Shown piece after piece: positions 1-64,000 of a stretch of DNA of 64,000 nucleotides. Position numbers and translations under genes: made by a program. The DNA is taken from contig JAHBWG010000004.1 of NCBI GenBank assembly GCA_019637095.1, forward strand, positions 124,001 through 188,000, read 5' to 3'. Position 1 is the stretch's first letter. The number at the start of each line of letters is the position of its first letter. The notes below the pieces were generated by a model that ran no database searches, was not told the origin of the DNA, and worked only from the letters and a program-made list of their open reading frames with translations. The stretch comes from Sandaracinaceae bacterium. GTDB taxonomy: Bacteria > Myxococcota_A > Polyangia > Polyangiales > Sandaracinaceae.

Positions 1-922
1 CGCCCTCGCGGTCGGCATCGTCGTCTCGCGCCGCGTGACCCGCCGCGTCGCGGTGCTCGCGTCTGCCACCGAGCGCGTCGGCCGGGGCGACCTCTCCGTG
101 GAGGTCGCCTCCGACGGCAAGGACGAGATCGCGGAGCTCACGCGCGCGTTCAACGCGATGGTGCGCGACATCCGCACGAGCCGCGATCGGATCGAGTACC
201 TTCAGCGCATCGGCGCGTGGCAGGACTTCGCGCGCCGGCTCGCCCACGAGATCAAGAACCCGCTGACCCCGATCCAGCTCGCCGTGCAGCAGGTCCACCG
301 TACGTACCAGGGCGACGATCCCCGCTACCGGCGCACCCTCGACGACGCCGCGGCGATCGTCGAGGAAGAGATCGCCACGCTGCGCCGGCTCGTGGGGGAG
401 TTCCACGAGTTCGCGCGGCTGCCGGTGGCCGCCCTCGAGCCGGCCGAGCTCACGGGGTTCGTCGAGCGCGCCCTGCGCGGGCTCGAGCCGGAGGCGCTCC
501 TCGGCGAGGCGGCGCCGACCGCGTCCGCGCCCGCGCTGATCGTCGAGGTGGACGAGCGGCCCACCCCGGTGCAGATCGACGCGCAGATGCTCCGCCGCGC
601 CCTCGACAACCTCGTGCGCAACGCCGTCCAGGCGGTGGCCGCGGCCGCGCCCGACGGCGGCGGGCGCGTGGTGGTGGCGGCGCGGCGGGACGGAGCGAGC
701 GCCGTCCTCGAGGTCCGCGACGACGGACCGGGCATCGCCGAGGCCGACCGCCAGCGGGTGTTCGACCCGTACTACACCACCAAGTCGGACGGGACCGGGC
801 TGGGCCTCGCGATCGTCAAGAAGGTCGTGCTCGAGCACGACGGCTCGATCGAGTGCGTCGCCGCGCCCGAGGGCGGCGCGTGCTTCCGCATCCGCCTCCC
901 GCTCGCGCCGGAGGCCGCGTGA
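1..922 (+). CDS. NtrY-like sensor histidine kinase, 5'-truncated by the window edge
   Basis: The frame is open from base 2, so the sensor and first membrane segment lie outside the window. What remains starts with the end of a hydrophobic helix, then a HAMP linker (GRGDLSVEV...DEIAELTRAFNAM). The phospho-acceptor box is LAHEIKNPLTPIQ, and the catalytic domain has the N box NLVRNAVQAV, the G1 box DDGPGIAEADRQRVF and the G2 box GTGLGLAIVKKVV. The stretch before the H box (YLQRIGAWQDFARR) is typical of the NtrY branch, whose members pair with sigma-54-type response regulators. All catalytic motifs are intact, so it should autophosphorylate on the H-box His at the inner membrane. The next gene overlaps its stop codon (GTGA). 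The partner regulator is probably upstream, outside the window. Confidence 0.93.
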   Translation, partial: ALAVGIVVSRRVTRRVAVLASATERVGRGDLSVEVASDGKDEIAELTRAFNAMVRDIRTSRDRIEYLQRIGAWQDFARRLAHEIKNPLTPIQLAVQQVHRTYQGDDPRYRRTLDDAAAIVEEEIATLRRLVGEFHEFARLPVAALEPAELTGFVERALRGLEPEALLGEAAPTASAPALIVEVDERPTPVQIDAQMLRRALDNLVRNAVQAVAAAAPDGGGRVVVAARRDGASAVLEVRDDGPGIAEADRQRVFDPYYTTKSDGTGLGLAIVKKVVLEHDGSIECVAAPEGGACFRIRLPLAPEAA

Positions 923-1452
923 CCCGCCGCGAGCGCGTGCTCTGGACGCTGGGGTTCTTCGGGCTCGTCGCGGCGATCGTCGCCGCCATCGCGCTCGCGC
1001 GCACGCTCGGCCTCGAGGGCCGCCCGAGCAACCCGCTCGTGGGGACCGAGGCGCCGACCCTCTCGCTGCCACGCCTCGACGGGCCGCCGCTCGAGCTCAC
1101 CTCCCTGCGCGGCGACGTGGTCCTGCTCGACTTCTGGGCGTCGTGGTGCGGGCCCTGCCGGCAGTCCATCCCCGCGCTGAACTCGGTTCACAGTCGATAC
1201 CAAGGACGGATCCAGATGTTCGGTGTCAACCTCGACCATGGGCTCGACGCCGCCGGGGTCGCGCGCGCGCATCGCGCGTTCGGGGCCGAGTTCCCGTCCG
1301 TCCGCGACTCCGGCGGCGCGGCGCAGTCCGCGTTCGGGGTCACGAGCATCCCGACCCTGGTACTGATCGACCGTGCGGGGGTGATTCGTTATGTGGCGCG
1401 CGGGGTTCCGGATCCGGGCGACGTCGGCGACGCCATCGACGACCTCCTCTGA
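919..1452 (+). CDS. TlpA-like membrane-anchored thioredoxin
   Basis: 177 residues. An N-terminal helix (about residues 8-28) anchors the protein, followed by a thioredoxin fold of the TlpA/ResA class with the redox motif WCGPC (Cys77 and Cys80) and a SIPTL segment carrying the cis-proline. The usual role in this family is reduction of periplasmic disulfides, for example in cytochrome c maturation or of oxidised envelope proteins. The GTG start overlaps the kinase stop in a GTGA, so translation is coupled to the histidine kinase. Whether the kinase senses envelope redox state is only a guess from this pairing. No other cytochrome maturation gene is visible nearby. Confidence 0.9.
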   Translation: MTRRERVLWTLGFFGLVAAIVAAIALARTLGLEGRPSNPLVGTEAPTLSLPRLDGPPLELTSLRGDVVLLDFWASWCGPCRQSIPALNSVHSRYQGRIQMFGVNLDHGLDAAGVARAHRAFGAEFPSVRDSGGAAQSAFGVTSIPTLVLIDRAGVIRYVARGVPDPGDVGDAIDDLL

Positions 1453-1474
1453 CCCGGGGTGTCGTTTCACGTAC

Positions 1475-1487
1475 GGATCATTGATCC
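1475..1487. promoter_or_regulatory. Palindrome GGATCA-T-TGATCC over a -35 box
   Basis: A perfect 6+1+6 inverted repeat that overlaps the proposed -35 hexamer of the Fic-like gene. Its size and position suit a repressor operator; binding is inferred, not shown. Confidence 0.4.
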
Positions 1488-1509
1488 GCTGAGCCCGATT
1501 CGATAGAAT
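1481..1509 (+). promoter_or_regulatory. Sigma-70-type promoter of the Fic-like gene
   Basis: TTGATC at 1481-1486 and TAGAAT at 1504-1509 are separated by exactly 17 bases. The site stands out because the flanking DNA is much richer in GC. It lies 49 bases before the chosen GTG start at 1558. Confidence 0.55.
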
Positions 1510-1557
1510 CCGCCCCCCAGCGGTCTTGTTACCGTGGCTCGATTGGGAGGTGGCTGC

Positions 1558-2334
1558 GTGCAGGCGCAACGGCTCGACGAGACGCTCCACGTCCTCCACG
1601 GGGAGCTCGAGAAGGCGGACGCGGAGACCCTCTCCGAGTACCACAAGATCTTCGATTTCTCGTGGATTTACCATGATTCCGCGCTCGAGGGCGTGGTCTA
1701 CAACATGGACGAGCTGCAGGCCGCGCTCGAGGCGAGCGAGCTCCCCGACCCGGCGCTCGGGCCCGTCTACGACGAGATCAAGCAGAACCAGGGCGCGATC
1801 CAGCTCATCCGCGAGCTCGCGGACAAGAAGCGGCTGACGATCTCGCTCGAGGTCATCAAGCGCATCTACGCGATGCTCGCGCCCGAAGAGGTCGAGGGCC
1901 GCGGGCCGGCGAAGTACCGCAAGGACATGCCGCTCCACCGCATGTACTTCCACGACATCTCGAAGCCGGAGAAGATCTCGTACAAGATGCGCCAGCTCGT
2001 GACGTGGATGAACGCGGCGGACACGCGGCGCTCGACCCACACGCTGCGCCTCGCGGCGAAGGCCCATTATCAGCTGCTGCACATCTACCCGTTCCCGAAG
2101 CACAGCGGGAAGGTGGCGCGCCTGCTGATGAACCTCATCCTCATCCGAGGTGGCTATCCGCCCGCCATCATCCACGCGACGGAGCGGCAGAGATACTACG
2201 ACGCGCTCAAGACGTCGGAGGACGCGACCGCGCGCATCGTGACCGAGGCGCTGATCGCGTCGATGAACAGCGCGCTGCGTTTCTTCGAGCAGGAAGAGTC
2301 GGCCCGGGGCGGCTGGCGCGCGCGCTCGGCCTGA
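1558..2334 (+). CDS. Degenerate Fic-fold protein (pseudo-Fic)
   Basis: 258 residues from GTG 1558, chosen because GGGAGG sits seven bases upstream; a GTG at 1534 is possible. The protein has the layout of class II Fic enzymes: an inhibitory-helix motif (S41-ALEG45, matching S/T-xxx-E-G/N) and later a Fic loop. The loop reads HIYPFPKHSGKVARL at residues 175-189, where active enzymes read HPF-x-(D/E)-GNGR-xx-R. The catalytic His is Tyr177, the acidic metal ligand is Lys181, GN is HS, and the first Arg is Lys185; PF, the central Gly and Arg188 remain. It is therefore unlikely to carry out ordinary AMPylation. It may have another chemistry or act as a binding protein or regulator. It stands alone behind its own promoter. 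Confidence 0.75.
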   Translation: MQAQRLDETLHVLHGELEKADAETLSEYHKIFDFSWIYHDSALEGVVYNMDELQAALEASELPDPALGPVYDEIKQNQGAIQLIRELADKKRLTISLEVIKRIYAMLAPEEVEGRGPAKYRKDMPLHRMYFHDISKPEKISYKMRQLVTWMNAADTRRSTHTLRLAAKAHYQLLHIYPFPKHSGKVARLLMNLILIRGGYPPAIIHATERQRYYDALKTSEDATARIVTEALIASMNSALRFFEQEESARGGWRARSA

Positions 2335-2337
2335 CGC

Positions 2338-2928
2338 TCACCTCGACTCGAGATCGCCGCCCGGCAGCAGGTCGACCATGTGCTCGCTGACGCGGTCGCC
2401 GACGAGCGCGAGGCGCCGCCCGTTCACGAAGTCGGCGACGACGAGCACTCGACCGCCCACGTCCGAGAGGATCGTGTAGCTCGCTCGTTCCGTCGTCCGG
2501 GGCAGGTGCTCGCCCTCGGCGCGCGCCGCTGCGTGGCCGCGCCGCTCGAGCGCGAGCCGGCGCCCTCCGATCGGGAGCGACTCGGGCACCGGCCCGTCCG
2601 GCACCTCGTCGCATGCGCGCGCCACCACGAGGTCGCGCGCCTCCGGGTCGAGCTGCACGACGAACTCCGCGCGCGGGCTCCCCGGCGTCGGGAACACGCG
2701 GGCGACGAGCCCCTCCTCGTCGAGCTCGACGCAGCCCGCGAGCCACAGCTCCGAGTCTGCGTAGAGCAGCACGTCGCCTACCCGGAGCCCGCGCGGGCCC
2801 CGCGGCGCCTCGGGGACCTCGGGCGCCCGCGCGCGCTCGGCGTTCGCCGCGCGCCGCCGCGTGATCACCCGCGCGGCCGCGGCCCCGGCCGCGACGATGC
2901 CGGCCCCGATCAGGATCTCCACGATCAC
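2338..2928 (-). CDS. Membrane-anchored protein of unknown function, coupled to thiE
   Basis: 196 residues from GTG 2928, which overlaps the thiE stop (GTGA). An N-terminal helix (about residues 3-22, ILIGAGIVAAGAAAARVI) is followed by a basic stretch and a soluble domain. The soluble domain begins LRVGDVLLYADSELWLAG and ends with VVADFVNGRRLALVGDRV. The two beta-rich halves, each with a GxRLAL-type strand, resemble the DUF4178 style of domain, but I cannot assign it firmly. There are no catalytic motifs. The coupling to thiE looks like simple operon packing and does not by itself imply thiamine metabolism. Confidence 0.7.
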   Translation of the reverse strand: MIVEILIGAGIVAAGAAAARVITRRRAANAERARAPEVPEAPRGPRGLRVGDVLLYADSELWLAGCVELDEEGLVARVFPTPGSPRAEFVVQLDPEARDLVVARACDEVPDGPVPESLPIGGRRLALERRGHAAARAEGEHLPRTTERASYTILSDVGGRVLVVADFVNGRRLALVGDRVSEHMVDLLPGGDLESR

Positions 2929-3548
2929 GGCGCGCCTCCGAGCGCGTGGTGCAGCGCGCGCGCGGCGAGCTCCGGATCGTCCGCCGCGCAGAGCGCGGAG
3001 ATCACCGCGCCGAACGCCGCGCCCGCGTCGCGGATCGCGGGGGCGCGCTCGAGCGTGATGCCGCCGATGGCGACCACCGGGCGGCGCGCCCCGGCGCAGA
3101 CGGCGGCGAGCGCGTCGAGGCCGACCACCGGGTCCGGCGCGGACTTGCTCGCGGTCTCGAACACCGGTCCGAACGCGACGAGGTCGGCGCCATCGCGTTC
3201 GGCCTGACGCGCCTGCGCGGGGTCGTGGCTGCTGCGCCCGATCTCGATCCCGCCGACGATCCGCCGCGCGGCGGCGATGGGGAGGTCGTCGAGCCCGACG
3301 TGGAGGCCGTCCGCGCCGACGAGCGCCGCGAGATCGGCCCGGTCGTCGACGACGAACGGGACGCCTGCCGCCGCGCACCGCGCGCGCAGGCGCTCCGCGA
3401 GCGCGAGCCGCGCGCGATCGGCCCCGTCCTTGGCGCGGAGCTGCAGGCGCGCGCACCCGCCCGCGAGGATGGCGGCGGCGATCCGCTCCGGATCGCGCCC
3501 TCGAGTCGCGGCCGGATCCACGATCGCGTAGAGCCCGCGCGCGTTCAT
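2925..3548 (-). CDS. thiE: Thiamine-phosphate synthase
   Basis: 207 residues from ATG 3548. A TIM-barrel enzyme that joins hydroxymethylpyrimidine diphosphate and thiazole phosphate to give thiamine phosphate. Recognisable signatures in order: QLRAKDG (substrate and pyrophosphate binding), VVDDRADLA, DGLHVGLDDLP, IGRSSH, and DLVAFGPVFETASK, followed by VVAIGGI in the phosphate-binding region. The length matches the family. No other thiamine gene lies in the window. It is divergent from the DUF2079 gene with 75 bases between the starts. Confidence 0.93.
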   Translation of the reverse strand: MNARGLYAIVDPAATRGRDPERIAAAILAGGCARLQLRAKDGADRARLALAERLRARCAAAGVPFVVDDRADLAALVGADGLHVGLDDLPIAAARRIVGGIEIGRSSHDPAQARQAERDGADLVAFGPVFETASKSAPDPVVGLDALAAVCAGARRPVVAIGGITLERAPAIRDAGAAFGAVISALCAADDPELAARALHHALGGAP

Positions 3549-3623
3549 GGCGGGTGGGTTACCTCGGCCGCGCACGCTTCACAAGCGGCGCGCGCGCCCT
3601 CGAGCGGCTACGCTCGGCGCGCC

Positions 3624-5417
3624 GTGGAGGCCTCGGTCCCGCCGCCGGCGGTCCGCCGCGCGCTCGTCGCGCTGGTGGCCGCGCAGGGCGTCCTGTTCGC
3701 CGCGCTCGGGCTGGCCCGCTACGCGTCCTTCCACAACGAGACGTTCGACCTCGCGTTCTACGCACGCATCGCGTGGGGGCTCGCGCGCAACGATCACTGG
3801 GAGCCGCTGGTCGACGCGCACGTGTACGGGCTGCATCTCTCGCCGATCCTGATCCCGCTCGGCGCGCTCGGCGCGGTGACCGACACGGCGGCGGTGTTGC
3901 TCGTCGCGCAGGCCGCCGCGCTCGCGCTCGCGGCCTTCCCGCTCGCGCGCATCGGCGTGCGCCACCTCGGCGCACCCGGCGCGCTCGTCGGCGCGCTCGT
4001 GTGGCTCTTCCACCCGAACCTCGGGCACGTCGCTGGCTACGAGGCGCACCCCGGCGTGATCGCGGCCCTCCCGCTCGCGTGGATCGCGTGGGCGGTCGAC
4101 GCGGGCTCGGCGCGCGCGCTCGTCTTCGGGGCGCTCGGCGTGCTGCTCTGCCGCGAGGATCTCGCGCTCGGTGTGGTCGCGGCGGCGGCGCTGTTCGCGT
4201 GGCGTCACGCCGCCGGGCGCCGGGCCGGAGCCGCCGTCGCGCTCGTCGCGCTCGCGTACGTCCTCTACTTCTTCGTGGTGCTGCACCCTCGCCATGCACC
4301 ACCGCAAGGATCGTTGCAGCTCCACTTCGGGCACTTCGGCGACAGCCTCCCCGCCGTGCTCACGCACGTGGCCACGCACCCGGGCGAGCTCGTGGCGCAC
4401 CTCGCCGCGCCGGAGCGGCTCCTCTACCTGCCGAAGATCCTGGCGCCGCTCGCGCTCTTGCCCCTGCTCGCGCCGCGCTGGGTGCTGCCGGCGCTGCCCG
4501 CGCTCGCCGTGAACCTCCTGAGCGCGTGGCCCACCGCGACGGACCTCGACGTCCAGTACCTCACGCCGGCGCTCCCGTTCCTCGTCGCCGGCGCGCTCGA
4601 AGGCGCGGGGCGCATGGCTCGGTCAGCGCCGCGCGCCGCGCCCGCCGCGCTGGCCATCGCGGCGCTGACGGGCCACGTCGTCGCCGGCGGGACCCCGCTC
4701 TCGCTCGATCATCCGTCGGAGGCGATGCGGCCCGACCACCGGACCGCCGCGGCGCGCGCGATCGCGCAGCACATCCCGCCGCGCGCGTCGGTCCAGGCGC
4801 CGTACCCGCTGCTCGCCCACCTCGCCGAGCGCCCCTTCCTGCGCCGGACGACGAGCCCGGAGTCGGGCACGGACTACTACGTCCTCGACGTCGCGCACCG
4901 CCGCCGCTTCGCGGCGAACGAGGACCTCGTGCGCACGACGGAGGAGCCGCCGGTGCGCGACTGGCTCGCGCGTGACGACCACCGCCTCGTCTACGCGGGC
5001 GGCGACTATCTCCTGCTCGAGCGCGGGTACCCTCCGCGCTCGGGGCTCGGCGGCCACGCGATCGTGGGCCGCGCGGACCCCGAGGCGGGGGAGCCGCTCA
5101 CGGCGTGTCTCGCGCTCCTCGGCGGCACGCTGCGCGAGGACGTCCTCGAGCTGCGGTTCGTCGCGCGCGCGCGCTGCCCGAGCGATCTCGCGCTCCGCGT
5201 CGGCGTGACGGAGCGGCCGCGCCGCACCGATCTGCTCTTCGGCGGCTGGCTGAGCCCCGTCCACCTCGAGCGCGGCGATCTCGTCGCGAGCCGTCATCGG
5301 CTCGGCCGCGCGCTGCGCGCCGCCGCGGAGCGCGGCGAGCTCCGCGTGGGCTTGATCCGTCAGAGCGGCGCGCGCCCGGAGCCCGACGATCCGAACAGCG
5401 TCCGCGTCCCGCTGTGA
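3624..5417 (+). CDS. DUF2079-type polytopic membrane protein
   Basis: 597 residues from GTG 3624. About ten hydrophobic helices fill roughly residues 12-350, followed by a soluble C-terminal domain of about 240 residues. Early features such as NETFDLAFYARIAWGLARN, an HLSPILIPLGAL segment and FHPNLGH match the DUF2079 family, which resembles GT-C glycosyltransferases in layout. Family members may use polyprenyl-linked sugars, but activity is unproven. The C-terminal part has a beta-rich segment and no clear motif. A weak hairpin separates it from the convergent aguB. Confidence 0.8.
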   Translation: MEASVPPPAVRRALVALVAAQGVLFAALGLARYASFHNETFDLAFYARIAWGLARNDHWEPLVDAHVYGLHLSPILIPLGALGAVTDTAAVLLVAQAAALALAAFPLARIGVRHLGAPGALVGALVWLFHPNLGHVAGYEAHPGVIAALPLAWIAWAVDAGSARALVFGALGVLLCREDLALGVVAAAALFAWRHAAGRRAGAAVALVALAYVLYFFVVLHPRHAPPQGSLQLHFGHFGDSLPAVLTHVATHPGELVAHLAAPERLLYLPKILAPLALLPLLAPRWVLPALPALAVNLLSAWPTATDLDVQYLTPALPFLVAGALEGAGRMARSAPRAAPAALAIAALTGHVVAGGTPLSLDHPSEAMRPDHRTAAARAIAQHIPPRASVQAPYPLLAHLAERPFLRRTTSPESGTDYYVLDVAHRRRFAANEDLVRTTEEPPVRDWLARDDHRLVYAGGDYLLLERGYPPRSGLGGHAIVGRADPEAGEPLTACLALLGGTLREDVLELRFVARARCPSDLALRVGVTERPRRTDLLFGGWLSPVHLERGDLVASRHRLGRALRAAAERGELRVGLIRQSGARPEPDDPNSVRVPL

Positions 5418-5418
5418 G

Positions 5419-5437
5419 CTTCGGATGACCTCCGAGG
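5419..5437. terminator. Weak hairpin between convergent genes
   Basis: TCGGA-TGACC-TCCGA (5421-5435), extendable by a C-G and a G-T pair, sits in the 22-base gap between two convergent stop codons. There is no T tract. Confidence 0.3.
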
Positions 5438-5439
5438 GC

Positions 5440-6342
5440 TCATCGCGATGGCTCGGTGCCGTCGGCGGCGAGCAGCGCGCGGTAGAGGTCGGGCCGGCGA
5501 TCGCGGAAGAAGCCCCACGACGCGCGCCGCTCGGCGAGGGCGACGCGATCGAACGCGTGGACGAGCACGCCGCTCTCGTCGGGCCCGAGCTCGCCGAGCA
5601 GGTTGCCCCGCGGGTCGCACAGGAACGAGGCGCCGTAGAAGACCAGCTTGCCCTCGTCGCCGATGCGGTTGGCGGCCGCGACCGGGATCGAGTTGGCGAC
5701 CGCGTGGCCCACCATCACGCGCTGCCACGGCTCCTTGGTCCGTTCGCCGCTGCGCGGCTCGCTCCCGATCGCCGTCGGGTAGAGCAGGATCTCGGCGCCT
5801 CGGAGCGAGAGCACGCGGGCGAGCTCGGGGAACCACTGGTCCCAGCAGATCCCGACGCCGATGCGGCCGTGGCGCGTGTCCCACACGGTGATCGGCGTGT
5901 CGCCCGGGCGGAAGAAGAACTTCTCGTGGTAGCCGGGGCCCTCGGGGATGTGCGCCTTGCGGTAGACGCCGAGCACCTCGCCGGTCGCGTCGATCATCGC
6001 GAGGCTGTTGTAGTAGGCCTGCCCGGCGCGCTCGAAGAACGAGTAGGGGATGACGACGTCGAGCTCCTTGGCCAGCGCGCAGAAGCGGCGGAGCGTCGGG
6101 TTGTCGGCGGGCTCGGCCCACGCGAAGTGGGCCTCGTCGTGGCCGCTCGGGAAGTAGGGCCCATGGAACAGCTCGGGCGGCAGCACGATGCGGGCGCCGA
6201 GCTCCGCGGCGTCGCGGATGTGACCGACGACGCGCGCCACGTTGAGCTCGCGCGCGTCGCCGAGCGCGCACTGCACGACGGCGACCGAGAGCTCGTCGTC
6301 GCTCGTCGCCTTGCTCGTTCGCTTCTTCTTGCGGGTGGTCAA
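5440..6342 (-). CDS. aguB: N-carbamoylputrescine amidase
   Basis: 300 residues from a TTG start at 6342 that overlaps the aguA stop (TTGA), with GGGAGC placed as a ribosome binding site. It belongs to the nitrilase superfamily, with the catalytic triad in order: Glu57 (LPPELFHG), Lys129 (YRKAHIP) and Cys166 (GICWDQWFPE). The YHEKFFF and FFRPGDTP segments are typical of the plant and bacterial AguB group. It hydrolyses N-carbamoylputrescine to putrescine, CO2 and ammonia. Direct coupling to agmatine deiminase supports the assignment. Confidence 0.93.
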   Translation of the reverse strand: MTTRKKKRTSKATSDDELSVAVVQCALGDARELNVARVVGHIRDAAELGARIVLPPELFHGPYFPSGHDEAHFAWAEPADNPTLRRFCALAKELDVVIPYSFFERAGQAYYNSLAMIDATGEVLGVYRKAHIPEGPGYHEKFFFRPGDTPITVWDTRHGRIGVGICWDQWFPELARVLSLRGAEILLYPTAIGSEPRSGERTKEPWQRVMVGHAVANSIPVAAANRIGDEGKLVFYGASFLCDPRGNLLGELGPDESGVLVHAFDRVALAERRASWGFFRDRRPDLYRALLAADGTEPSR

Positions 6343-7400
6343 TGCCGGGCTCCCGTGGGCTGCTGCTGGGTGACGCAGTGGAACGCGCCACCGCCGGTCA
6401 GGATCGTCTTGGCGCGGCGGCCGACCACGCGCCGGCTCGGGAACAGCGCCGCGATCGCCTCGACCGCGGCGTCGTCGTACGGCGAGCCGTAGGTCGGCAC
6501 CACGACGGCGGTGTTCGCGATGTAGAAGTTGACGTAGCTCGCCGGCATGACGAGACCCTCGTGGTCCTCGACGAGGCCGGGGGACGGAATTCGCTCGACC
6601 TGGAGCTTGCGGCCCGCCGCGTCCGTCATCGCCGCCAGGTCGCGCGCGATGGCGTCGAGCACCGCCGCGTTCGGATCGTGGTCGCCGCTCGGCGCCATGC
6701 ACACCACGCGTCCCGGCTCGACGAACCGCGCGAGCGTGTCGATGTGTCCGTCCGTGTGGTCGTGCAAGAGACCTTGCTCGAGCCAGAGCACCCGGCGCGC
6801 GCCGAACGCCTCCGCGAAGCGGGCCTCGATCGTCGCCTGCGCCATCCCGGGGTTGCGGTTCGGGTTGAGCATGCACTGACGCGTCGTCAGCAGCGTGCCC
6901 TCGCCGTCCGGCTCGATCGCGCCGCCCTCGAGCACCATGCCGAACGCGAACACCTCGGTGCCCGCGTGCTCTGCGACGCGCGCGGCGACGAGGTCGTCCC
7001 CGTCGAGGATGTACTTGCCGCCCCAGCCGTTGAAGGCGAAGCAGCACGCCGCGACCTCGCCCGCGTCGTTGCGCACGAAGATCGGCGCGATGTCGCGCAT
7101 CCAGATGTCGCCGAACGGGATGCGCGCGCACCTCACGCCGAGGTGCTCGAGCGCCTCGGACGCCTCGAGGTGCCGGACTCCGTCCGGCACGAGCATGCGG
7201 ATCGGCTCGCCGCGCGGGTGTCCCTCCTCGTCGAGGTCGGCGATCGCCTCGCACAGGCCGATGATCTCGCGCTGGGCCTCGCCGAGGTGCTGGGCCCAGA
7301 GCGCGTCGTGGCTCGGCCACGCCATCCAGACGGCGTCGTGCGGCTCCCACTCGGCGGGCTGGCGATGACCGGCGCGCGCCGGCGTCCTCTCCTCGCGCAT
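6339..7400 (-). CDS. aguA: Agmatine deiminase
   Basis: 353 residues from ATG 7400. A member of the guanidino-modifying (peptidylarginine deiminase) superfamily that turns agmatine into N-carbamoylputrescine and ammonia. Visible signatures: PAEWEPHDAVWMAWP at the N-terminus, FGDIWMRDIAP, VLEGGAIEPDGEG, LLHDHTDGHIDT, and GGGAFHCVTQQQP with the nucleophile Cys342. With aguB it forms a two-gene route from arginine-derived agmatine to putrescine. No arginine decarboxylase is in the window. Confidence 0.95.
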   Translation of the reverse strand: MREERTPARAGHRQPAEWEPHDAVWMAWPSHDALWAQHLGEAQREIIGLCEAIADLDEEGHPRGEPIRMLVPDGVRHLEASEALEHLGVRCARIPFGDIWMRDIAPIFVRNDAGEVAACCFAFNGWGGKYILDGDDLVAARVAEHAGTEVFAFGMVLEGGAIEPDGEGTLLTTRQCMLNPNRNPGMAQATIEARFAEAFGARRVLWLEQGLLHDHTDGHIDTLARFVEPGRVVCMAPSGDHDPNAAVLDAIARDLAAMTDAAGRKLQVERIPSPGLVEDHEGLVMPASYVNFYIANTAVVVPTYGSPYDDAAVEAIAALFPSRRVVGRRAKTILTGGGAFHCVTQQQPTGARH

Positions 7401-7468
7401 GGCGGGCCCGAAGGTAGGCTCGCCCAGCGCGCGGCGCCAGCCTCGATCGAGCGCGGCTCGTGCGTCGG

Positions 7469-9337
7469 TCAGATCAGCGGGTTGATGCGCTCGAGCTCCG
7501 AGCCGCCGGCGTAGCCGTAGCTGCCGACGTTGTAGTAGCCGTACACGAAGATGCCGACCGGGAGCGTCGCGTCGATCGTGTGTGCGCCGGCGGAGACCGG
7601 GCAGGTGACCGCCTGGTAGGTCGTGCCGTCGAGCTCGCCGGCCGTCTCGTAGGTGCAGAGCATCATGAACTCGTCGCCGAGGATGTCCGCGTCGTCGAGG
7701 AGCACCGTCGTGCCGGTCGGCATGCTGACGACCACGTAGTTTGCGCTGAACGTGCTCGGCGTGAGGAACACGTAGCTCTCGCGGTACTGCTGGTAGGGCG
7801 GGAACAGGATCATCGACGGGTCCCCGCCGTGGCCGGGGCGCCAGTCGTCGACCCAGCCCTGGCTCACCATGATCTGCTCGATGCTGACCGGGGCGTCGGC
7901 GCGCATGACGAAGCTGCGCTGCGCGTAGAACTCGCGCCACTGACCCGGCTCGAGGGTGAAGCTCGCGTCGCCACCGGGGAGGTTCGTGGTGATCGTCGTG
8001 CGCGCGCGGTCGGCCATCACGCGGTAGATGTCCGGCTCGGCCCACGCGCGCCCACGCTGCGGCGAGCGCGTGATCACGAAGTCGCGCCCCCACGCGGTCG
8101 TCGGGAAGACCTGCTCCTCGAGGTGCTCGGTGCAGCACCAGCTCTCGGGGCGGCCGCCGGGCGGGGTGGGCACGCCGTCGGTCGCGACCGGCGCGATGCC
8201 GCGCTCGCCGCCGCTGAACACGGCGACCGGCGCGCTCGACTCGACCACGGTGCCCGTCATGTCGCCGGGGATCCCGGTGCTCTCGAGGTTCAGGACGTCG
8301 TAGGGGCCGATGACGCGCTCGATGACGTCGCCGGCGTTGGCGGGGCCGATGCCGAGCCCGTAGTTGTCCCCGATGATCGGGCCGCCGAGCGTGACGCGCA
8401 CGGTGGTGTTCGGGACGGTCCCGACGATCGTGACGTACGAGTGGTCGGGGATGCCGTCGATGTTGCCGACGGGCTCGACCGGGTTCGCGGTCGGCCAGCC
8501 CAGCACGCGGTAGTGGTTGTCGAGCCCGCTCTCCGGCAGGAGCAGCGAGGCGTCGTTCGAGAAGTCCTGGACGATCGGGTTGAACTGGTAGGCGACGACC
8601 GGGTAGTTGCTCTCGATGCGGAACGCGTGCGAGCTCAGCCACGTGCCGCGGTCGTCCGGTCGCGCGGTCATCGGGCCGTCGACCTCGCGCTGACCCAGGA
8701 CGATCTCGAGCACGTCGCGCGGCATCGCGCGGCCCTCGAAGACCTGGCGCTCGACCGGCGCCGTGCCGAGCGGCGCGTCGTTGACGAACACGCGCACCGT
8801 CGCGGTGACGTTCGAGGGGTTCGCGATCGCGACGGCGAAGGGCTGCGCCCACGCGTTCTCGGTGACGAACCCGCGGGACTCGGCGTTGTCGAGGTCGACC
8901 GCCCAGTAGCGGCAGCCGATGTTCGAGCGGTTCGCGACGGCGTCGTCGCATGCGCGCACGCACTCGCCGACCCGGCCGGTCGCACGGCAGAGCTGATCGG
9001 CGGCGCACGTCATCGACGGCGTGTAGCCCGAGCCGTCGGCGTTGCAGACGAACAGGTCGTTGCCGACGCAGCGGTAGTAGTCGGGGCGGCACACGACGCA
9101 GCCCAGGCCCTCTGCGCACACGCGCTCGCCCGTGCACTGCTCGTCGTCGACGCGCTCGCCCCCGACGCAGCGCTGCACGCGCTCACCCGGCCCGCAGTAG
9201 AGCTGTCCGTCCACGCACGGCCCGGCGTCCGTGGCGACGCCGCCGCCGTCTCTCGACGTGTCCGAGCGCACGGCGCAGCCGGCAGCGAAGAGCGCGATCC
9301 CGAGAGAGAGGACGACGAGATGGTACGGCCAGCGCAT
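7469..9337 (-). CDS. Large secreted lipoprotein, IgGFc-binding-protein-like
   Basis: 622 residues. A lipoprotein signal ends at Cys21 (LFAAGC). A short Asp/Gly-rich linker and a cysteine-rich region of about 110 residues follow (many CxxG/Cx5C spacings, such as CVDGQLYCGPGERVQRC). The remaining 450 or so residues are beta-rich, with repeats of the type VVAYQFNP, SSAPVAVFSGG and DAPVSIEQIMVSQG. These resemble the N-terminal domain of IgGFc-binding proteins, common on myxobacterial surfaces. It is probably exposed at the outer membrane and adhesive or structural. No enzyme motif is seen. Confidence 0.8.
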   Translation of the reverse strand: MRWPYHLVVLSLGIALFAAGCAVRSDTSRDGGGVATDAGPCVDGQLYCGPGERVQRCVGGERVDDEQCTGERVCAEGLGCVVCRPDYYRCVGNDLFVCNADGSGYTPSMTCAADQLCRATGRVGECVRACDDAVANRSNIGCRYWAVDLDNAESRGFVTENAWAQPFAVAIANPSNVTATVRVFVNDAPLGTAPVERQVFEGRAMPRDVLEIVLGQREVDGPMTARPDDRGTWLSSHAFRIESNYPVVAYQFNPIVQDFSNDASLLLPESGLDNHYRVLGWPTANPVEPVGNIDGIPDHSYVTIVGTVPNTTVRVTLGGPIIGDNYGLGIGPANAGDVIERVIGPYDVLNLESTGIPGDMTGTVVESSAPVAVFSGGERGIAPVATDGVPTPPGGRPESWCCTEHLEEQVFPTTAWGRDFVITRSPQRGRAWAEPDIYRVMADRARTTITTNLPGGDASFTLEPGQWREFYAQRSFVMRADAPVSIEQIMVSQGWVDDWRPGHGGDPSMILFPPYQQYRESYVFLTPSTFSANYVVVSMPTGTTVLLDDADILGDEFMMLCTYETAGELDGTTYQAVTCPVSAGAHTIDATLPVGIFVYGYYNVGSYGYAGGSELERINPLI

Positions 9338-9394
9338 GTCCGACGGAATACCCGCGGTTCGCGCCGTCTCGCGTGCGTTTTCACAATCGATGCC

Positions 9395-10564
9395 TCACCA
9401 CGCGAGGACGCGCTCCTCGCCGAAGCGCTCGATCAGCCCGTCGACGTGCGCGAGGAGGTGAGCTCGGCGCAGCTCGAGGTGCGCGAGCTGCTCCTCGTCG
9501 AGGAGCGGGCCGAGCGGGTCGGCGTCGAGGCGCTCCGCGAAGCGCGCGACCGAGAGCCGCCGCGCCGCCTCGATCGTCGCGCGGCGGAAGCGCTGCACGC
9601 TCGCGAGCTGCGCGTCGAGGTGCCCGGTGCGCGCGCGGCGCATGGTGAAGCCCGCCGCGTTGTCGAGGAACATCAGGGGGCCGCCGTGCTCGAGCGTTCG
9701 CACGTTCGAGTGGTTCGCGCTCCAGCGATCGCCGTTGTGGATGAGGTAGTCGAACACGATCAGATCGCTGAGCTCCGCCGCGCGGTCCTCGCGATCCGCG
9801 ACGGGGATCGGCGGCACCTCGCGCGCGGCGGCGCCCGCGTCGAACGCCTCGCGCGCGCTCCGGTAGTGCCCTCCCGGCTGGAACGGCGAGACCGGCGCGA
9901 GCGCGTCGTCGAGGCGCAGCCACCGCTCCCATCCGTCGGGGAGCGCGGCCGCGCGCAGCCGCTGCGGGACCCACCAGATCAGCGCGCCGTCGAGCTCGTC
10001 GGTGTCGCGCTCGAGCTCGGCGACGCGCGGGTCGTCGCCGGCCGCGTCCTCGAGCTCGGCCCAGGCGACGCGTCGCCCGACGGACGCGGCCACGCGGCCC
10101 AGGCCGAGCATGCGGTCGAGGTGGTAGGCGGCGATCTCGGCGCGCCAGTTCATCCCCGAGAAGCTCTGGGCAGGCTTGAAGTAGGCGCGCGTTCCGTCCG
10201 CGAGCGTCACGCGGAAGCCCAGGCTCCGGCCGCCGCCGCCGCGCTCCACCGCGGCGAACGGCTCGCTCGCGAGCGCGTCGCGGATCGGCGCGTCGGGCAC
10301 GTCGAAGAAGCGCGCGCCGCGCAGCCGGGGCGGCGGGCGCCCTGCGTCGTGTCCCGCGTCGTGCCCTGCGTCGTGCCCCGCGTCGGCGAGCGTCCCTGCG
10401 CCGGCGCCCGCGTCGGCGGCGAGCGCCGCGGCGGCCTCGTCCCCCACGCGCGGCGCCGCCTTGCGTGCACCGACCGGACCGTGACACGCCGCGCTCGCGG
10501 CGAGCCCGAGCGCGAAACCCCACCGTGTCCACCGAGCCGCACCACCGTCTCTCTGCGTCCGCAC
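9395..10564 (-). CDS. Putative exported FAM20/four-jointed-like kinase lipoprotein
   Basis: 389 residues from GTG 10564. An N-terminal hydrophobic segment ends at Cys27 (imperfect lipobox SAAC), then an Ala/Asp/Gly linker with three GHDA repeats. The body shows the hallmark blocks of FAM20C-type secretory kinases in order: FKPAQ with Lys130, RAEIAAYHLDRMLGLGRV with Glu143, VFDYLIHNGDR with Asp279 (counterpart of NMDRHH), and LMFLDNAAGF with Asp301 (the metal-binding LDNGRGF counterpart). All four key residues are present; the HH after DR is WS. An ATP-dependent phosphotransfer outside the cytoplasm is inferred. The target is unknown. Standard bacterial kinase families do not fit. It is divergent from the glycosidase gene with 59 bases between the starts. 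Confidence 0.72.
   Translation of the reverse strand: MRTQRDGGAARWTRWGFALGLAASAACHGPVGARKAAPRVGDEAAAALAADAGAGAGTLADAGHDAGHDAGHDAGRPPPRLRGARFFDVPDAPIRDALASEPFAAVERGGGGRSLGFRVTLADGTRAYFKPAQSFSGMNWRAEIAAYHLDRMLGLGRVAASVGRRVAWAELEDAAGDDPRVAELERDTDELDGALIWWVPQRLRAAALPDGWERWLRLDDALAPVSPFQPGGHYRSAREAFDAGAAAREVPPIPVADREDRAAELSDLIVFDYLIHNGDRWSANHSNVRTLEHGGPLMFLDNAAGFTMRRARTGHLDAQLASVQRFRRATIEAARRLSVARFAERLDADPLGPLLDEEQLAHLELRRAHLLAHVDGLIERFGEERVLAW
10344..10379. repeat. Three 12-base tandem units encoding GHDA repeats
   Basis: Units GCGTCGTGTCCC, GCGTCGTGCCCT and GCGTCGTGCCCC lie in the lipoprotein linker of the FAM20-like gene, and a fourth partial unit follows. Copy number could vary by slippage without breaking the frame. 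Confidence 0.85.
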
Positions 10565-10623
10565 TCGCGCTCCCGTTCTGGGCGTTCTCGCCCGTAGAGA
10601 GCGGGATCTGCACGGCGCGATCC

Positions 10624-11814
10624 ATGCTTCGTCGCTCGCTCGTGAACCGCGTCGCCCTGCTCGCTGCTGCGTGTGCCCTCGTCCCCGCGCTCGCCGGCGC
10701 GCAGGAGGTCCCTCGCCGCCTCAGCCCGCCCGTCGACTCGTGGTCGGAGCCGACGGCGGGCTTGCGCTACCTGCACCGCACGCACGACGAACCGCGGATC
10801 TCGGTGCACGCGCTCGTGATCGACCTCGAGCGAGAGGGCGTGCGGATCGCAGCGACGCCCGAGCGGCGCCGCTGGGGGACGGTGACCGACTTCGCGCACG
10901 CCGAGGGCGCGGCCGCCGCGATCAACGGGGGCTTCTGGGGGATGTGGCAGCGCCCGAGCGGGGTCACCGCCGGCGGCGGCGCGCTCTGGACGACCTCGGA
11001 GCCCAACGAGGAGTTCGGTCACTTCGCGGTGCTGCGCCACGGACGCGCGGTGGTGAACGGCCCCGGCGAAGGCGAGGACGCGCGGAGCCTCGCGCAGGTC
11101 GCGGAGGCGGTGAGCGGGCGGCCGGTGCTCGTCAGCCGCGGCGCCGTCGACGAGGCGTCGCTCGACGCGTTCGCGACCGCGAACCAACGGCAGCCGCGGA
11201 CGGCGGTGGGCGTCTCGCGCGACGGGCGGCGCGTCGTCTTCGTGGTGAGCGATGGGCGCCAGGGCCACAGCCGCGGGCTCACGCTCTACCAGCTCGCGCG
11301 CACGCTCGTGGAGCTCGGCGCGTGGCGGGCGATCAACCTCGACGGCGGCGGCTCGAGCGTGATGTACGTGCGGGAGGCCGGCGGCATCGTGAGCTCACCG
11401 TCGCCCGGCCGCTGGGTCGCGATGATGGGGCTCGAGCCGTCCGCGAGCGATCGGGTGCGGACGGTGCGCGGCGAGCAGGAGGTCTTCGTGCGCGGCGTGG
11501 AGCGCGAGGTGATGACGCACCTCGCGGTGATCGCGCCGCCGCCCGAGCACGCGGTCGAGGTGCAGGGCGTCGCGAGCGCGCTCGGCGACGACCTCGCCGC
11601 GGATGGGCCGGCGCGCGCGCCGATCTCGCCTGGGCGCGAACCGCTGCGGCTCGGTCGGGCGCGCGAGCTGCTCTATCCCGCCGCGTACGTCGGCGCGCCC
11701 ATGGGCGCGCTCGTGCTCACCGGCTTCGCGCTGCGGCGGGTCAGCTCGCGGAGAGCAGCCCGGCGAGCGTCTTCGGCGACATCTCGTACGTCTGCCCACA
11801 GTAGTCGCACGTGA
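10624..11814 (+). CDS. Exported phosphodiester glycosidase family protein (NAGPA/DUF2233-like)
   Basis: 396 residues from ATG 10624. A signal peptide ends near ALAGAQ (about residue 23). The domain carries the family marks AAAINGGFWGM, TAVGVSRDGRRVVFVV and the active-site-like AINLDGGGSSVMYV. Relatives remove N-acetylglucosamine from phosphodiesters (the uncovering enzyme) or act on cell-wall phosphodiesters in bacteria. A possible membrane helix near the C-terminus (PAAYVGAPMGALVLTGFAL) is followed by a very basic tail. That tail is read antisense through the end of hslO: the two convergent genes overlap by 74 bases, so the tail may be a late addition rather than a functional element. Confidence 0.85.
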   Translation: MLRRSLVNRVALLAAACALVPALAGAQEVPRRLSPPVDSWSEPTAGLRYLHRTHDEPRISVHALVIDLEREGVRIAATPERRRWGTVTDFAHAEGAAAAINGGFWGMWQRPSGVTAGGGALWTTSEPNEEFGHFAVLRHGRAVVNGPGEGEDARSLAQVAEAVSGRPVLVSRGAVDEASLDAFATANQRQPRTAVGVSRDGRRVVFVVSDGRQGHSRGLTLYQLARTLVELGAWRAINLDGGGSSVMYVREAGGIVSSPSPGRWVAMMGLEPSASDRVRTVRGEQEVFVRGVEREVMTHLAVIAPPPEHAVEVQGVASALGDDLAADGPARAPISPGREPLRLGRARELLYPAAYVGAPMGALVLTGFALRRVSSRRAARRASSATSRTSAHSSRT

Positions 11815-12610
11815 TGTGCAGCTGCTCGTCGGAGGTCATCAGCTCGCGGATGTCGTCCTTGGACAGCGTGGCGAGGCTCTCGAGCACGCGCAGCGAGCTG
11901 CAGCGACAGCCGAACCGCAACGCGCCTTCCTGCGTCTGCGCGAAGTCCATCCCGTGGAGGATCTCCGCCATCAGCGTCGCCGGGTCGTCGGCGAGGAGCG
12001 AGAGCACCGCGTCGGGGGTCGAGAAGTCGGCGGCGAGCCGCTCGGTCATGACCGCGAGCGGCGCGCGGCTGACCTCGGGGAGGAGCTGCACGATGTAGCC
12101 GCCGGCGCCGCGCACCGCGCCGTCCTCGAAGCGCGAGGTGACCATCGCGACGCTCGTGATCTGCTCGGAGATCGAGAGGTAGCCCATGAGGGCGCCGCTC
12201 ACCGAGCCGTCGGGGACCTCGACGACGCCCTGGTGGACCGCGCCGGTCGGCAGGGTCCGCATCATCTGCATGAGCGCGCCGGGGCCGAGCGAGATCGACG
12301 CACCGCCCGGGCGCTGGAGCAAGCCGCGCGTGGTTCCGTCGGGGGAGCTGTCGCCGACGATCGTCGCGCGCCCGCCGACGCCGCGCACGATCCCCTGCAC
12401 ACGCAGGGTCGGCGCCATCGTCAGGCGCACCAGGATCGTGCCGGTCACCACGTCCGCGAGGTGGCGCGCGTCGTCACCCTCGGCGCCCTGGGCGAGGATG
12501 CACTGGCGCACCGTGTCGGTCGTTCGAAGCGCGATCACGCGGAACGCCCCGTCGTGGGTGACCGCGGTGGTCGTCCGGTCCGTCGAGGCGGGGGCGTCCA
12601 TGGATCGCAT
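11741..12610 (-). CDS. hslO: Hsp33 redox-regulated chaperone
   Basis: 289 residues from ATG 12610; a second ATG at 12601 is equally possible. The N-terminal holdase domain (VIALRTTDTVRQC, GGRATIVGDSSPDG) leads to a C-terminal redox switch. The four zinc cysteines are Cys235 and Cys237 (GCRCSS) and Cys268 and Cys271 (CDYCG), the family arrangement. Oxidative stress releases zinc and activates holdase function in the cytoplasm. The gene end overlaps the convergent glycosidase gene. It is divergent from the MshEN gene with 60 bases between the starts. Confidence 0.9.
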   Translation of the reverse strand: MRSMDAPASTDRTTTAVTHDGAFRVIALRTTDTVRQCILAQGAEGDDARHLADVVTGTILVRLTMAPTLRVQGIVRGVGGRATIVGDSSPDGTTRGLLQRPGGASISLGPGALMQMMRTLPTGAVHQGVVEVPDGSVSGALMGYLSISEQITSVAMVTSRFEDGAVRGAGGYIVQLLPEVSRAPLAVMTERLAADFSTPDAVLSLLADDPATLMAEILHGMDFAQTQEGALRFGCRCSSLRVLESLATLSKDDIRELMTSDEQLHITCDYCGQTYEMSPKTLAGLLSAS

Positions 12611-12670
12611 TTCATACCCGGCGCGTCCGCGAGGCGCCACGCCCGACGCGTTTCGGCCTATGCTCGCCGC

Positions 12671-13582
12671 ATGGCGGAGCGGTTGCGGCTCGGGGACATG
12701 CTGGTGGTCGCCGGGATGGTCACCGAGGAGCAGGTGCAGGAGGCGCTCGCCGCCCAGCGCAGCACCGGCCAGCGCCTTGGCGAGACGCTCGTGCGGCTCG
12801 GGTACGTCACCGAGGGCCAGATGACCCAGGTGCTCTCGAACCAGCTGTCGATCCCCTGGGTGAATCTGTATCACGTGGACTTCTCCCGCGAGCTGCTCGG
12901 GCTCGTGAGCGCGGAGGTCGCGGAGCGCCAGTGCCTGGTGCCCGTCTACGTGCGCCACGTGCGTCGCCAGGGTGACACCCTCTACGTGGCGATGGAGGAC
13001 CCGCTCAACGTCGCCGCGATGCAGGAGGTCGCCGACGGATCGGGCCTGCCGGTCAAGCCGATGGTCGCCTCGCCGACCGACATCAAGAACGCGATCCGCG
13101 TCTACTACCTGGGGCTCCCGCCGATGCGCGAGACCGAGGAGCCCGCGGCCGAGCCCGCCGTCGACGCACCACCGGCGCCCGTCGCGGAGCCCGTCGCCGT
13201 CGCGCCGTCCGCGCCGCCCGCGCCGCCCGCGCCCGCCGACGCGCCCGCGCCCGAGCCGCCCGCGGTGACCCCGTCCGTTCCGCCCCCCGCCGCGCGGCCG
13301 GGTCCGGGGTTCCTCACGCTCACGCTCCTCGACGGAACGCAGGTCAAGCTCCCTTCCGCCCGCCAGGCCGCAGCGCCCAAGGCCGAGGATCGGCTCACCA
13401 CCCGCGACCTCGTGCACGCCCTCGTCGCGCGCGCGGAGGGCAAGGACGTGCGCGACATCCTGCCCGAGGACTCGTGGGAGCCGCTCGTCGCCGCGTTGCT
13501 GTCGCTCTTGCTGCGCAAGGGCCTGATCGCCGACTGGGAGTTCGTCGACGAGTGGAACAAGCAGCGCAAGAAGGCCGAGTGA
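12671..13582 (+). CDS. MshEN (GspE N-terminal domain) protein with a proline-rich linker
   Basis: 303 residues. About residues 1-150 form the GspE/PilB N-terminal type domain (LGDMLVVAGMVTEEQVQEAL, GQRLGETLVRLGYVTEGQM, LYVAMEDPLN). In many family members this domain binds cyclic di-GMP. An Ala/Pro/Glu-rich linker follows (about residues 152-215), then a small C-terminal domain (FLTLTLLDGTQVKLP; LLRKGLIADWEFVDEW). No ATPase domain is attached. Such stand-alone proteins are frequent in myxobacteria and may regulate motility or secretion in response to a nucleotide; this is inference. It is translationally coupled to the next gene by GTGA. Confidence 0.82.
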   Translation: MAERLRLGDMLVVAGMVTEEQVQEALAAQRSTGQRLGETLVRLGYVTEGQMTQVLSNQLSIPWVNLYHVDFSRELLGLVSAEVAERQCLVPVYVRHVRRQGDTLYVAMEDPLNVAAMQEVADGSGLPVKPMVASPTDIKNAIRVYYLGLPPMRETEEPAAEPAVDAPPAPVAEPVAVAPSAPPAPPAPADAPAPEPPAVTPSVPPPAARPGPGFLTLTLLDGTQVKLPSARQAAAPKAEDRLTTRDLVHALVARAEGKDVRDILPEDSWEPLVAALLSLLLRKGLIADWEFVDEWNKQRKKAE

Positions 13583-14553
13583 GCGCGGTGGGCCGCCTGT
13601 TCGTGACGCGCCGGCTCCCGATCGACGTCCGCGCCGAGACCGCGCCCGAGCTCGACGTCGCCGTGTTCGGCGAGGATCGCGCGCCGACGCGCGCAGAGCT
13701 GATCGACGGTGCTCGAGGATCGCAAGCGATCTTGACGCTCGTGAGCGACCCGGTCGACGGCGCGCTCCTCGACGCGCTGCCGAGCGTGCGGCACGTCGCG
13801 CAGGTCGCCGTCGGGTACGACAACGTCGACGTCGCCGCCTGTCGCGCGCGTGGCGTGCTCGTCACGCACACGCCCGACGTGCTCACCGACGCCACCGCCG
13901 ACCTCACCTGGGCCCTGCTCCTCGCCGTCGCGCGGCGGGTGCGCGAGGGCGAGGCGCTCCTGCGGAGCGGACGCTTCGGCGGCTGGTCGCCGACCATGCT
14001 CCTGGGCGTCGAGCTCGCCGGCCGCACGCTCGGCCTCTACGGCTTCGGCCGCATCGGCCGCGCCGTCGCGCGCCGCGCGCGCGGCTTCGGCATGCGGATC
14101 GTCTACTGCTCGCGCTCCCGCGCGCCGGCCGCGCTCGAGGCGGCGCTCGAGGCCGAGGCGGTCTCGTTCGACGCCCTCCTCTCGCGGAGCGACGTGATCT
14201 CGCTGCACGCGCCGCTGTCCGAGGCCACGCGCGGGCGCTTCGGCGCGGCGGAGCTCGCGGCGATGCGGCCGGGGGCGATCCTCGTGAACACCTCGCGCGG
14301 GCCGCTCGTGGACGAGGCCGCGCTCGCCGCCGCCCTCGCCCGCGGGCACCTGTTCGGCGCGGGCCTCGACGTGTTCGAGCGCGAGCCCGAGGTGCACCCC
14401 GCGCTGCTCGAGCGCGACGACGTGGTGCTGCTGCCGCACCTCGGCAGCGCCACCGAGGCCGCGCGCCAGCGGATGGCGCGCACCGCGCTCACGGACGCGG
14501 TCCGCGTGCTCCTGGGGGAGGCGCCGCGCCACCCGATCCCCGAGCTCTCGTAG
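13579..14553 (+). CDS. D-2-hydroxyacid dehydrogenase (glyoxylate/hydroxypyruvate reductase type)
   Basis: 324 residues from GTG 13579, overlapping the upstream stop; GTG 13588 is an alternative. The NAD(P)-binding motif is GFGRIG (residues 155-160). The catalytic residues are Arg240 (NTSRGPLVDE), Glu269 (EREPEVHP) and His287 (LLPHLGSAT). Family members interconvert 2-keto acids such as glyoxylate or hydroxypyruvate with D-2-hydroxy acids in the cytoplasm. Substrate cannot be told from sequence alone. The neighbouring MshEN gene gives no metabolic clue. Confidence 0.9.
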   Translation: MSAVGRLFVTRRLPIDVRAETAPELDVAVFGEDRAPTRAELIDGARGSQAILTLVSDPVDGALLDALPSVRHVAQVAVGYDNVDVAACRARGVLVTHTPDVLTDATADLTWALLLAVARRVREGEALLRSGRFGGWSPTMLLGVELAGRTLGLYGFGRIGRAVARRARGFGMRIVYCSRSRAPAALEAALEAEAVSFDALLSRSDVISLHAPLSEATRGRFGAAELAAMRPGAILVNTSRGPLVDEAALAAALARGHLFGAGLDVFEREPEVHPALLERDDVVLLPHLGSATEAARQRMARTALTDAVRVLLGEAPRHPIPELS

Positions 14554-14560
14554 ATCGATC

Positions 14561-14573
14561 GCTCGCGGCGAGC
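14561..14573. terminator. Candidate bidirectional terminator hairpin
   Basis: GCTCGC-G-GCGAGC, a perfect inverted repeat in the 26-base gap between two convergent stop codons. No T tract is present. Confidence 0.4.
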
Positions 14574-14579
14574 TGGAGC

Positions 14580-15002
14580 TCAATCGCCGGGGTTCGGGTC
14601 GGTCGAGACGCAGAAGCGGCCGCCGCGCTCGACGTCGACGACCTCGGCGACGACGTCTCCGCCCTCGGCCGTTTCGCGGATGTCGTCCGCGGCGAGGCAG
14701 CGATAGCCATCGTCGACGCGACAGTCGCCGTCCTGTTCGCACGCCGCCATGCACGCGGTGAACGTCAGCCGCGAGGGCTCCGGCCGCCAGCGCACGCACA
14801 GCGCGTCGTTCGGGCAGGTGTCGGCCTCGCAGCCGAAGATCGTGCACGCGCCGCCCGGGCGCGCGCGGTCGCACCGGCGATCGAGGCTGATCGAGCAGTT
14901 GAAGTCCGACGTGCACGAGTCGCCGATCGCCGGCGCGCATGCGGGCAACAGAGCTAGCGCGCACGCGAAGAGGAGCAGAGCGACGGCGGGGGTCGAGCGC
15001 AT
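14580..15002 (-). CDS. Small cysteine-rich lipoprotein
   Basis: 140 residues. The signal peptide ends at Cys22 (LLPAC). After cleavage there are eleven further cysteines spread through the chain (CTSDFNC, RRC, CTIFGCEADTC, ACMAACEQDGDC, YRC, RFC), a pattern of a disulfide-bonded secreted module. It resembles the cysteine-rich part of other myxobacterial lipoproteins such as the one at 7469-9337. No function can be assigned. It is divergent from the transglycosylase gene. Confidence 0.8.
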   Translation of the reverse strand: MRSTPAVALLLFACALALLPACAPAIGDSCTSDFNCSISLDRRCDRARPGGACTIFGCEADTCPNDALCVRWRPEPSRLTFTACMAACEQDGDCRVDDGYRCLAADDIRETAEGGDVVAEVVDVERGGRFCVSTDPNPGD

Positions 15003-15130
15003 CGAGGCGGCGCAGCATAGCGGACGGGCAGGCGGTGGCCAGGCTCGCCTCCGCGGGCTCGCCGTGCGAGGTTCGGGGCGTGGGCTTCGTCCCGGAATCG
15101 CGGCCGGTCCCCGATCGGTTCGTGCAGGCG

Positions 15131-17275
15131 ATGCGCGCCGCCGTGCTCGCCCTCGCGTTGTTGACCGCCGGGCGCGCCGCCGCCCAGGACGATCCGCTTC
15201 GGCCCATCGCGGACGCCGTGCGCCGCCACGCCGACGACGAGGCGCTGCGCGCCCTCGCGACCTTGCCGGAGGCCGAGCGCGCGAGCCCGCGGGCGCGCTA
15301 TCTCGACGGCCGCCTCCTCGAGCGGCGATCCCGCGCGGCGGAGGCGCTCGCTGCGTTCCCGACCGGCGAGGACGCGGCCTCGCTGCCCGAGGCGGTGCAG
15401 GCCGACGCGCGACGCCGCGCCGGGCACGCGGCCGTCCGCGCAGGTGAGTGCGCGCGCGCCCGCGCGCTGCTCGAGCCCTCCCGCGACCCGCTCGCCGAGG
15501 CGCGGCTCGCCGAGTGCGCGCTCGCCGAGGGCGAGCTCGAGCGCGCGATCCGCGAGCTGACCGCGGTCGCCGCGCGCGGCGCCCGCGAGGTCGACGGCTT
15601 CGCGGTGCGCTTCTCGCTCGCCGAGGCGCTCGCGCGCGCGGGCCGGACGGAGGACGCGGTCCGCGAGCTCACGGCGCTGATCGTCGAGCGCGTCGAGCAC
15701 CCGGAGGCCGAGCGGGCCGAGGCCGCGCTCCTCGCTCTGCGAGGCCGGCCCGTCGAGCTCTCGTTCGCCCAGCAGGTGCGGCGCGCGGAGCGGCTCTACG
15801 ACGCGCACCGCTACGAGGAGGCCGCCGCCGCGCTCGCCGCGGCGGGTCGGCCAGCCCGCGCGCCCGAGCTGCGCCAGTGGCTCCACGCCCGCGGGATGGC
15901 GCTCTTCCGCGCCCGCCGGCACCACTACGCCGAGGCGGCGGTCGTGCTCGCCGAGAGCGCCACCCTCGGAGGCCCGCACGCGGCCGACGATCAGTTCCAC
16001 GCCGCGCGCGCGCTCTCGCGCTCGGACCGCGACCCGGAGGCGATCGTCGCGTACCGGCGCTTCGCGAGCGAGCACCCGAGCCACCGCCTCGCGGCCGAGG
16101 CGCTGTACCTCGCCGCGTGGCTCGAGCTGCGCCTCGGGCTGCCGGGCGGCGAGGCCAACATGGTCCGCTTCGCGCGGAGCGCCGCTGCCGCGCGCGCGCC
16201 CGCCGAGCGGCGCGAGGCGATCTGGCAGCTGGCGCTGCGCGCGTTCGAGACGCGCCGCTACGCGCTCGCCGAGCGGCACCTCGTCGAGTACGCGCGCACC
16301 GATTCGGGCGCGATGGTGCGCGGGCGCGGCCACTATTGGCTCGGCCGCGCGCGGCAGGCGCGCGGCGATCGCGACGGCGCCCTCGAGTCGTACCGCGAGG
16401 CCCTCGAGGTCGAGCCGCTCCACTGGTATGCGCTGCTCGCGCGCCAGCGCATCGAGGAGCTCGGCGAGGTCGCGCCGCCGCCGTTCCCCGAGCCACCGCT
16501 GTCCGGCGTGGCCGAGACGCCGGCGGTGACGCTGCCCGCCGAGGCCCAGTTCTTCGCGGCGCTCGGCCTGCGACACGACGCGGTCGAGGCGGTGCGCCGC
16601 GCCGAGGCGCAGATCCGTCGTGGGCCCGGCGACGGCACGCACCGGCTGGTCGTCGCCTACCAATCGCTCGGCGAGGCCTCGCGGGTCCTGCGCCTCGTCG
16701 GCGGCGCGAGCACGCTCCGGCGCCGCAACGCGCCAGGCCCCGCGGATCGCTGGCGCTGGGACGGCGCGTTCCCGCGCCCGTACGCCCGCGAGGTCGAGGC
16801 GGCGGCGCCGGTGGGCGGCCTCACGCCGGCGCACATGTACGCGGTGATGCGCCAGGAGAGCGGCTACGACCCGGACGTCGTGAGCTACGCCGACGCGATC
16901 GGCCTCATGCAGCTCCTACCGCGCACCGCGATCCCGATGGCGCGCCGCGTCGGCCTCGAGGTCACGCGCGAGATGCTCTTCGACCCCGAGATCAACACGC
17001 GGATCGCCGCGGCGTACATCGGCGGGCTCGTCTCGCGCTTCGGGGTGCCGCTCGGCTTCGCCGGCTTCAACGCGGGCGGCTTCCGCGTCGACGAGTGGCT
17101 GCGGGCGCGCGGTCGCACCGAGCTCGACCTCTTCGTCGAGCACATCCCGTTCGAGCAGACGCGCAACTACACCCGCCGCGTGACCACGCATTTTGCGCAC
17201 TACCGCTACCTCGAGAGCCCGGACGGGGGCTGGCCGATCGCGCTGCCCACCCACGTCGAGCCGAGGGCGGAGTAG
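15131..17275 (+). CDS. slt: Soluble lytic murein transglycosylase
   Basis: 714 residues from ATG 15131. A signal peptide ends near GRAAAQ. Residues of about 25-520 are an alpha-helical superhelix of TPR-like repeats (for example GHYWLGRARQARGDRDGALESY). The C-terminal lysozyme-like domain has the catalytic Glu576 in MRQESGYDPDVVSYADAIGLMQLLP, with the GLMQLLP and AAYIGGLVSRFG motifs. It cleaves the MurNAc-GlcNAc bond of peptidoglycan in the periplasm, forming 1,6-anhydro ends. The downstream gene follows three bases later. Confidence 0.92.
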   Translation: MRAAVLALALLTAGRAAAQDDPLRPIADAVRRHADDEALRALATLPEAERASPRARYLDGRLLERRSRAAEALAAFPTGEDAASLPEAVQADARRRAGHAAVRAGECARARALLEPSRDPLAEARLAECALAEGELERAIRELTAVAARGAREVDGFAVRFSLAEALARAGRTEDAVRELTALIVERVEHPEAERAEAALLALRGRPVELSFAQQVRRAERLYDAHRYEEAAAALAAAGRPARAPELRQWLHARGMALFRARRHHYAEAAVVLAESATLGGPHAADDQFHAARALSRSDRDPEAIVAYRRFASEHPSHRLAAEALYLAAWLELRLGLPGGEANMVRFARSAAAARAPAERREAIWQLALRAFETRRYALAERHLVEYARTDSGAMVRGRGHYWLGRARQARGDRDGALESYREALEVEPLHWYALLARQRIEELGEVAPPPFPEPPLSGVAETPAVTLPAEAQFFAALGLRHDAVEAVRRAEAQIRRGPGDGTHRLVVAYQSLGEASRVLRLVGGASTLRRRNAPGPADRWRWDGAFPRPYAREVEAAAPVGGLTPAHMYAVMRQESGYDPDVVSYADAIGLMQLLPRTAIPMARRVGLEVTREMLFDPEINTRIAAAYIGGLVSRFGVPLGFAGFNAGGFRVDEWLRARGRTELDLFVEHIPFEQTRNYTRRVTTHFAHYRYLESPDGGWPIALPTHVEPRAE

Positions 17276-17278
17276 CCG

Positions 17279-18289
17279 GTGCGCGCGGTCACCCGCCGCT
17301 ACGAGGACCCGCTCGATCGGATCTGGATCGAGACGGCCGCGCGCATCGGCCTCTCGGTGACGCGCACCCCCGACGCGTTCGCGACGACCGACGGGCGCGG
17401 CGCGCTCGCGCTCGGCGACGCGGCCTCGCTCGACGCCGACGACTGCCTCGCGCAGATGATCTTCCACGAGCTCTGCCACTCGCTCGTGCAGGGCGTCGAG
17501 TCGTTCGAGCAGCCGGACTGGGGCCTCGAGAACACCGACCCGCGCGACCTCTCGCGCGAGCACGCGTGCTTGCGCGCGCAGGCGACGCTCGCCGCGCGCG
17601 TGGGCTTGCGCCGGGTGCTCGCGCCGACGACCGACCACCGCGCGTTCTTCGACGCGCTCGGCCCCGACCCGCTCTTCGACGCGGGGGCGCCGCGCGAGGA
17701 CCCGTCGGTGGCGCTCGCGCGGATCGCCCTCGCGCGCGCCGAGCGCCCGCCGTGGGCGCCGCACCTGCGCGCCGCGCTCGAGGCCAGCGCCGCCGTGGTG
17801 CGCGCCGCCGCGGCGTTCGCGCCCGAGGGCTCGCTGCTCGCCGACGTGGACCGCGCGCGCGCGCTCCACCCGGCGGGCGGCTGGGTGCATCCGAGCGCGG
17901 ACGTCCGCTGCGGCGCTTGCGCGTGGCGCGACGCGGCGGACTGCGTCGTCGCGGCCGCGCCGGTCGAGGAGGCGTGGCCCGGGTGCGAGGCGTTCACGGG
18001 CGCGCTCGACTGCCGCGCGTGCGGCGCGTGCTGCCGCGAGGGCTTCGACGTGGTCGAGCTCGCGCCGGACGAGCCGTTCCTCGCTCGGCACGGGGCGCTC
18101 GTGGATCGCGTCGACGGACGCCTCGTGCTGCGGCGCCCCGGCGGTCGTTGCCCACCGCTGCGCGGAGACGGGCACGCCGAGCCGTACGCGTGCGCCGCGT
18201 ACGCCGAGCGCCCGCGCGCTTGTCGGGAGCTCGCGCCGGGCTCCGAGGGGTGTCTCGCCGCGCGCCGGCGCATCGGGCTCAGCCTCTAG
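17279..18289 (+). CDS. Fusion of an HExxH-type domain and a YkgJ-like cysteine-cluster domain
   Basis: 336 residues from GTG 17279. The N-terminal part holds MIFHELCHSLVQG, an HExxH zinc motif (His63, Glu64, His67), with the acidic and His-rich LSREHACLRA about 25 residues on as possible third ligand. The C-terminal part has the YkgJ/UPF0153 signature CRACGACC (Cys245, 248, 251, 252), then GGRCPPL (Cys291), YACAAY (Cys305), RACREL (Cys315) and GCLAAR (Cys325), a metal or Fe-S binding cluster. A further CGAC pair sits at 211-214. I do not know this exact combination. It has no signal peptide, so it is probably cytoplasmic, yet it sits three bases after a periplasmic transglycosylase. Confidence 0.78.
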   Translation: MRAVTRRYEDPLDRIWIETAARIGLSVTRTPDAFATTDGRGALALGDAASLDADDCLAQMIFHELCHSLVQGVESFEQPDWGLENTDPRDLSREHACLRAQATLAARVGLRRVLAPTTDHRAFFDALGPDPLFDAGAPREDPSVALARIALARAERPPWAPHLRAALEASAAVVRAAAAFAPEGSLLADVDRARALHPAGGWVHPSADVRCGACAWRDAADCVVAAAPVEEAWPGCEAFTGALDCRACGACCREGFDVVELAPDEPFLARHGALVDRVDGRLVLRRPGGRCPPLRGDGHAEPYACAAYAERPRACRELAPGSEGCLAARRRIGLSL

Positions 18290-18318
18290 CGCGTCGGCGC
18301 CCGGACCGAAAAGCCTCC

Positions 18319-18347
18319 TTGACACTTGGCGCCGCGCACGCGAGCTT
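18319..18347 (+). promoter_or_regulatory. Possible promoter of the PP2C gene
   Basis: A perfect TTGACA at 18319-18324 lies in the 91-base gap before the phosphatase gene. The -10 region 17-18 bases later (GAGCTT/AGCTTT) is poor, so this is tentative. Confidence 0.3.
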
Positions 18348-18380
18348 TTGCACATCGATGCTTCTGGGCGCGAAGCGAGC

Positions 18381-19145
18381 ATGAACATCATCGCGGCAGG
18401 GCTCTCGGACGTCGGCCAGCAGCGGGAGCACAACGAAGACTCCTTCTGCATCCTGCCGGACTACGATCTGTTCATCGTCGCCGACGGGATGGGCGGTCAC
18501 CGCGCCGGGGACGTCGCGTCGAAGATGGCGACGCACACGATCGCGTCGTTCTTCCAGGCGACCTCGAAGGAGGACGCGACCTGGCCCTTCCACTTCGACC
18601 CGCACCTGTCGGTGGAGGAGAACCGGCTCATCACCGGCATCAAGGTCGCCAACAAGCGCATCTACGAGGCCTCCGCGCGCTACCGCGAGGTGCACGGCAT
18701 GGGCACCACCGTCGTCGGCGCCCTGTTCGCCCGCGAGCGCAAGCGCATGTACGTCGCGCACGTCGGCGACAGCCGCGCGTACCGCATCCGCGACGGCGAG
18801 ATCACCCAGCTCACGCGCGACCACTCGCTCCTGAACGACTACCTCCTCGTCATGCCGGACATGACCCAGGAGCAGCGCGACGAGCTCCCGAAGAACGTGA
18901 TCACCCGCGCGCTCGGGATGCAGGACTCGGTGGTCGTCGACCTCGTGCCCGAGCAGCCGCACACGCACGACGTCTACGTGCTCTGCTCCGACGGGCTGAG
19001 CGGCATGATGACCGACCAGCAGATCCGCGACACGGTGATCGCGAACGAGGAGCTCGACGCGGCGGCCAAGGCGCTCATCGATCGCGCGAACGAGAACGGT
19101 GGCGAGGACAACGTGACGGTGGTCCTCTTGCGCGTGACCGAGTGA
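18381..19145 (+). CDS. PP2C-type Ser/Thr protein phosphatase
   Basis: 254 residues from ATG 18381. The metal-binding and catalytic motifs of bacterial PP2C are present: QQREHNED at the start, FIVADGMGGHRAG (Asp35), GMGTTVVGAL, AHVGDSRAYRIR, LCSDGLSGM and GGEDNVTVVLL. It lacks a membrane helix and should act in the cytoplasm, removing phosphate from Ser/Thr targets of Hanks-type kinases. Two such kinases are encoded elsewhere in the window (45379 and 62877), but no local partner is adjacent. Confidence 0.93.
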   Translation: MNIIAAGLSDVGQQREHNEDSFCILPDYDLFIVADGMGGHRAGDVASKMATHTIASFFQATSKEDATWPFHFDPHLSVEENRLITGIKVANKRIYEASARYREVHGMGTTVVGALFARERKRMYVAHVGDSRAYRIRDGEITQLTRDHSLLNDYLLVMPDMTQEQRDELPKNVITRALGMQDSVVVDLVPEQPHTHDVYVLCSDGLSGMMTDQQIRDTVIANEELDAAAKALIDRANENGGEDNVTVVLLRVTE

Positions 19146-19165
19146 GCTGACAAGGCTCCTCGCGC

Positions 19166-19693
19166 ATGCAGTTCACCGTCCGCCACGTGTTCCACACCGA
19201 CCTCGACACGTACTGGAACGAGATCTTCTTCAGCCCCGAGTACAACCGCCGGCTCTACTCGGAGGCGCTCGGGTTCAAGGGGTTCGAGGTCGTGGAGCTG
19301 ACGGGAGAGCCGGGCGGCGTGCGCACGCGGACGATGCGGACGGAGCCCGCCGCGGAGGCGCCGGCGGTCGTCAAGAAGCTGATCGGCGACACCCTCACCT
19401 ACACCGAGAAGGGGACCTTCGATCCCTCGACCGGCGTGTGGACCTACGACATCAAGACCAGCAAGCTCTCCGACAAGGTCACGATCGCGGGCCGCCTCTG
19501 GGCGGAGCCGGTCGCGGCCGGCGTCGAGCGCGTCGCCGAGATCGGGGTCGACGTCCGCGTGTTCGGCGTCGGCGGCGCGATCGAGAAGTTCATCGAGAAG
19601 ACGACCCGCGACAGCTACGTGAAGGCGTCGCAGTTCACCAACGACTACATCCGAGAGAAGGGCCTCTTGGCAGGCCGCGTGGAGGCAACGTGA
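19166..19693 (+). CDS. DUF2505 (SRPBCC-like) protein
   Basis: 175 residues. The opening FTVRHVFHTDLDTYWNEIFFSPEYN and the whole beta-alpha-beta layout fit the DUF2505 family, a START/SRPBCC-like fold with a hydrophobic pocket. The role is unknown; lipid or ligand binding is a reasonable guess. The gene follows the phosphatase after 20 bases and overlaps the next small gene at its stop. Confidence 0.82.
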   Translation: MQFTVRHVFHTDLDTYWNEIFFSPEYNRRLYSEALGFKGFEVVELTGEPGGVRTRTMRTEPAAEAPAVVKKLIGDTLTYTEKGTFDPSTGVWTYDIKTSKLSDKVTIAGRLWAEPVAAGVERVAEIGVDVRVFGVGGAIEKFIEKTTRDSYVKASQFTNDYIREKGLLAGRVEAT

Positions 19694-19815
19694 AGTCGCA
19701 CCCCCGGAACGAGGGAACCTCGTCGATCGACATGGCGCTGCTCGCGCTGATGCCGGTGTCCATCGCCGCGCTGCTCGTGCTCATCGCGTACATGGCCGCC
19801 GACAGCTTGCGTTGA
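19690..19815 (+). CDS. Tiny single-pass membrane protein (41 residues)
   Basis: GTG 19690 overlaps the DUF2505 stop (GTGA). The product has a hydrophilic N-terminus (VKSHPRNEGTSSID), one strong hydrophobic helix of about 20 residues (ALLALMPVSIAALLVLIAYM) and a short tail. A terminator hairpin lies ten bases after its stop, which supports it as the last gene of the unit. Function unknown. Confidence 0.6.
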   Translation: MKSHPRNEGTSSIDMALLALMPVSIAALLVLIAYMAADSLR

Positions 19816-19825
19816 GCAGGAGGAC

Positions 19826-19842
19826 GGGGTGCGAAGCACCCC
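19826..19842. terminator. Bidirectional terminator hairpin
   Basis: GGGGTGC-GAA-GCACCCC, a perfect 7-base stem with a three-base loop, sits between the convergent stops at 19815 and 19853. Confidence 0.65.
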
Positions 19843-19852
19843 CTCCGAAGAC

Positions 19853-21628
19853 TCAGCGCCCGGCGGGGCGCCCGCCCTTGCGCGGGTCGCTCGCCGCCTG
19901 GAGCTGGGCGACGCCGTGCTCGCCGTAGACGATCCGGATCATCTGCGCGACCGCGGAGTGATCGAGCGACGCCACGGCGTGGCCGCGCGCGCGCAGGCCC
20001 TCGAGCAGCGCGTCGTCCATCCCCTCTTCGTAGTAGAGCGTGCTCGGCGCGCCCTGGTGGTGGATGCGCCGGCGCGCCATCGCCTCGCCGGCCGTGTCGC
20101 CGAAGAGGATCGCGAACAAGAGGACCTGCTCGGTCGCGGTGATGATGCGCGAGCCGCCCGCCGCGCCCGCGCAGAGGATCGGCCGCTCGCCCTCGAACAC
20201 GATCGTCGGCGTCATGCTCGAGAGGGGGCGGCGCCCGGGGCCCGGCAGGTTCGGCGCGCCGCCGACGAGGCCGAACGCGTTCGGCGCGCCGACCTCGCGG
20301 GCGAAGTCGTCCATCTCGTCGTTCATCGCCATGCCCGCCGCGCTGAATCGTGCCCCGAAAGGCAAATTGACGGTCGTGGTCACCGCGGCGACGTTCCCCT
20401 CGGCGTCGACGACGCAGAGGTGCGAGGTGCCCGCGTCGCCGCCGGGGACCGCCGGCCGGTGGGCGCGGCCCTCGAGCGGCTGCTCGAACCGCCCCGTCGG
20501 CTGCGCGAGCATCGGGTGGAAGGTGCGCGCGCGCGCCTCGACGCGCGCCGGCTCGAGCAGCGCCGCCGTCGGCACGTCCACGTGGTCGGGGTCCCCGAGG
20601 TAGTGCTGTCGGTCCGCGTACGGCCCCTTCCAGCTCTCCGCGAGGGCGTGGCGGAAGTACGCCGAGTCCTGGCCGCGGTGGCTCGGCGGGAGCCAGCGCT
20701 CGAGCAGCGCCAGCGAGGCGAGCAGCGAGACGCCGCCGGCGGAGGGCGGCGGCGCCGTCACGAAGCGGTGCCCGAAGTGCGTGCCCACGAGCGGCTCGCG
20801 CGCGCGGACCTCGTAGGCGGCGAGATCCTCGGCCGTCATCACGCCGCCCTGGGCGCGCACCCTGGCGACGATCTCGCGCGCGATGCGCCCGCGGTAGAAC
20901 GGCTCGGCGCCGCGCGCGGCGAACTCCTCGAGCGTGCGCGCGAGCGCGGGGTTGTCGACGCGGTGACCGGCCGGGATGAACGCGCTGCCGGGCGGGAACC
21001 AACGGCCGAACACCGGGTCGGCGCGCATCGGCTCGGCGAGCCACCGGCTGAAGCGCTCCCACACCGCGCTCGTCTCCCAGCCCTGCCGCGCGTGGCGGAT
21101 CGCGGGCGCGGCGACCTGCGCGCGCGTGACGCGCCCCGAGCCGAGCCGCTCGAGCATCGCCGCGATCCCCGCGGGCTCTCCGGGCACGCCGACGGCGAGG
21201 CCGCCCGCGCGCGAGCGGTTCGCCGCGGTCTCCGCGTCGTCGCCCTCGCGGCGCGCGAACATGTCGGCGGTGGCCGCGGCGGGCGCCCGCTCGCGGAAGT
21301 CGAGGTAGTGCAGCGTGCGATCCGAGGCGCGGTAGTAGAGCGCGAAGCCGCCGCCGCCGAGGCCGCTCGAGGCCGGCGAGACCACGCCGAGCGCGAGCAT
21401 CGTCGCGGCGGCCGCGTCGGCGGCGTTGCCGCCCGCGGCGAGGATCTCGGCGCCCGCCGCGGAGGCGCGCGCGTCGTCGGCGGCGACCGCGTGCTCCGTG
21501 AACACGATCGCGCCCGAGCCGTCCGCGCGCTGCGCGAGCAGGACGGGGAAGAGGGCGGCGAGCGCGAGCGCGCCGAGCCATCGATGCGCCCGAGCGTGGG
21601 GGGGCCTGTCGGCCGTGCGCGCGTGCAT
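19853..21628 (-). CDS. ggt: Gamma-glutamyltransferase, exported
   Basis: 591 residues from ATG 21628, with an N-terminal signal (LGALALAALFPVLL). It is a Ntn-hydrolase made as a proenzyme that cuts itself before the nucleophile Thr401 (GGDAGTSHLCVVDAEGN). Other marks: AAGGNAADAAAATMLALGVV, GLGGGGFALYY and the substrate-side PLSSMTPTIVFEG. It breaks the gamma-glutamyl bond of glutathione and related peptides in the periplasm. It is divergent from gshB, so synthesis and breakdown of glutathione are encoded side by side. Confidence 0.94.
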   Translation of the reverse strand: MHARTADRPPHARAHRWLGALALAALFPVLLAQRADGSGAIVFTEHAVAADDARASAAGAEILAAGGNAADAAAATMLALGVVSPASSGLGGGGFALYYRASDRTLHYLDFRERAPAAATADMFARREGDDAETAANRSRAGGLAVGVPGEPAGIAAMLERLGSGRVTRAQVAAPAIRHARQGWETSAVWERFSRWLAEPMRADPVFGRWFPPGSAFIPAGHRVDNPALARTLEEFAARGAEPFYRGRIAREIVARVRAQGGVMTAEDLAAYEVRAREPLVGTHFGHRFVTAPPPSAGGVSLLASLALLERWLPPSHRGQDSAYFRHALAESWKGPYADRQHYLGDPDHVDVPTAALLEPARVEARARTFHPMLAQPTGRFEQPLEGRAHRPAVPGGDAGTSHLCVVDAEGNVAAVTTTVNLPFGARFSAAGMAMNDEMDDFAREVGAPNAFGLVGGAPNLPGPGRRPLSSMTPTIVFEGERPILCAGAAGGSRIITATEQVLLFAILFGDTAGEAMARRRIHHQGAPSTLYYEEGMDDALLEGLRARGHAVASLDHSAVAQMIRIVYGEHGVAQLQAASDPRKGGRPAGR

Positions 21629-21709
21629 GTGCGCACCTTGCCGTCCTCGCCGCCGGATCGCCACACCCCGTGAGAAGGGCGGCTTGCCCGCGGCGCGCGC
21701 CCGCTCCAC

Positions 21710-22663
21710 ATGAGCCGGGTGCGGATCGTCGTCGTCATGGATCCGGTCTCGACCGTCGCGGTCGACGCCGACACCACGTTCGCGCTGATGCTCGAGGCGC
21801 AGCGGCGCGGGCACCAGGTCGAGTACGCCCAGCACCAGGACCTCTTCACCGACGGCGGCGAGGCGTGGGCGCGCGTGCGCCGCGCGACGTGCTCGCGCGA
21901 GACGACGCCGCCGATCGTCCTCGACCCACCCGAGGACGTGCCCCTGGCCGACGTGGACGTCGTCCTGATGCGCAAGGACCCTCCCTTCGACGACGACTAC
22001 CTCCACGCCACGCAGATCCTCGAGCTCGCCCGCGGCGGCCCGCTCCTCGTCAACGACCCTCGCGCGCTGCGCGACGCGAACGAGAAGCTCTACGCGCTCC
22101 ACTTCCCCGAGCTGATGCCCGAGACGCTCGTGACGAGCCACCGCGACCGCATCGACGCGTTCGTCGAGCGCGTGGGCGGCCACGCCGTGATCAAGCCGCT
22201 CGACGGCAAGGGCGGCGAGGGGATCTTCGCGCTCCGCGCGGACGACTCGAACAAGAACGCGATCGTCGAGACGGTCACGCGCGAGGGCCGCCGCCTCGCC
22301 ATGGTGCAGCGCTACCTGCCCGCCGTGCGCGAGGGTGACAAGCGCATCCTCTTGCTCGACGGAGCGCTGCTCGGCGCGATCCTGCGCGTGCCGCAGCGCG
22401 GCGACCTGCGCAGCAACATCCACGTCGGCGGCCGCGTCGAGGCGGCGGTGCTCGACGAGGCGGACCACCGCATCGTCGCCGCGGTCGGTCCGCGGCTGCG
22501 CGCGGCCGGGCTCGCGTTCGTCGGGCTCGACGTGATCGGCGGCTACCTGACCGAGGTCAACGTCACGAGCCCGACGGGCATCCAGCAGGCTTCTCGGCTC
22601 GCGGGGGAGAACCTCGAGGCGAAGGTGATCGCGTGGCTGGAGACGAGCCGAGCCTCGCGCTGA
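21710..22663 (+). CDS. gshB: Glutathione synthetase
   Basis: 317 residues from ATG 21710. ATP-grasp enzyme joining gamma-glutamylcysteine and glycine. Marks: the N-terminal VVVMDPVSTVAVDADTTFALMLEAQRRGH, the LMRKDPPFDDDYLHAT segment, the glycine-rich ATP loop VIKPLDGKGGEGIF, the metal-binding region LTEVNVTSPTGIQ. All are as in proteobacterial GshB. The partner gshA is not in the window. Confidence 0.95.
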   Translation: MSRVRIVVVMDPVSTVAVDADTTFALMLEAQRRGHQVEYAQHQDLFTDGGEAWARVRRATCSRETTPPIVLDPPEDVPLADVDVVLMRKDPPFDDDYLHATQILELARGGPLLVNDPRALRDANEKLYALHFPELMPETLVTSHRDRIDAFVERVGGHAVIKPLDGKGGEGIFALRADDSNKNAIVETVTREGRRLAMVQRYLPAVREGDKRILLLDGALLGAILRVPQRGDLRSNIHVGGRVEAAVLDEADHRIVAAVGPRLRAAGLAFVGLDVIGGYLTEVNVTSPTGIQQASRLAGENLEAKVIAWLETSRASR

Positions 22664-23448
22664 GCGGCGCGCACGTCGCGATCCTCGGCTGGGCCGGCTC
22701 GACCGTGCGCCAGCTCCGCGGCGTCGGCGGGATCTACCGCCGGGCCGGCGCCGAGGTGATCCCGGCGAGCGCCCAGGTGTTCCGCGCGATGGCGCGCCCC
22801 GAGGGCTGGGCCGAGGAGGGGCGCGCGCTCGCCGCCCGCCTCGTCGAGGCGGATCCGGCGCAGCTCGTCCTGCACGTCTTCAGCAACGCCGGCTTCTGGA
22901 CCTACGCGACCGCGCTCGAGGCCTTGCCGGCGGCGATGCACGCGCGCGTGCGCGCCGTGATCCTCGACTCGGCGCCCGGCTTCCCGGAGCGGATCGAGCC
23001 GTGGTTCTACGCGCGCTACAGCACGATGGCGATGATGCCGGCGGTCCTGCGCGGGCTGCGCCGGCCGCCCGCGCTCACGCACCCGCTCCTGACGCCGGCG
23101 GTCTGGGCGTTCATGCGCGGCTGGTACCACGCGAACCCGACGGCGATCGCCGCGGCGGAGCGCAGCCTGCGCGTGGTGCGCGAGACGGGCAGCTGGGACC
23201 ACCTCGTGCTCTACGGCGCGGCGGATCGCCTCGTGCCGCCGCACTTCGTCGAGGCGTTCGTCCACCGGCTCGGCGCGAGCGGGCGCGGCGTCGAGGCGCA
23301 CCGCTGGGAGGACGGCGAGCACGTGCGGCTCATGATCACGCACCGCCAGGAGTACTTCGCGCGGATCGCGGCGTTCCTCGCGCCGCGCCTCTCGCCGCGC
23401 GCCGAGCAGAGCGCCGAGCAGAGCGCGGAAGGCGCGACCCCCGAGTAG
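22633..23448 (+). CDS. DUF829/TMEM53-like alpha/beta-hydrolase-fold protein
   Basis: 271 residues from GTG 22633, overlapping the gshB end by 31 bases. The opening HVAILGWAGSTVRQLRGVGGIYRRAG is followed by the strand and elbow VLHVFSNAGFW, with Ser as candidate nucleophile in FSNAG. Later come VILDSAPG, YGAADRLVPPHFVEAF with an Asp, and a late His in EDGEHVR. This order matches DUF829 (TMEM53-like) proteins. The substrate is unknown. The C-terminus carries a short EQSAEQSAE repeat. Confidence 0.8.
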   Translation: MAGDEPSLALSGAHVAILGWAGSTVRQLRGVGGIYRRAGAEVIPASAQVFRAMARPEGWAEEGRALAARLVEADPAQLVLHVFSNAGFWTYATALEALPAAMHARVRAVILDSAPGFPERIEPWFYARYSTMAMMPAVLRGLRRPPALTHPLLTPAVWAFMRGWYHANPTAIAAAERSLRVVRETGSWDHLVLYGAADRLVPPHFVEAFVHRLGASGRGVEAHRWEDGEHVRLMITHRQEYFARIAAFLAPRLSPRAEQSAEQSAEGATPE

Positions 23449-23528
23449 GCGCGTCTCGGCTCGGGCTCCTCGCGTCGATGCGCGTGAGCGGCTTGTGGGC
23501 GCGCTCGGAGCGGACTAGCTTCCCGCGC

Positions 23529-23666
23529 ATGAGTGCTCCCCAAGACCCGGGCGCGCGCAAGCGCGAGAAGGCCAAGCGCAGGAAGAAGCTCGCCGAGTGG
23601 CGGGCCAAGAAGGAGGCGGAGGCCGCGAAGGCCGGCGAGCCGAGCAAGGCCAAGTCGGGCGCGTGA
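23529..23666 (+). CDS. Small basic protein (45 residues), unknown
   Basis: ATG 23529. The chain is almost all Lys, Arg, Glu and Ala (RKREKAKRRKKLAEWRAKK) and should form a single charged helix, perhaps nucleic-acid binding. It is close to DUF-type small lysine-rich proteins seen in this phylum. Function unknown. Confidence 0.5.
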   Translation: MSAPQDPGARKREKAKRRKKLAEWRAKKEAEAAKAGEPSKAKSGA

Positions 23667-23712
23667 GCCCGCGGCGCGAGGCGGCGCCGACCCTCGCTCG
23701 CGGCGAACGCGA

Positions 23713-23741
23713 TTGACATCGTGCGGTGTCTCTCGCTATCG
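23713..23741 (+). promoter_or_regulatory. Possible promoter of the propeller lipoprotein gene
   Basis: Perfect TTGACA at 23713-23718; the best -10 is the weak CTATCG at 23736-23741, with a 17-base spacer. Confidence 0.35.
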
Positions 23742-23759
23742 CGTGGCCCCGAGGTGAAC

Positions 23760-25802
23760 GTGCGCCGACTCTGCCTGTGCCTGATCGCTCTCTCGCTCGC
23801 GGCCTGCGGGCCCGCGGCGCTGCGCCCGACCGACACGACGCAGGCGCTGCGCCTCGGCAGCACGGCCATCCGCCGCGTCGAGACGCTGACGGACCTCGAA
23901 GAGGTGCGCGGTGTCGTCGAGCATCGCGGGTACGTCTACGTCGCGACCGACGGAGGCCTGCTCCGCTATCCGGAGGCCGACGTCACCCTCGAGGTCGTCG
24001 GCGGCCTCCCGAGCCCGGACGTCCGCGCGATCACCGTCGACGGGGACGACCTGCTGGTCGCGATCGGCGACGAGCTGTACACGCTCGGCGCGAGCGGCCT
24101 CGCGCCGGTGGCGGGGAGCCCGCGCCTGGGCGGGCTCGTCGACCTCGCGCACACGGCGGACGGAACGCTCTGGGCGTGCGGCGTCGGGGGCGTCGCGCGG
24201 CGCGCGCGCGGCGAGGCGTGGGAGATCTTCGGCGAGTCGGCGCGCTGCACGACGCTGGCGCCGACGCCCGAGGGGCACCTCTGGGTCGGCACGACCCACG
24301 GCCTCTGGTACGTCGAGGGCGACGTGGTGCGCGAGCACCCGATCAGCGGCGGGATCCCCGAGGGCTACGTGCGCTCGGTCGTGCCGGTGCTGCCCGGGCA
24401 GGTGCTCGCGATCGTCGATGGCCCGAGCGCCTCGCAGATCGCGCACTGGGACGGCCAGAGCTGGTACGGGTACACGATCCTCGGCCTCGAGGACCCGCTC
24501 ATCGGGCTCGTCCGCCGGGGCTCGCAGGTCGTGCTCGTGAGCCAGAACCGGCTGCTCGCGATCGGGCCGCGCGGCGAGGGCGTGCCGCTCGTCGCGGTGC
24601 ACGCCGAGCCGGGCACCGTGCGGAGCTACCGCGCGCGCCGCGTCGCGGCGGCGAGCCACGCACCGGGTCAGCTCCCCGCGCGCGACGCGGTCTCGGAGCC
24701 GAAGCGGATCATCGAGCGGCCGCCCAACGCGCCGACGCTCCGCGCGCCGAGCTTCCTCGCGCGCCCGCTCGACGTGACCCTGCCGGGCCGCATCTACGGC
24801 GCGTGGGTCCGTGGCGCCGACGCGTTCCTCGCGCTCGCGAACCACGGCGTGCTCGAGCTGCCCGCGTCGGGTCCGGCGCGCCCGCTCGTCACGCGCAGCC
24901 TCGTGCCGGAGGGGACGCTGCAGATCGCCACCGATCGCACCGGCTCGGTGTGGACGGTCGCCCGCAACCACCAGCTCGCGCGGTTCGCCAACGATCGCCT
25001 GCGGCGCGCGCCGGTCCCGGAAGGCGAGGTCGCCGACGCGGTCGCGCGCGGCCCGCAGGGCGCGTACCTCGTGACGCGCGTCACCGCGCGGCCCAACACC
25101 GTGCGCGTCTACCAGAACGCTGGGCAGGACTGGACGCAGGTGGCGGAGCGCACGCTCGAGCTGCGCACGCCGCTCGTGCGCGTCCCGTTCATGGGCGTCG
25201 CCAACGACGGCCGCGTCTGGCTCGCCCTCGAGGTCGTGCACGAGGACGGCACCGGCCACCGGATGCGCGGCGCCGCGGTGATCGACCCGTCGAGCCCGGC
25301 GGTCATCTACCACCACCGCGGCGCGGACCGCGCGGCGGGCGGGCTCGAGCTGCCCGACGAGATCGGCTCGATCGACTTCGACACGGAGAACGCGTGGTTC
25401 GCCACGCTCTCCGGGCTCGTGCGCGTCGGCGGCTCGCAGGCGGTCGTGTTCGGGGAGGCGCGCGGGGTGCGCGGCGAGGTCGTGAGCGACGCGGTGGTCG
25501 GCGACGGGCTGCTCTGGCTCGCCGCCGCCGAGGGCCTCGCGACCTACGACCGCAACGAGTTCAACTTCACGCGCCAGCCGCCGCACATCCAGGCGCTGCG
25601 GCCCACGCGCCTCGCGATGGACCTCTCGGGTCACCTCTGGGCCACGTCGCCGAACGGGCTGATCCTGCGCGAGGGGCAGAGCTGGTCGGTGCTCGACGCG
25701 AGCTCGGGCCTGCCGACCACGGAGCTGTCGGACGTGCAGGTCGATCGCGCGGGCCGCGTGTGGATCCTCGCCGCCGACCGCGTGATGGTCCTCGAGCGCT
25801 GA
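23760..25802 (+). CDS. Beta-propeller lipoprotein (two-component-regulator-propeller type)
   Basis: 680 residues from GTG 23760, chosen because GAGG lies five bases upstream; GTG 23754 is an alternative. Lipobox SLAAC ends at Cys16. The body consists of repeated blades with the pattern DGTLWACGVGGVARR, EGHLWVGTTHGLWYV, TGSVWTVARNHQLAR, DGRVWLALEVV and SGHLWATSPNGLILR, typical of Reg_prop propellers. No histidine-kinase part is attached, so it is an isolated periplasmic or outer-membrane propeller, probably a binding scaffold. Confidence 0.85.
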   Translation: MRRLCLCLIALSLAACGPAALRPTDTTQALRLGSTAIRRVETLTDLEEVRGVVEHRGYVYVATDGGLLRYPEADVTLEVVGGLPSPDVRAITVDGDDLLVAIGDELYTLGASGLAPVAGSPRLGGLVDLAHTADGTLWACGVGGVARRARGEAWEIFGESARCTTLAPTPEGHLWVGTTHGLWYVEGDVVREHPISGGIPEGYVRSVVPVLPGQVLAIVDGPSASQIAHWDGQSWYGYTILGLEDPLIGLVRRGSQVVLVSQNRLLAIGPRGEGVPLVAVHAEPGTVRSYRARRVAAASHAPGQLPARDAVSEPKRIIERPPNAPTLRAPSFLARPLDVTLPGRIYGAWVRGADAFLALANHGVLELPASGPARPLVTRSLVPEGTLQIATDRTGSVWTVARNHQLARFANDRLRRAPVPEGEVADAVARGPQGAYLVTRVTARPNTVRVYQNAGQDWTQVAERTLELRTPLVRVPFMGVANDGRVWLALEVVHEDGTGHRMRGAAVIDPSSPAVIYHHRGADRAAGGLELPDEIGSIDFDTENAWFATLSGLVRVGGSQAVVFGEARGVRGEVVSDAVVGDGLLWLAAAEGLATYDRNEFNFTRQPPHIQALRPTRLAMDLSGHLWATSPNGLILREGQSWSVLDASSGLPTTELSDVQVDRAGRVWILAADRVMVLER

Positions 25803-25826
25803 CCCTGGGCTCGCGCCCGCCGGCGC

Positions 25827-28800
25827 TCACGCGCCTCGCTCCGGCGCGGGCGGCATCATCGAGACCGGGTCGACGGCGCGGCCGGACGCGCGCAGCCGCC
25901 GCGTGAGCACGCGGATCACGCCCTCGGCGATCTCCGACTGCTCGCGCAGGACGTCGTAGAAGTCGTCGCTGGAGATCGCGATGCACTCGGTCTGCTCTTC
26001 GGCGACGACGGTGGCGCTGCGCGGCTCGGCGTCGAGCACGGCCATCTCGCCGAACGTCTCGCCCGGACCGAGCCGCGCGAGCAGCATGCCCGAGCGGCGC
26101 ACCGCGACGCGCCCCGCGACGACGAAGTACAGCTCGTCGCCGACCTCGCCCTCCTCGAGGATGGTCTCGCCGGCATCGAACGTCCGCTCCTCGGCGGCGT
26201 GCGCCATCGGGGCGAGGTCCTCCGGGTCGACCTTCTCGAACACCGGCGCGGTGCGGAGCAAGAGGACTCTCTCGAGCGTGGTGCGCATGGGCTCTGCCTT
26301 TCGAGCGGGGTCGGTGGCGTGGGCGGCGCGCGCCCGCACGACGGCCGAGGGGTCGTCGCGCATCCGCGCCGCGGCCGCGGCGGCGGCGTCGGGGTCGATC
26401 GCCTCGAGCGCGGCGAGGGCGACCTCGCGCACGAGGGCGCTCTCGTGCGTGAGGTGCGGCTCGACGAGCTCGCGGCTCGCGGCGCGCGGATGCCGCCCGA
26501 ACGCCTCGATCGCGAGCGCCGCGTAGTAGGGGTTCTGGTGCGCGCAGCTCGCGCGCAGGTACTCGAGCGGCGGCGGCACCTCGCCCGCGGCCGCGCGCGC
26601 GCGGGCGAGGCGGTCCTCGGGCGAGGCGTCGTCGAGCCACGCCATGATCGGGCCGCGCAGGCGCGGCTCGAGCACGCCATCGAGCAGCTCGAGCGCGTTG
26701 CCGCGCCGCGATCGATGCGGCAGGCCCGCGCGCACGAGATCGAGCGCGCGCTTGTCGTAGCGCAGCGAGAGCGCGCGAAGGACGCGCTTGTTCGTGCGGT
26801 CCTCGTAGGCCTGGTGCGCGAGCTCGAGCAGCTCGGTGCCGAGCTCGCGCCGCGCGTCCGCCCACGCGGCGATGCGGCCGTAGCCGCGCGCGAGCTCGCC
26901 CGCGACGAGCGCCTCGACGTCCGAGAGCGGGAGCGGCTCCGCGCCGAGCGCGTCGCGGATCGCCGCGAGCGCGGCCAGCACGCGCAGGCGCACGTGTCCG
27001 TCGACGTGACCAGCGTGCGCGCGCAGCCCCTCGAACGCGGCCGCGCACGGGATGCGGCGCAGGGTCCGCGGCAGCGCGAGGGTGAGCGCCCGCGGCGTCC
27101 TCGGGTCGTCGAGCAGCGCGAGGAGCGGGGCCACGGACGGGGCGCCGATGGCGACGAGCGCCGCGCTCGCCGCGCCGCGCGTGCGCTGCTCGCGCAGTGC
27201 CTCGATCAGCCGCGGGACGAGCCGCGGATCGGCGACCCGGGCGGCGGCGCGGAGCGCGCGCGAGCGCACCTCGCTCGACGGGTCGTCGAGCAGCTCGACG
27301 AGCGGGCGGTACGCCGCCGCACCGAGCGCGCCGAGCGCGCTGCACGCCTCGGCGCGCGCGGCAGGCGTCTCGGCGCGCAGGAGCTCGGAGAGCCGCCGCG
27401 CGCCGGCGATCGCGCCCTCGACGCCGCCGTGGTGGAAGAGCCCCGCGAGGGCGCGCGCGCGCACCTGCGCGTCCTCGTCTGCGAGGCGCGCCTCGAGCGG
27501 CTCGACGCACTCGTCGCCGAGCGCGGGCCCGACCGCGTCGACGGCGAGCGCGCGCAGCTCCGGGTCCGGGTCGCCCAGCGCCTCGAGCAGCGGCTCGCGC
27601 GGCCCGTCCGACCGCTCGAACATCGCGCGCAGCGCGGCGCGGCGGACGTTGGGGTCCGCGTGGCGCGCGAGCGGCTCGACGGCGCTCACCAGGTCCTGGG
27701 GGAGCGGCCCGTCGAGGTGCGTCAGCGCCGCGGCGGCCGCGCGCGCGTCGCCGGACGCGAGGAGCGAGCGCAGCGCGCGCCGCGCCTCCGAGCCGAGCTC
27801 GTGCGCCAGCTTCTCCTCGAACGCGCCGTGCAGGCCGAGCGTGGTCTCGAGCGCGCGCACGTAGCGCCGCCGCACCCATGGGATCGTCAGGAGCCAGAGA
27901 GCCACCACGCCGAGCGCGATCGCGGAGAGCATCACGACGTCGAGCCGCGGCGCGACGAGCGCGAGCACCAGGCCTCCGACGGCGTAGCTCGCCGGCTTGA
28001 TCACCGCGTCGAGGAACGCGCGCGTGCGCGCCTTCACGCGCTCGGCGAACGGGACGTAGAGCGCCTGCAGGGTCGTGTCGTGGACGGTGTACTGGAACCC
28101 GTTGTCGGCGAACTTCATCGCCGTCGCGACGGCGAGGTGCGGGACGAAGAGCAGGCCCAGGCTCGCGCCGCCGAACACCGCCGGCATCACCCCCATGCCC
28201 CAGCCCACGCCGAGCCTCCGCAGGATGCGCGGCGTCACGAACACCTGGAACAGGAACGAGACGATCCCGGTGCCCGCGTAGAAGAGGCTGAAGTAGCGGG
28301 CGAGCGCGTCCTCGCGGAAGGTGGCGCGCGCGATCGCCTTGAACTGGTAGTCGCCGATCGTCAGCGCGACGAACGCGCAGAGCAGGAACGCGGCGAGCGC
28401 CTGCACGTACGGGTCGCGCGTCACCCGGGGCTCGCGCGTCGGTCGTCCGCGCGCGTGGGGACGCGCGGGCCCAGGGGGCCGCGCGAAGCGCGCGAGCGTC
28501 TGGGCGAGCCACGCGACGAGCCCCATGAGCGCGACCAGGAGCAAGAGGAGCTGCTCCGTCCCGACCAGGTCGACGATCGCGCCGGCCGCGAGGCCGATCA
28601 ACACGACGCCGAGCACGCGCGCCGCGCCGACGACCGGGAAGAGGCGGCGCGCGCTGCGCGCGTCGGTCAGGTCGTTCGCGTACGTCCAGAACTGCACGAT
28701 GAAGAGGTTCGCCGCGACCTCCGACCAGACGTAGAAGGTCGGGTAGATCCAGCGCAGGCCGAGCTTCACCGCGGCGTAGGTGCCGAGGTACGTGACCGCG

Positions 28801-29090
28801 CCGATGGCGCAGCTGATCGCGATGAGGCGCGGCCGCGGGAGCTTGTCGGCGAAGCGCGCGTAGACGACGACGGTCAACGCCGAGGCCACGCCGAACAGCA
28901 CGAACATCCACGGCAGCGCCCAGAGCGGGTAGCGGCTCAAGAAGAGCGTGTCGCGGACGGTCCGGCCGAGGATGAAGATCGCGGAGGCGACGAGCAGGTG
29001 CGTGAACAGCAGCGCGGTCTTGTGACCCTCGCCCTCACGGACGGAGAGCGCGGCGGCGAGCGCGCGGGCGATCCGATCCTTGGCCGTCAC
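25827..29090 (-). CDS. Nucleotide-transporter-like membrane protein fused to HEAT repeats and a cNMP-binding domain
   Basis: 1087 residues from GTG 29090. About residues 25-450 are a 12-helix transporter with the look of the Npt1/NTT ATP-ADP translocase family (ALLFTHLLVASAIFILGRTVRDTLFLSRYP; YVWSEVAANLFIVQFWTYANDLTD; KPASYAVGGLVLALVAPRL). Residues of about 460-935 are HEAT repeats (PLARHADPNVRRAALRAMF; LDDPSSEVRSRALRAAARVADPRL). The last 150 residues are a cyclic-nucleotide-binding domain with the intact phosphate-binding cassette FGEMAVLDAEPRSATVVA. Transport substrate is unproven. The design suggests that a cyclic nucleotide or HEAT-bound partner gates transport, or that the transporter fold acts as a receptor. 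Confidence 0.82.
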   Translation of the reverse strand: MTAKDRIARALAAALSVREGEGHKTALLFTHLLVASAIFILGRTVRDTLFLSRYPLWALPWMFVLFGVASALTVVVYARFADKLPRPRLIAISCAIGAVTYLGTYAAVKLGLRWIYPTFYVWSEVAANLFIVQFWTYANDLTDARSARRLFPVVGAARVLGVVLIGLAAGAIVDLVGTEQLLLLLVALMGLVAWLAQTLARFARPPGPARPHARGRPTREPRVTRDPYVQALAAFLLCAFVALTIGDYQFKAIARATFREDALARYFSLFYAGTGIVSFLFQVFVTPRILRRLGVGWGMGVMPAVFGGASLGLLFVPHLAVATAMKFADNGFQYTVHDTTLQALYVPFAERVKARTRAFLDAVIKPASYAVGGLVLALVAPRLDVVMLSAIALGVVALWLLTIPWVRRRYVRALETTLGLHGAFEEKLAHELGSEARRALRSLLASGDARAAAAALTHLDGPLPQDLVSAVEPLARHADPNVRRAALRAMFERSDGPREPLLEALGDPDPELRALAVDAVGPALGDECVEPLEARLADEDAQVRARALAGLFHHGGVEGAIAGARRLSELLRAETPAARAEACSALGALGAAAYRPLVELLDDPSSEVRSRALRAAARVADPRLVPRLIEALREQRTRGAASAALVAIGAPSVAPLLALLDDPRTPRALTLALPRTLRRIPCAAAFEGLRAHAGHVDGHVRLRVLAALAAIRDALGAEPLPLSDVEALVAGELARGYGRIAAWADARRELGTELLELAHQAYEDRTNKRVLRALSLRYDKRALDLVRAGLPHRSRRGNALELLDGVLEPRLRGPIMAWLDDASPEDRLARARAAAGEVPPPLEYLRASCAHQNPYYAALAIEAFGRHPRAASRELVEPHLTHESALVREVALAALEAIDPDAAAAAAARMRDDPSAVVRARAAHATDPARKAEPMRTTLERVLLLRTAPVFEKVDPEDLAPMAHAAEERTFDAGETILEEGEVGDELYFVVAGRVAVRRSGMLLARLGPGETFGEMAVLDAEPRSATVVAEEQTECIAISSDDFYDVLREQSEIAEGVIRVLTRRLRASGRAVDPVSMMPPAPERGA

Positions 29091-29146
29091 CGCGAGTCCA
29101 TCCGCGCTCGGAGGTACAAGTAGGCCCGGCCGGCGCGCCCGCGACT

Positions 29147-29524
29147 CTATTCTCGGCCGGGCGGGACGCCGTAGAGGGCCACGACGGGCGCGTCTTCGGG
29201 ATCGCCCTCGACGCCGCCGCCGCCGGGCTCGCCGTCTCGTCCATCGTCCCCACCGGCGCGCTCGTCGCCGCTCGTGTCCTCGCCGCTCGTGTCCTCGGCC
29301 ACCGGCTCGTCGGCGCCGCCGTCGCTCCCGGCGCCGCACGCGGTCGCGCCGAACGCCAGGAGCGCCGCGGCGAGCAGCCCTCCGCGCCCGAACGGCCGCG
29401 CGCTCGCCGCGGCCCCGAGCGGCGCCTCGCAGAGCGGGCAGGCCGCGTCGGGCGCGACCCGGACGTGCGCGCGGCACGCGAGGCAACGGGTCAGGTCGTG
29501 GCGGCTTCGAGGCAAGCGCGGCAT
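29147..29524 (-). CDS. Small zinc-ribbon, single-helix protein with an acidic tail
   Basis: 125 residues from ATG 29524. Two CxxC pairs (CLACRAHVRVAPDAACPLC) form a probable zinc ribbon. Then comes one hydrophobic helix (LLAAALLAFGATAC) and a disordered Asp/Gly/Glu-rich tail that ends in ALYGVPPGRE. The Cys after the helix (TACG) resembles a lipobox but is internal. Function unknown; the short tyrosine/proline motif at the end may be a localisation or interaction signal. Confidence 0.6.
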   Translation of the reverse strand: MPRLPRSRHDLTRCLACRAHVRVAPDAACPLCEAPLGAAASARPFGRGGLLAAALLAFGATACGAGSDGGADEPVAEDTSGEDTSGDERAGGDDGRDGEPGGGGVEGDPEDAPVVALYGVPPGRE

Positions 29525-29603
29525 CGGCGCAGGATACCGCACCCCGCGCATCGTGCGGAATGCGGCGCGCGCGCGGGCGCCGCCTCCGATACGCTCGCGC
29601 GAC

Positions 29604-32180
29604 GTGCGACCGGAGATGGCGGCGACCGCGCAGCGCTGGGGGGTGCGCCTCGCCCTGCTCACCGCCTTCGGCGTGTCGGGGCTCGCGGGCCTCGCCTACC
29701 AGATCACGTGGAGCCGGATGCTCGGGCGCTCCTTCGGCGCCACCGCGCCCGCGATCGCGACGGTCCTCGCGGTGTTCATGGGCGGGCTCGGCCTCGGCGC
29801 GCTGCTCGCCGGTCGCCGCGCGGGCAGGCTCGCGCCCTCACGTGCGCTCTACGCGTACGCGCTCGTCGAGGTCGCCGTCGCGGCGGCGGGGCTCGCCGCG
29901 CCGACGCTGCTGCTCGCGTCGTCCGACGCGTACGCCGCGCTCGGCGCGCTGATCGGCACGGGCGGCGCGGCGCGCGCGCTGTCACGCGCGGCGGTCGCGC
30001 TGTTCGCGCTCGGTCCCCCGACGTTCCTGATGGGGACGAGCCTGCCCCTGCTCACCCGCGCGCTCGACGTGCTCGCGACCGGCACGGCGCGACCCGTGGG
30101 GGTGTTGCAGGCGGTGAACGTCGGCGGCGCGCTGCTCGGCTCGTACCTCACCGGGCTCGTCCTGTTGCCGGCCCTGGGCGACACCGCGACCACCCGCATC
30201 GCCGCCGCCGCGAGCCTGCTCGCCGCGGCGCTCGGTGCGGCGGTCGCGGGCCGGCTGCGCCACCACGCCGCCCCCGCGGCGCCGGCGGACGCGCGTGGCG
30301 CCCGCCCGCCGCTCGCGCTCCTCGCGACGAGCGCCGCGACGGGCGGGCTCGTGCTCGGCTTCGAGGTCGTGTGGACCCGCGCGCTCGTGCCGATGCTCGG
30401 CGGGAGCGTCTTCGCCTTCTCCGCGGTGCTCGGCAGCGTGCTCGTGGGCCTCGCCGCGGGCGCCTGGCTCGCGGCGCTGGTCGGCGAGCGCGTGCGCGAC
30501 CCGGAGCGCGCCTTCGTACGGCTCGCGTGGCTCGCCGCGTTCGGCGCGATCGCCGCCTTCCACCTCTTGCCCTCCTTGGTCCCCTACGCGGTGCGGCTCT
30601 GGGACGACGCGACGCCGGAGTGGGCGCGCGCGCTGGTGCTCCCCGCGCTCCTCGCGGCGGTCCTCGTGCTGGCCTCGACGGTGGCGTCGGGGCTCGCCTT
30701 CCCGATCGGGGTGCGGGCCGCGAGCGCGCGCGGCGGGGTCACCTCGGCGGCGGGCTGGCTGCTCGCCGCCAACACGCTCGGAGGCATCGGCGGTGCGCTC
30801 GGCGCGGGGCTCTTCGGGCTGGGCGCGCTCGGCCTCCGCGGCACCGCGATCGCGCTCGCCGCGCTCGGGGGCGGCGTCCCGATCGTCGCGGCGCTCGTCG
30901 CGCGCAGGGGGCCGGCGCGCGCGCGCTGGGGCGCCGCGAGCTTCGGCGTCGTCGCGCTCGCCCTCGCCGCGGCGACGGTGCCCGCGCTCGACGTGCGCGT
31001 GTTCGCCAGCGCGCTCCACATGCTCCCGCCGCGCATGCGCGAGCGGATCGCGCGCGAAGGGATCGACGCGCGCACGGCGACCGGGCGGCTCCTCTACGCC
31101 GCGGAGGGCGCCGAGACCGTCGTCTTCGTCGAGGAGGTGCGCGGCGTGCGCTCGATCTCGATCGGGGGCAAGCCCGTCGCCTCGAGCGACGCGCTCGACC
31201 TGCGCAACCAGTACCTCCTGGGCCACCTGCCCGCGCTGCTCCACGGCGGCCCGAGAGACGCCCTGGTCGTCGGGTTGGGCGCCGGCACCACCGCGGGCGC
31301 GCTCGCGCTGCACGCCACGACGCTCGACGTCTGCGAGCTGTCCGAGGAGGTCGTCGCCGGTGCGCGGCTCTTCGCCGACCTGAACCACGGCGTCGTCGAT
31401 CGCGCGAACGTCCGGGTGCACGTCGAGGACGGGCGCACCTTTCTTCGCACGCGCCCCCAGCGCTACGACGTGATCTCGGGGGACCCGATCCATCCGTCGG
31501 TGGCCGGCGCCGCGGCGCTCTACACCGAGGACTACTTCCGGCTCGTGCGCTCGCGTCTGCGCCCCGGCGGCGTCGCGGCGCACTGGCTGCCGCTCTACCA
31601 GCTCGCGTGGCAGGACGTCCACGCGGTGCTCCGCGCCTGGCAGCGCGCGTTCCCCGCCGCGACCGTCCACCTCGCCGGGATGGACGCGGTGCTGATCGGG
31701 CACGCGGGCGACGCGACGCGGCCCTTCGGGCGCGCGTCGTCGTTCGACCTCGACCGTGCGCCCGCGGCCGCGCGCGCGGATCTCGCGCGCATCCACCTCG
31801 ACGATGCGGCGCGCGTGGCGGCGACCGCGTGGCTCGGGCCCGAGGAGCTCGCCGCGCTGACGCGAGGCGCGCGGCCCCTGCGCGACGACCACAACTGGCT
31901 CGAGCTCTCTGCGCCGCGCAACGCCCACCGCGGCGGTCCGGAGCCGCTCGGCCGGCTCCTCGCGGCGGGTGTCTCTTCCGTCGACGGCGCCACCGAGGCG
32001 GAGCGCCGCGCGCGCGCGTCGTACGGCGCGGTCCTGCGCGACATCCACCTGGCCTGGTCGGGCGCGCCGGTCGCGACGCGGTGGGCGCTCGCACAGGACG
32101 CGCTCCGTCGCGACCCCGCGTCGAGCGAGCTGCGGGCGCGCGCCCGAGAGCTCGGGGTCGCGCTCGACGCGTCGCGCTGA
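29604..32180 (+). CDS. Fused membrane/spermidine-synthase-like protein
   Basis: 858 residues from GTG 29604; ATG 29616 is an alternative. The first half (about residues 10-480) has twelve or more helices (GVSGLAGLAYQITWSRMLGRSFG; ATGGLVLGFEVVWTRALVPMLGG; GWLLAANTLGGIGGALGAGLFG). The second half is a spermidine-synthase-like Rossmann domain with LVVGLGAGTTAGALALH and YDVISGDPIHPSVAGAAALYTEDYF, the aminopropyl-transferase layout. Such fusions are common; most have not been shown to make spermidine. Whether it uses putrescine from the aguAB route is unknown. Confidence 0.85.
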   Translation: MRPEMAATAQRWGVRLALLTAFGVSGLAGLAYQITWSRMLGRSFGATAPAIATVLAVFMGGLGLGALLAGRRAGRLAPSRALYAYALVEVAVAAAGLAAPTLLLASSDAYAALGALIGTGGAARALSRAAVALFALGPPTFLMGTSLPLLTRALDVLATGTARPVGVLQAVNVGGALLGSYLTGLVLLPALGDTATTRIAAAASLLAAALGAAVAGRLRHHAAPAAPADARGARPPLALLATSAATGGLVLGFEVVWTRALVPMLGGSVFAFSAVLGSVLVGLAAGAWLAALVGERVRDPERAFVRLAWLAAFGAIAAFHLLPSLVPYAVRLWDDATPEWARALVLPALLAAVLVLASTVASGLAFPIGVRAASARGGVTSAAGWLLAANTLGGIGGALGAGLFGLGALGLRGTAIALAALGGGVPIVAALVARRGPARARWGAASFGVVALALAAATVPALDVRVFASALHMLPPRMRERIAREGIDARTATGRLLYAAEGAETVVFVEEVRGVRSISIGGKPVASSDALDLRNQYLLGHLPALLHGGPRDALVVGLGAGTTAGALALHATTLDVCELSEEVVAGARLFADLNHGVVDRANVRVHVEDGRTFLRTRPQRYDVISGDPIHPSVAGAAALYTEDYFRLVRSRLRPGGVAAHWLPLYQLAWQDVHAVLRAWQRAFPAATVHLAGMDAVLIGHAGDATRPFGRASSFDLDRAPAAARADLARIHLDDAARVAATAWLGPEELAALTRGARPLRDDHNWLELSAPRNAHRGGPEPLGRLLAAGVSSVDGATEAERRARASYGAVLRDIHLAWSGAPVATRWALAQDALRRDPASSELRARARELGVALDASR

Positions 32181-32185
32181 AGGTC

Positions 32186-32198
32186 CGTCGCGGCGACG
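32186..32198. terminator. Candidate bidirectional terminator hairpin
   Basis: CGTCGC-G-GCGACG, a perfect 6+1+6 repeat five bases after one stop, in the convergent gap to the next gene. Its core CGCGGCG matches the hairpin at 14561. Confidence 0.4.
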
Positions 32199-32236
32199 CC
32201 TCGGATGGAGATTCATCGACAGACTCGAGCCGCGCG

Positions 32237-32839
32237 TCAGCTCCGCGCGCGGAAGCAGAGCTCGATCGAGCGCACCCCGGTGCGCGAGTAGCGGAGCTGC
32301 CAGCTGCCCTCGACGGGAACGAGGTGGGCCGAGCAGAGACGGCGCCCGCTGTCCGTCAGCGCCATGCGCCCCGTCTGCAGGAGCAGGCTCCGCTCCTCGC
32401 ACTCTTCGTCGGAGGCCGACCAGAAGCGCTCGTCCTCGAAGGGGCGCGCGTTGGCCTCGGTGGCGGCCGCGACGTGGAGGCTGCGGTCTCGCAGCGCGAT
32501 GGTGGCGCCGTTCTCTCCGACGATGCGCAGGAGCATCCCGTCGCGCCGGCACGCGGTGACGGTGAGCTCGACCTCGTGCAGGCCCGAGACGTCGACCGTC
32601 CCGCGTGATCCGTCGAGCGCGACGCGCTCGCCGCACGAGCTCTCGCCAGTGACGGTGTCGATCTCGCACGACTCGGTGCAGAGCGCGCTCGCGCCCATCG
32701 CGACGTCCCCATCGCAGAGCCCCGCGCCCTGGCGCCCGCTCGGCACCTCGTCGGGCTGCCCGATGATCGCTTGGTCGAACGCGACGAGCTGCACGCAGCC
32801 CGAGAGGAGCAGGAGGGAGGCCGGTCCGAGGGTGCGCAC
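32237..32839 (-). CDS. Small lipoprotein, unknown
   Basis: 200 residues from GTG 32839, with lipobox LLSGC ending at Cys15. Beta-rich mature part (TVDVSGLHEVELTVTACRRDG; GSWQLRYSRTGVRSIELCFR) with several cysteines. No family recognised. It is divergent from the following small lipoprotein. Confidence 0.72.
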   Translation of the reverse strand: MRTLGPASLLLLSGCVQLVAFDQAIIGQPDEVPSGRQGAGLCDGDVAMGASALCTESCEIDTVTGESSCGERVALDGSRGTVDVSGLHEVELTVTACRRDGMLLRIVGENGATIALRDRSLHVAAATEANARPFEDERFWSASDEECEERSLLLQTGRMALTDSGRRLCSAHLVPVEGSWQLRYSRTGVRSIELCFRARS

Positions 32840-32980
32840 GCGGGCGGACTCTAGAGCACAGACCCGCTCGAAACCACCGGAGCTCCCGGGCGGGACCGCG
32901 GCGCCCCGTGCCTTCTCGGCGCTCCGAGTGGATCGGCGCTCTCGCGCGCCCGCGCGTCGAGGGGATGGTAGCGTCCTGTC

Positions 32981-33592
32981 GTGGGGAGCTGGCTCGTCCG
33001 CGTGGTGTTCGCGGTGCTCCTCGGGTGCAGCCGAGCGCCCGAGCGGGAGCGCACTCCGCCGACCCCTGGTCCGCCGACCGGCGCCCCGCGCGTCGAGCAC
33101 GCGGAGGATCCCGCTCCTGCGCCGGCCGACCCCACACCACCCGCCGGGCCGAGCGCCGATCACGGCGCCGCCGAGTGCGGCTCCGGCGACCCGTGCGTGC
33201 TCATCGGCGACCCGTGCGGGAACCCGATCGCGGTGCCGCGTTCGCAGGCGCGTGAGCGCTCGGAGGGGATGCGCCGGATCGCGCGCGTGGTGAGGTGCAC
33301 GGGATCGCGCCGCGTCTCGCCCGCCTACCCGAGCTGCGAGGCCGGCACGTGCCGCGCGCTGCCCCACCTCGTCGAGCCCGAGCGGCACGCTTGCGGGCGA
33401 TCCGACGAGTGCGTCGCCGTGATGCTCGGCTGCCGCGAGTCCGCCGCGATGAACGCGAGCGCCGCCGGACCCTACCTCGACGATCTCCCGAGGCTGCAGC
33501 GCGAGTGCCGCAACCGCGTGGGGTGGGATCGCCCTCCGGACGTGGTGTGCGCGTTCGGGTTCTGCGCGTTCGCCGTGCACGTCGGACCCTGA
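32981..33592 (+). CDS. Cysteine-rich lipoprotein, unknown
   Basis: 203 residues from GTG 32981, lipobox VLLGC ending at Cys16. A proline-rich linker (about residues 18-60) leads to a domain with ten cysteines (CGSGDPC, GDPCGN, VVRC, SCEAGTC, ACGRSDEC, LGCRE, QRECRN, CAFGFC). Probably a disulfide-stabilised envelope protein. No family recognised. Confidence 0.72.
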   Translation: MGSWLVRVVFAVLLGCSRAPERERTPPTPGPPTGAPRVEHAEDPAPAPADPTPPAGPSADHGAAECGSGDPCVLIGDPCGNPIAVPRSQARERSEGMRRIARVVRCTGSRRVSPAYPSCEAGTCRALPHLVEPERHACGRSDECVAVMLGCRESAAMNASAAGPYLDDLPRLQRECRNRVGWDRPPDVVCAFGFCAFAVHVGP

Positions 33593-33618
33593 GTCGAGGC
33601 GCTGCGCGCGCGTCCGTG

Positions 33619-33635
33619 ATTGCACGAGGTGCAAT
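33619..33635. promoter_or_regulatory. LysR-type operator 1: ATTGCAC-GAG-GTGCAAT
   Basis: A perfect 7+3+7 inverted repeat holding a T-N11-A LysR box (T33621, A33633). It overlaps a possible -35 (TTGCAC 33620-33625) of the regulator gene, whose -10 may be TATCAT at 33645-33650 with a 19-base spacer. Autoregulation is inferred. Confidence 0.65.
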
Positions 33636-33658
33636 GTTCCTGCGTATCATTCGAGGAT

Positions 33659-34630
33659 ATGGAATCCTCCGACCTCGCTCAGCTCGTGACCCTCGACGCG
33701 CTCTTGACGGAAGAGAGCGTCAGCGGCGCCGCGCGGCGGCTCGGGCTCTCGACCCCGGCGGTGAGCCACGCGCTCGCGCGCCTGCGGGAGCGCTTCGACG
33801 ACCCGCTCCTGGTCCGCGCGGGCCGCACCATGGTGCTCACCCCGCGCGCGCTCGCGCTGCGCCCCGCAGTGCGCGACGCGGTGACCGTCGCCGCGCGCGT
33901 GTTCACCCGGCCCGAGCCGTTCGACCCGGCGCGCCTCTCGCGCACCTTCGCGCTGAGCGCGACCGACTACGTGCTCGTGGTCGTGGGTCCCGCGCTCGAG
34001 GCGCGCGTGCGCGCTGGCGCGCCCGGGCTCGACCTTCGCTTCGTCCCGAACGCGGTCGATGACGCCGAGCGCCTGCGCCGCGGCGAGACCGATCTCGCGG
34101 TCGGGATCTACGGCGAGCTCCCGCCGGAGCTGCGCACGCGGGTGCTCTTGACCGACCGCCTGGTCTGCGTCGTGCGCGAGGGGCACCCGCGGGTCGGGCG
34201 TCGGCTCGGTCTCGACGCGTTCGTCCGGCTCGATCACGTGCAGGTCGCGCCGCGCGGCCAGCCCGGCGGCTACCTCGACGACGCGCTCGCCGAGCGCGGG
34301 CTCGCGCGTCGCGTCGTGCGCGCCGTCCCCTACTTCCAGGTCGCGCTCGCGATGGTCGCCGCCAGCGACGACGTGCTCACCGTCTCCGAGCGCATCGCCC
34401 GCGCGCTCGCGCCCGGCCTGGGGCTGCGGATCGTCGAGCCGCCGCTCCCACTCGCGCCGTTCGCGCTCTCGATGGTGTGGCATCCCCGCTTCGACGCCGA
34501 CGCCGCGCACGCGTGGCTGCGCGAGCGGCTGGTCGACGCAGCGTCCGAGGTCGCTCCCGTGCGGCACGAGGGCGCGCGGCGCCGCCTCGACGCCGGTGAG
34601 GCCGGGCGGCGCCGGCGGCCCCGCAGATGA
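33659..34630 (+). CDS. LysR-family transcription regulator
   Basis: 323 residues from ATG 33659 with GAGG as ribosome binding site. The N-terminal winged helix-turn-helix reads DALLTEESVSGAARRLGLSTPAVSHALARLRERFDDPLLVR, standard for LysR proteins of the NodD/SyrM kind. The rest is a two-lobed periplasmic-binding-type ligand domain (LRRGETDLAVGIYGELPPEL). It has its own inverted-repeat operator before it and a second copy directly after its stop, in front of the DJ-1-like gene. It is thus likely to control the three genes downstream in response to an unknown small molecule. The arginine-rich tail is unusual. Confidence 0.9.
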   Translation: MESSDLAQLVTLDALLTEESVSGAARRLGLSTPAVSHALARLRERFDDPLLVRAGRTMVLTPRALALRPAVRDAVTVAARVFTRPEPFDPARLSRTFALSATDYVLVVVGPALEARVRAGAPGLDLRFVPNAVDDAERLRRGETDLAVGIYGELPPELRTRVLLTDRLVCVVREGHPRVGRRLGLDAFVRLDHVQVAPRGQPGGYLDDALAERGLARRVVRAVPYFQVALAMVAASDDVLTVSERIARALAPGLGLRIVEPPLPLAPFALSMVWHPRFDADAAHAWLRERLVDAASEVAPVRHEGARRRLDAGEAGRRRRPRR

Positions 34631-34645
34631 TTGCATCGCGTGCAA
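34631..34645. promoter_or_regulatory. LysR-type operator 2: TTGCA-TCGCG-TGCAA
   Basis: The same 15-base pattern TTGCA-N5-TGCAA as operator 1, starting directly after the LysR stop and 95 bases before the DJ-1-like gene. A related 8-base palindrome GTTGCAAC lies at 34670-34677. Confidence 0.6.
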
Positions 34646-34739
34646 CGAGTCATTTCCCAACCCCTCGTTGTTGCAACATGGGCGCGTCTCCACAGTCACG
34701 GGGTCGGCGCGCCGTCGCGCCCCTTTCCCGGAGAGCCCC

Positions 34740-35477
34740 ATGACCGCCAACCTCGACGTCACCCGCAAGAAGAAGATCCTGCTCGTCGCCGCAAACCCCG
34801 CGACCTCGACCGTCACCGGATGGCCGGTCGGCTTCTGGTGGGCCGAGCTGTCCCACCCGTACTGGGCCTTCACGGAGGTCGGCTACGAGGTGGAGATCCG
34901 CAGCCCCGACGGGGGTGCCCTCGTCGCCGACGGCTACAGCGACCCCGAGGACGCGAGCGGCTACTCGGCGCACGATCTCTTGAGCCTCGGGTTCAAGCGC
35001 TCGCCCGCGCACCGCGCGCTGCTCGAGGCGACCGAGCGCGTCGACGAGGTCGACCCCGCCGACTACGACGCCCTCTTCCTCGCCGGCGGCCAGTCGCCGA
35101 TGTTCACCTTCCGCGAGAGCCCGAAGATCGCGCGGCTCGTCGCGGGGTTCTACGAGGCGGGCAAGGTCACCGCGCTCGTCTGCCACGCGACCTGCGCGCT
35201 GCTCGAGACGCGGCTGTCCGACGGCTCGCTCCTCATCGCCGGCAAGACGTGGACGGGCTTCGCCAACGCCGAGGAGAAGTTCGCCGACGACTTCGTCGGC
35301 CAGCGCATCCAGCCGTTCTGGATCGAGGACGAGGCGCGCCGCATCGAGGGCACCAACTTCGTCGTCGACCAGCGCTTCCGCCCGTTCGCCGTGCGCGACG
35401 GCCTGCTCGTCACCGGCCAGCAGCAGTACTCCGGGGCCGCGGCGGCGCGCCTCGTCATCGAGGCGCTCGGGCGCTGA
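34740..35477 (+). CDS. DJ-1/PfpI family protein (Hsp31/glyoxalase III-like)
   Basis: 245 residues from ATG 34740, with GGAG as ribosome binding site. Residues ATSTVTGWPVGFWWAELSHPYWAFTEVGYEVEI match the DJ-1/PfpI fold. The nucleophile is the Cys of LVCHATCALLE, with TWTGFANAEEKF and FVVDQRFRPF further on as in the Hsp31-type subgroup. Members act as glyoxalase III, deglycase-like or chaperone enzymes. As first gene after the LysR operator it is probably the main induced product. Confidence 0.88.
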   Translation: MTANLDVTRKKKILLVAANPATSTVTGWPVGFWWAELSHPYWAFTEVGYEVEIRSPDGGALVADGYSDPEDASGYSAHDLLSLGFKRSPAHRALLEATERVDEVDPADYDALFLAGGQSPMFTFRESPKIARLVAGFYEAGKVTALVCHATCALLETRLSDGSLLIAGKTWTGFANAEEKFADDFVGQRIQPFWIEDEARRIEGTNFVVDQRFRPFAVRDGLLVTGQQQYSGAAAARLVIEALGR

Positions 35478-35491
35478 GCGGAGGCACGCCG

Positions 35492-35995
35492 ATGAGCCCC
35501 GACGACTTCGTCGCCCTCGCGCTCGCCGCGCCCATCGAGAGCGGCGCCGCCCAGTACGGCTACTCCATGCGCGTCGCCTCCGAGAGCCGCCGACCGCCCG
35601 GCGTGATCGCGCTGACGTGGATCACCGGCAAGGACGAGGCGGAGCGCGAGCGCATCCGCGCCCACAGCCGCCAGAACGTGCAGGACTTCCTCGCCGAGCC
35701 GGGCTTCCTCTCGATCGTCACCGGCTTCATCGGCCTGCGCGGCTTCACCGTGACCGCCTGGGAGGACGAGGACGCCATGCGCCGCGCGCTCGGCAAGCAC
35801 CACGCGGCGGCGATGCGCGAGCTCTTCGGCGAGGACTTCGTCGCGAGCGTGTGGACGAGCGTGTGGGCGCCGACGCGCGTCAACCGGCTCTGGGTGCGCT
35901 GCACCGCGTGCGGTGCGCTCGAGGACGTCTCGGACGACCACCGCGCGTGCAGCCGCTGCGCGGCGGCGTTGCCCGAGCGGCCGGCGTACTGGTGA
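35492..35995 (+). CDS. ABM-like protein with a C-terminal zinc ribbon
   Basis: 167 residues from ATG 35492, with GGAGG seven bases upstream. The first 135 residues look like a dimeric alpha-beta barrel of the antibiotic-biosynthesis-monooxygenase kind (GVIALTWITG; GFLSIVTGFIGLRGFTVTAWEDEDAMRRAL; HHAAAMRELFG). The C-terminus adds CTAC...CSRC, a small zinc ribbon. It follows the DJ-1 gene by 14 bases and is probably cotranscribed. Substrate unknown. Confidence 0.72.
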   Translation: MSPDDFVALALAAPIESGAAQYGYSMRVASESRRPPGVIALTWITGKDEAERERIRAHSRQNVQDFLAEPGFLSIVTGFIGLRGFTVTAWEDEDAMRRALGKHHAAAMRELFGEDFVASVWTSVWAPTRVNRLWVRCTACGALEDVSDDHRACSRCAAALPERPAYW

Positions 35996-36042
35996 GCGTG
36001 CATCGGACGGAGCGACCCTCGACCCCAGCCTCGGAGGACCCA

Positions 36043-37326
36043 GTGAAGATCGCCATCCTCGGCGCCGGAAACGTCGGCGCCACGCTCGGCCGCGGCCTCG
36101 CGGCCGCAGGTCACCGGATCGCCTACGCCGTGCGGGCGCCAGGCGATCCCAAGCACGACGTCTCGCGCTCCCACGCGGAGGTGCTCGCGGTGCCCGACGC
36201 GGTCCGCGAGGCCGACGCGGTGATCCTCGCCACGCCCTGGGCTGCGGCCGAGGCGGCGCTCGCGAGCGCCGGGGACCTCGGCGGCAGGCCGCTGCTCGAC
36301 GCGACGAACCCGATCGGCCCGGGCTTCACGCTCACCCACGGCGGCGACGACTCGGGCGGCGAGCAGGTCGCGCGCTGGGCGCCGAGCGCGCGCGTCGTGA
36401 AGGTGTTCAACACGACCGGCAAGGAGAACATGGCCGACCCGCGCTACGGCGCGGCGCGCGCGGCGATGTTCGTCGCGGGCGACGACGAGGCGGCGCGCGC
36501 GCTCGCGCTCGGGCTCGCGCGCGATCTCGGGTTCGAGGCCGCGTCCGTCGGCGGCCTCTCTCGCGCGCGGGTGCTCGAGCCGCTCGCGATGCTCTGGATC
36601 CGGCTGGCGATGGGGCTCGGGCACGGGCGCGACGTCGCCCTCGGGCTGCTGCGCCGCGAGGGTGTCGCGGAGGCGCCGGCGGCGGCGCCGAGCGAGGGTC
36701 CGCCGCTCTCTGTCGCGATCCTCGGGAGCGGCCGCATCGGCGCGGGGCTCGGCCGCGCGTGGGCGCGGGCCGGTCACGACGTCGTCTTCGGCGTGCGCGA
36801 CGAGACGGATCCCGAGACACGCGCGCTCGCCACCGCGCTCGGCGCGCGCCTCGCCTCCGTGCGCGCGGCGCCCGAGGGCGCCGACGTCGTCGCGCTCGCG
36901 GTGCCGCACCGCGCGCTCGACGAGGTGCTCGCGGAGGCGGGTGAGCTCGCCGGGCGCGTGGTGATCGACTGCACCAACGCGGTAGGCCCCGGCTTCTCGC
37001 TCGTCCACGCGCACACCACGAGCGCCGCGGAGGAGCTCGCGCGCCGGCTCCCGCGGGCCCACGTCGTGAAGTCGTTCAACGCGCAGGGCGCCGAGAACCT
37101 CGCCGCGCCGGTCTACGATGGCGTCCCCGCCGTCAATTTCTTTTGCGGAGATGATGCGGCGGCGAAGGACGCCGTCCGTCGCCTCGTCCGAGACATCGGC
37201 TTCGCGCCCATCGACGCGGGCCCGCTCGCCAGCGCGCGCCTGCTCGAGCCGCTCATGGTCGTGTGGGTCCTGGCCGCGCAGGCGCTCGGCACCCGCGACC
37301 TCGGCTTCGTGCTGCTCCGCCGCTGA
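36043..37326 (+). CDS. Tandem NADP-dependent F420-reductase-like protein (two Rossmann copies)
   Basis: 427 residues from GTG 36043 with GGAGG five bases upstream. Two copies of one enzyme domain are joined. Copy one: KIAILGAGNVGATLGRGLA, DAVILATPW, DATNPIGPGFTL, VVKVFNTTGKENM, LEPLAMLWIRLA. Copy two: VAILGSGRIGAGLGRAWA, DVVALAVPH, DCTNAVGPGFSL, VVKSFNAQGAENL, LEPLMVVWVLAA. Each has the nucleotide loop and the C-terminal helix of the F420-dependent NADP reductase family, which normally has about 210 residues and works as a dimer. The protein looks like a covalently fused dimer. No F420 biosynthesis gene is in view, so an NADPH-linked reduction of another substrate is possible. Confidence 0.82.
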   Translation: MKIAILGAGNVGATLGRGLAAAGHRIAYAVRAPGDPKHDVSRSHAEVLAVPDAVREADAVILATPWAAAEAALASAGDLGGRPLLDATNPIGPGFTLTHGGDDSGGEQVARWAPSARVVKVFNTTGKENMADPRYGAARAAMFVAGDDEAARALALGLARDLGFEAASVGGLSRARVLEPLAMLWIRLAMGLGHGRDVALGLLRREGVAEAPAAAPSEGPPLSVAILGSGRIGAGLGRAWARAGHDVVFGVRDETDPETRALATALGARLASVRAAPEGADVVALAVPHRALDEVLAEAGELAGRVVIDCTNAVGPGFSLVHAHTTSAAEELARRLPRAHVVKSFNAQGAENLAAPVYDGVPAVNFFCGDDAAAKDAVRRLVRDIGFAPIDAGPLASARLLEPLMVVWVLAAQALGTRDLGFVLLRR

Positions 37327-37339
37327 CCTACCCGATCCA

Positions 37340-37366
37340 TCGGCGACGCAGCGACGCGGTCGCCGA
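37340..37366. terminator. Hairpin after the reductase gene
   Basis: TCGGCGAC (37340-37347) pairs with GTCGCCGA (37359-37366) across an 11-base loop, 13 bases after the reductase stop. Confidence 0.5.
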
Positions 37367-37409
37367 GGACCCCGACGCGCGTGGAGCCCCGCCCGGCCCG
37401 CTCGGTGGT

Positions 37410-37453
37410 CGGAGCGTCTCCGAGATCGGGCGGTGAGCCAGGCCGACGCTCCG
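37410..37453. terminator. Second hairpin in the convergent gap
   Basis: CGGAGCGTC (37410-37418) pairs with GACGCTCCG (37445-37453), loop 26 bases, downstream of the minus-strand gene that ends at 37490. Confidence 0.35.
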
Positions 37454-37489
37454 GCGCGTGGCGTCGCCGCTCGCGTCGGCGCTGAGCTC

Positions 37490-38128
37490 TCAGTCGAAGG
37501 TGCCGCGCAGGCTCAGCGAGCCCAGACCGGCGCTGACGCCGACGCTCGCCGCGCGCGGTGCGGGGCGGCTCGAGAGCTCGAAGGCGATGATCGATCCGGT
37601 GATCGCGCCGACGCCCGCGAGCACACCGCCGCTCGCGTAGAAGGCGCCTGGGTCCAGGCGGTCCGCTTGGTCGGCGAAGAAGCCGCCGACGATGAGCGCG
37701 GCGCCGGGCAGCGCGCCGAGGAACGACCCGAGCAACGTCCAGCCGAAGTCGGCGCCACGGCCGCTCAGGTTGCCGAAGAGAAAGACGCTCGCGGGGATCG
37801 TCAGCAAGGCGGTGAGCGGCACGGCGGTGATCGTCGCCTCGAGGGGCGCGTATCCGCACGGGGGCGCCTGGCACGCGGGGTACGCGACGGAAGCGACGAG
37901 CAGGCCTCCGAGCCCCGCGAGGACCGCGCCGACGCCGGCTCCGGCGGTGACCAAGAGCCCGCGCTCCCAGCCGGGCGACGGCGTGTTCGCAGGGAGCTCG
38001 AGCGCGCCCGGAGGCTCGAGCAGGGTGGGCCCTGGCTCGTCGAGCGCGACGGCGAGCTGGGCCTCGGCGAGGGCGGGGAGCGCGAGCGCGAGGACGATCG
38101 AGAGCGGGACGAGAATCGTTCGGGACAT
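37490..38128 (-). CDS. Exported multi-helix membrane protein, paralogue of the protein at 41784
   Basis: 212 residues from ATG 38128. A cleavable signal (LSIVLALALPALAEAQ) precedes four glycine-rich hydrophobic helices. The segments FGWTLLGSFLGALPGAAL and ITGSIIAFELSSRP resemble WTLFAGVLGGGVSALLL and PTLSVLAFELSVP in the 343-residue protein encoded at 41784-42815. The two genes frame the ECF sigma/FecR locus. Role unknown; a small envelope channel or scaffold is possible. It follows the lipoprotein hydrolase gene by 58 bases on the same strand. Confidence 0.75.
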   Translation of the reverse strand: MSRTILVPLSIVLALALPALAEAQLAVALDEPGPTLLEPPGALELPANTPSPGWERGLLVTAGAGVGAVLAGLGGLLVASVAYPACQAPPCGYAPLEATITAVPLTALLTIPASVFLFGNLSGRGADFGWTLLGSFLGALPGAALIVGGFFADQADRLDPGAFYASGGVLAGVGAITGSIIAFELSSRPAPRAASVGVSAGLGSLSLRGTFD

Positions 38129-38186
38129 GGAGGTGCCTTCTCCGCTCGCGCGGGCGAGCGGGGTTCGTGGTTCGCGTGGATGGCGG

Positions 38187-39842
38187 TCAGTGGGCGTCGA
38201 GGAACGCGGCGATCTCCGCGGCGAGCAGGCGCGGTCGCTCGCAGTGGAGCGCGTGGCCGGTGTCGGCGAGCAGGAGCGTCGGTCCGTCCGCCGTGAGGTG
38301 TCGCGACAGCCGGCGGACGAACGAGTACGTCGTCATGGGGACCAGGTCGTCGGCGTCGCCCGCGACCAAGAGGAGCGGCGCGGTGATCCGCGAGAAGCGC
38401 CGCTCCCCATCCTCCTCGACGGCGAGGTGACTGAACACGAGCTGCTCGTAGGCCACGCGATAGTGCCAGCGACGCTGGTGCTCGCCGTAGGTCTCGCCGA
38501 CCTGCCGGAGGCCCTCGCGCACGAACCGCTCGTTGCACGACCAGCCGGGCCGGTACCAGTAGGCGGCTTGGTCTCGGAGCGACGAGAGGCCGCCGACGAA
38601 GTAGTCGCGCCGGCTCTCGCTGGTCTCCGGCGCCGACCACGCCTCGCGAGTGACGCGCACCGCCTCGTGCTTGACGACGTCGGTCATCTCGCCGTCGCGC
38701 GCGGCGAACGGGAGCCGGGCGAGCGACCACGAGAAGTCGATCGACGCCGGCGACCACGCGACGATCGCGCGCGGCCAACCGTGCCCGCCCTCGGCGAGGC
38801 GGAGCACGAGGTTGCCGCCGAGGCTCCCTCCGATCGCGGCGCGCACGCGATCGCGTACGCCGAGCGCGTCGACGAGCGCGACGAGGAACGCGTCGAGGAA
38901 CCGTAGGACCGCGTCGTCGCCGCCGAAGGTGTCCACGATCGCCCTCGGGTCGACGCGCTCGGAGTAGGCGTTCGACGGCAAGTCCATCGCGACGATGCTG
39001 AGCGCGCGGCCGCGCGCGCCCGCCTCGTCGATCAGCGCCGCGAACAGCCCGGCCCCTTCCTCGGCGAGCGACGTGTGGCCGTGCACGAAGAGGATGACCT
39101 CGTGGTCGGCCGGGATCAGCGGCGGTCGCGCAGGAGGGATCGCGCCGACGAGCTCGGCGGGGACCGCGGGCTCGGGCGCGGGGTCGGTGGAGGCGATGAC
39201 GACGCGGGTGCGAACCGCCCGAGGCTCGACCGGCGTCGGGACGTCGACGACGACGTCGTGCTGCGGCCACGGCGCCGCGTGCACGGCGATCGGTCGGCCT
39301 GGGGCGTCGTCCTCCGGCGAGACGGCGATCCAGCCCAGCGGTCCGCGCGCCCGCGCGCGGTGCGCCGCCGGTCCGCGGAGCGCCCACGCGACGTGGTAGG
39401 CGCGCTCGAGGGCGAACGCCTCGGCCGCCGCGCTGCCGCCGATGGCTCCGGGCATCGGTGGATCGGCCGCGAAGGCGGCGTAGCTCCGCGCGCCGCTCAC
39501 CGCGAGGTCGGCGAAGGCGCGGGCCCGCTCGAGGTCACCGGTGTCGTAGGCGTGCGCCGCGCGCGCGAGCGCCTCGCGGGGACTCGCGAGCGCCGCCACC
39601 TCGCGCAGGTCCGCCGCGAGCGCGAAGCAGAACGCTTCGTCTCGCGCGTCGCACCCTCGGTTCGTCGCGAGCAGCGCAGGGGGAGGCAGCGCGTCGTCGA
39701 GGTCGTGGGGCGCGCAGTCGCGCTCGTCTTCGGTCGGCACCACGACGCGCTCCTCGCGGAGGTCGACGGGCTCGCCCAGGGATGGGAGCAGGCACCCGGT
39801 GGCGAGAGCCGAGAGCAAGACGGGGAGCAGAGTGATTCGCAT
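38187..39842 (-). CDS. Alpha/beta-hydrolase lipoprotein
   Basis: 551 residues from ATG 39842, lipobox LATGC ending at Cys17. After about 260 residues of linker and helical region comes an alpha/beta-hydrolase domain: VILFVHGHTSL (oxyanion strand), AAIGGSLGGNLVL with the nucleophile Ser in GGSLGGN, VAGDADDLVP with the acid Asp and DTGHALH with the His. Probably an envelope esterase or lipase; substrate unknown. It is divergent from the ECF sigma gene with 116 bases between the starts. Confidence 0.83.
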   Translation of the reverse strand: MRITLLPVLLSALATGCLLPSLGEPVDLREERVVVPTEDERDCAPHDLDDALPPPALLATNRGCDARDEAFCFALAADLREVAALASPREALARAAHAYDTGDLERARAFADLAVSGARSYAAFAADPPMPGAIGGSAAAEAFALERAYHVAWALRGPAAHRARARGPLGWIAVSPEDDAPGRPIAVHAAPWPQHDVVVDVPTPVEPRAVRTRVVIASTDPAPEPAVPAELVGAIPPARPPLIPADHEVILFVHGHTSLAEEGAGLFAALIDEAGARGRALSIVAMDLPSNAYSERVDPRAIVDTFGGDDAVLRFLDAFLVALVDALGVRDRVRAAIGGSLGGNLVLRLAEGGHGWPRAIVAWSPASIDFSWSLARLPFAARDGEMTDVVKHEAVRVTREAWSAPETSESRRDYFVGGLSSLRDQAAYWYRPGWSCNERFVREGLRQVGETYGEHQRRWHYRVAYEQLVFSHLAVEEDGERRFSRITAPLLLVAGDADDLVPMTTYSFVRRLSRHLTADGPTLLLADTGHALHCERPRLLAAEIAAFLDAH

Positions 39843-39958
39843 GCCCCATGGGTGCGCGCGGCGAGCCGTCGTGGGACGTTTTTCTTTCGCAGGTCCTCGC
39901 GGATCGTCGCCTCGCACCTTTTCGTCTCACTTCGGGCGGCGGCCGACACTCATGTGAC

Positions 39959-40519
39959 ATGCTCGCCAAGGTGCTCGAGTTCCCTCACGCCGAGCCGGGA
40001 GCCGCTCCATTGGACCTGGAGGTCACGCTGACGGAGCTGGTGCCGGTGGTTCGCGCGTGGATGTGGCGGCTCCTCGGGCCGCGCGTCGACTACGATGACG
40101 CCGTGCAGGACGCGCTGATCGAGCTGGCCAAGGCGCTGCCGAGCTTCGAGGGGCGCTCGAAGGTCACGACGTTCGCGCACCCGATCGTCGTGCGCACCGC
40201 GTACCGCTACATGCGCGCCCCGCGCGAGGTGGCTCCGAGCGACCCGGACACCGTGGCCGGGACCGACGACCCGGAGCGTCGCGTCGCTCACCGGCAGGAG
40301 CTCGACCGGCTCCACCGCGTGCTCGGCCAGCTCCCCGAGACGGCGCGCGTGGCCTTCGTGCTCTGCGCCGTCGAGCGGCTCGCGCACGAGGAGGCGGCCG
40401 CCATCGAGGGCGTGTCGGTCGAGACGCTGCGCGCTCGGCTGAAGCGCGCGAAGGCCGAGCTCGCGCGTCGCCTCCGCGCCGACCCGGAGCTCGCGAGCAT
40501 GCTCGGGGGGCGCACGTGA
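39959..40519 (+). CDS. ECF-type RNA polymerase sigma factor
   Basis: 186 residues from ATG 39959. Region 2 reads YDDAVQDALIELAKALPSFEGRSKVTTFAHPIVVRTAYRYMR; region 4 reads RVLGQLPETARVAFVLCAVERLAHEEAAAIEGVSVETLRARLKRAKAEL. It directs RNA polymerase to a small set of promoters. It overlaps the FecR-type gene by GTGA, the usual sigma/anti-sigma pairing. Confidence 0.93.
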   Translation: MLAKVLEFPHAEPGAAPLDLEVTLTELVPVVRAWMWRLLGPRVDYDDAVQDALIELAKALPSFEGRSKVTTFAHPIVVRTAYRYMRAPREVAPSDPDTVAGTDDPERRVAHRQELDRLHRVLGQLPETARVAFVLCAVERLAHEEAAAIEGVSVETLRARLKRAKAELARRLRADPELASMLGGRT

Positions 40520-41787
40520 ACGCCGCCGGGGACGACGACCGCCTCCTCGCGTGCGCGGCCGAGCGCCTGCGGGCCGATCCGCCCGCGCTCGACGCGCGTG
40601 GAGTCGCGGCGCTGGTGAGGCACGCGATCGAGGCTGCCGAGGGAGATGCGCTCGTCGACGCCCTCGCTGGCGCGCTCGCCGCGTCGTCTCCGCCCGAGGT
40701 CTCTGCGGCGCGGCTCGCCGCGCAGGCGCTGCGGGAGGCGACGCAGGCGGCGCACGAGCCGGTGGAGCCCGGACGCACGGCGGACGTCGTCCCGATCCGC
40801 TCGCCTTCGCGTCGGACCTCGCGCCGCCTCGCGTGGGGCTGGCTCGCCGCGGCGGTCGCGCTGGTCGCCGTCGGCGCCGGCCTCTGGGCGCGCCGCGGCA
40901 CCACGCCGGCGCCCGAGGGTGAGCTCGTGCATCACCTCGCCGCAGGACACGTCGTGCGCGCTGCGCCGGACGCGCGGCTCTCGCTCGACGAGCGAGGCGA
41001 CGAGGTGCGCGTCGTGCTCGAGGTGGGCCTGGCGCGCTTCGAAGTGGTCTCCGGATCGCGCTTCCGCGTCGAGGCTGGCGACGTTCGCGTCGAGGTGACC
41101 GGCACCGCCTTCACCGTGCGGCGTGAGCCGAGCCCCGAGGGAGACCTCGTCGACGTGCACGTGGTCGAGGGCGCCGTGCGCGTCACCGCAGGCGACGTCC
41201 AGCGCCGGCTCGGGCCAGGCGATCGCTTCGCGCACCGCTCCGTCGGCACGCGCGAGGTCGACGCGGGGCCCGCGCGCGAGCCGAGCCCGCGCGTCGACAC
41301 GCCGGACGACGTCGACCCGCCGAGCGAGGCTGCCGAGCCGATGGCGCCCGGCCGACCGACCGCCGGAGGGCCGACGCGAAGCGCGGCGCCTCGCGTCGAG
41401 CGAGACGGTCGAGACGATCGAGCGCTCGACGCACGACGGCCGCCGCTCGACGAGGCTCGCGCCGCGCTCGCCGCCGGGCGCTACGACGAGGCTCTCGCGA
41501 TCGCCGAGCGCGTCGTGGGCCCGGACGCGTGGCTCGTCCGCGGCGATGCGCTGCGGGGGCTCGGCCGCCCGCCCGAGGCGCTCGGCGCGTACCGAGAGGC
41601 GATGCAGCGCGCGACGAACGCGTCGGAGCGCGCCGTCGCGGGGCTGAGCGGAGCGCGGTTGCTCGCGGGCCCGCTGGCTCGTCCCGCGGAGGCTCGCGAG
41701 CTGCTCGACGAGAGCGGCGCGTTGCTCGCGGGCTCTCCCGTGCGCCGCGCCGCCGAGCTGCTGGACGCCCGCCTGGGCCCACGGTGA
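40516..41787 (+). CDS. FecR-type anti-sigma/sensor protein with TPR-like tail
   Basis: 423 residues from GTG 40516. The cytoplasmic N-terminus is followed by one helix (about residues 105-124, LAWGWLAAAVALVAVGAGLW). The FecR domain comes next (HLAAGHVVRAAPDARLSLDERGDEVRVVLEVGLARFEV; VEVTGTAFTVRRE; VHVVEGAVRVTAGDVQRRLGPGDRF), then a proline-rich linker and TPR-like helices (AALAAGRYDEALAIAERVV; GRPPEALGAYREAM). It is expected to hold the ECF sigma factor at the membrane. No TonB receptor is nearby, so the signal is not a classical iron-citrate relay. Confidence 0.9.
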   Translation: MNAAGDDDRLLACAAERLRADPPALDARGVAALVRHAIEAAEGDALVDALAGALAASSPPEVSAARLAAQALREATQAAHEPVEPGRTADVVPIRSPSRRTSRRLAWGWLAAAVALVAVGAGLWARRGTTPAPEGELVHHLAAGHVVRAAPDARLSLDERGDEVRVVLEVGLARFEVVSGSRFRVEAGDVRVEVTGTAFTVRREPSPEGDLVDVHVVEGAVRVTAGDVQRRLGPGDRFAHRSVGTREVDAGPAREPSPRVDTPDDVDPPSEAAEPMAPGRPTAGGPTRSAAPRVERDGRDDRALDARRPPLDEARAALAAGRYDEALAIAERVVGPDAWLVRGDALRGLGRPPEALGAYREAMQRATNASERAVAGLSGARLLAGPLARPAEARELLDESGALLAGSPVRRAAELLDARLGPR

Positions 41788-42815
41788 GCCGGCTCGCTCG
41801 AAGCGCGAGCGTCGCGCTCGTGGCCTGGCTGTCCGCGGGCGCGGCCCCGTGCGCGGCGCAGCCTCGGACGATCCTCGTGGTCTCCGAGGACGTCTCCGAG
41901 GACGTGCGCGACTCGATCCGTATCGAGCTCCAGCTCTCGGGTCGCCGGGTCCACGTGATGAGCGGGATCGCGCGGGACCCGGAGGCGCTGCGCGGCCTGG
42001 CCGCGCACGGCGAGGGCGAGGTGATCGCGTTGGTCCGGGAGGGAGCCGGCGGCGCGCTCGTTCGGCTCGAGCGCGAACGGATCTGGCGCGAGCCGGTCGA
42101 CCCCGGTGCCATGCGCTCGCCGCGGGCCCTCGCGCTGCTCGCCTCCGCGTTGCTCGAGGCCGTGTCCGAGCCGATCGCCCGGCCCCCACCCGCCGCGCGC
42201 GCGCTCGCCGCGCGGCTCGCCCCGCCGATCCGCGAGGCGCGCCGCGAGCTCGCCCCGTTGCCCGAGGCGCCTTCGGCCGAGCCGCCGCCTTCGGTGGCGC
42301 TCCGGGCGGGCGTCGCCGCGCGCGAGATCCGATCGCCGGCGGCGCAGACCTCGGAGCTCCCGCCCGTCGGCGAGCGCGTGGCGTTCGAGGCGCTCGGCGC
42401 GGTCCTCTTCGGCGGCGGGCTCGCGCTCGGCGGCGCGCTGATCGGAGAGACCGCAGGCGCGGGGAGCCCCTTCCCGTACTGGGCGGTGGGCATGGTGCTC
42501 GGCGCGACGCTCGGCACGTCCGCGGGTGTCTTGCTCGCCGGCCGTCTCACCGGCGCGGAAGGCGACCCGTTCTGGACGCTCTTCGCCGGGGTGCTCGGCG
42601 GCGGGGTGAGCGCCCTCTTGCTCTGGATCGGCGACGCGACGGACACGAACCCCGACGACGGAGTCACGACCGGCTGGGTGTACCTCGGCGCGGCCGTGGC
42701 GGCCTTGCTTCCTCCGACGCTCTCGGTCCTCGCGTTCGAGCTCAGCGTCCCCGAGGCGCAGGCGCCGCGCCTGCGCCTCGAGCTCGGCCCGGGCGTGGTG
42801 CGCGCCACCTTCTGA
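41784..42815 (+). CDS. Exported membrane protein closing the ECF/FecR operon
   Basis: 343 residues from GTG 41784, overlapping the FecR stop (GTGA). A signal peptide (VALVAWLSAGAAPCAAQ) leads to about 160 soluble residues in the periplasm (ILVVSEDVSEDVRDSIRIELQLSGRRV) and four glycine-rich helices (ALGAVLFGGGLALGGALIG; VGMVLGATLGTSAGVLLAGRL; WTLFAGVLGGGVSALLLWIG; YLGAAVAALLPPTLSVLAFEL). The helical half resembles the protein at 37490. Translational coupling to sigma/anti-sigma suggests it belongs to the signal pathway. Family not recognised. Confidence 0.78.
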   Translation: MSRLARSASVALVAWLSAGAAPCAAQPRTILVVSEDVSEDVRDSIRIELQLSGRRVHVMSGIARDPEALRGLAAHGEGEVIALVREGAGGALVRLERERIWREPVDPGAMRSPRALALLASALLEAVSEPIARPPPAARALAARLAPPIREARRELAPLPEAPSAEPPPSVALRAGVAAREIRSPAAQTSELPPVGERVAFEALGAVLFGGGLALGGALIGETAGAGSPFPYWAVGMVLGATLGTSAGVLLAGRLTGAEGDPFWTLFAGVLGGGVSALLLWIGDATDTNPDDGVTTGWVYLGAAVAALLPPTLSVLAFELSVPEAQAPRLRLELGPGVVRATF

Positions 42816-42838
42816 TCCATCCCGCTCGCCTCAGGAGC

Positions 42839-43882
42839 TCAATCGGCGCAGCAGCGGAAGCCGGTGGAGTAGTCCCAGTGGCCCATCGTGTGCGCGGTGG
42901 TCCGGTAGAGGCAGCCCTCGCCGTTGCGATAGGTGTCCACGTAGTACCCGCCGCGGAAGGTCCCGCTCGGATCGGCGGTCCACTCGTGCAGGTTCCCCAT
43001 CAGGTCGAGCACGCCCTCGTCGGTCACGCAGCCCGCGTGTGCGCCGGTCGGCGCGACCGAGTCGGGGAGCTGGTTGATGCATGCGTCGCCGAGGCGCGAC
43101 CAGATCCAGCTCTCGCTCGTGCCGAAGCGCTCCACCGCGGGGTGGACCGCGCGCGCGTCGTTGCAGCGGCCGTCGTCGCGCGCGCCCGGGTACGGGTAGG
43201 TGCGCGCGAGGCCAGGGCCGCGGCACGCGCGCAGCCACTCCGCGTCGGTGCACAGGCGCTTGCCCGCGGCGGCGCACGCGGCGGCGGCCTGCGTCCCGCT
43301 CACGTAACCCTGCGGGATCGCGCCCTCGATCGAGACGGCGCGCACCGCGCGGGCGCCCGGGTTGTGGAACGGCGACCAGCTCGGGCCGCCGACCAGCTCG
43401 AGGGCGGCCTCGAAGCGGTCGACGCAGAAGGTGTCGACGCGCGTCATCCCGGGCGGGCAGCCGCCGATCCCAGCCGCCTCGGTGAGACCCTCGTTCGGGA
43501 GCGGCATCGCGCTCGGGTCGCACATCGACGCGTCGCGCCGCGTGCAGCACTGGATCTCGGCGGGGCCGGGGCAGAAGCCGGGCGTCGCCATGCGCTCGCC
43601 GGTGCAGTCGTCGACGTGCTCGCACGTCCCGGGGACTCCGCCGACGGCGCACGGCGTGCCTGCGTCCGCGCCGCTCGCGTCGAACGCGGCGGCGTCGAAC
43701 GCGCTCGCGTCGAACGCGCCGGCATCGGTCGCGCTCGCGTCGATCGCGGCGTCGGCGCCGGCGTCGGACGCGCTCGCGTCCATCACGTCGGACGCGCCCG
43801 CGTCGGGCGCTCCCTGCGCGTCGCACGCGCCGAGCAGCACGAGGACCACGAGCGCGCCGGCGGACCGCACGGCCGTCATCAT
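42839..43882 (-). CDS. SUMF1/formylglycine-synthase-fold lipoprotein
   Basis: 347 residues from ATG 43882. The lipobox LLGAC ends at Cys20, followed by a 55-residue Asp-Ala-Ser/Gly repeat linker, a cysteine-rich spacer (CEHVDDC, CCTRRDASMC) and the SUMF1-type domain. The latter shows FCVDRFE, GKRLCTDAEWLRACRGPG, DLMGNLHEWT, FRGGYYVD and a final STGFRCC. The family includes formylglycine synthase, but most bacterial lipoprotein members are only structural or lectin-like; catalytic status is undecided. It is located at the envelope. Confidence 0.85.
   Translation of the reverse strand: MMTAVRSAGALVVLVLLGACDAQGAPDAGASDVMDASASDAGADAAIDASATDAGAFDASAFDAAAFDASGADAGTPCAVGGVPGTCEHVDDCTGERMATPGFCPGPAEIQCCTRRDASMCDPSAMPLPNEGLTEAAGIGGCPPGMTRVDTFCVDRFEAALELVGGPSWSPFHNPGARAVRAVSIEGAIPQGYVSGTQAAAACAAAGKRLCTDAEWLRACRGPGLARTYPYPGARDDGRCNDARAVHPAVERFGTSESWIWSRLGDACINQLPDSVAPTGAHAGCVTDEGVLDLMGNLHEWTADPSGTFRGGYYVDTYRNGEGCLYRTTAHTMGHWDYSTGFRCCAD
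43672..43805. repeat. Imperfect tandem repeat, lipoprotein linker
   Basis: Variants of CTCGCGTCGAACGCG (15 bases) recur through the linker and encode AFDAS/ASDAG units in the SUMF1-type lipoprotein. Confidence 0.75.
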
Positions 43883-43905
43883 AGCGCCGCCGCGACGCGA
43901 CGAGC

Positions 43906-45207
43906 TCAACCGCGCACGTCGATGCGCAGCACGCGCCGCGCCTGCATCTGGACGAAGTACACGACGCCATCGAGCACGGTGAGCCCGCCGATGCCGCGAC
44001 CGGTGCCCGTGTCGAGCGTGCGCAGGTGCGCGCCCGCGCGCGTGAACAAGGAGATGTGGCCGCTCGCGTGGTTGGCGACCACGAGGGTGTCCGCGTCGAG
44101 CAGGGCGAGCCCGCTCGGCTCGACCTCGGCGCCACCCCACGCCGCGCGCAGCGCCTCGGAGTCGAGCACGATGTCGAACGGGAGGTCCTCCATCGCCGTC
44201 GCCTCGTAGCCCTCGTGCGTCCGGAAGGTCCCGAACTCGGTGGCCGGCGCGCGCACGTCGATGTGAAGGACGCGGCCGTTGCCGGTGTCGGCGACGTAGA
44301 GGTCGGCGCCGGCGATGACGACGTTGGACGGCACCTCGGGTCGCCGCGCGATCGTCGCGCCGCCGCGCAGGTAGAAGCGCGTCACGTCCCCGTCGTCGTG
44401 ATCGTGGTGACCGGGGAAGTGCGGCGCCGCGAAGTCGTAGCGGTCGAGCGTGCCCTCGGGGCCGTTGAGCGTCCAGTAGACGTTGTCGCGCTCGTAGGCG
44501 ATCCCCATGCAGTATTGCGTGGCGTGCACCATGTCGAGGTGCGAGCCGTTGGACCATTCGAACGAACCGTTCACGCCGTTGTAGATGGCGGGATCCGAGG
44601 TCCAGAGCGTCGGCCCGATGAAGGGGAGCTGGTCGGTCGGGTTCGCGGTCCAGTGCTCGTGGCACGTCGCGAACGTGTCGGTGAAGACGGCGGTCTCGGT
44701 GAGGTTCGCGCCATCCGCGCCCGGGTCGCTCGGCTCGAGCCGCAGCTCGCGCGCGCCGAACGCGATCGCGGACGGACGGCGCATGAAGTGCCACGCGTTC
44801 GCGTCGACGACGAGGTTCGCGCGGCCGGCGGCGTCGGTCGCCGGCTCGGCGGCGCGGGGCTCGCGGATCGCGACCGTGCTGCCCTCGAGGCTCGCGCAGT
44901 CGTTCGCGCCACCCAAGAGGCCGCGGGAGGTGCACTCGCTCTCGTCGTCGAACGCGGGATCGCGCGCGAGGCGCTGCACCACCCAGAGCTCGCCGGCGGG
45001 GTGCGGCGCGACGTCGACGGGGATCCACGGCCGCGTGCCCGCGAAGCCGAGCGAGCGCTCCACCGCCTCGTAGACGACCGCGTAGCTCACCTCCGCGCCG
45101 TCGTGCAGCCGCGCGGGCGGCGCGCCGGCGTCGCCGTCGGGCGGCACCGCCTCGCCGCCACACGCGGCCAGGCACAGAGACAACCAGACGATCGGATGAA
45201 GACGCAC
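43906..45207 (-). CDS. NHL-like beta-propeller lipoprotein
   Basis: 433 residues from GTG 45207, supported by GGGAGG six bases upstream. The lipobox CLAAC ends at Cys16. Blade signatures include VVIAGADLYVADTGNGRVLHIDVR, PSGLALLDADTLVVANHASGHISLF and GIGGLTVLDGVVYFVQMQARRVLRIDV. A histidine-rich insertion (HFPGHHDHDDGD) and CHEHWT stand out as possible metal ligands. Role unknown. Confidence 0.8.
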   Translation of the reverse strand: MRLHPIVWLSLCLAACGGEAVPPDGDAGAPPARLHDGAEVSYAVVYEAVERSLGFAGTRPWIPVDVAPHPAGELWVVQRLARDPAFDDESECTSRGLLGGANDCASLEGSTVAIREPRAAEPATDAAGRANLVVDANAWHFMRRPSAIAFGARELRLEPSDPGADGANLTETAVFTDTFATCHEHWTANPTDQLPFIGPTLWTSDPAIYNGVNGSFEWSNGSHLDMVHATQYCMGIAYERDNVYWTLNGPEGTLDRYDFAAPHFPGHHDHDDGDVTRFYLRGGATIARRPEVPSNVVIAGADLYVADTGNGRVLHIDVRAPATEFGTFRTHEGYEATAMEDLPFDIVLDSEALRAAWGGAEVEPSGLALLDADTLVVANHASGHISLFTRAGAHLRTLDTGTGRGIGGLTVLDGVVYFVQMQARRVLRIDVRG

Positions 45208-45347
45208 GCGAGGCCTCCCAGGCAAAGGACCCACCGTGAAGGCTGTCCGGGGTGCGCGCAAGCGCGGGGGCGCGCTCGGCTCCTTCGCCGAGACCACGGA
45301 GACGAAGCGCTGCCTCACACGCGGGGTGGCTGAGCGAGCGCGCTCGG

Positions 45348-45372
45348 CCCCGCGCGGCGGCGCCGCGCGGGG
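45348..45372 (-). terminator. Strong GC hairpin after the kinase-TPR gene
   Basis: CCCCGCGCGGC (45348-45358) pairs perfectly with GCCGCGCGGGG (45362-45372) across a GGC loop, seven bases after the stop at 45379. No T tract. Confidence 0.5.
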
Positions 45373-45378
45373 CGGCGC

Positions 45379-48300
45379 TCACCCGCCGATGGCGATGCCG
45401 AGCTTGTGGCGCAGCGAGAGGTAGTCCTCGCTGACCGCGTAGGTGTGGAGCTCCTTCAGGCGGTCCTTGCTGCCGACGCCGGCGGAGTCCTCCGGCGACG
45501 CCTTGATGATCGCCGTCGAGAGCTCGAGGTCGTTCGAGAGCACGAAGCCGACGCGGTCGGCGGTGAGGTCCACCGCGGCGACCCACTTCTTGAGGTCGAG
45601 CTCCGGCGCGGCGGCGAGGAGCTTCTGCACGTGGCTGCGCAGCCGGTCCTTGTCGGGCCCGGAGAGCTGCTTGTCGAACGCCGCGAGGCTCTCGGCCACC
45701 GCCGCCTCGAGGTTCTTCGGGATCGGGAACTGCCCGACGGCCGTCTTGATCGCGGCGAGCAGCCACGCGCGCAGGCCGCTGCCCGTCGGCACCAGCATGC
45801 GCAGGTAGTGCCCGGGGCGCAGGTAGCTCAGGTGCCGGCCCGCGACGAACGCGAGGGCCTTGCTCGGACCGCCCGCGAGCGCGCCCTTGCCCAGGCCGAT
45901 CGCCGGCGGGTCGGTGAACACGAAGCTCAGGCCCCCCGGATCCTTCGTGCGGTAGTACACGTCCGGCAGCGTGATCGCGGTGACCCCCGCCGCGTAGACG
46001 AGCGTGCGCGCGAGGTCGGCCTCGTCGCTCGCCGGCTCGCGCTTGTCCGCGGGCGTGATGGCGAACTTGTCGAGCCCCTGCGCGCGGGTCGCGACGACGG
46101 CGCGCGTGATCGTGGCGAAGATGTCCGTCAGCAAGACGTCTTGCGTCGGGTGCTGGAGGTGACGCGCCCACATCTCGGCGGTGAACGCGCTCGTCGCCGC
46201 CGCGGGCTCGCGCGTGCGGTGCTTCTTGTAGAAGGTCAACTCGTCGGGCTCCGCGTTCTTGAGCACGCTGAGCGCCTGGCAGGTGCACCACGACTCGTCG
46301 GGCTTCTTGGCCTCGGTGTAGAGCTTGCGCAGGGCCTGGTAGCTCTCGATCCGGTACGGGTTGAGCTCGAGCAGCTCGCCGTGGACCTTCACCGCCTTCT
46401 GGAAGTAGCGCTTGGGCTCGGCGCCGTAGACCGACGCGAGCTGCTCGAGCCGCCGCCGGTTGCCCGGGTCGAGCTTCTGCGCCTCCTCGAGCACCTCGGT
46501 CGCGTCGCCCGGCCGCTCGAGGCGGTGGAGCAGGAGCTCGCCGAGCTGGTCTTGCAGGTGCGCGCGGTCCTTGGCGGGCGCGTCGGCGGGCAGGCCCTTG
46601 AGGCGGTCGCGGTAGACCTCCTCGAGCCGGTCCCAGTCGCCCTGCGTGTTGAGCGCGGTGACGAGGCCGTCGAAGCTCTTGAGCGAGGTCGGCTCGTGCT
46701 CGAGCGCCTGCTCGTAGTAGTCGGCCGCCTCCTCGAGCCGGTTCAGCTCGAAGTGACAGATGGCCGCGGCCGTGTGGTAGTACTTCGAGAGCTGGCGCGA
46801 GTCGTCGACGAGCTCGGCGATGCGCAGGATGACTTCGACCAGGCGCGACCAGTCCTTGCTCTCCGAGTAGACCGCCATGAGCTTGGTCAGGAGGTTGCGG
46901 TCGTCGGCGCGCAGCTCGAGCGCGGCGACGTAGCTCTTGGACGCCTTCGCCTTGTCGCCGATCTCGTTCATCAGGACGTCGCCGGTCTCGACGAGCAGGC
47001 CGTAGCGCTCCTCGTCGGGGGCCGACTCCATGCGGCGGCGCAGCGTGCGCACGACGTCCTCCCACTTGCCCTGCGCGGCGTAGAGCTCCTTGAGCGAGCG
47101 CAGCGGCGCCGGGTCGTCGGGCATGAGGTCCGCCGCCTCGTTGAGGTGGAGCTTGGCCTCCGCGAGCTCGCCCGCCTTGCGCAACGACTCGCCGAAGCGC
47201 CAGAGCACGCGGCCCTTCTCCTGGCCGACGAGGTGCTTGCCGAACTGCTTGAACACGTCGCGGTAGAGCTCGGCCGCCTCGTCGGGCGCGCCCATGTCGA
47301 ACGTCACCTCGGCGACGCGCTCGAGCACCTCGCGGTCGTCCGCGGCGAAGGCCTTGGCGTTGAGGTACGCGCGCTGCGCCTTGTCGTAGAGCTCGAGCTT
47401 GCGGAACGCGTCGCCGCAGCGGACGGAGACGTCGCGCGCGACGTCGGCCGGCATCTCGCTCGTGCGCGCGAGCAGCGGCTCGTAGTGGCGGACCGCCTCG
47501 GCGAAGTCGCCCTTCTCGTAGGCCATCTCGCCGAGCCCGCGCGCCGCTGGCGTGCAGGTCGGGTCGAGCTCGAGCGCCTTCTCGAACGAGATCCGCCCGC
47601 GGATCGGATCCTCGAGCCGGTCGCGCTGCAGCGTGCCGAGCTCGGCGTAGAGCTTGGCCTTGGAGATCTTGCCCTCGGTGACCTCGATCTCGCGCACGAG
47701 CAGCTCGGCGGCGCCGTGCGCGTCGCCACGGCCGGCGTAGATCGAGCGCAGCGCGGTCGCCGCCTTGGGGTGATCGGGCTGCGCGTCGAGCGCGCGCTTG
47801 TAGCGCTCGATCGCGCCGTCCTTGTCGCCCTTGTCCTCGAGGATCCGGCCCGCGCGGACGTAGAGGTCGGCCTTCTTCGCCGGGTCGTTCTCCGCCTGGG
47901 CGAGGCGGTCGGTCGCCTCGAGCGCCTTGTGCGCGTCGCCGGTCTGCGCTTGCAGCCGGCTCGTCAGCTCGAGCGCCTCGGTGTGGTGTTCGTCGAGCGC
48001 GGTGACGCGCTCCACGATCTTGAGCGCGCGATCCGGCGCGCCGACGTCGACCATCAGGACCTTGGCGGCCTGGAGCAAGAGGTCGATCTTGCGGGTCTCG
48101 TCCTCGCTGCCGAGCGCGTGGCGCTCGAGCGTCTTGGCGAGGTCGTCGAAGCGCTGGAGCTTGCGGTAGACGCCGACGAGCATGACGTTGGCGCCCTCGT
48201 GCCCGGGCTCGATCTCGACGATCCGCGCGAGGCAGTGCTCGGCCTTCTCGTGATCGACGAACTCCTCGAGGTGGAGGCCCGCCATGCGCTCGAGGATCGA

Positions 48301-50718
48301 GATGCGCTGGCGCGGCGTCGCCGCGGCCTCGAGCTGCTTGTCGAGGTTGGCGAGCAGCTCGTGGAAGCGGTCGGTGCGCGAGTAGATGCGCTCGAGGCCC
48401 TTGAGCGCGGCGACGTGGCGCTCGTCGTGGAGCAGGGCCGCCTCGTAGTGCGCGGCGGCCTGGTCGTCGTCGCTCAGGCGGTCCTCGTAGATCTCCGCGA
48501 TCGCGCACTGCGTCGCGACGCGCGCCTCGCCGCGCTGGCCCTTGGCCTTGTTCTCGAGGAGCTTGACCAGCGGGCGCCACTCCTTCTTGTCGGAGTAGAT
48601 GTGCTCGAGCGCGTCGGCGGCGACCGGGTGACCCGGGTCGTCCGCGAGGATCGACTCGTACATGGCCGCCGCGGCGTCGCGGTCGCCCATGCGCTTGTCG
48701 GCGATCTGCGCGGCCTCCGCGCGCAGGTCCCGCGCCTTGACCGGGCTGCTCGACGCGTCGGCGCGCTGGACGAGCATCGTGACGAGCTCCTGCCAGCTCT
48801 GCGCCTTGCGGTAGAGCGCGATGGTGCCCTCCATCGCGGCGTCGTTCGAGGGGTCGATCGCGAGCGCCTGGCCGAAGCAGGGGATCGCGAAGTCCGGCCG
48901 GCCGAGCTTGTCGGCGTACCAGCGGCCGAGCAGCACGTAGAGGGCGGGCTTCTCGGACTCGTCCTCGATGGACTCGAGCGTCTCGTTCAGCGCGGCGATC
49001 GCCTCGTTCCAGTTGTCGGTCGAGTCGCCCGCGAGCCGCTCCACGGCCTCGATCGCCGTCTCGTCGCGCGGCTCCTCCGCGAGCGCCTGCACCCACGCGA
49101 CGAACGCGTTGTCGCGGTCGGAGAGCTTGCTCTCGTAGGTCTGCGCGATCTCGCGCAGGATCGCGGCGCGCTCTTCGGCCGACTCCTCGCCTTCGACCTT
49201 CTCGAGCAGGAGCTCGACGAGCCCCTCGGCGTCGCCGGTCGAGCGCTTGAGCTCTTCGAGCGCGGCGCGCGCGATGTCGTCCCCGGCGTCGAGCTCGAGG
49301 ATCGCGCGGTACGCGTCCTCGGCGCCGGCGGCGTCGCCGAGATCCTGCTCGCGGATGCGCGCGATGCGGTAGAGGAGCGCCTTCTTGGCGTCCGCCTCCG
49401 CGTCCTCGGCGGCCATCGCGAGCACCTCGGCGGCCTTGTCCCAGGCCTGCGCCGGCTCGACGATGCGCTCGAGGGCGATCGCGCGCTCCTCGTCGCCGGG
49501 CGCCTCGAGCAGCGCGGCGCTCGCCGTGTCGAACGCCGCCTCGTCGAGGGGCTTCTTGTCGCGCGCCTCGGGCGGGATCGACGCGCGGCCGATCGACTCG
49601 ATCGCCTCCTTGAGCGCGTCCGCGCTCGCATACCGATCCTTGGGGTCCTTCGCGAGCGCCTTGAGGACGATCGCGTCGAGCTCCTTGGACACCCAGCCGC
49701 GCGGGGCGTGCTGGCTCGGCGCGTCCGGCGCCTTCACGAGGTGCTGCGCGACCACGTCGATGCCCGTGGCGCCGACGAACGGCGCGCGGCCGGTGAGCGC
49801 CTCGTACATCAGACAGCCGACGGCGTAGAGGTCGCTCGCGGGGGTGGCGCGGCCGCCGCGCGCGAGCTCGGGCGCGATCGCCTTGGCGGTGCCGAACACC
49901 GGGTGCAGGCCCGCCTGCGTCGCGCCGACCGGGCTGCGCGCGAAGAGGCGATCGGTGGCCGGGTCGACGAGCACGCCGGTCGGCTCGTTCGTCATCTTGT
50001 CCGTCGCCGTCGGGCGCACCATGAAGACGTTCTCCGCCTTCACGTCGCCGTGGACGAGCCCGCGCGCGTGCAACAGGGCGAGCGCCTCGAGCACGCCGCG
50101 GACGATCGGGCGCACCTCGTTGTAGTGCATCGGGCCCGTGCGGCCGATGCGCTGGCTCAGCGGCTGCCCGTTGACGAGCTCGCTCGTGAAGTAGACGCGG
50201 CCGTCCGCGAGGGTGCCCGCGTCGAGCACGGGCGCGAGGCTCCGGCTCGTCACCGACCGCAGCAGGCGCAGCGCGGTGAGGAAGCGATGCGCTGCGGCGC
50301 GGTCGCGCGTGTGGACGGGGCGCAGCACCTTGACGGCGACGCGGACCTTCTCGGCGCCGTCGCCCTTCTGCTCGGCGAGGTACACGACGCCGACGCCGCC
50401 CTCACCGAGCTTCTTCAGGATGCGCACGCCGGCGACCTCGGCGCCCGGCTTGAGCTCTTCGCCGGGCTCCGCGTCGAAGAGGCGCTCGACCTTCGCGTCG
50501 ACGCCGACCTTCTGCGCGAGCACCGCGTCGGCGAGCGCGAGCAACGCGTCGTGCGTCCGACAGGTCTCGATCAGCGCGCGCGCGAACGCGCCCTTGCCTT
50601 CGGTTCCCCCGACCGCCTCCGGGTCGAGGCCGAGCAGCTCGTCGCTGAGCTTCTTGAGCTCGTCGAGATCGAACAACCGTTCGAGCTCGCCGCGCAGGAT
50701 CTCCGTCGTGGCGTTCAT
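45379..50718 (-). CDS. Very large Ser/Thr-kinase-like protein with TPR superhelix
   Basis: 1779 residues from ATG 50718. A short N-terminal helical region is followed by a Hanks-type kinase domain (about residues 93-390): glycine loop KLGEGGVGVVYLA, VAVK with Lys130, VHGDVKAENV with Asp225 and Asn230, and APE at 282-284. The DFG position reads DPA (Asp252), and a 20-residue insert precedes it, so the domain may have weak or altered activity. From about residue 430 to 1500 run long TPR repeats (for example NKAKGQRGEARVATQCAIAEIYEDR; GDKDGAIERYKRALDAQPDHPKAA). A last 270 residues form a mixed domain (TLVYAAGVTAITLPDVYY; GLGKGALAGGPSKALAFVAGRHLSYL). Probably a cytoplasmic scaffold; myxobacteria have many such proteins. 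Confidence 0.85.
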   Translation of the reverse strand: MNATTEILRGELERLFDLDELKKLSDELLGLDPEAVGGTEGKGAFARALIETCRTHDALLALADAVLAQKVGVDAKVERLFDAEPGEELKPGAEVAGVRILKKLGEGGVGVVYLAEQKGDGAEKVRVAVKVLRPVHTRDRAAAHRFLTALRLLRSVTSRSLAPVLDAGTLADGRVYFTSELVNGQPLSQRIGRTGPMHYNEVRPIVRGVLEALALLHARGLVHGDVKAENVFMVRPTATDKMTNEPTGVLVDPATDRLFARSPVGATQAGLHPVFGTAKAIAPELARGGRATPASDLYAVGCLMYEALTGRAPFVGATGIDVVAQHLVKAPDAPSQHAPRGWVSKELDAIVLKALAKDPKDRYASADALKEAIESIGRASIPPEARDKKPLDEAAFDTASAALLEAPGDEERAIALERIVEPAQAWDKAAEVLAMAAEDAEADAKKALLYRIARIREQDLGDAAGAEDAYRAILELDAGDDIARAALEELKRSTGDAEGLVELLLEKVEGEESAEERAAILREIAQTYESKLSDRDNAFVAWVQALAEEPRDETAIEAVERLAGDSTDNWNEAIAALNETLESIEDESEKPALYVLLGRWYADKLGRPDFAIPCFGQALAIDPSNDAAMEGTIALYRKAQSWQELVTMLVQRADASSSPVKARDLRAEAAQIADKRMGDRDAAAAMYESILADDPGHPVAADALEHIYSDKKEWRPLVKLLENKAKGQRGEARVATQCAIAEIYEDRLSDDDQAAAHYEAALLHDERHVAALKGLERIYSRTDRFHELLANLDKQLEAAATPRQRISILERMAGLHLEEFVDHEKAEHCLARIVEIEPGHEGANVMLVGVYRKLQRFDDLAKTLERHALGSEDETRKIDLLLQAAKVLMVDVGAPDRALKIVERVTALDEHHTEALELTSRLQAQTGDAHKALEATDRLAQAENDPAKKADLYVRAGRILEDKGDKDGAIERYKRALDAQPDHPKAATALRSIYAGRGDAHGAAELLVREIEVTEGKISKAKLYAELGTLQRDRLEDPIRGRISFEKALELDPTCTPAARGLGEMAYEKGDFAEAVRHYEPLLARTSEMPADVARDVSVRCGDAFRKLELYDKAQRAYLNAKAFAADDREVLERVAEVTFDMGAPDEAAELYRDVFKQFGKHLVGQEKGRVLWRFGESLRKAGELAEAKLHLNEAADLMPDDPAPLRSLKELYAAQGKWEDVVRTLRRRMESAPDEERYGLLVETGDVLMNEIGDKAKASKSYVAALELRADDRNLLTKLMAVYSESKDWSRLVEVILRIAELVDDSRQLSKYYHTAAAICHFELNRLEEAADYYEQALEHEPTSLKSFDGLVTALNTQGDWDRLEEVYRDRLKGLPADAPAKDRAHLQDQLGELLLHRLERPGDATEVLEEAQKLDPGNRRRLEQLASVYGAEPKRYFQKAVKVHGELLELNPYRIESYQALRKLYTEAKKPDESWCTCQALSVLKNAEPDELTFYKKHRTREPAAATSAFTAEMWARHLQHPTQDVLLTDIFATITRAVVATRAQGLDKFAITPADKREPASDEADLARTLVYAAGVTAITLPDVYYRTKDPGGLSFVFTDPPAIGLGKGALAGGPSKALAFVAGRHLSYLRPGHYLRMLVPTGSGLRAWLLAAIKTAVGQFPIPKNLEAAVAESLAAFDKQLSGPDKDRLRSHVQKLLAAAPELDLKKWVAAVDLTADRVGFVLSNDLELSTAIIKASPEDSAGVGSKDRLKELHTYAVSEDYLSLRHKLGIAIGG

Positions 50719-50880
50719 GCGATCCGTCCTGAATTGCTGCGGATTCTGGGGGAAATCACGCGCGATCCCCCGGGGGAGGGCGGATACTACACGCGCGCTC
50801 CCCGAGGGCCAAGCCGCCGGCACGTCACGCCGCGCATCGAGGCCAGTCGCCCCGTGAGCGTCATCACGCCGAGCCGCGCG

Positions 50881-51873
50881 TCACGCCAACGGGATGCCCA
50901 GGAGCCAGCCCGTCGCCGCCGCCGCCGCCGACGCGGCGAGCGCGACGCTGAGGTTGTCGTCGATCCGAAGGCTCGAGAGCTCGGCGAGGCTGCCCGCGAG
51001 CGCGCCGGCGCCTGCCATCGCCAGCGCTGCCGGCCACGCGAGCCCCGGCGCGAAGAGCGCCGCCGCCGCGAGCCCGGCGAGCCCGCCGGCGACGAAGAAC
51101 GCGAGGCTCCCCTCCAGCGTGCGCCCGTGCGCGAGCTTGATGCGCCCGAGCCGCCGGCCGACCAGCGCGGCGAGCGGGTCGCCGAACGCGAGGACCGCCA
51201 CCCCGATCGCGCACACCAGCGGCGCGCGCGTCAGCGACAGCAGGAAGAGCGCGGTCACGTACCAGCTCGCCGAGTTCACCCGGTGCGTCTCGTGCGGGTG
51301 CGCGACGGGCGCGAACGCCTTCATCAGGAGCGCGTTGAGCCGCGGGCTCGTCCGGCGGACGGTCTCCATCGTCCAGGCCCAGACGAGGAACGCGCCGGTG
51401 ATCGCGATGCCCCAGCTCGGGTCGGGCAGCGCGTAGAGGATCGCCAGCGTGACCGTGCCCATCAGCGCGTGGAAGAACGAGCGCCGGTGGTTGGTCGGCC
51501 GCAGGCTCGGCACGTGCACCGCGTACGCGGAGAGCGCCGCGCGCGCCGCCTCGTAGCGCGGGACGAGCTCGCGCCGGAACGCCATCCACGCGCTCTTGGC
51601 CGAGGCGAAGGAGCCGTCCGCGGCCGGCACCGTCCGCAGGGCCTCCCCGACCGAGACGAGGCGCGCGCGCAGCGCGTCCGACGCGGCCTCCGACGTCCAC
51701 TCGCCCTCCGTCAGCGCGTGGATCCCGTCCGCGATCGCTTCGATGCGCGTGCGCAGCGTCGAGGCCGCGCTCGCGTCCCAGCGCGCCGGATCCAGGTCCT
51801 GCAACGCTCCGTGAAGCTCGATGACGAGCCGACCGCTCTCGTCCGCCAGCGCCTGCGCCACGGGCCGCATCAT
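50881..51873 (-). CDS. Dolichol/polyprenol/phytol-kinase-like membrane protein
   Basis: 330 residues from ATG 51873. A soluble helical N-terminal region (about 120 residues) is followed by seven or so helices. The kinase signatures are THRVNSASWYVTALFLLSL, LAFGDPLAALVGRRLGRIKL and GRTLEGSLAFFVAGGLAG, matching CTP-dependent dolichol or phytol kinases. The product may phosphorylate a polyprenol in the inner membrane, possibly recycling the lipid carrier for wall synthesis. It is divergent from the mreC operon with 132 bases between the starts, which fits that idea but does not prove it. Confidence 0.8.
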   Translation of the reverse strand: MMRPVAQALADESGRLVIELHGALQDLDPARWDASAASTLRTRIEAIADGIHALTEGEWTSEAASDALRARLVSVGEALRTVPAADGSFASAKSAWMAFRRELVPRYEAARAALSAYAVHVPSLRPTNHRRSFFHALMGTVTLAILYALPDPSWGIAITGAFLVWAWTMETVRRTSPRLNALLMKAFAPVAHPHETHRVNSASWYVTALFLLSLTRAPLVCAIGVAVLAFGDPLAALVGRRLGRIKLAHGRTLEGSLAFFVAGGLAGLAAAALFAPGLAWPAALAMAGAGALAGSLAELSSLRIDDNLSVALAASAAAAATGWLLGIPLA

Positions 51874-52005
51874 GACACGTCCGCGGCGGGTCCGGTACCG
51901 GCGGCGGCTTGCGGCGGCCGCGGGGGTGATCTACGTCCATTTGCTTCTCCCCCGGGAACGATCGGGCCCGCGGGCGGGGTTGGGGCTCCGGCCCGGGACT
52001 CGCCG

Positions 52006-52902
52006 ATGACCTCGTTCAAGCGATTTCGCGACGCCGCCATCTGTGTGGCTCTGCTCGCGATCCCGTTCTTCTTCTTGAACGCGAACCTCAAGGACCCGGA
52101 CGACCCGGAGGCCACGAACGCGCTCGACCGCTCGGTGCTCTCGGTCAGCGCGCCGATCCAGACGGTGGCCGCGACCGGTGCGCGCTGGTTCTCGGGGATC
52201 TGGCAGGACTACGTCTACCTCGTCGACGTGAAGGAGGAGAACGACCGGCTGCGCTCCGAGAACGCGCGCCTCGCCGAGGAGACGCGGCGCCTGCGCCACG
52301 AGGCGCTCGAGAACCGGCGCCTGCGCTCGCTCCTGTCGCTGCGCGAGCGCATCGGCGGCGACCTCGTCGGCGCGCAGGTGATCGGACGCGACGTGTCCCG
52401 CTTCTTCCGCGTCACCCGCATCCGCCTCGACCGCGGCGAGCGCGACCGCGTGCGGCCGGGCATGCCCGTGATCACCAGCGAGGGGCTCGTCGGGCAGGTG
52501 CGCCGCTCCTGGGGTCGTTACAGTGACGTGCTGTTGACCGTGGACCGAACGAGCGCCATCGACGTGGTCGTCCAGCGCACCGGCGCGCGCGGCATGCTGC
52601 GAGGCACCGGCGAGGACGACCGCTACCTCGCGCAGATCCAGTACCTGCGCCGCCAGGACGACATCCGCGTCGGCGACCTCGTCCACACCTCGGGGCTCGG
52701 CCAGCGCTTCCCCGCGTCGATCCTCGTCGGGCGCGTCACGCGCATCGTGCGGCGCGAGTTCGGGCTCAACCAAGAGGCGGAGGTGACGCCCTCGGTGAGC
52801 TTCTCGAGCCTCGACGAGGTGCTCATCCTCACGGAGGGCTCGCGCACGCAGACCCTGGTGGAGGAGGCCGGCGAGGGGACCTCCACGGGCGGGGAGCTCT
52901 GA
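52006..52902 (+). CDS. mreC: Rod-shape protein MreC
   Basis: 298 residues from ATG 52006. One N-terminal helix (CVALLAIPFFFLNANL) is followed by a coiled coil (about residues 74-110, EENDRLRSENARLAEETRRL). The beta-barrel periplasmic domain has GAQVIGRD, GMPVITSEGLVGQV and VLLTVDRTSAIDVVV. MreC links the cytoplasmic MreB filaments to PBP2. mreB is not next to it here. Confidence 0.95.
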   Translation: MTSFKRFRDAAICVALLAIPFFFLNANLKDPDDPEATNALDRSVLSVSAPIQTVAATGARWFSGIWQDYVYLVDVKEENDRLRSENARLAEETRRLRHEALENRRLRSLLSLRERIGGDLVGAQVIGRDVSRFFRVTRIRLDRGERDRVRPGMPVITSEGLVGQVRRSWGRYSDVLLTVDRTSAIDVVVQRTGARGMLRGTGEDDRYLAQIQYLRRQDDIRVGDLVHTSGLGQRFPASILVGRVTRIVRREFGLNQEAEVTPSVSFSSLDEVLILTEGSRTQTLVEEAGEGTSTGGEL

Positions 52903-52905
52903 GCC

Positions 52906-53430
52906 GTGCGCAGCGTCGCGTTCGTCGCGCTCGGGTCCGTCCTCTTGGTGCTGCAGGCCGCGCTCGGCGTGCTCGCGCCGCTCGGGCCGTGGGCGCCGAA
53001 CCCGGTGCTGCCGATCGTGATGTTCCTCGGGGTCGCCAACGACGTGCCGCTCGTGCGCGGCGCGCTCGCGAGCTTCGCGCTCGGCTACCTGCTCGACTCG
53101 TTCTCCGGCTCGGCGATGGGCCTCGCGACCTTCGTGATGGTCGCCTGCTTCCTCATCGCGCGCGGTGCCGGGCTCAACCTGTTCATGCGCGGCCCCGCGC
53201 TCCAAGGGCTGACCACCTTCGTGTTCGGCCTCGCGTCGGGCGGCGCCATGCTCGCGCTGCGCGCGATCTTCGAGGCGCCGGCGCCGTTCCCGCTCGACAC
53301 GGTCGGCCACACCGCGCTGACGCTCGTCGCGGGCGCCGCGATCACCGGGCTCGCCGGCCCGCCGATCTTCCTCCTCGTGCGACGGATCGACGGCCTCGTG
53401 ACGCGCCGCCGCGAGGAGACGCCCGCGTGA
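52906..53430 (+). CDS. mreD: Rod-shape protein MreD
   Basis: 174 residues from GTG 52906, three bases after mreC. About five hydrophobic helices (VAFVALGSVLLVLQAALGVL; LPIVMFLGVANDVPLVRG; FALGYLLDSFSGSAMGLATF) in the MreD pattern. It supports the elongasome in the inner membrane. Confidence 0.92.
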   Translation: MRSVAFVALGSVLLVLQAALGVLAPLGPWAPNPVLPIVMFLGVANDVPLVRGALASFALGYLLDSFSGSAMGLATFVMVACFLIARGAGLNLFMRGPALQGLTTFVFGLASGGAMLALRAIFEAPAPFPLDTVGHTALTLVAGAAITGLAGPPIFLLVRRIDGLVTRRREETPA

Positions 53431-55379
53431 GCAGCCTGCTCTCGGTTCGCCGCGAGGTCGGCGAGTTCCGCAAGCGCTACAAGTGGATGGCGCTCGTCGT
53501 GATCGCGGTCTTCGGCGCGCTCCTCGGCCGGATGATCCAGCTGCAGATCGTCGAGCACGACCGCTACGCCGCGATCGCCCGCGACAACATCACGCGCACG
53601 ATCACGTTGCCCGCGACGCGCGGCGTGATCCGCGACACCGGCGGGCGCATCGTCGCGACCAACCGCGCCGCGTTCAACGTGTACCTCACGCCGCAGTACC
53701 TCGCGTCGAGCGACCTCGCGCGCATCGCGGAGCTGATGGGCCTCGACGCCGAGGCGCGCGCCACGCTCGCGCGGCGCGTCGAGGAGGTGCCGGCGCCGCG
53801 GCGCGCGCACCAGATCCGCGTCTTCACCGACGTCACGCGCGACCAGCTCGCCGCGCTCGAGACCCACCAGCAGGACCTCTGCGCGCGCGCGGGCACGAGT
53901 GAGCGGCCGATCCGGCTCCCGTGCCTGTACACCGCGGCGGAGCCGGTGCGGACGTACCCCTACGAGCAGCTCGGGGCGCACGCGATCGGCTACCTCAACG
54001 AGCTCAGCGGCGAGGAGCTCGAGCGGCTCGCGCCCGCCGGCTACCGGCTCGGCGACCGCATCGGCCGCACCGGGCTCGAGCGCGCGTGGGAGAGCTACCT
54101 GCGCGGGCGTCGCGGCTACCGCCGCGTGTTCGTCGACGTGCGCGGCCGCGAGGTCGAGGACGCGCTGCCGACCGACGACCGGCCCACGCGCCGCGACCCG
54201 GTCCCCGGCCGCGACCTCACGCTCTCGCTCGACATGGAGCTGATGCGCATCATTCACCGCGCGTTCGCGGGGCGTCCGTCCGGCGCGGCGGTGGTGGTCG
54301 ACGTGCGCACCGGCGCGGTGCGCGCGCTCTACTCGAAGCCGAGCTACGACCTCGGCGCGTTCACGCGCGGGCTCACGCACGCGGAGTACGCGACGCTGCG
54401 CGACGATCCGTTTCGCCCGCTCATCGACAAGACGATCTACGAGTCGTGGTTCCCCGGCTCGACGTTCAAGCCGTTCGCGGCGCTCGCGGCGCTCGAGCAC
54501 CGCACGCTCGATCCGAACGAGCGGATCGAGTGCACGGGTCACATCGACCTCGGCAACCGGCGCTTCCACTGCACGCAGTCGCACGGCGAGGTGAACATGC
54601 GCGAGGCGATCGTGCAGTCGTGCAACGTCTACTTCTACCGGCTCGCCGAGCAGGTCGGGCAGGACGAGCTCGCGCACCTCGCGGGGGACTTCGGGCTCGG
54701 CCGGCGCACGGGGATCGGCATCAACGCGGAGGCCGCGGGGCTCGTGCCGACGCGCGGATGGTACGAGACGGCGGGCCGCCGCTTCATGCTCGGCTACACG
54801 CTGAACACCGCGATCGGACAGGGCGACACGCGCGCCAACCTCGTGCAGGTGGCGATGGCCTACGCGGCGATCGCGAACGGCGGCACCCTCTACGTGCCGC
54901 AGCTCGTCGAGCGCGTGACGACGCCCTCGGGCGAGACCGTCGAGGAGTTCGAGCCGCGCGTCCGCCGGCGCGTGCAGGTCGCGCCCGAGCACCTGCGGCT
55001 CTTGATCGACGGGCTCTACGGCGCCGTGAACGATCCGGGCGGCACGGCGTACGAGGCGGCGCACCAGGTGCGCGGCACGGTGGCGATCGCCGGCAAGACG
55101 GGGACCGCGCAGGTCTCGCAGCGCGTGCGCCCGGGCGACCCGGACCGCGGCACGTGGACGCGGCGCCCGCACGCGTGGTTCGCGGGCTTCGCCCCGGCGC
55201 ACGACCCGCAGGTGGCGATCGTGGTGCTCGTCGAGCACGGCGGCGGCGGCGGCACGAACGCCGCCCCGATCGCGGTCAACGTGCTCGAGGAGTACCTCGG
55301 CGGGCAGGCGAGCACGGCGAGCGCGCCCCCCCTGCCCCCGGCCCGGAGCGCGCGCGCGACGCGGGTGGCGCGGAGGTAG
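53427..55379 (+). CDS. mrdA: Penicillin-binding protein 2 (peptidoglycan transpeptidase)
   Basis: 650 residues from GTG 53427, overlapping the mreD stop. One membrane helix (about residues 20-35) precedes the pedestal domain and the transpeptidase domain. The three active-site motifs are PGSTFKPF with Ser345 and Lys348, SCN (398-400) and KTGT (557-560). It crosslinks wall strands during elongation. The C-terminus has an Ala/Pro/Arg-rich tail. Confidence 0.96.
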   Translation: MSSLLSVRREVGEFRKRYKWMALVVIAVFGALLGRMIQLQIVEHDRYAAIARDNITRTITLPATRGVIRDTGGRIVATNRAAFNVYLTPQYLASSDLARIAELMGLDAEARATLARRVEEVPAPRRAHQIRVFTDVTRDQLAALETHQQDLCARAGTSERPIRLPCLYTAAEPVRTYPYEQLGAHAIGYLNELSGEELERLAPAGYRLGDRIGRTGLERAWESYLRGRRGYRRVFVDVRGREVEDALPTDDRPTRRDPVPGRDLTLSLDMELMRIIHRAFAGRPSGAAVVVDVRTGAVRALYSKPSYDLGAFTRGLTHAEYATLRDDPFRPLIDKTIYESWFPGSTFKPFAALAALEHRTLDPNERIECTGHIDLGNRRFHCTQSHGEVNMREAIVQSCNVYFYRLAEQVGQDELAHLAGDFGLGRRTGIGINAEAAGLVPTRGWYETAGRRFMLGYTLNTAIGQGDTRANLVQVAMAYAAIANGGTLYVPQLVERVTTPSGETVEEFEPRVRRRVQVAPEHLRLLIDGLYGAVNDPGGTAYEAAHQVRGTVAIAGKTGTAQVSQRVRPGDPDRGTWTRRPHAWFAGFAPAHDPQVAIVVLVEHGGGGGTNAAPIAVNVLEEYLGGQASTASAPPLPPARSARATRVARR

Positions 55380-55381
55380 CG

Positions 55382-56488
55382 ATGCAGACCATCGGCAAGG
55401 GCCTGCGCGACAACTTCGACTGGCCGCTCTTCGTGACGGTCGCGACGATCTGCGTGATCGGCGTCGCCAACCTCTACAGCGCGACCAGCGCGGCGTCGGA
55501 GGCGCTCTCCGACCGCTACATCCAGCAAATCTACTGGCTCGTGCTCGGCGCCGGCGCGGCCGTGCTCATCGTGGCGATCGACCACCGCCACTTCGAGCGC
55601 TTCGGCTACGCCGCGTACGGCGTCGGCGTCGTGGCGCTCGTGCTCGTCTTCCTGATCGCGCCCGAGATCCGAGGCTCGCAGCGCTGGATCAAGATCGGCG
55701 CCTTCTCGCTCCAGCCGAGCGAGATGATGAAGATCATCCTGATCGTCGCGCTCGCGAAGTACCTCCACAACGACCCGAAGACCGACGGGCGCACGCTCAA
55801 GGATCTCGTGATCCCGGGCGCGATCCTCGCGGTGCCGATGGCGCTCATCCTCGCGCAGCCGGACCTCGGCACGGCGCTGATGCTCGCGTTCATCTTCGGC
55901 ACGATCATGCTCCTGACGAACCTGAAGCTGCGCTCGCTCGCCGCGCTCGCGCTCACGTTCGTGATCAGCGCGCCGCTCACCTGGACGTATCTGCTCCAGG
56001 ACTACCAGCGCGGGCGGCTCACGTCCTTCCTCGATCGCGAGGCCGATCTGCTCGGCAGCGGCTGGCACGCGCACCAGTCGATCGTCGCGATCGGCTCGGG
56101 CGGGACGCTCGGCAAGGGCTTCATGATGGGCACGCAGAACCAGCACCGGTTCCTGCCCGATCAGGCGACGGACTTCCCCTTCCCCGTCTGGGCCGAAGAG
56201 CAGGGCTTCCTCGGCGTCGCGCTCCTGTTCTTCCTCTACGTGTTCTTGATCCTGTGGGGCCTCAAGGTCGCCTCGCAGGCCAAGGACCGCTTCGGCGCGG
56301 TCGTCGCGGTCGGCGTGAGCGCGTACTTCTTCTGGCACACGATCATCAACCTCGCGATGGTGAGCGGCATGGCCCCCGTCGTCGGCGTGACGCTGCCGCT
56401 CTTCAGCTACGGCGGCTCGAGCGTGCTGACGTCGATGATGGCGATCGGGCTCTTGATGAACGTGAGCATCCGCCGCTTCAGCTACTGA
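55382..56488 (+). CDS. mrdB: Rod-shape-determining glycosyltransferase RodA
   Basis: 368 residues from ATG 55382, with GGAGG five bases upstream. SEDS family, ten helices, with the signatures ATSAASEALSDRY, GSQRWIKIGAFSLQPSEMMKI, LILAQPDLGTALM, QNQHRFLPDQATDFPFPVWAEEQGF and MAPVVGVTLPLFSYGGSS. It polymerises lipid II with PBP2, encoded directly upstream. Confidence 0.96.
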   Translation: MQTIGKGLRDNFDWPLFVTVATICVIGVANLYSATSAASEALSDRYIQQIYWLVLGAGAAVLIVAIDHRHFERFGYAAYGVGVVALVLVFLIAPEIRGSQRWIKIGAFSLQPSEMMKIILIVALAKYLHNDPKTDGRTLKDLVIPGAILAVPMALILAQPDLGTALMLAFIFGTIMLLTNLKLRSLAALALTFVISAPLTWTYLLQDYQRGRLTSFLDREADLLGSGWHAHQSIVAIGSGGTLGKGFMMGTQNQHRFLPDQATDFPFPVWAEEQGFLGVALLFFLYVFLILWGLKVASQAKDRFGAVVAVGVSAYFFWHTIINLAMVSGMAPVVGVTLPLFSYGGSSVLTSMMAIGLLMNVSIRRFSY

Positions 56489-56497
56489 CCGCGCGCG

Positions 56498-57334
56498 TCA
56501 ATGGACGCGGTAGCGCAGCGTCTTGGCGTAGAGCACCGCCGTGGTGCACGACACGGGCAGCATGAACACGGGCAAGAGCGCGCCCGCGCCGACGAGCAGC
56601 GCGCGCGTCAGCGCCTCGGGGATCACGACCATCGCCGGGGGCTCGAAGAGGAAGCTCAGCCCGAGGTAGAGGGCGATGCCCGAGACGCCGAGCGAGCCCC
56701 AGAGCAGGTACGCGACGAGCGCGACGGCGCGGTGCCCCTTCATGCGGTCGGTGCTCGCGCGCAGCGCGGTGTTGGCGTCGGCGCCCTCGTGCAGCGCGAT
56801 CGGCAGGACGAGCGCGAGCGAGAGGGCGCGCACGATGCCGGGCACGATCAGGAGCAGCGAGTAGAGCAGCGTCACGATCGCCGAGAGGAAGTTCGCGCCG
56901 ATCAGGCCCGACGCGCGCTCGCCCGCGCGCGAGAGCGCGACGCGCGGATCGGCGCCCTCGCCGCGGATCGCGCGGTGCGCGAGCCAGAGCACCGCGCCCG
57001 AGCCGACGACGGAGACGGTCGCGCCCCAGAGCGTGCTCGCGATCGAGGGCAGGTCGGGGACGAACACCTCGAGCAGCACCATGGGGAGGTCGAAGCAGAT
57101 CACGATCAGCGCCGCCGTCGGGCCGACGCGCCCGAGGATCCGCGCGGTGTCGCAGAGGAGGTTGCCGACGGTCGGCGGCGTGCGCTCGATCTCGCTCAGC
57201 CGACCCATGCAGTCGGCGCAGAGGCGATGTCCGTCGTAGTCGACGAGCTCGGCGAAGTCGCCGCAGCGCTCGCACGGCGTGCGCTCGGACGCGCCGGTCA
57301 CGCCGGGCGCCGGGGCCTCGGCCGGCTCGATCAC
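56498..57334 (-). CDS. Zinc-ribbon multi-helix membrane protein
   Basis: 278 residues from GTG 57334, overlapping the stop of the glycosyltransferase gene (GTGA). A zinc ribbon (CERCGDFAELVDYDGHRLCADC) leads into about five helices (TAALIVICFDLPMVLLEVFV; FLSAIVTLLYSLLLIVPGIVRAL; AYLLWGSLGVSGIALYLGLSFLF). The pattern fits glycerophosphoryl-diester-like or DUF975-type membrane proteins of unknown role. Coupled to the GT39-type gene. Confidence 0.75.
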   Translation of the reverse strand: MIEPAEAPAPGVTGASERTPCERCGDFAELVDYDGHRLCADCMGRLSEIERTPPTVGNLLCDTARILGRVGPTAALIVICFDLPMVLLEVFVPDLPSIASTLWGATVSVVGSGAVLWLAHRAIRGEGADPRVALSRAGERASGLIGANFLSAIVTLLYSLLLIVPGIVRALSLALVLPIALHEGADANTALRASTDRMKGHRAVALVAYLLWGSLGVSGIALYLGLSFLFEPPAMVVIPEALTRALLVGAGALLPVFMLPVSCTTAVLYAKTLRYRVH

Positions 57335-60126
57335 GGCTCTTCGCGCGTCGGGCCGCGCCCCCCGATGCGGCCGCGCACGAGGACGAACTTGTTGCAGAGC
57401 CGCGCGTCGGTCAGCTCTTCGAGGTCGGTGTCGCGCATGAGGTTGCGGAGGTTGGCGAGCCGCGAGTGCTCCAGCAGGAAGTACGTCGTGCGCCCGCGGT
57501 TGTTCCCCAGCCACTCGCGCAGCGCGCGGTTGTCGAGCTGCACGAACACGTGCACGCGGTTGCCCGTGTAGAAGTTCTCGCCCTTCCAGTTCATCTGCCA
57601 GGCGACGAGCGGCTCCTCGGGCGAGGTGCGCAGCTCGTAGTAGCGCTGCACGAGCTCGCGCTGCCCCCAATGCGGCGACAGGTCGATCATGTAGACGTCG
57701 AGCGCCCAGACCGAGAAGAGGAGCGCGACGCCGAGGAACGAGCGCAGCGCGACGTCGCGCAGCGGCCGGAACGCGGCGAGCACCACCATCGCCGTCGCCA
57801 CGATCGCGAAGCCGGTGAGGATCGGCCGGTAGTCGAGCCCGGTCGGCCACGGGCGGCCGTAGTTGTAGACGAACAGGTGGATGAGCCGCTCGTAGCCCTG
57901 CGGCCGCGCGTCCGTCACCCAGCTCAGGTCGCGGCCGACGAGCGCGAGCACCGGGGTCGCCGCGAGCAGCCCCGTCGTCATCGCGCCGCGCGCCCAGCTC
58001 GAGGGCGCCTCGCGCGTCTCGTCGTCGCGCCCGATCCACCATGCGCCGCCGAGCAGCACCGCGCCCGACAGGATGAGCAGCGTCGTGTCGGTCGCGGCCC
58101 AGCTCGAGCCGAGCACCCAGTCGGTCTCGGGCTCCCCCTCGCCGAGGAAGACGCCGCGCACGTCGCCCCAGCGGCCCGCGACGCCCAGGACCATCGGGAC
58201 CGGCGCCGCGAGCGCGAGGCCGGTCACTACGACGCGCCGCAGGTCGAACGCGCCGTCCGAGGGGCGGAGCATCCGGTCGACGACGACGCCGACGAGGATC
58301 GCCGCCGCGGGCACGGCCGGGAAGATGTAGTGGTGGAACTTCGTCGTCATCGCCGAGAACAGCGTGAACGCCGACGCGAGCCACAGGACCGCCAGGATCG
58401 TCACGTCGCGGCGCCCCTCGGCGGCGGGCCCGCTCGCGGTCCCTCGCGTCATCCACGCCGCCAGCGCGAGCGGCACCAGCGCGATCCACGGGAACATCCC
58501 GTACCCCATCTGCTCGACGAAGTACTCGACCGACGCGTTGTCGCCGTGGACGCCGGAGGTCAGCCGGTTCAGGTGGTCGTGCACGAGCAGCCGGTCCGTG
58601 AACCCGGTGCCGTGCCGGATGAACATGGCCACGTACCACGGCATGCCGACGGTCAGCACGGTCAGCGCGCCGGCGCCCACGCGCAGCTCGCCGCTCGAGA
58701 GCAGGCTCCACCGGCCGGTGCCGATCAGGAAGAACAGGGCGACCATGCCCGGCAGCGCGAAGCCGGGGATGCCCTTGGCCATGAAGGCGAGGCCGCAGAA
58801 GAAGTAGAACGCGAACATCGCGAGCGAGCGCGCCCGCTTCTCGCGCGCCACGAGCCACGCGATCCCGAGGTAGCCGCAGAGCCACAGCAGAGCCTGCGCG
58901 ACGGGCTGCGCGCCGGGCCCCCCGAGGAACGGCTCGACGTTGCGGATCGGCGAGTTGCCGGGCACCCCGTGGTTGCCGGCCGAGCCGCTCATGAACACGT
59001 CGCCGTGCCAGCCGAACGGCGGGAAGCCGCCGAGGAACGAGAGGTTGCGCGACGCGAGGTAGAGGACCTGCGGCAGGACCACGAGGGTGATCGCGCCGAG
59101 CAGGAGCTCGCGCGCGCTCACCGAGAACGGCCCGATCGCGTAGCGCGTGACCTCGCGCTCGGCGTCCGACGTGAGCGCGATCCCGAGCATGCACATCGCC
59201 ATCGTCATCGTCGAGACGAAGGGCATGTCGGTGATGGCCTGGTGCGACAGGAAGAAGAAGTGCGGCATCGTCGCGAGCACGCACGCGACGATGACGCCGG
59301 CGCGCTTGCTCCACGTCCGCGCGACCAGCGCGTACGCGGAGAGCAGCGCGCCCATCGTCAAGAAGAAGTGCGGGAGACGGATGGCCAGCTCGGGGTGCGC
59401 CGGGTTGGCGTCGGAGGCGAACTCCACGCCGAGCGCGCCCATGCTCAGCGCCTCGATCCAGAAGATCAGGATCGGCTTGGACCAGAACCAGTCCTCCTGT
59501 GCCCACCAGAGGCTGATCCAGTCGTCGCGGGCGAGCATCTCGCGCGCGACCTCGCCGTAGTGCGTCTCCCACGGGTCCCACAGGCCGTAGGCGCCGAGGA
59601 ACGGGAGCAGGATGCCGGTCCCCGCGACGACGACGAGGAGCGCGGGCCGGCGCAGCGCCGAGAGCAGGAGGATCGGCAGCGCGAGCAGCGTGGCGAGCGG
59701 GACGCCGGGGACGCCGCCGCCGAAGAGCACCGCGCCCGCGAACACCGCGAGCGCGAGCGGCACGGTGACGACCGGCGCGAGGAACGCTGGCTCGCCGTCA
59801 CGCGCGAAGAGCGCCGTCTCGCGCAGCGAGGTGCGCGGTCCGCCCTGGCCGACGAAGAGCCCCATCGCGTCGAGCAGGCCGAGCGTGCCCAGGAGCATCG
59901 TGAGGATGCCGAGCCCCGGGCCGTGCGCGACCTGCGCGTCGTTGGCCATGAGCAGGAACGTCCCGCCGAAGCCGAGCGTCGCGACGATGGCGCCGCGCAC
60001 GAGGTGAGCCCGGCGCGCGGGGGGCGGCGCCGAGGACGCGGCCTCGGCCGGCTCGCTCGCGGGGGGCTGCGCCGGCTCGTCGACCTCGGGCTTGCGCTTG
60101 CTTTGCTTGGGCTTGGGTGCGCTCAC
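57331..60126 (-). CDS. GT39/ArnT-like polyprenyl-phosphate-sugar glycosyltransferase
   Basis: 931 residues from GTG 60126. A charged N-terminal tail precedes more than twelve helices. The GT-C active-site loop is LWDPWETHYGEVAREML with acidic residues, later WFWSKPILIFWIEALSMG and LGGFPPFGWHGDVF. The C-terminal 200 residues form a soluble domain outside (NWKGENFYTGNRVHVFVQLDNRALREW). Relatives transfer sugars from polyprenyl phosphate to lipid A or proteins in the periplasm. It is twice the usual ArnT length in its N-terminal part. Substrate unknown. Confidence 0.85.
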   Translation of the reverse strand: MSAPKPKQSKRKPEVDEPAQPPASEPAEAASSAPPPARRAHLVRGAIVATLGFGGTFLLMANDAQVAHGPGLGILTMLLGTLGLLDAMGLFVGQGGPRTSLRETALFARDGEPAFLAPVVTVPLALAVFAGAVLFGGGVPGVPLATLLALPILLLSALRRPALLVVVAGTGILLPFLGAYGLWDPWETHYGEVAREMLARDDWISLWWAQEDWFWSKPILIFWIEALSMGALGVEFASDANPAHPELAIRLPHFFLTMGALLSAYALVARTWSKRAGVIVACVLATMPHFFFLSHQAITDMPFVSTMTMAMCMLGIALTSDAEREVTRYAIGPFSVSARELLLGAITLVVLPQVLYLASRNLSFLGGFPPFGWHGDVFMSGSAGNHGVPGNSPIRNVEPFLGGPGAQPVAQALLWLCGYLGIAWLVAREKRARSLAMFAFYFFCGLAFMAKGIPGFALPGMVALFFLIGTGRWSLLSSGELRVGAGALTVLTVGMPWYVAMFIRHGTGFTDRLLVHDHLNRLTSGVHGDNASVEYFVEQMGYGMFPWIALVPLALAAWMTRGTASGPAAEGRRDVTILAVLWLASAFTLFSAMTTKFHHYIFPAVPAAAILVGVVVDRMLRPSDGAFDLRRVVVTGLALAAPVPMVLGVAGRWGDVRGVFLGEGEPETDWVLGSSWAATDTTLLILSGAVLLGGAWWIGRDDETREAPSSWARGAMTTGLLAATPVLALVGRDLSWVTDARPQGYERLIHLFVYNYGRPWPTGLDYRPILTGFAIVATAMVVLAAFRPLRDVALRSFLGVALLFSVWALDVYMIDLSPHWGQRELVQRYYELRTSPEEPLVAWQMNWKGENFYTGNRVHVFVQLDNRALREWLGNNRGRTTYFLLEHSRLANLRNLMRDTDLEELTDARLCNKFVLVRGRIGGRGPTREEP

Positions 60127-60186
60127 GGCCGGCTCGGCGAAGAGAAGGCGCGGAGCATAGCGTGCCCTCGCCGCCGCTTCGAGCCT

Positions 60187-60999
60187 TCAGGGCACGCCGA
60201 AGGAGATGCCGGTCTGCGCGCCGATTCGGCTGCGCTCGTCGACCACGAACCCGATCGTGACGGCGGCCGCGACGACGGCCACGGCCGCGACGACCAACCA
60301 GAAGACCGGCTCCTCGAGGAACGAGCCGCCGCCGCCGCCGCCCTCCATCCGCATGCGGCCGACGACGCGCGGATCGAACGGGCTGCCGGCCGCGAGCATC
60401 ACGTTGCCGTGCATGTCGAGGACCTCGACGTAGTACTCGACGCGATCGGCGCTGTTCGCGCCGGTGACCGCGGTGCTGAGCTCGACGCTCGCCGCGTGCT
60501 CCTGCGTAACGTACTCGGCCGCCCCCTCGATCCGCGCGGCCACGCGCACGCGCTGCGCCATGTCCGTCGGGTCGACGAGCTGGATGCGCAGCGACGAGGT
60601 CGGCCGGTCGAGGCCGACCTCGATGCGCAGGCGGCCGGCGCGCGCCGCCCACAGCCCGCGGGCCTCGAGGAACGGGTCGCGCATCTCCGGGTTCACGCTC
60701 GCGTCGAGGTCGTGGTCCGGGTCGATGCCGAGCATCCGCACGAAGTAGTCGCGCGCGACGGTGTTGTCGCGCAGCGCCGAGCTCGCGACGCCGAGCAGCT
60801 CGTACGTGCGCACGAGCTCGGGCGGGGTGAGGCCGCCGCCGCGCAGCGCCTCGAGCGCCCGGCTGCGCACGCGCTCGAAGTCGACGTCGAGGTAGGCCTC
60901 CTCGGCGGCGCGCAGGTGGGAGGAGGCTTGCGCGTCCGCGGCCGACGCGAGGAGCCATGCGCCGGCGGCGATGGTGAGCGTGAGGAGAGAGCGTGTCAT
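60187..60999 (-). CDS. Exported protein with C-terminal membrane anchor
   Basis: 270 residues from ATG 60999, overlapping the upstream lipoprotein stop (ATGA). A signal peptide (LLTLTIAAGAWLLASAADAQ) is followed by a helical TPR-like part (AEEAYLDVDFERVRSRALEALRG; YELLGVASSALRDNTVARDYFVRML). Then comes a beta domain (LRIEVGLDRPTSSLRIQLVDP), and near the end a Gly-rich hinge and one membrane helix (FWLVVAAVAVVAAAVTIGFVV). This layout recurs in myxobacterial operons with PEGA-domain kinases. Function unknown. Confidence 0.75.
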   Translation of the reverse strand: MTRSLLTLTIAAGAWLLASAADAQASSHLRAAEEAYLDVDFERVRSRALEALRGGGLTPPELVRTYELLGVASSALRDNTVARDYFVRMLGIDPDHDLDASVNPEMRDPFLEARGLWAARAGRLRIEVGLDRPTSSLRIQLVDPTDMAQRVRVAARIEGAAEYVTQEHAASVELSTAVTGANSADRVEYYVEVLDMHGNVMLAAGSPFDPRVVGRMRMEGGGGGGSFLEEPVFWLVVAAVAVVAAAVTIGFVVDERSRIGAQTGISFGVP

Positions 61000-61478
61000 C
61001 GGCACCCCGTGGCGCACTTCTGCGTGACGTTGCCGCAGGTCAAGGTCCGGCCCTGCGTCGCCCGCGCGTAGCCGGCCGTCGGGAAGAGGCGGACGGTCAC
61101 GTCGGGCGCGCCCTCGTAGGCCTCGGCGATGGTGCACCCGGAGAGCAGGAGGCTGTCCGCGTCGTCGTACGCGAGCATCACGTACGCGTGCGGCCCGGCG
61201 GGGATGTCGGGGAAGCGGATGCCGCCGTCGCGGAACTCGCAGATCGGCCTGCGCTGCGTCGACAGGATCGGCGAGCCCACGCCGGTGCTCTCGACCTCGA
61301 TGAGGCGCGTCGAGCAGTCGCCGAGCCGCTCCTCCGGGCTCACGTCGTAGACCAGGAGCTGTCCGAACTCGGAGTAGAGGAAGTTCTCCTCGCGCGGAAA
61401 CACGAGCTCGACCTCCACCGGGGTCAAGCCGCAGCCTCCTGCGAGCAGCAGCATCGCGCCGAGCGCCGTCCCTCTCAT
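60996..61478 (-). CDS. Small lipoprotein of a coupled unit
   Basis: 160 residues from ATG 61478, lipobox LAGGC ending at Cys16. Beta-rich domain (VEVELVFPREENFLYSEFGQLLVYDV; AGPHAYVMLAYDDADSLLLSGC) with several cysteines in its second half. It starts within the stop of the binding-protein gene and ends within the start of the next (both ATGA). No family recognised. Confidence 0.75.
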   Translation of the reverse strand: MRGTALGAMLLLAGGCGLTPVEVELVFPREENFLYSEFGQLLVYDVSPEERLGDCSTRLIEVESTGVGSPILSTQRRPICEFRDGGIRFPDIPAGPHAYVMLAYDDADSLLLSGCTIAEAYEGAPDVTVRLFPTAGYARATQGRTLTCGNVTQKCATGCR

Positions 61479-62800
61479 CGCCGGATGTCCTCCGCGGCGA
61501 TCGTGCGGAAGCGGCAGAACGAGCCGCGCCCTCCGCCCGCGTCCGAGCGCGGTCCGGGGCAGTCGTCGGTCGAGCCCGGCCGGTCGTAGCGCCAGATCTC
61601 GTACGGGGTCACGACGTTCCCGAGCGCGTCGAAGTCGCAGTTGCCGCTCGCGCCCTGGTAGTCGATGTCGCGCCCCCGGTGTAGCTGGTTCAGCGCGCTC
61701 GTGAGCGCCCCCGCGCGCTCGAAGCCGGGCTCGCTCATCCGGTTGGAGACCTCGTGAAGGGCGTCGCGCACCGCGGGTCCGTCCGTCGTGCCCGCGCGCT
61801 CGATCGCCAGCATCAACAGCGCGGTCGCGTCGTACTGGTTGGAGGAGAACGGGATCGGCGCGGCGCCGCTCAGGCTCGCCCGGAACCGCTCGCTGTACGC
61901 GTTGTACTCGGGCGTCGGCGCGTCGGTGATCGGCGAGGTCCCGAACACGTTGCGGATGATCGACGCGTCGCCGACCTCGTCGACGAAGGCCGGCTCGCGG
62001 ATGCCGTCGGTGCCGATCCACGTCACCGCCGGGCCGCCCGCGCTGTTCCAGTCGCGGAAGATCGCGCCCGCCGAGCCGGGGAACGCCACCAGCGAGACGC
62101 AGTCGGGGCTCGCGGCGATCACCATCGAGACGAGCGACGAGTAGCTCGGCAGCCCCTCGCGGAACGGGGCGCGGATCGCGACGGGGATCATGTCCGTCCG
62201 CAGCGCGGCCTCGATCGCCTCGCCGAAGGGCTGGCCGTAGTCGTCGTCGAGGTGGAGGATCGCCACGTTCATGCAGCCGAGCGCGCCCGCGGCCACCGCG
62301 ACCACCTCGGACTGCAACGAGTCGGGCGGGATCGTGCGGAAGAAGTAGCGTGCGTCCGGCTCGAGCGCCTCGTTGAACGCGGTGATGCGGTCCGACGTGG
62401 AGCAGCACGAGAGCTGGGGGATCCGCATCGGGGTGAGCACGGCGGCGAGCCCCAGCGAGATGCTGCTCGCGGCGGCGCCGACGACGCCCACGACGCCCTG
62501 GTTCATCAGCCCGTTGGCGAGCGAGGCGTGGAAGTCCGGGTCGCCCGTGTTCGTCTCGTCGTCCACGGAGACGAGCTCGACCGGGCGGCCACCGAGGAGC
62601 CCGCCCGCCGCGTTGACCTCGAGCGCGGCGAGGCGCGACGCGTCCTCCCAGCCGGGTCCCGCGCCGCCCAGGCCGCCGGTGCGCGACACGACGACCCCGA
62701 TCCGGATCGGCGCGAACGCATCCGGCGGCAGCGTGCGCTCGGGCCCGCACGCGCACGCGAGGCCTGCGGCCGCGATCGCGACGAACGTTCGACGAGTCAT
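61475..62800 (-). CDS. Orphan branched-chain amino-acid-type ligand-binding lipoprotein
   Basis: 441 residues from ATG 62800; GTG 62809 is an alternative. The N-terminus MTRRTFVAIAAAGLACAC combines a twin-arginine-like RR-x-F with a cysteine that may be lipidated (Cys16 or Cys18). The body is a two-lobed periplasmic binding protein (IRIGVVVSRTGGLGGAG; LAALEVNAAGGLLGGRPVELVSVDDETN; VVGVVGAAASS). No permease or ATPase gene is adjacent, so it likely serves as a sensor rather than a transporter part. It is coupled to the next lipoprotein gene and preceded by a kinase gene. Confidence 0.86.
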   Translation of the reverse strand: MTRRTFVAIAAAGLACACGPERTLPPDAFAPIRIGVVVSRTGGLGGAGPGWEDASRLAALEVNAAGGLLGGRPVELVSVDDETNTGDPDFHASLANGLMNQGVVGVVGAAASSISLGLAAVLTPMRIPQLSCCSTSDRITAFNEALEPDARYFFRTIPPDSLQSEVVAVAAGALGCMNVAILHLDDDYGQPFGEAIEAALRTDMIPVAIRAPFREGLPSYSSLVSMVIAASPDCVSLVAFPGSAGAIFRDWNSAGGPAVTWIGTDGIREPAFVDEVGDASIIRNVFGTSPITDAPTPEYNAYSERFRASLSGAAPIPFSSNQYDATALLMLAIERAGTTDGPAVRDALHEVSNRMSEPGFERAGALTSALNQLHRGRDIDYQGASGNCDFDALGNVVTPYEIWRYDRPGSTDDCPGPRSDAGGGRGSFCRFRTIAAEDIRR

Positions 62801-62876
62801 GGCGTTCACCCCGCCGGCGACTCTACCCCAAATCCGAGCCGCGTGAGATCTGCGAACGCGACCCCAGCCGGGCTCG

Positions 62877-64000
<1,124 letters not shown>

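Follow-up and report, generated by a model that had tools for sequence, protein, structure and literature searches.

The kinase gene in the window, i.e. the whole 64,000-nucleotide stretch of Sandaracinaceae DNA that we analysed, probably encodes an exported, envelope-anchored enzyme of the FAM20 fold. Its product belongs to a bacterial clade that is related to the animal FAM20A, FAM20B and FAM20C kinases yet distinct from them; judged by its sequence, it is not an orthologue of any of the three. The papers we consulted treat the family as animal and put a glycan kinase resembling Fam20B at its root (PMC5865150, PMC7948968); in a kinome survey, FAM20 is one of the clusters specific to eukaryotes or metazoa (PMC9758233). 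Our literature search, which covered mainly titles and abstracts, for the most part outside the subscription journals, returned no report of a bacterial FAM20; an earlier one is possible, and it may already be known that the Pfam Fam20C model matches bacterial proteins. A widespread bacterial FAM20 branch that is exported and has a simpler active site would open the origin of the animal secretory kinases to testing and would suggest that bacteria phosphorylate targets beyond their cytoplasm. The features are collected in Table 1.

Table 1. Kinase gene, parts and active-site residues of its product, and neighbouring genes (positions in the window).
Feature	Position	Strand	Basis
Exported FAM20-fold kinase gene (putative)	9395..10564	-	ORF, 389 aa, GTG start; Pfam Fam20C above cut-off
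Export signal, residues 1-27, ending at possible lipoprotein Cys C27	10484..10564	-	Sequence; hydrophobic-segment scan of the family
Linker, residues 28-79, AGHD repeats	10328..10483	-	Seen in sequence; outside the conserved domain
Kinase domain, residues 80-389	9398..10327	-	AlphaFold2 pLDDT 95.3; Z 24-26 vs Fam20 structures
K130, ion-pair Lys (human FAM20C K285)	10175..10177	-	47/48 homologues
E143, ion-pair Glu (human FAM20C E311)	10136..10138	-	48/48
D279, catalytic Asp (human FAM20C D458)	9728..9730	-	48/48
N287, proposed second metal ligand	9704..9706	-	Role inferred from alignment
D301, metal-binding Asp (human FAM20C D478)	9662..9664	-	48/48
IgGFc_binding-family protein, lipobox AAGC, 57 bp downstream of the kinase	7469..9337	-	Pfam PF17517 E=5e-55
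Agmatine deiminase-type gene aguA	6339..7400	-	Pfam PAD_porph E=3.5e-114; NCBIfam aguA models below cut-offs
N-carbamoylputrescine amidase-type gene aguB, start codon uncertain	5440..6342	-	NCBIfam TIGR03381 E=6e-116, slightly below cut-off
NAGPA-family phosphodiester glycosidase, signal peptide, divergent	10624..11814	+	Pfam PF09992 E=6.5e-33

The resemblance to Fam20 extends, on the sequence comparisons, beyond chance. The Pfam Fam20C model scored 36.9 bits (E=4.1e-9) against a gathering cut-off of 26.8, so that the profile search proposed in the preliminary description came out in its favour, and a phmmer search of the PDB sequences retrieved Fam20 proteins only, with hydra Fam20 as the best match (E=1e-9). 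Among the related genomes, 35 of 38 held a match to the window protein, with identity of up to 57%. We built two alignments, A1 from 17 close homologues and A2 from 48 members, 44 of which matched the Pfam Fam20C model. Searched against the PDB sequences, the A1 profile matched human FAM20C best (E=2e-28) and then other Fam20 proteins; the two remaining matches were unrelated (E > 0.05), and no other kinase was retrieved. NCBIfam has no model for the window kinase, and no Four-jointed model was found among its Pfam matches. Between positions 5000 and 16000 of the window, the high GC content produces spurious ORFs of great length in both orientations, e.g. at 7460-10597 (+) across the kinase gene, and ORF length alone was therefore no guide.

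The AlphaFold2 model of residues 80-389, computed with alignment A2, had a mean pLDDT of 95.3 and a pTM of 0.93. The first 28 Foldseek matches of this model were all Fam20 chains. In VIA-align, the Fam20 structures gave Z scores of 24-26 over 270-274 aligned residues, with rmsd of 2.7-3.3. The next best fold, PI4KII, reached 15.6-16.2, CtkA at most 15.5 and HipA 11.6. The prediction thus gave a Fam20-like fold and not an unrelated one, and FAM20 likeness at the level of the predicted fold is well supported.

In human FAM20C, the ion pair is formed by K285 and E311, D458 is the catalytic and D478 the metal-binding Asp, and E306 is an indispensable metal-binding Glu specific to FAM20 (PMC4421793); K271 binds phosphate (PMC5413348). 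The four blocks that had been read from the window sequence, F-K130-P-A-Q, R-A-E143-IAAYHLDR, VFDYLIHNG-D279-R and LMFL-D301-NAAGF, are present at those residues. Their loss from homologues was not seen: of the 48 members of A2, 47 retain K130 and all retain E143, D279 and D301, and these four residues and N287 are invariant in A1. The order of the blocks is that of FAM20C, as had been claimed, and the E-to-D and D-to-D spacings are similar in the two proteins (136 and 22 residues, compared with 147 and 20 in human FAM20C). Lacking the FAM20-specific loop in which E306 lies, the window protein departs from the claimed spacing between Lys and Glu, with 13 residues as against 26 in the human protein (K285-E311, numbered as in PMC4421793).

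The classification as a FAM20/four-jointed-like kinase holds for the FAM20-type fold and fails for ordinary membership of the FAM20 family; nothing that we found favours Four-jointed in particular. No equivalent of E306 was found in the alignment, where the loop is shorter and the position is taken by M138 (acidic in 2 of 48 members). The same is true of K271, whose position is occupied by G116 (Lys in none of the 48). The kinase domain has no Cys and hence none of the four animal disulfides, and the two sugar contacts of Fam20B, H301 and K321 in hydra numbering (PMC5865150), are replaced in the alignment by W281 and A304. Nearly all members have an Asn C-terminal to the catalytic Asp, at a variable distance; an Asn stands at the N287 position in 40 of the 48 sequences of A2, and others have a shifted Asn. 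From this alignment, N287 may be the usual second metal ligand, which E306 would have replaced in the animal FAM20 line.

We consider the window kinase likely to be active, going by these conserved residues. D279 would act as the base and D301 and N287 would hold two metal ions, in which case the usual kinase Asn has been kept instead of the FAM20-specific Glu. ATP would then be the phosphate donor and a hydroxyl group the acceptor, carried by a glycan of the envelope or a protein at the surface. A glycan acceptor seems about as probable as a protein, with a slight preference for the glycan, and any other acceptor appears distinctly less probable. The alignment-based absence of E306, indispensable in FAM20C, and of K271 counts against the kinase reading. 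It also counts against it that no source of ATP is known for the periplasm or the cell exterior; lysed neighbouring cells might be one. The same points would favour a protein that binds a nucleotide or another ligand in the envelope, where ATP is unexpected, whether as a pseudokinase or as an enzyme that puts the kinase fold to another use (e.g. AMPylation, the reaction of SelO); moreover, Fam20A has Gln at the E306 position, and this change renders it inactive (PMC4421793). Nevertheless, the ion pair, the catalytic Asp and the metal Asp are kept even in highly divergent members, which a dead enzyme would not need, and the conserved Asn may substitute for E306. We therefore regard this explanation as unlikely, though deserving of serious attention.

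Export, the other element of the preferred reading, had been claimed from the N-terminus of the window protein, and the claim is supported: this N-terminus (WTRWGFALGLAASAAC-HGP) is of the export type, and a simple home-made score found a hydrophobic N-terminus of that type in all but four of the 53 family members (49), three of these four having given no scored start. The further claim that the protein is a lipoprotein fits many of its relatives better than the protein itself. A lipobox was scored in 21 members and is clear in many relatives, for which lipoprotein status is likely from the motif, and the clade comprising most of L022-L038 mostly has the signal and lacks the lipobox. The window protein has the lipobox S-A-A-C at C27, which is weak at position -3, and on this motif its lipoprotein status is uncertain.

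In the gene neighbourhood, the kinase and NAGPA-family genes start ~60 bp apart, and a NAGPA-family gene occupies the same upstream place in 7 further loci, a faint hint of glycan chemistry. On the other side, among the 34 loci with at least 1.5 kb of downstream sequence, aguA and/or aguB lie downstream on the same strand in 24 (aguA in 21, aguB in 23), loci that are not independent because many belong to one clade. The candidate aguA starts are found 9 nt past the kinase stop codon in many loci and overlap that codon in four (L038, L044, L048, L051). In 16 loci, most of them from a single clade, an upstream gene resembles alanine dehydrogenase/ornithine cyclodeaminase. These neighbours could place the kinase gene in an arginine/agmatine-polyamine operon, with its product acting on a pathway compound or on regulation of the pathway. 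We think this very improbable: the kinase has an export signal and AguA and AguB have none, ten of the 34 loci lack the aguA/aguB arrangement, and agmatine has no hydroxyl group. Conversely, the conserved aguA and aguB products look cytoplasmic and offer no pointer to an envelope substrate, which counts against an envelope kinase.

The window and L021 have the IgGFc_binding gene between the kinase gene and aguA; in L057, a homologue comes after the kinase gene. Its 622-aa product in the window has a single S-x-E motif, the kind that FAM20C phosphorylates, and we rejected it as a candidate substrate of the kinase for want of support. At 1507-2331 (+), the window encodes a protein of the Fic/DOC family (Pfam E=5e-13), and such a gene stands beyond the aguA-aguB block in ~19 loci.

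A HipA-like bacterial kinase with shallow FAM20 likeness, suggested by weak Pfam HipA_C and HipA_2 matches and by a catalytic-loop Asn as in HipA, is scarcely credible and was rejected on Pfam and fold scores, since HipA_C reached 12.7 bits against a cut-off of 30.5, the Z score of HipA is far below those of the Fam20 structures, and the window protein carries an export signal.

The exported kinase is not confined to one genome. Scanning 84,980 species genomes with two short peptide patterns gave at least 52 loci, a lower bound because of the patterns used; nearly all were labelled Myxococcota, Deltaproteobacteria or similar MAGs, and one was from Acidobacteriota. Among 284 Myxococcota genomes, 79 held a match to A2 at E 1e-8, several of them in multiple copies. 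PF06702 alone at E 1e-5 found 23 of the 284 and is too insensitive as a census tool. With the family alignment, two genomes (G013 and G027) gave eight matches apiece; some Polyangiales are thus multi-copy. The genome of the window itself (G000) encodes a paralogue on contig C114 at 46528-47358 (-), with E=1.2e-54 to the family alignment. In Acidobacteriota, 16 of 149 genomes had a match, mostly over the C-lobe, and the two proteins compared with Pfam both scored less than the Fam20C cut-off, one of them passing just over that of PI3_PI4_kinase; we therefore class the Acidobacteriota proteins as distant exported kinase-fold relatives and not as members. Most of the exported-looking proteins L085 and L087-L092 have a D-R-N-x-G-N loop.

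Two other origins of the gene were rejected. Against a mobile element, plasmid and phage records contained no match to the kinase family and viral structures gave weak kinase matches only. Contamination with animal DNA is at odds with the 194-kb contig, the bacterial neighbours and the homologues in dozens of bacterial genomes.

Polyangiaceae also have a second group of exported kinases with the FAM20 fold (L056, L059-L062, L064, L073-L078, L083), most of them with a lipobox. Compared with the window protein, this group is nearer to animal Fam20 by tree, profile and identity. In an unrooted tree of 55 rows, the five animal sequences and the Polyangiaceae lipobox paralogues share one side of a branch (100/97), and the window clade and deeper bacterial clades lie on the other. 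The tree does not separate a position of the animals inside the Polyangiaceae group from one beside it (p-AU 0.25). The branch leading to the animals, at 2.15, is long, only one of the five animal rows is complete, and the animal residues were taken from alignments to PDB chains; these animals were the only eukaryotes in the tree, and the Polyangiaceae clade was named only after a first quick tree. With an animal-only profile, the second Polyangiaceae group scored best (3e-23 for L060, 2.4e-8 for the window protein), and in structural alignments L060 was 26-34% and the window protein 22-26% identical to animal Fam20. The grouping hints at ancestry by gene transfer. As a tentative reading, which we hold to be possible but on balance doubtful, the ancestors of the animal FAM20 kinases, enzymes that phosphorylate proteoglycans and secreted proteins, would have been exported envelope kinases acquired from Myxococcota by gene transfer, the catalytic-loop Asn would later have given way to the E306 loop and disulfides would have been gained, leaving the window protein in a sister bacterial clade with the older active site.

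Among known systems, PI4KII, CtkA and HipA share the kinase fold distantly and have the catalytic-loop Asn in common with the window protein, with Z scores no higher than 16 or so and no Pfam match over cut-off; HipA, moreover, is cytoplasmic and paired with HipB, unlike the window protein. The Polyangiaceae lipobox paralogues (L056, L059-L062, L064) have the same catalytic set, fold and export, and likewise lack E306; they differ in forming a separate clade and in showing no aguA/aguB linkage in the loci seen. The Golgi casein kinase FAM20C (human 5yh3, zebrafish 5yh0, C. elegans 4kqa/4kqb) has the same fold (Z ~25), is the best profile match and has the four catalytic residues in common with the window protein, which differs in its missing E306 and K271 equivalents, its missing disulfides and its shorter K-to-E distance. 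Fam20B and the basal animal Fam20, a glycosaminoglycan xylosylkinase represented by hydra Fam20 (PDB 5xom, 5xoo), likewise have the same fold, with Z ~26. The ion pair, the catalytic Asp, the metal Asp and entry into an export route are common to hydra Fam20 and the window protein, whereas the latter is bacterial, lacks the E306-type loop Glu and the disulfides, and carries W281 and A304 in place of H301 and K321.
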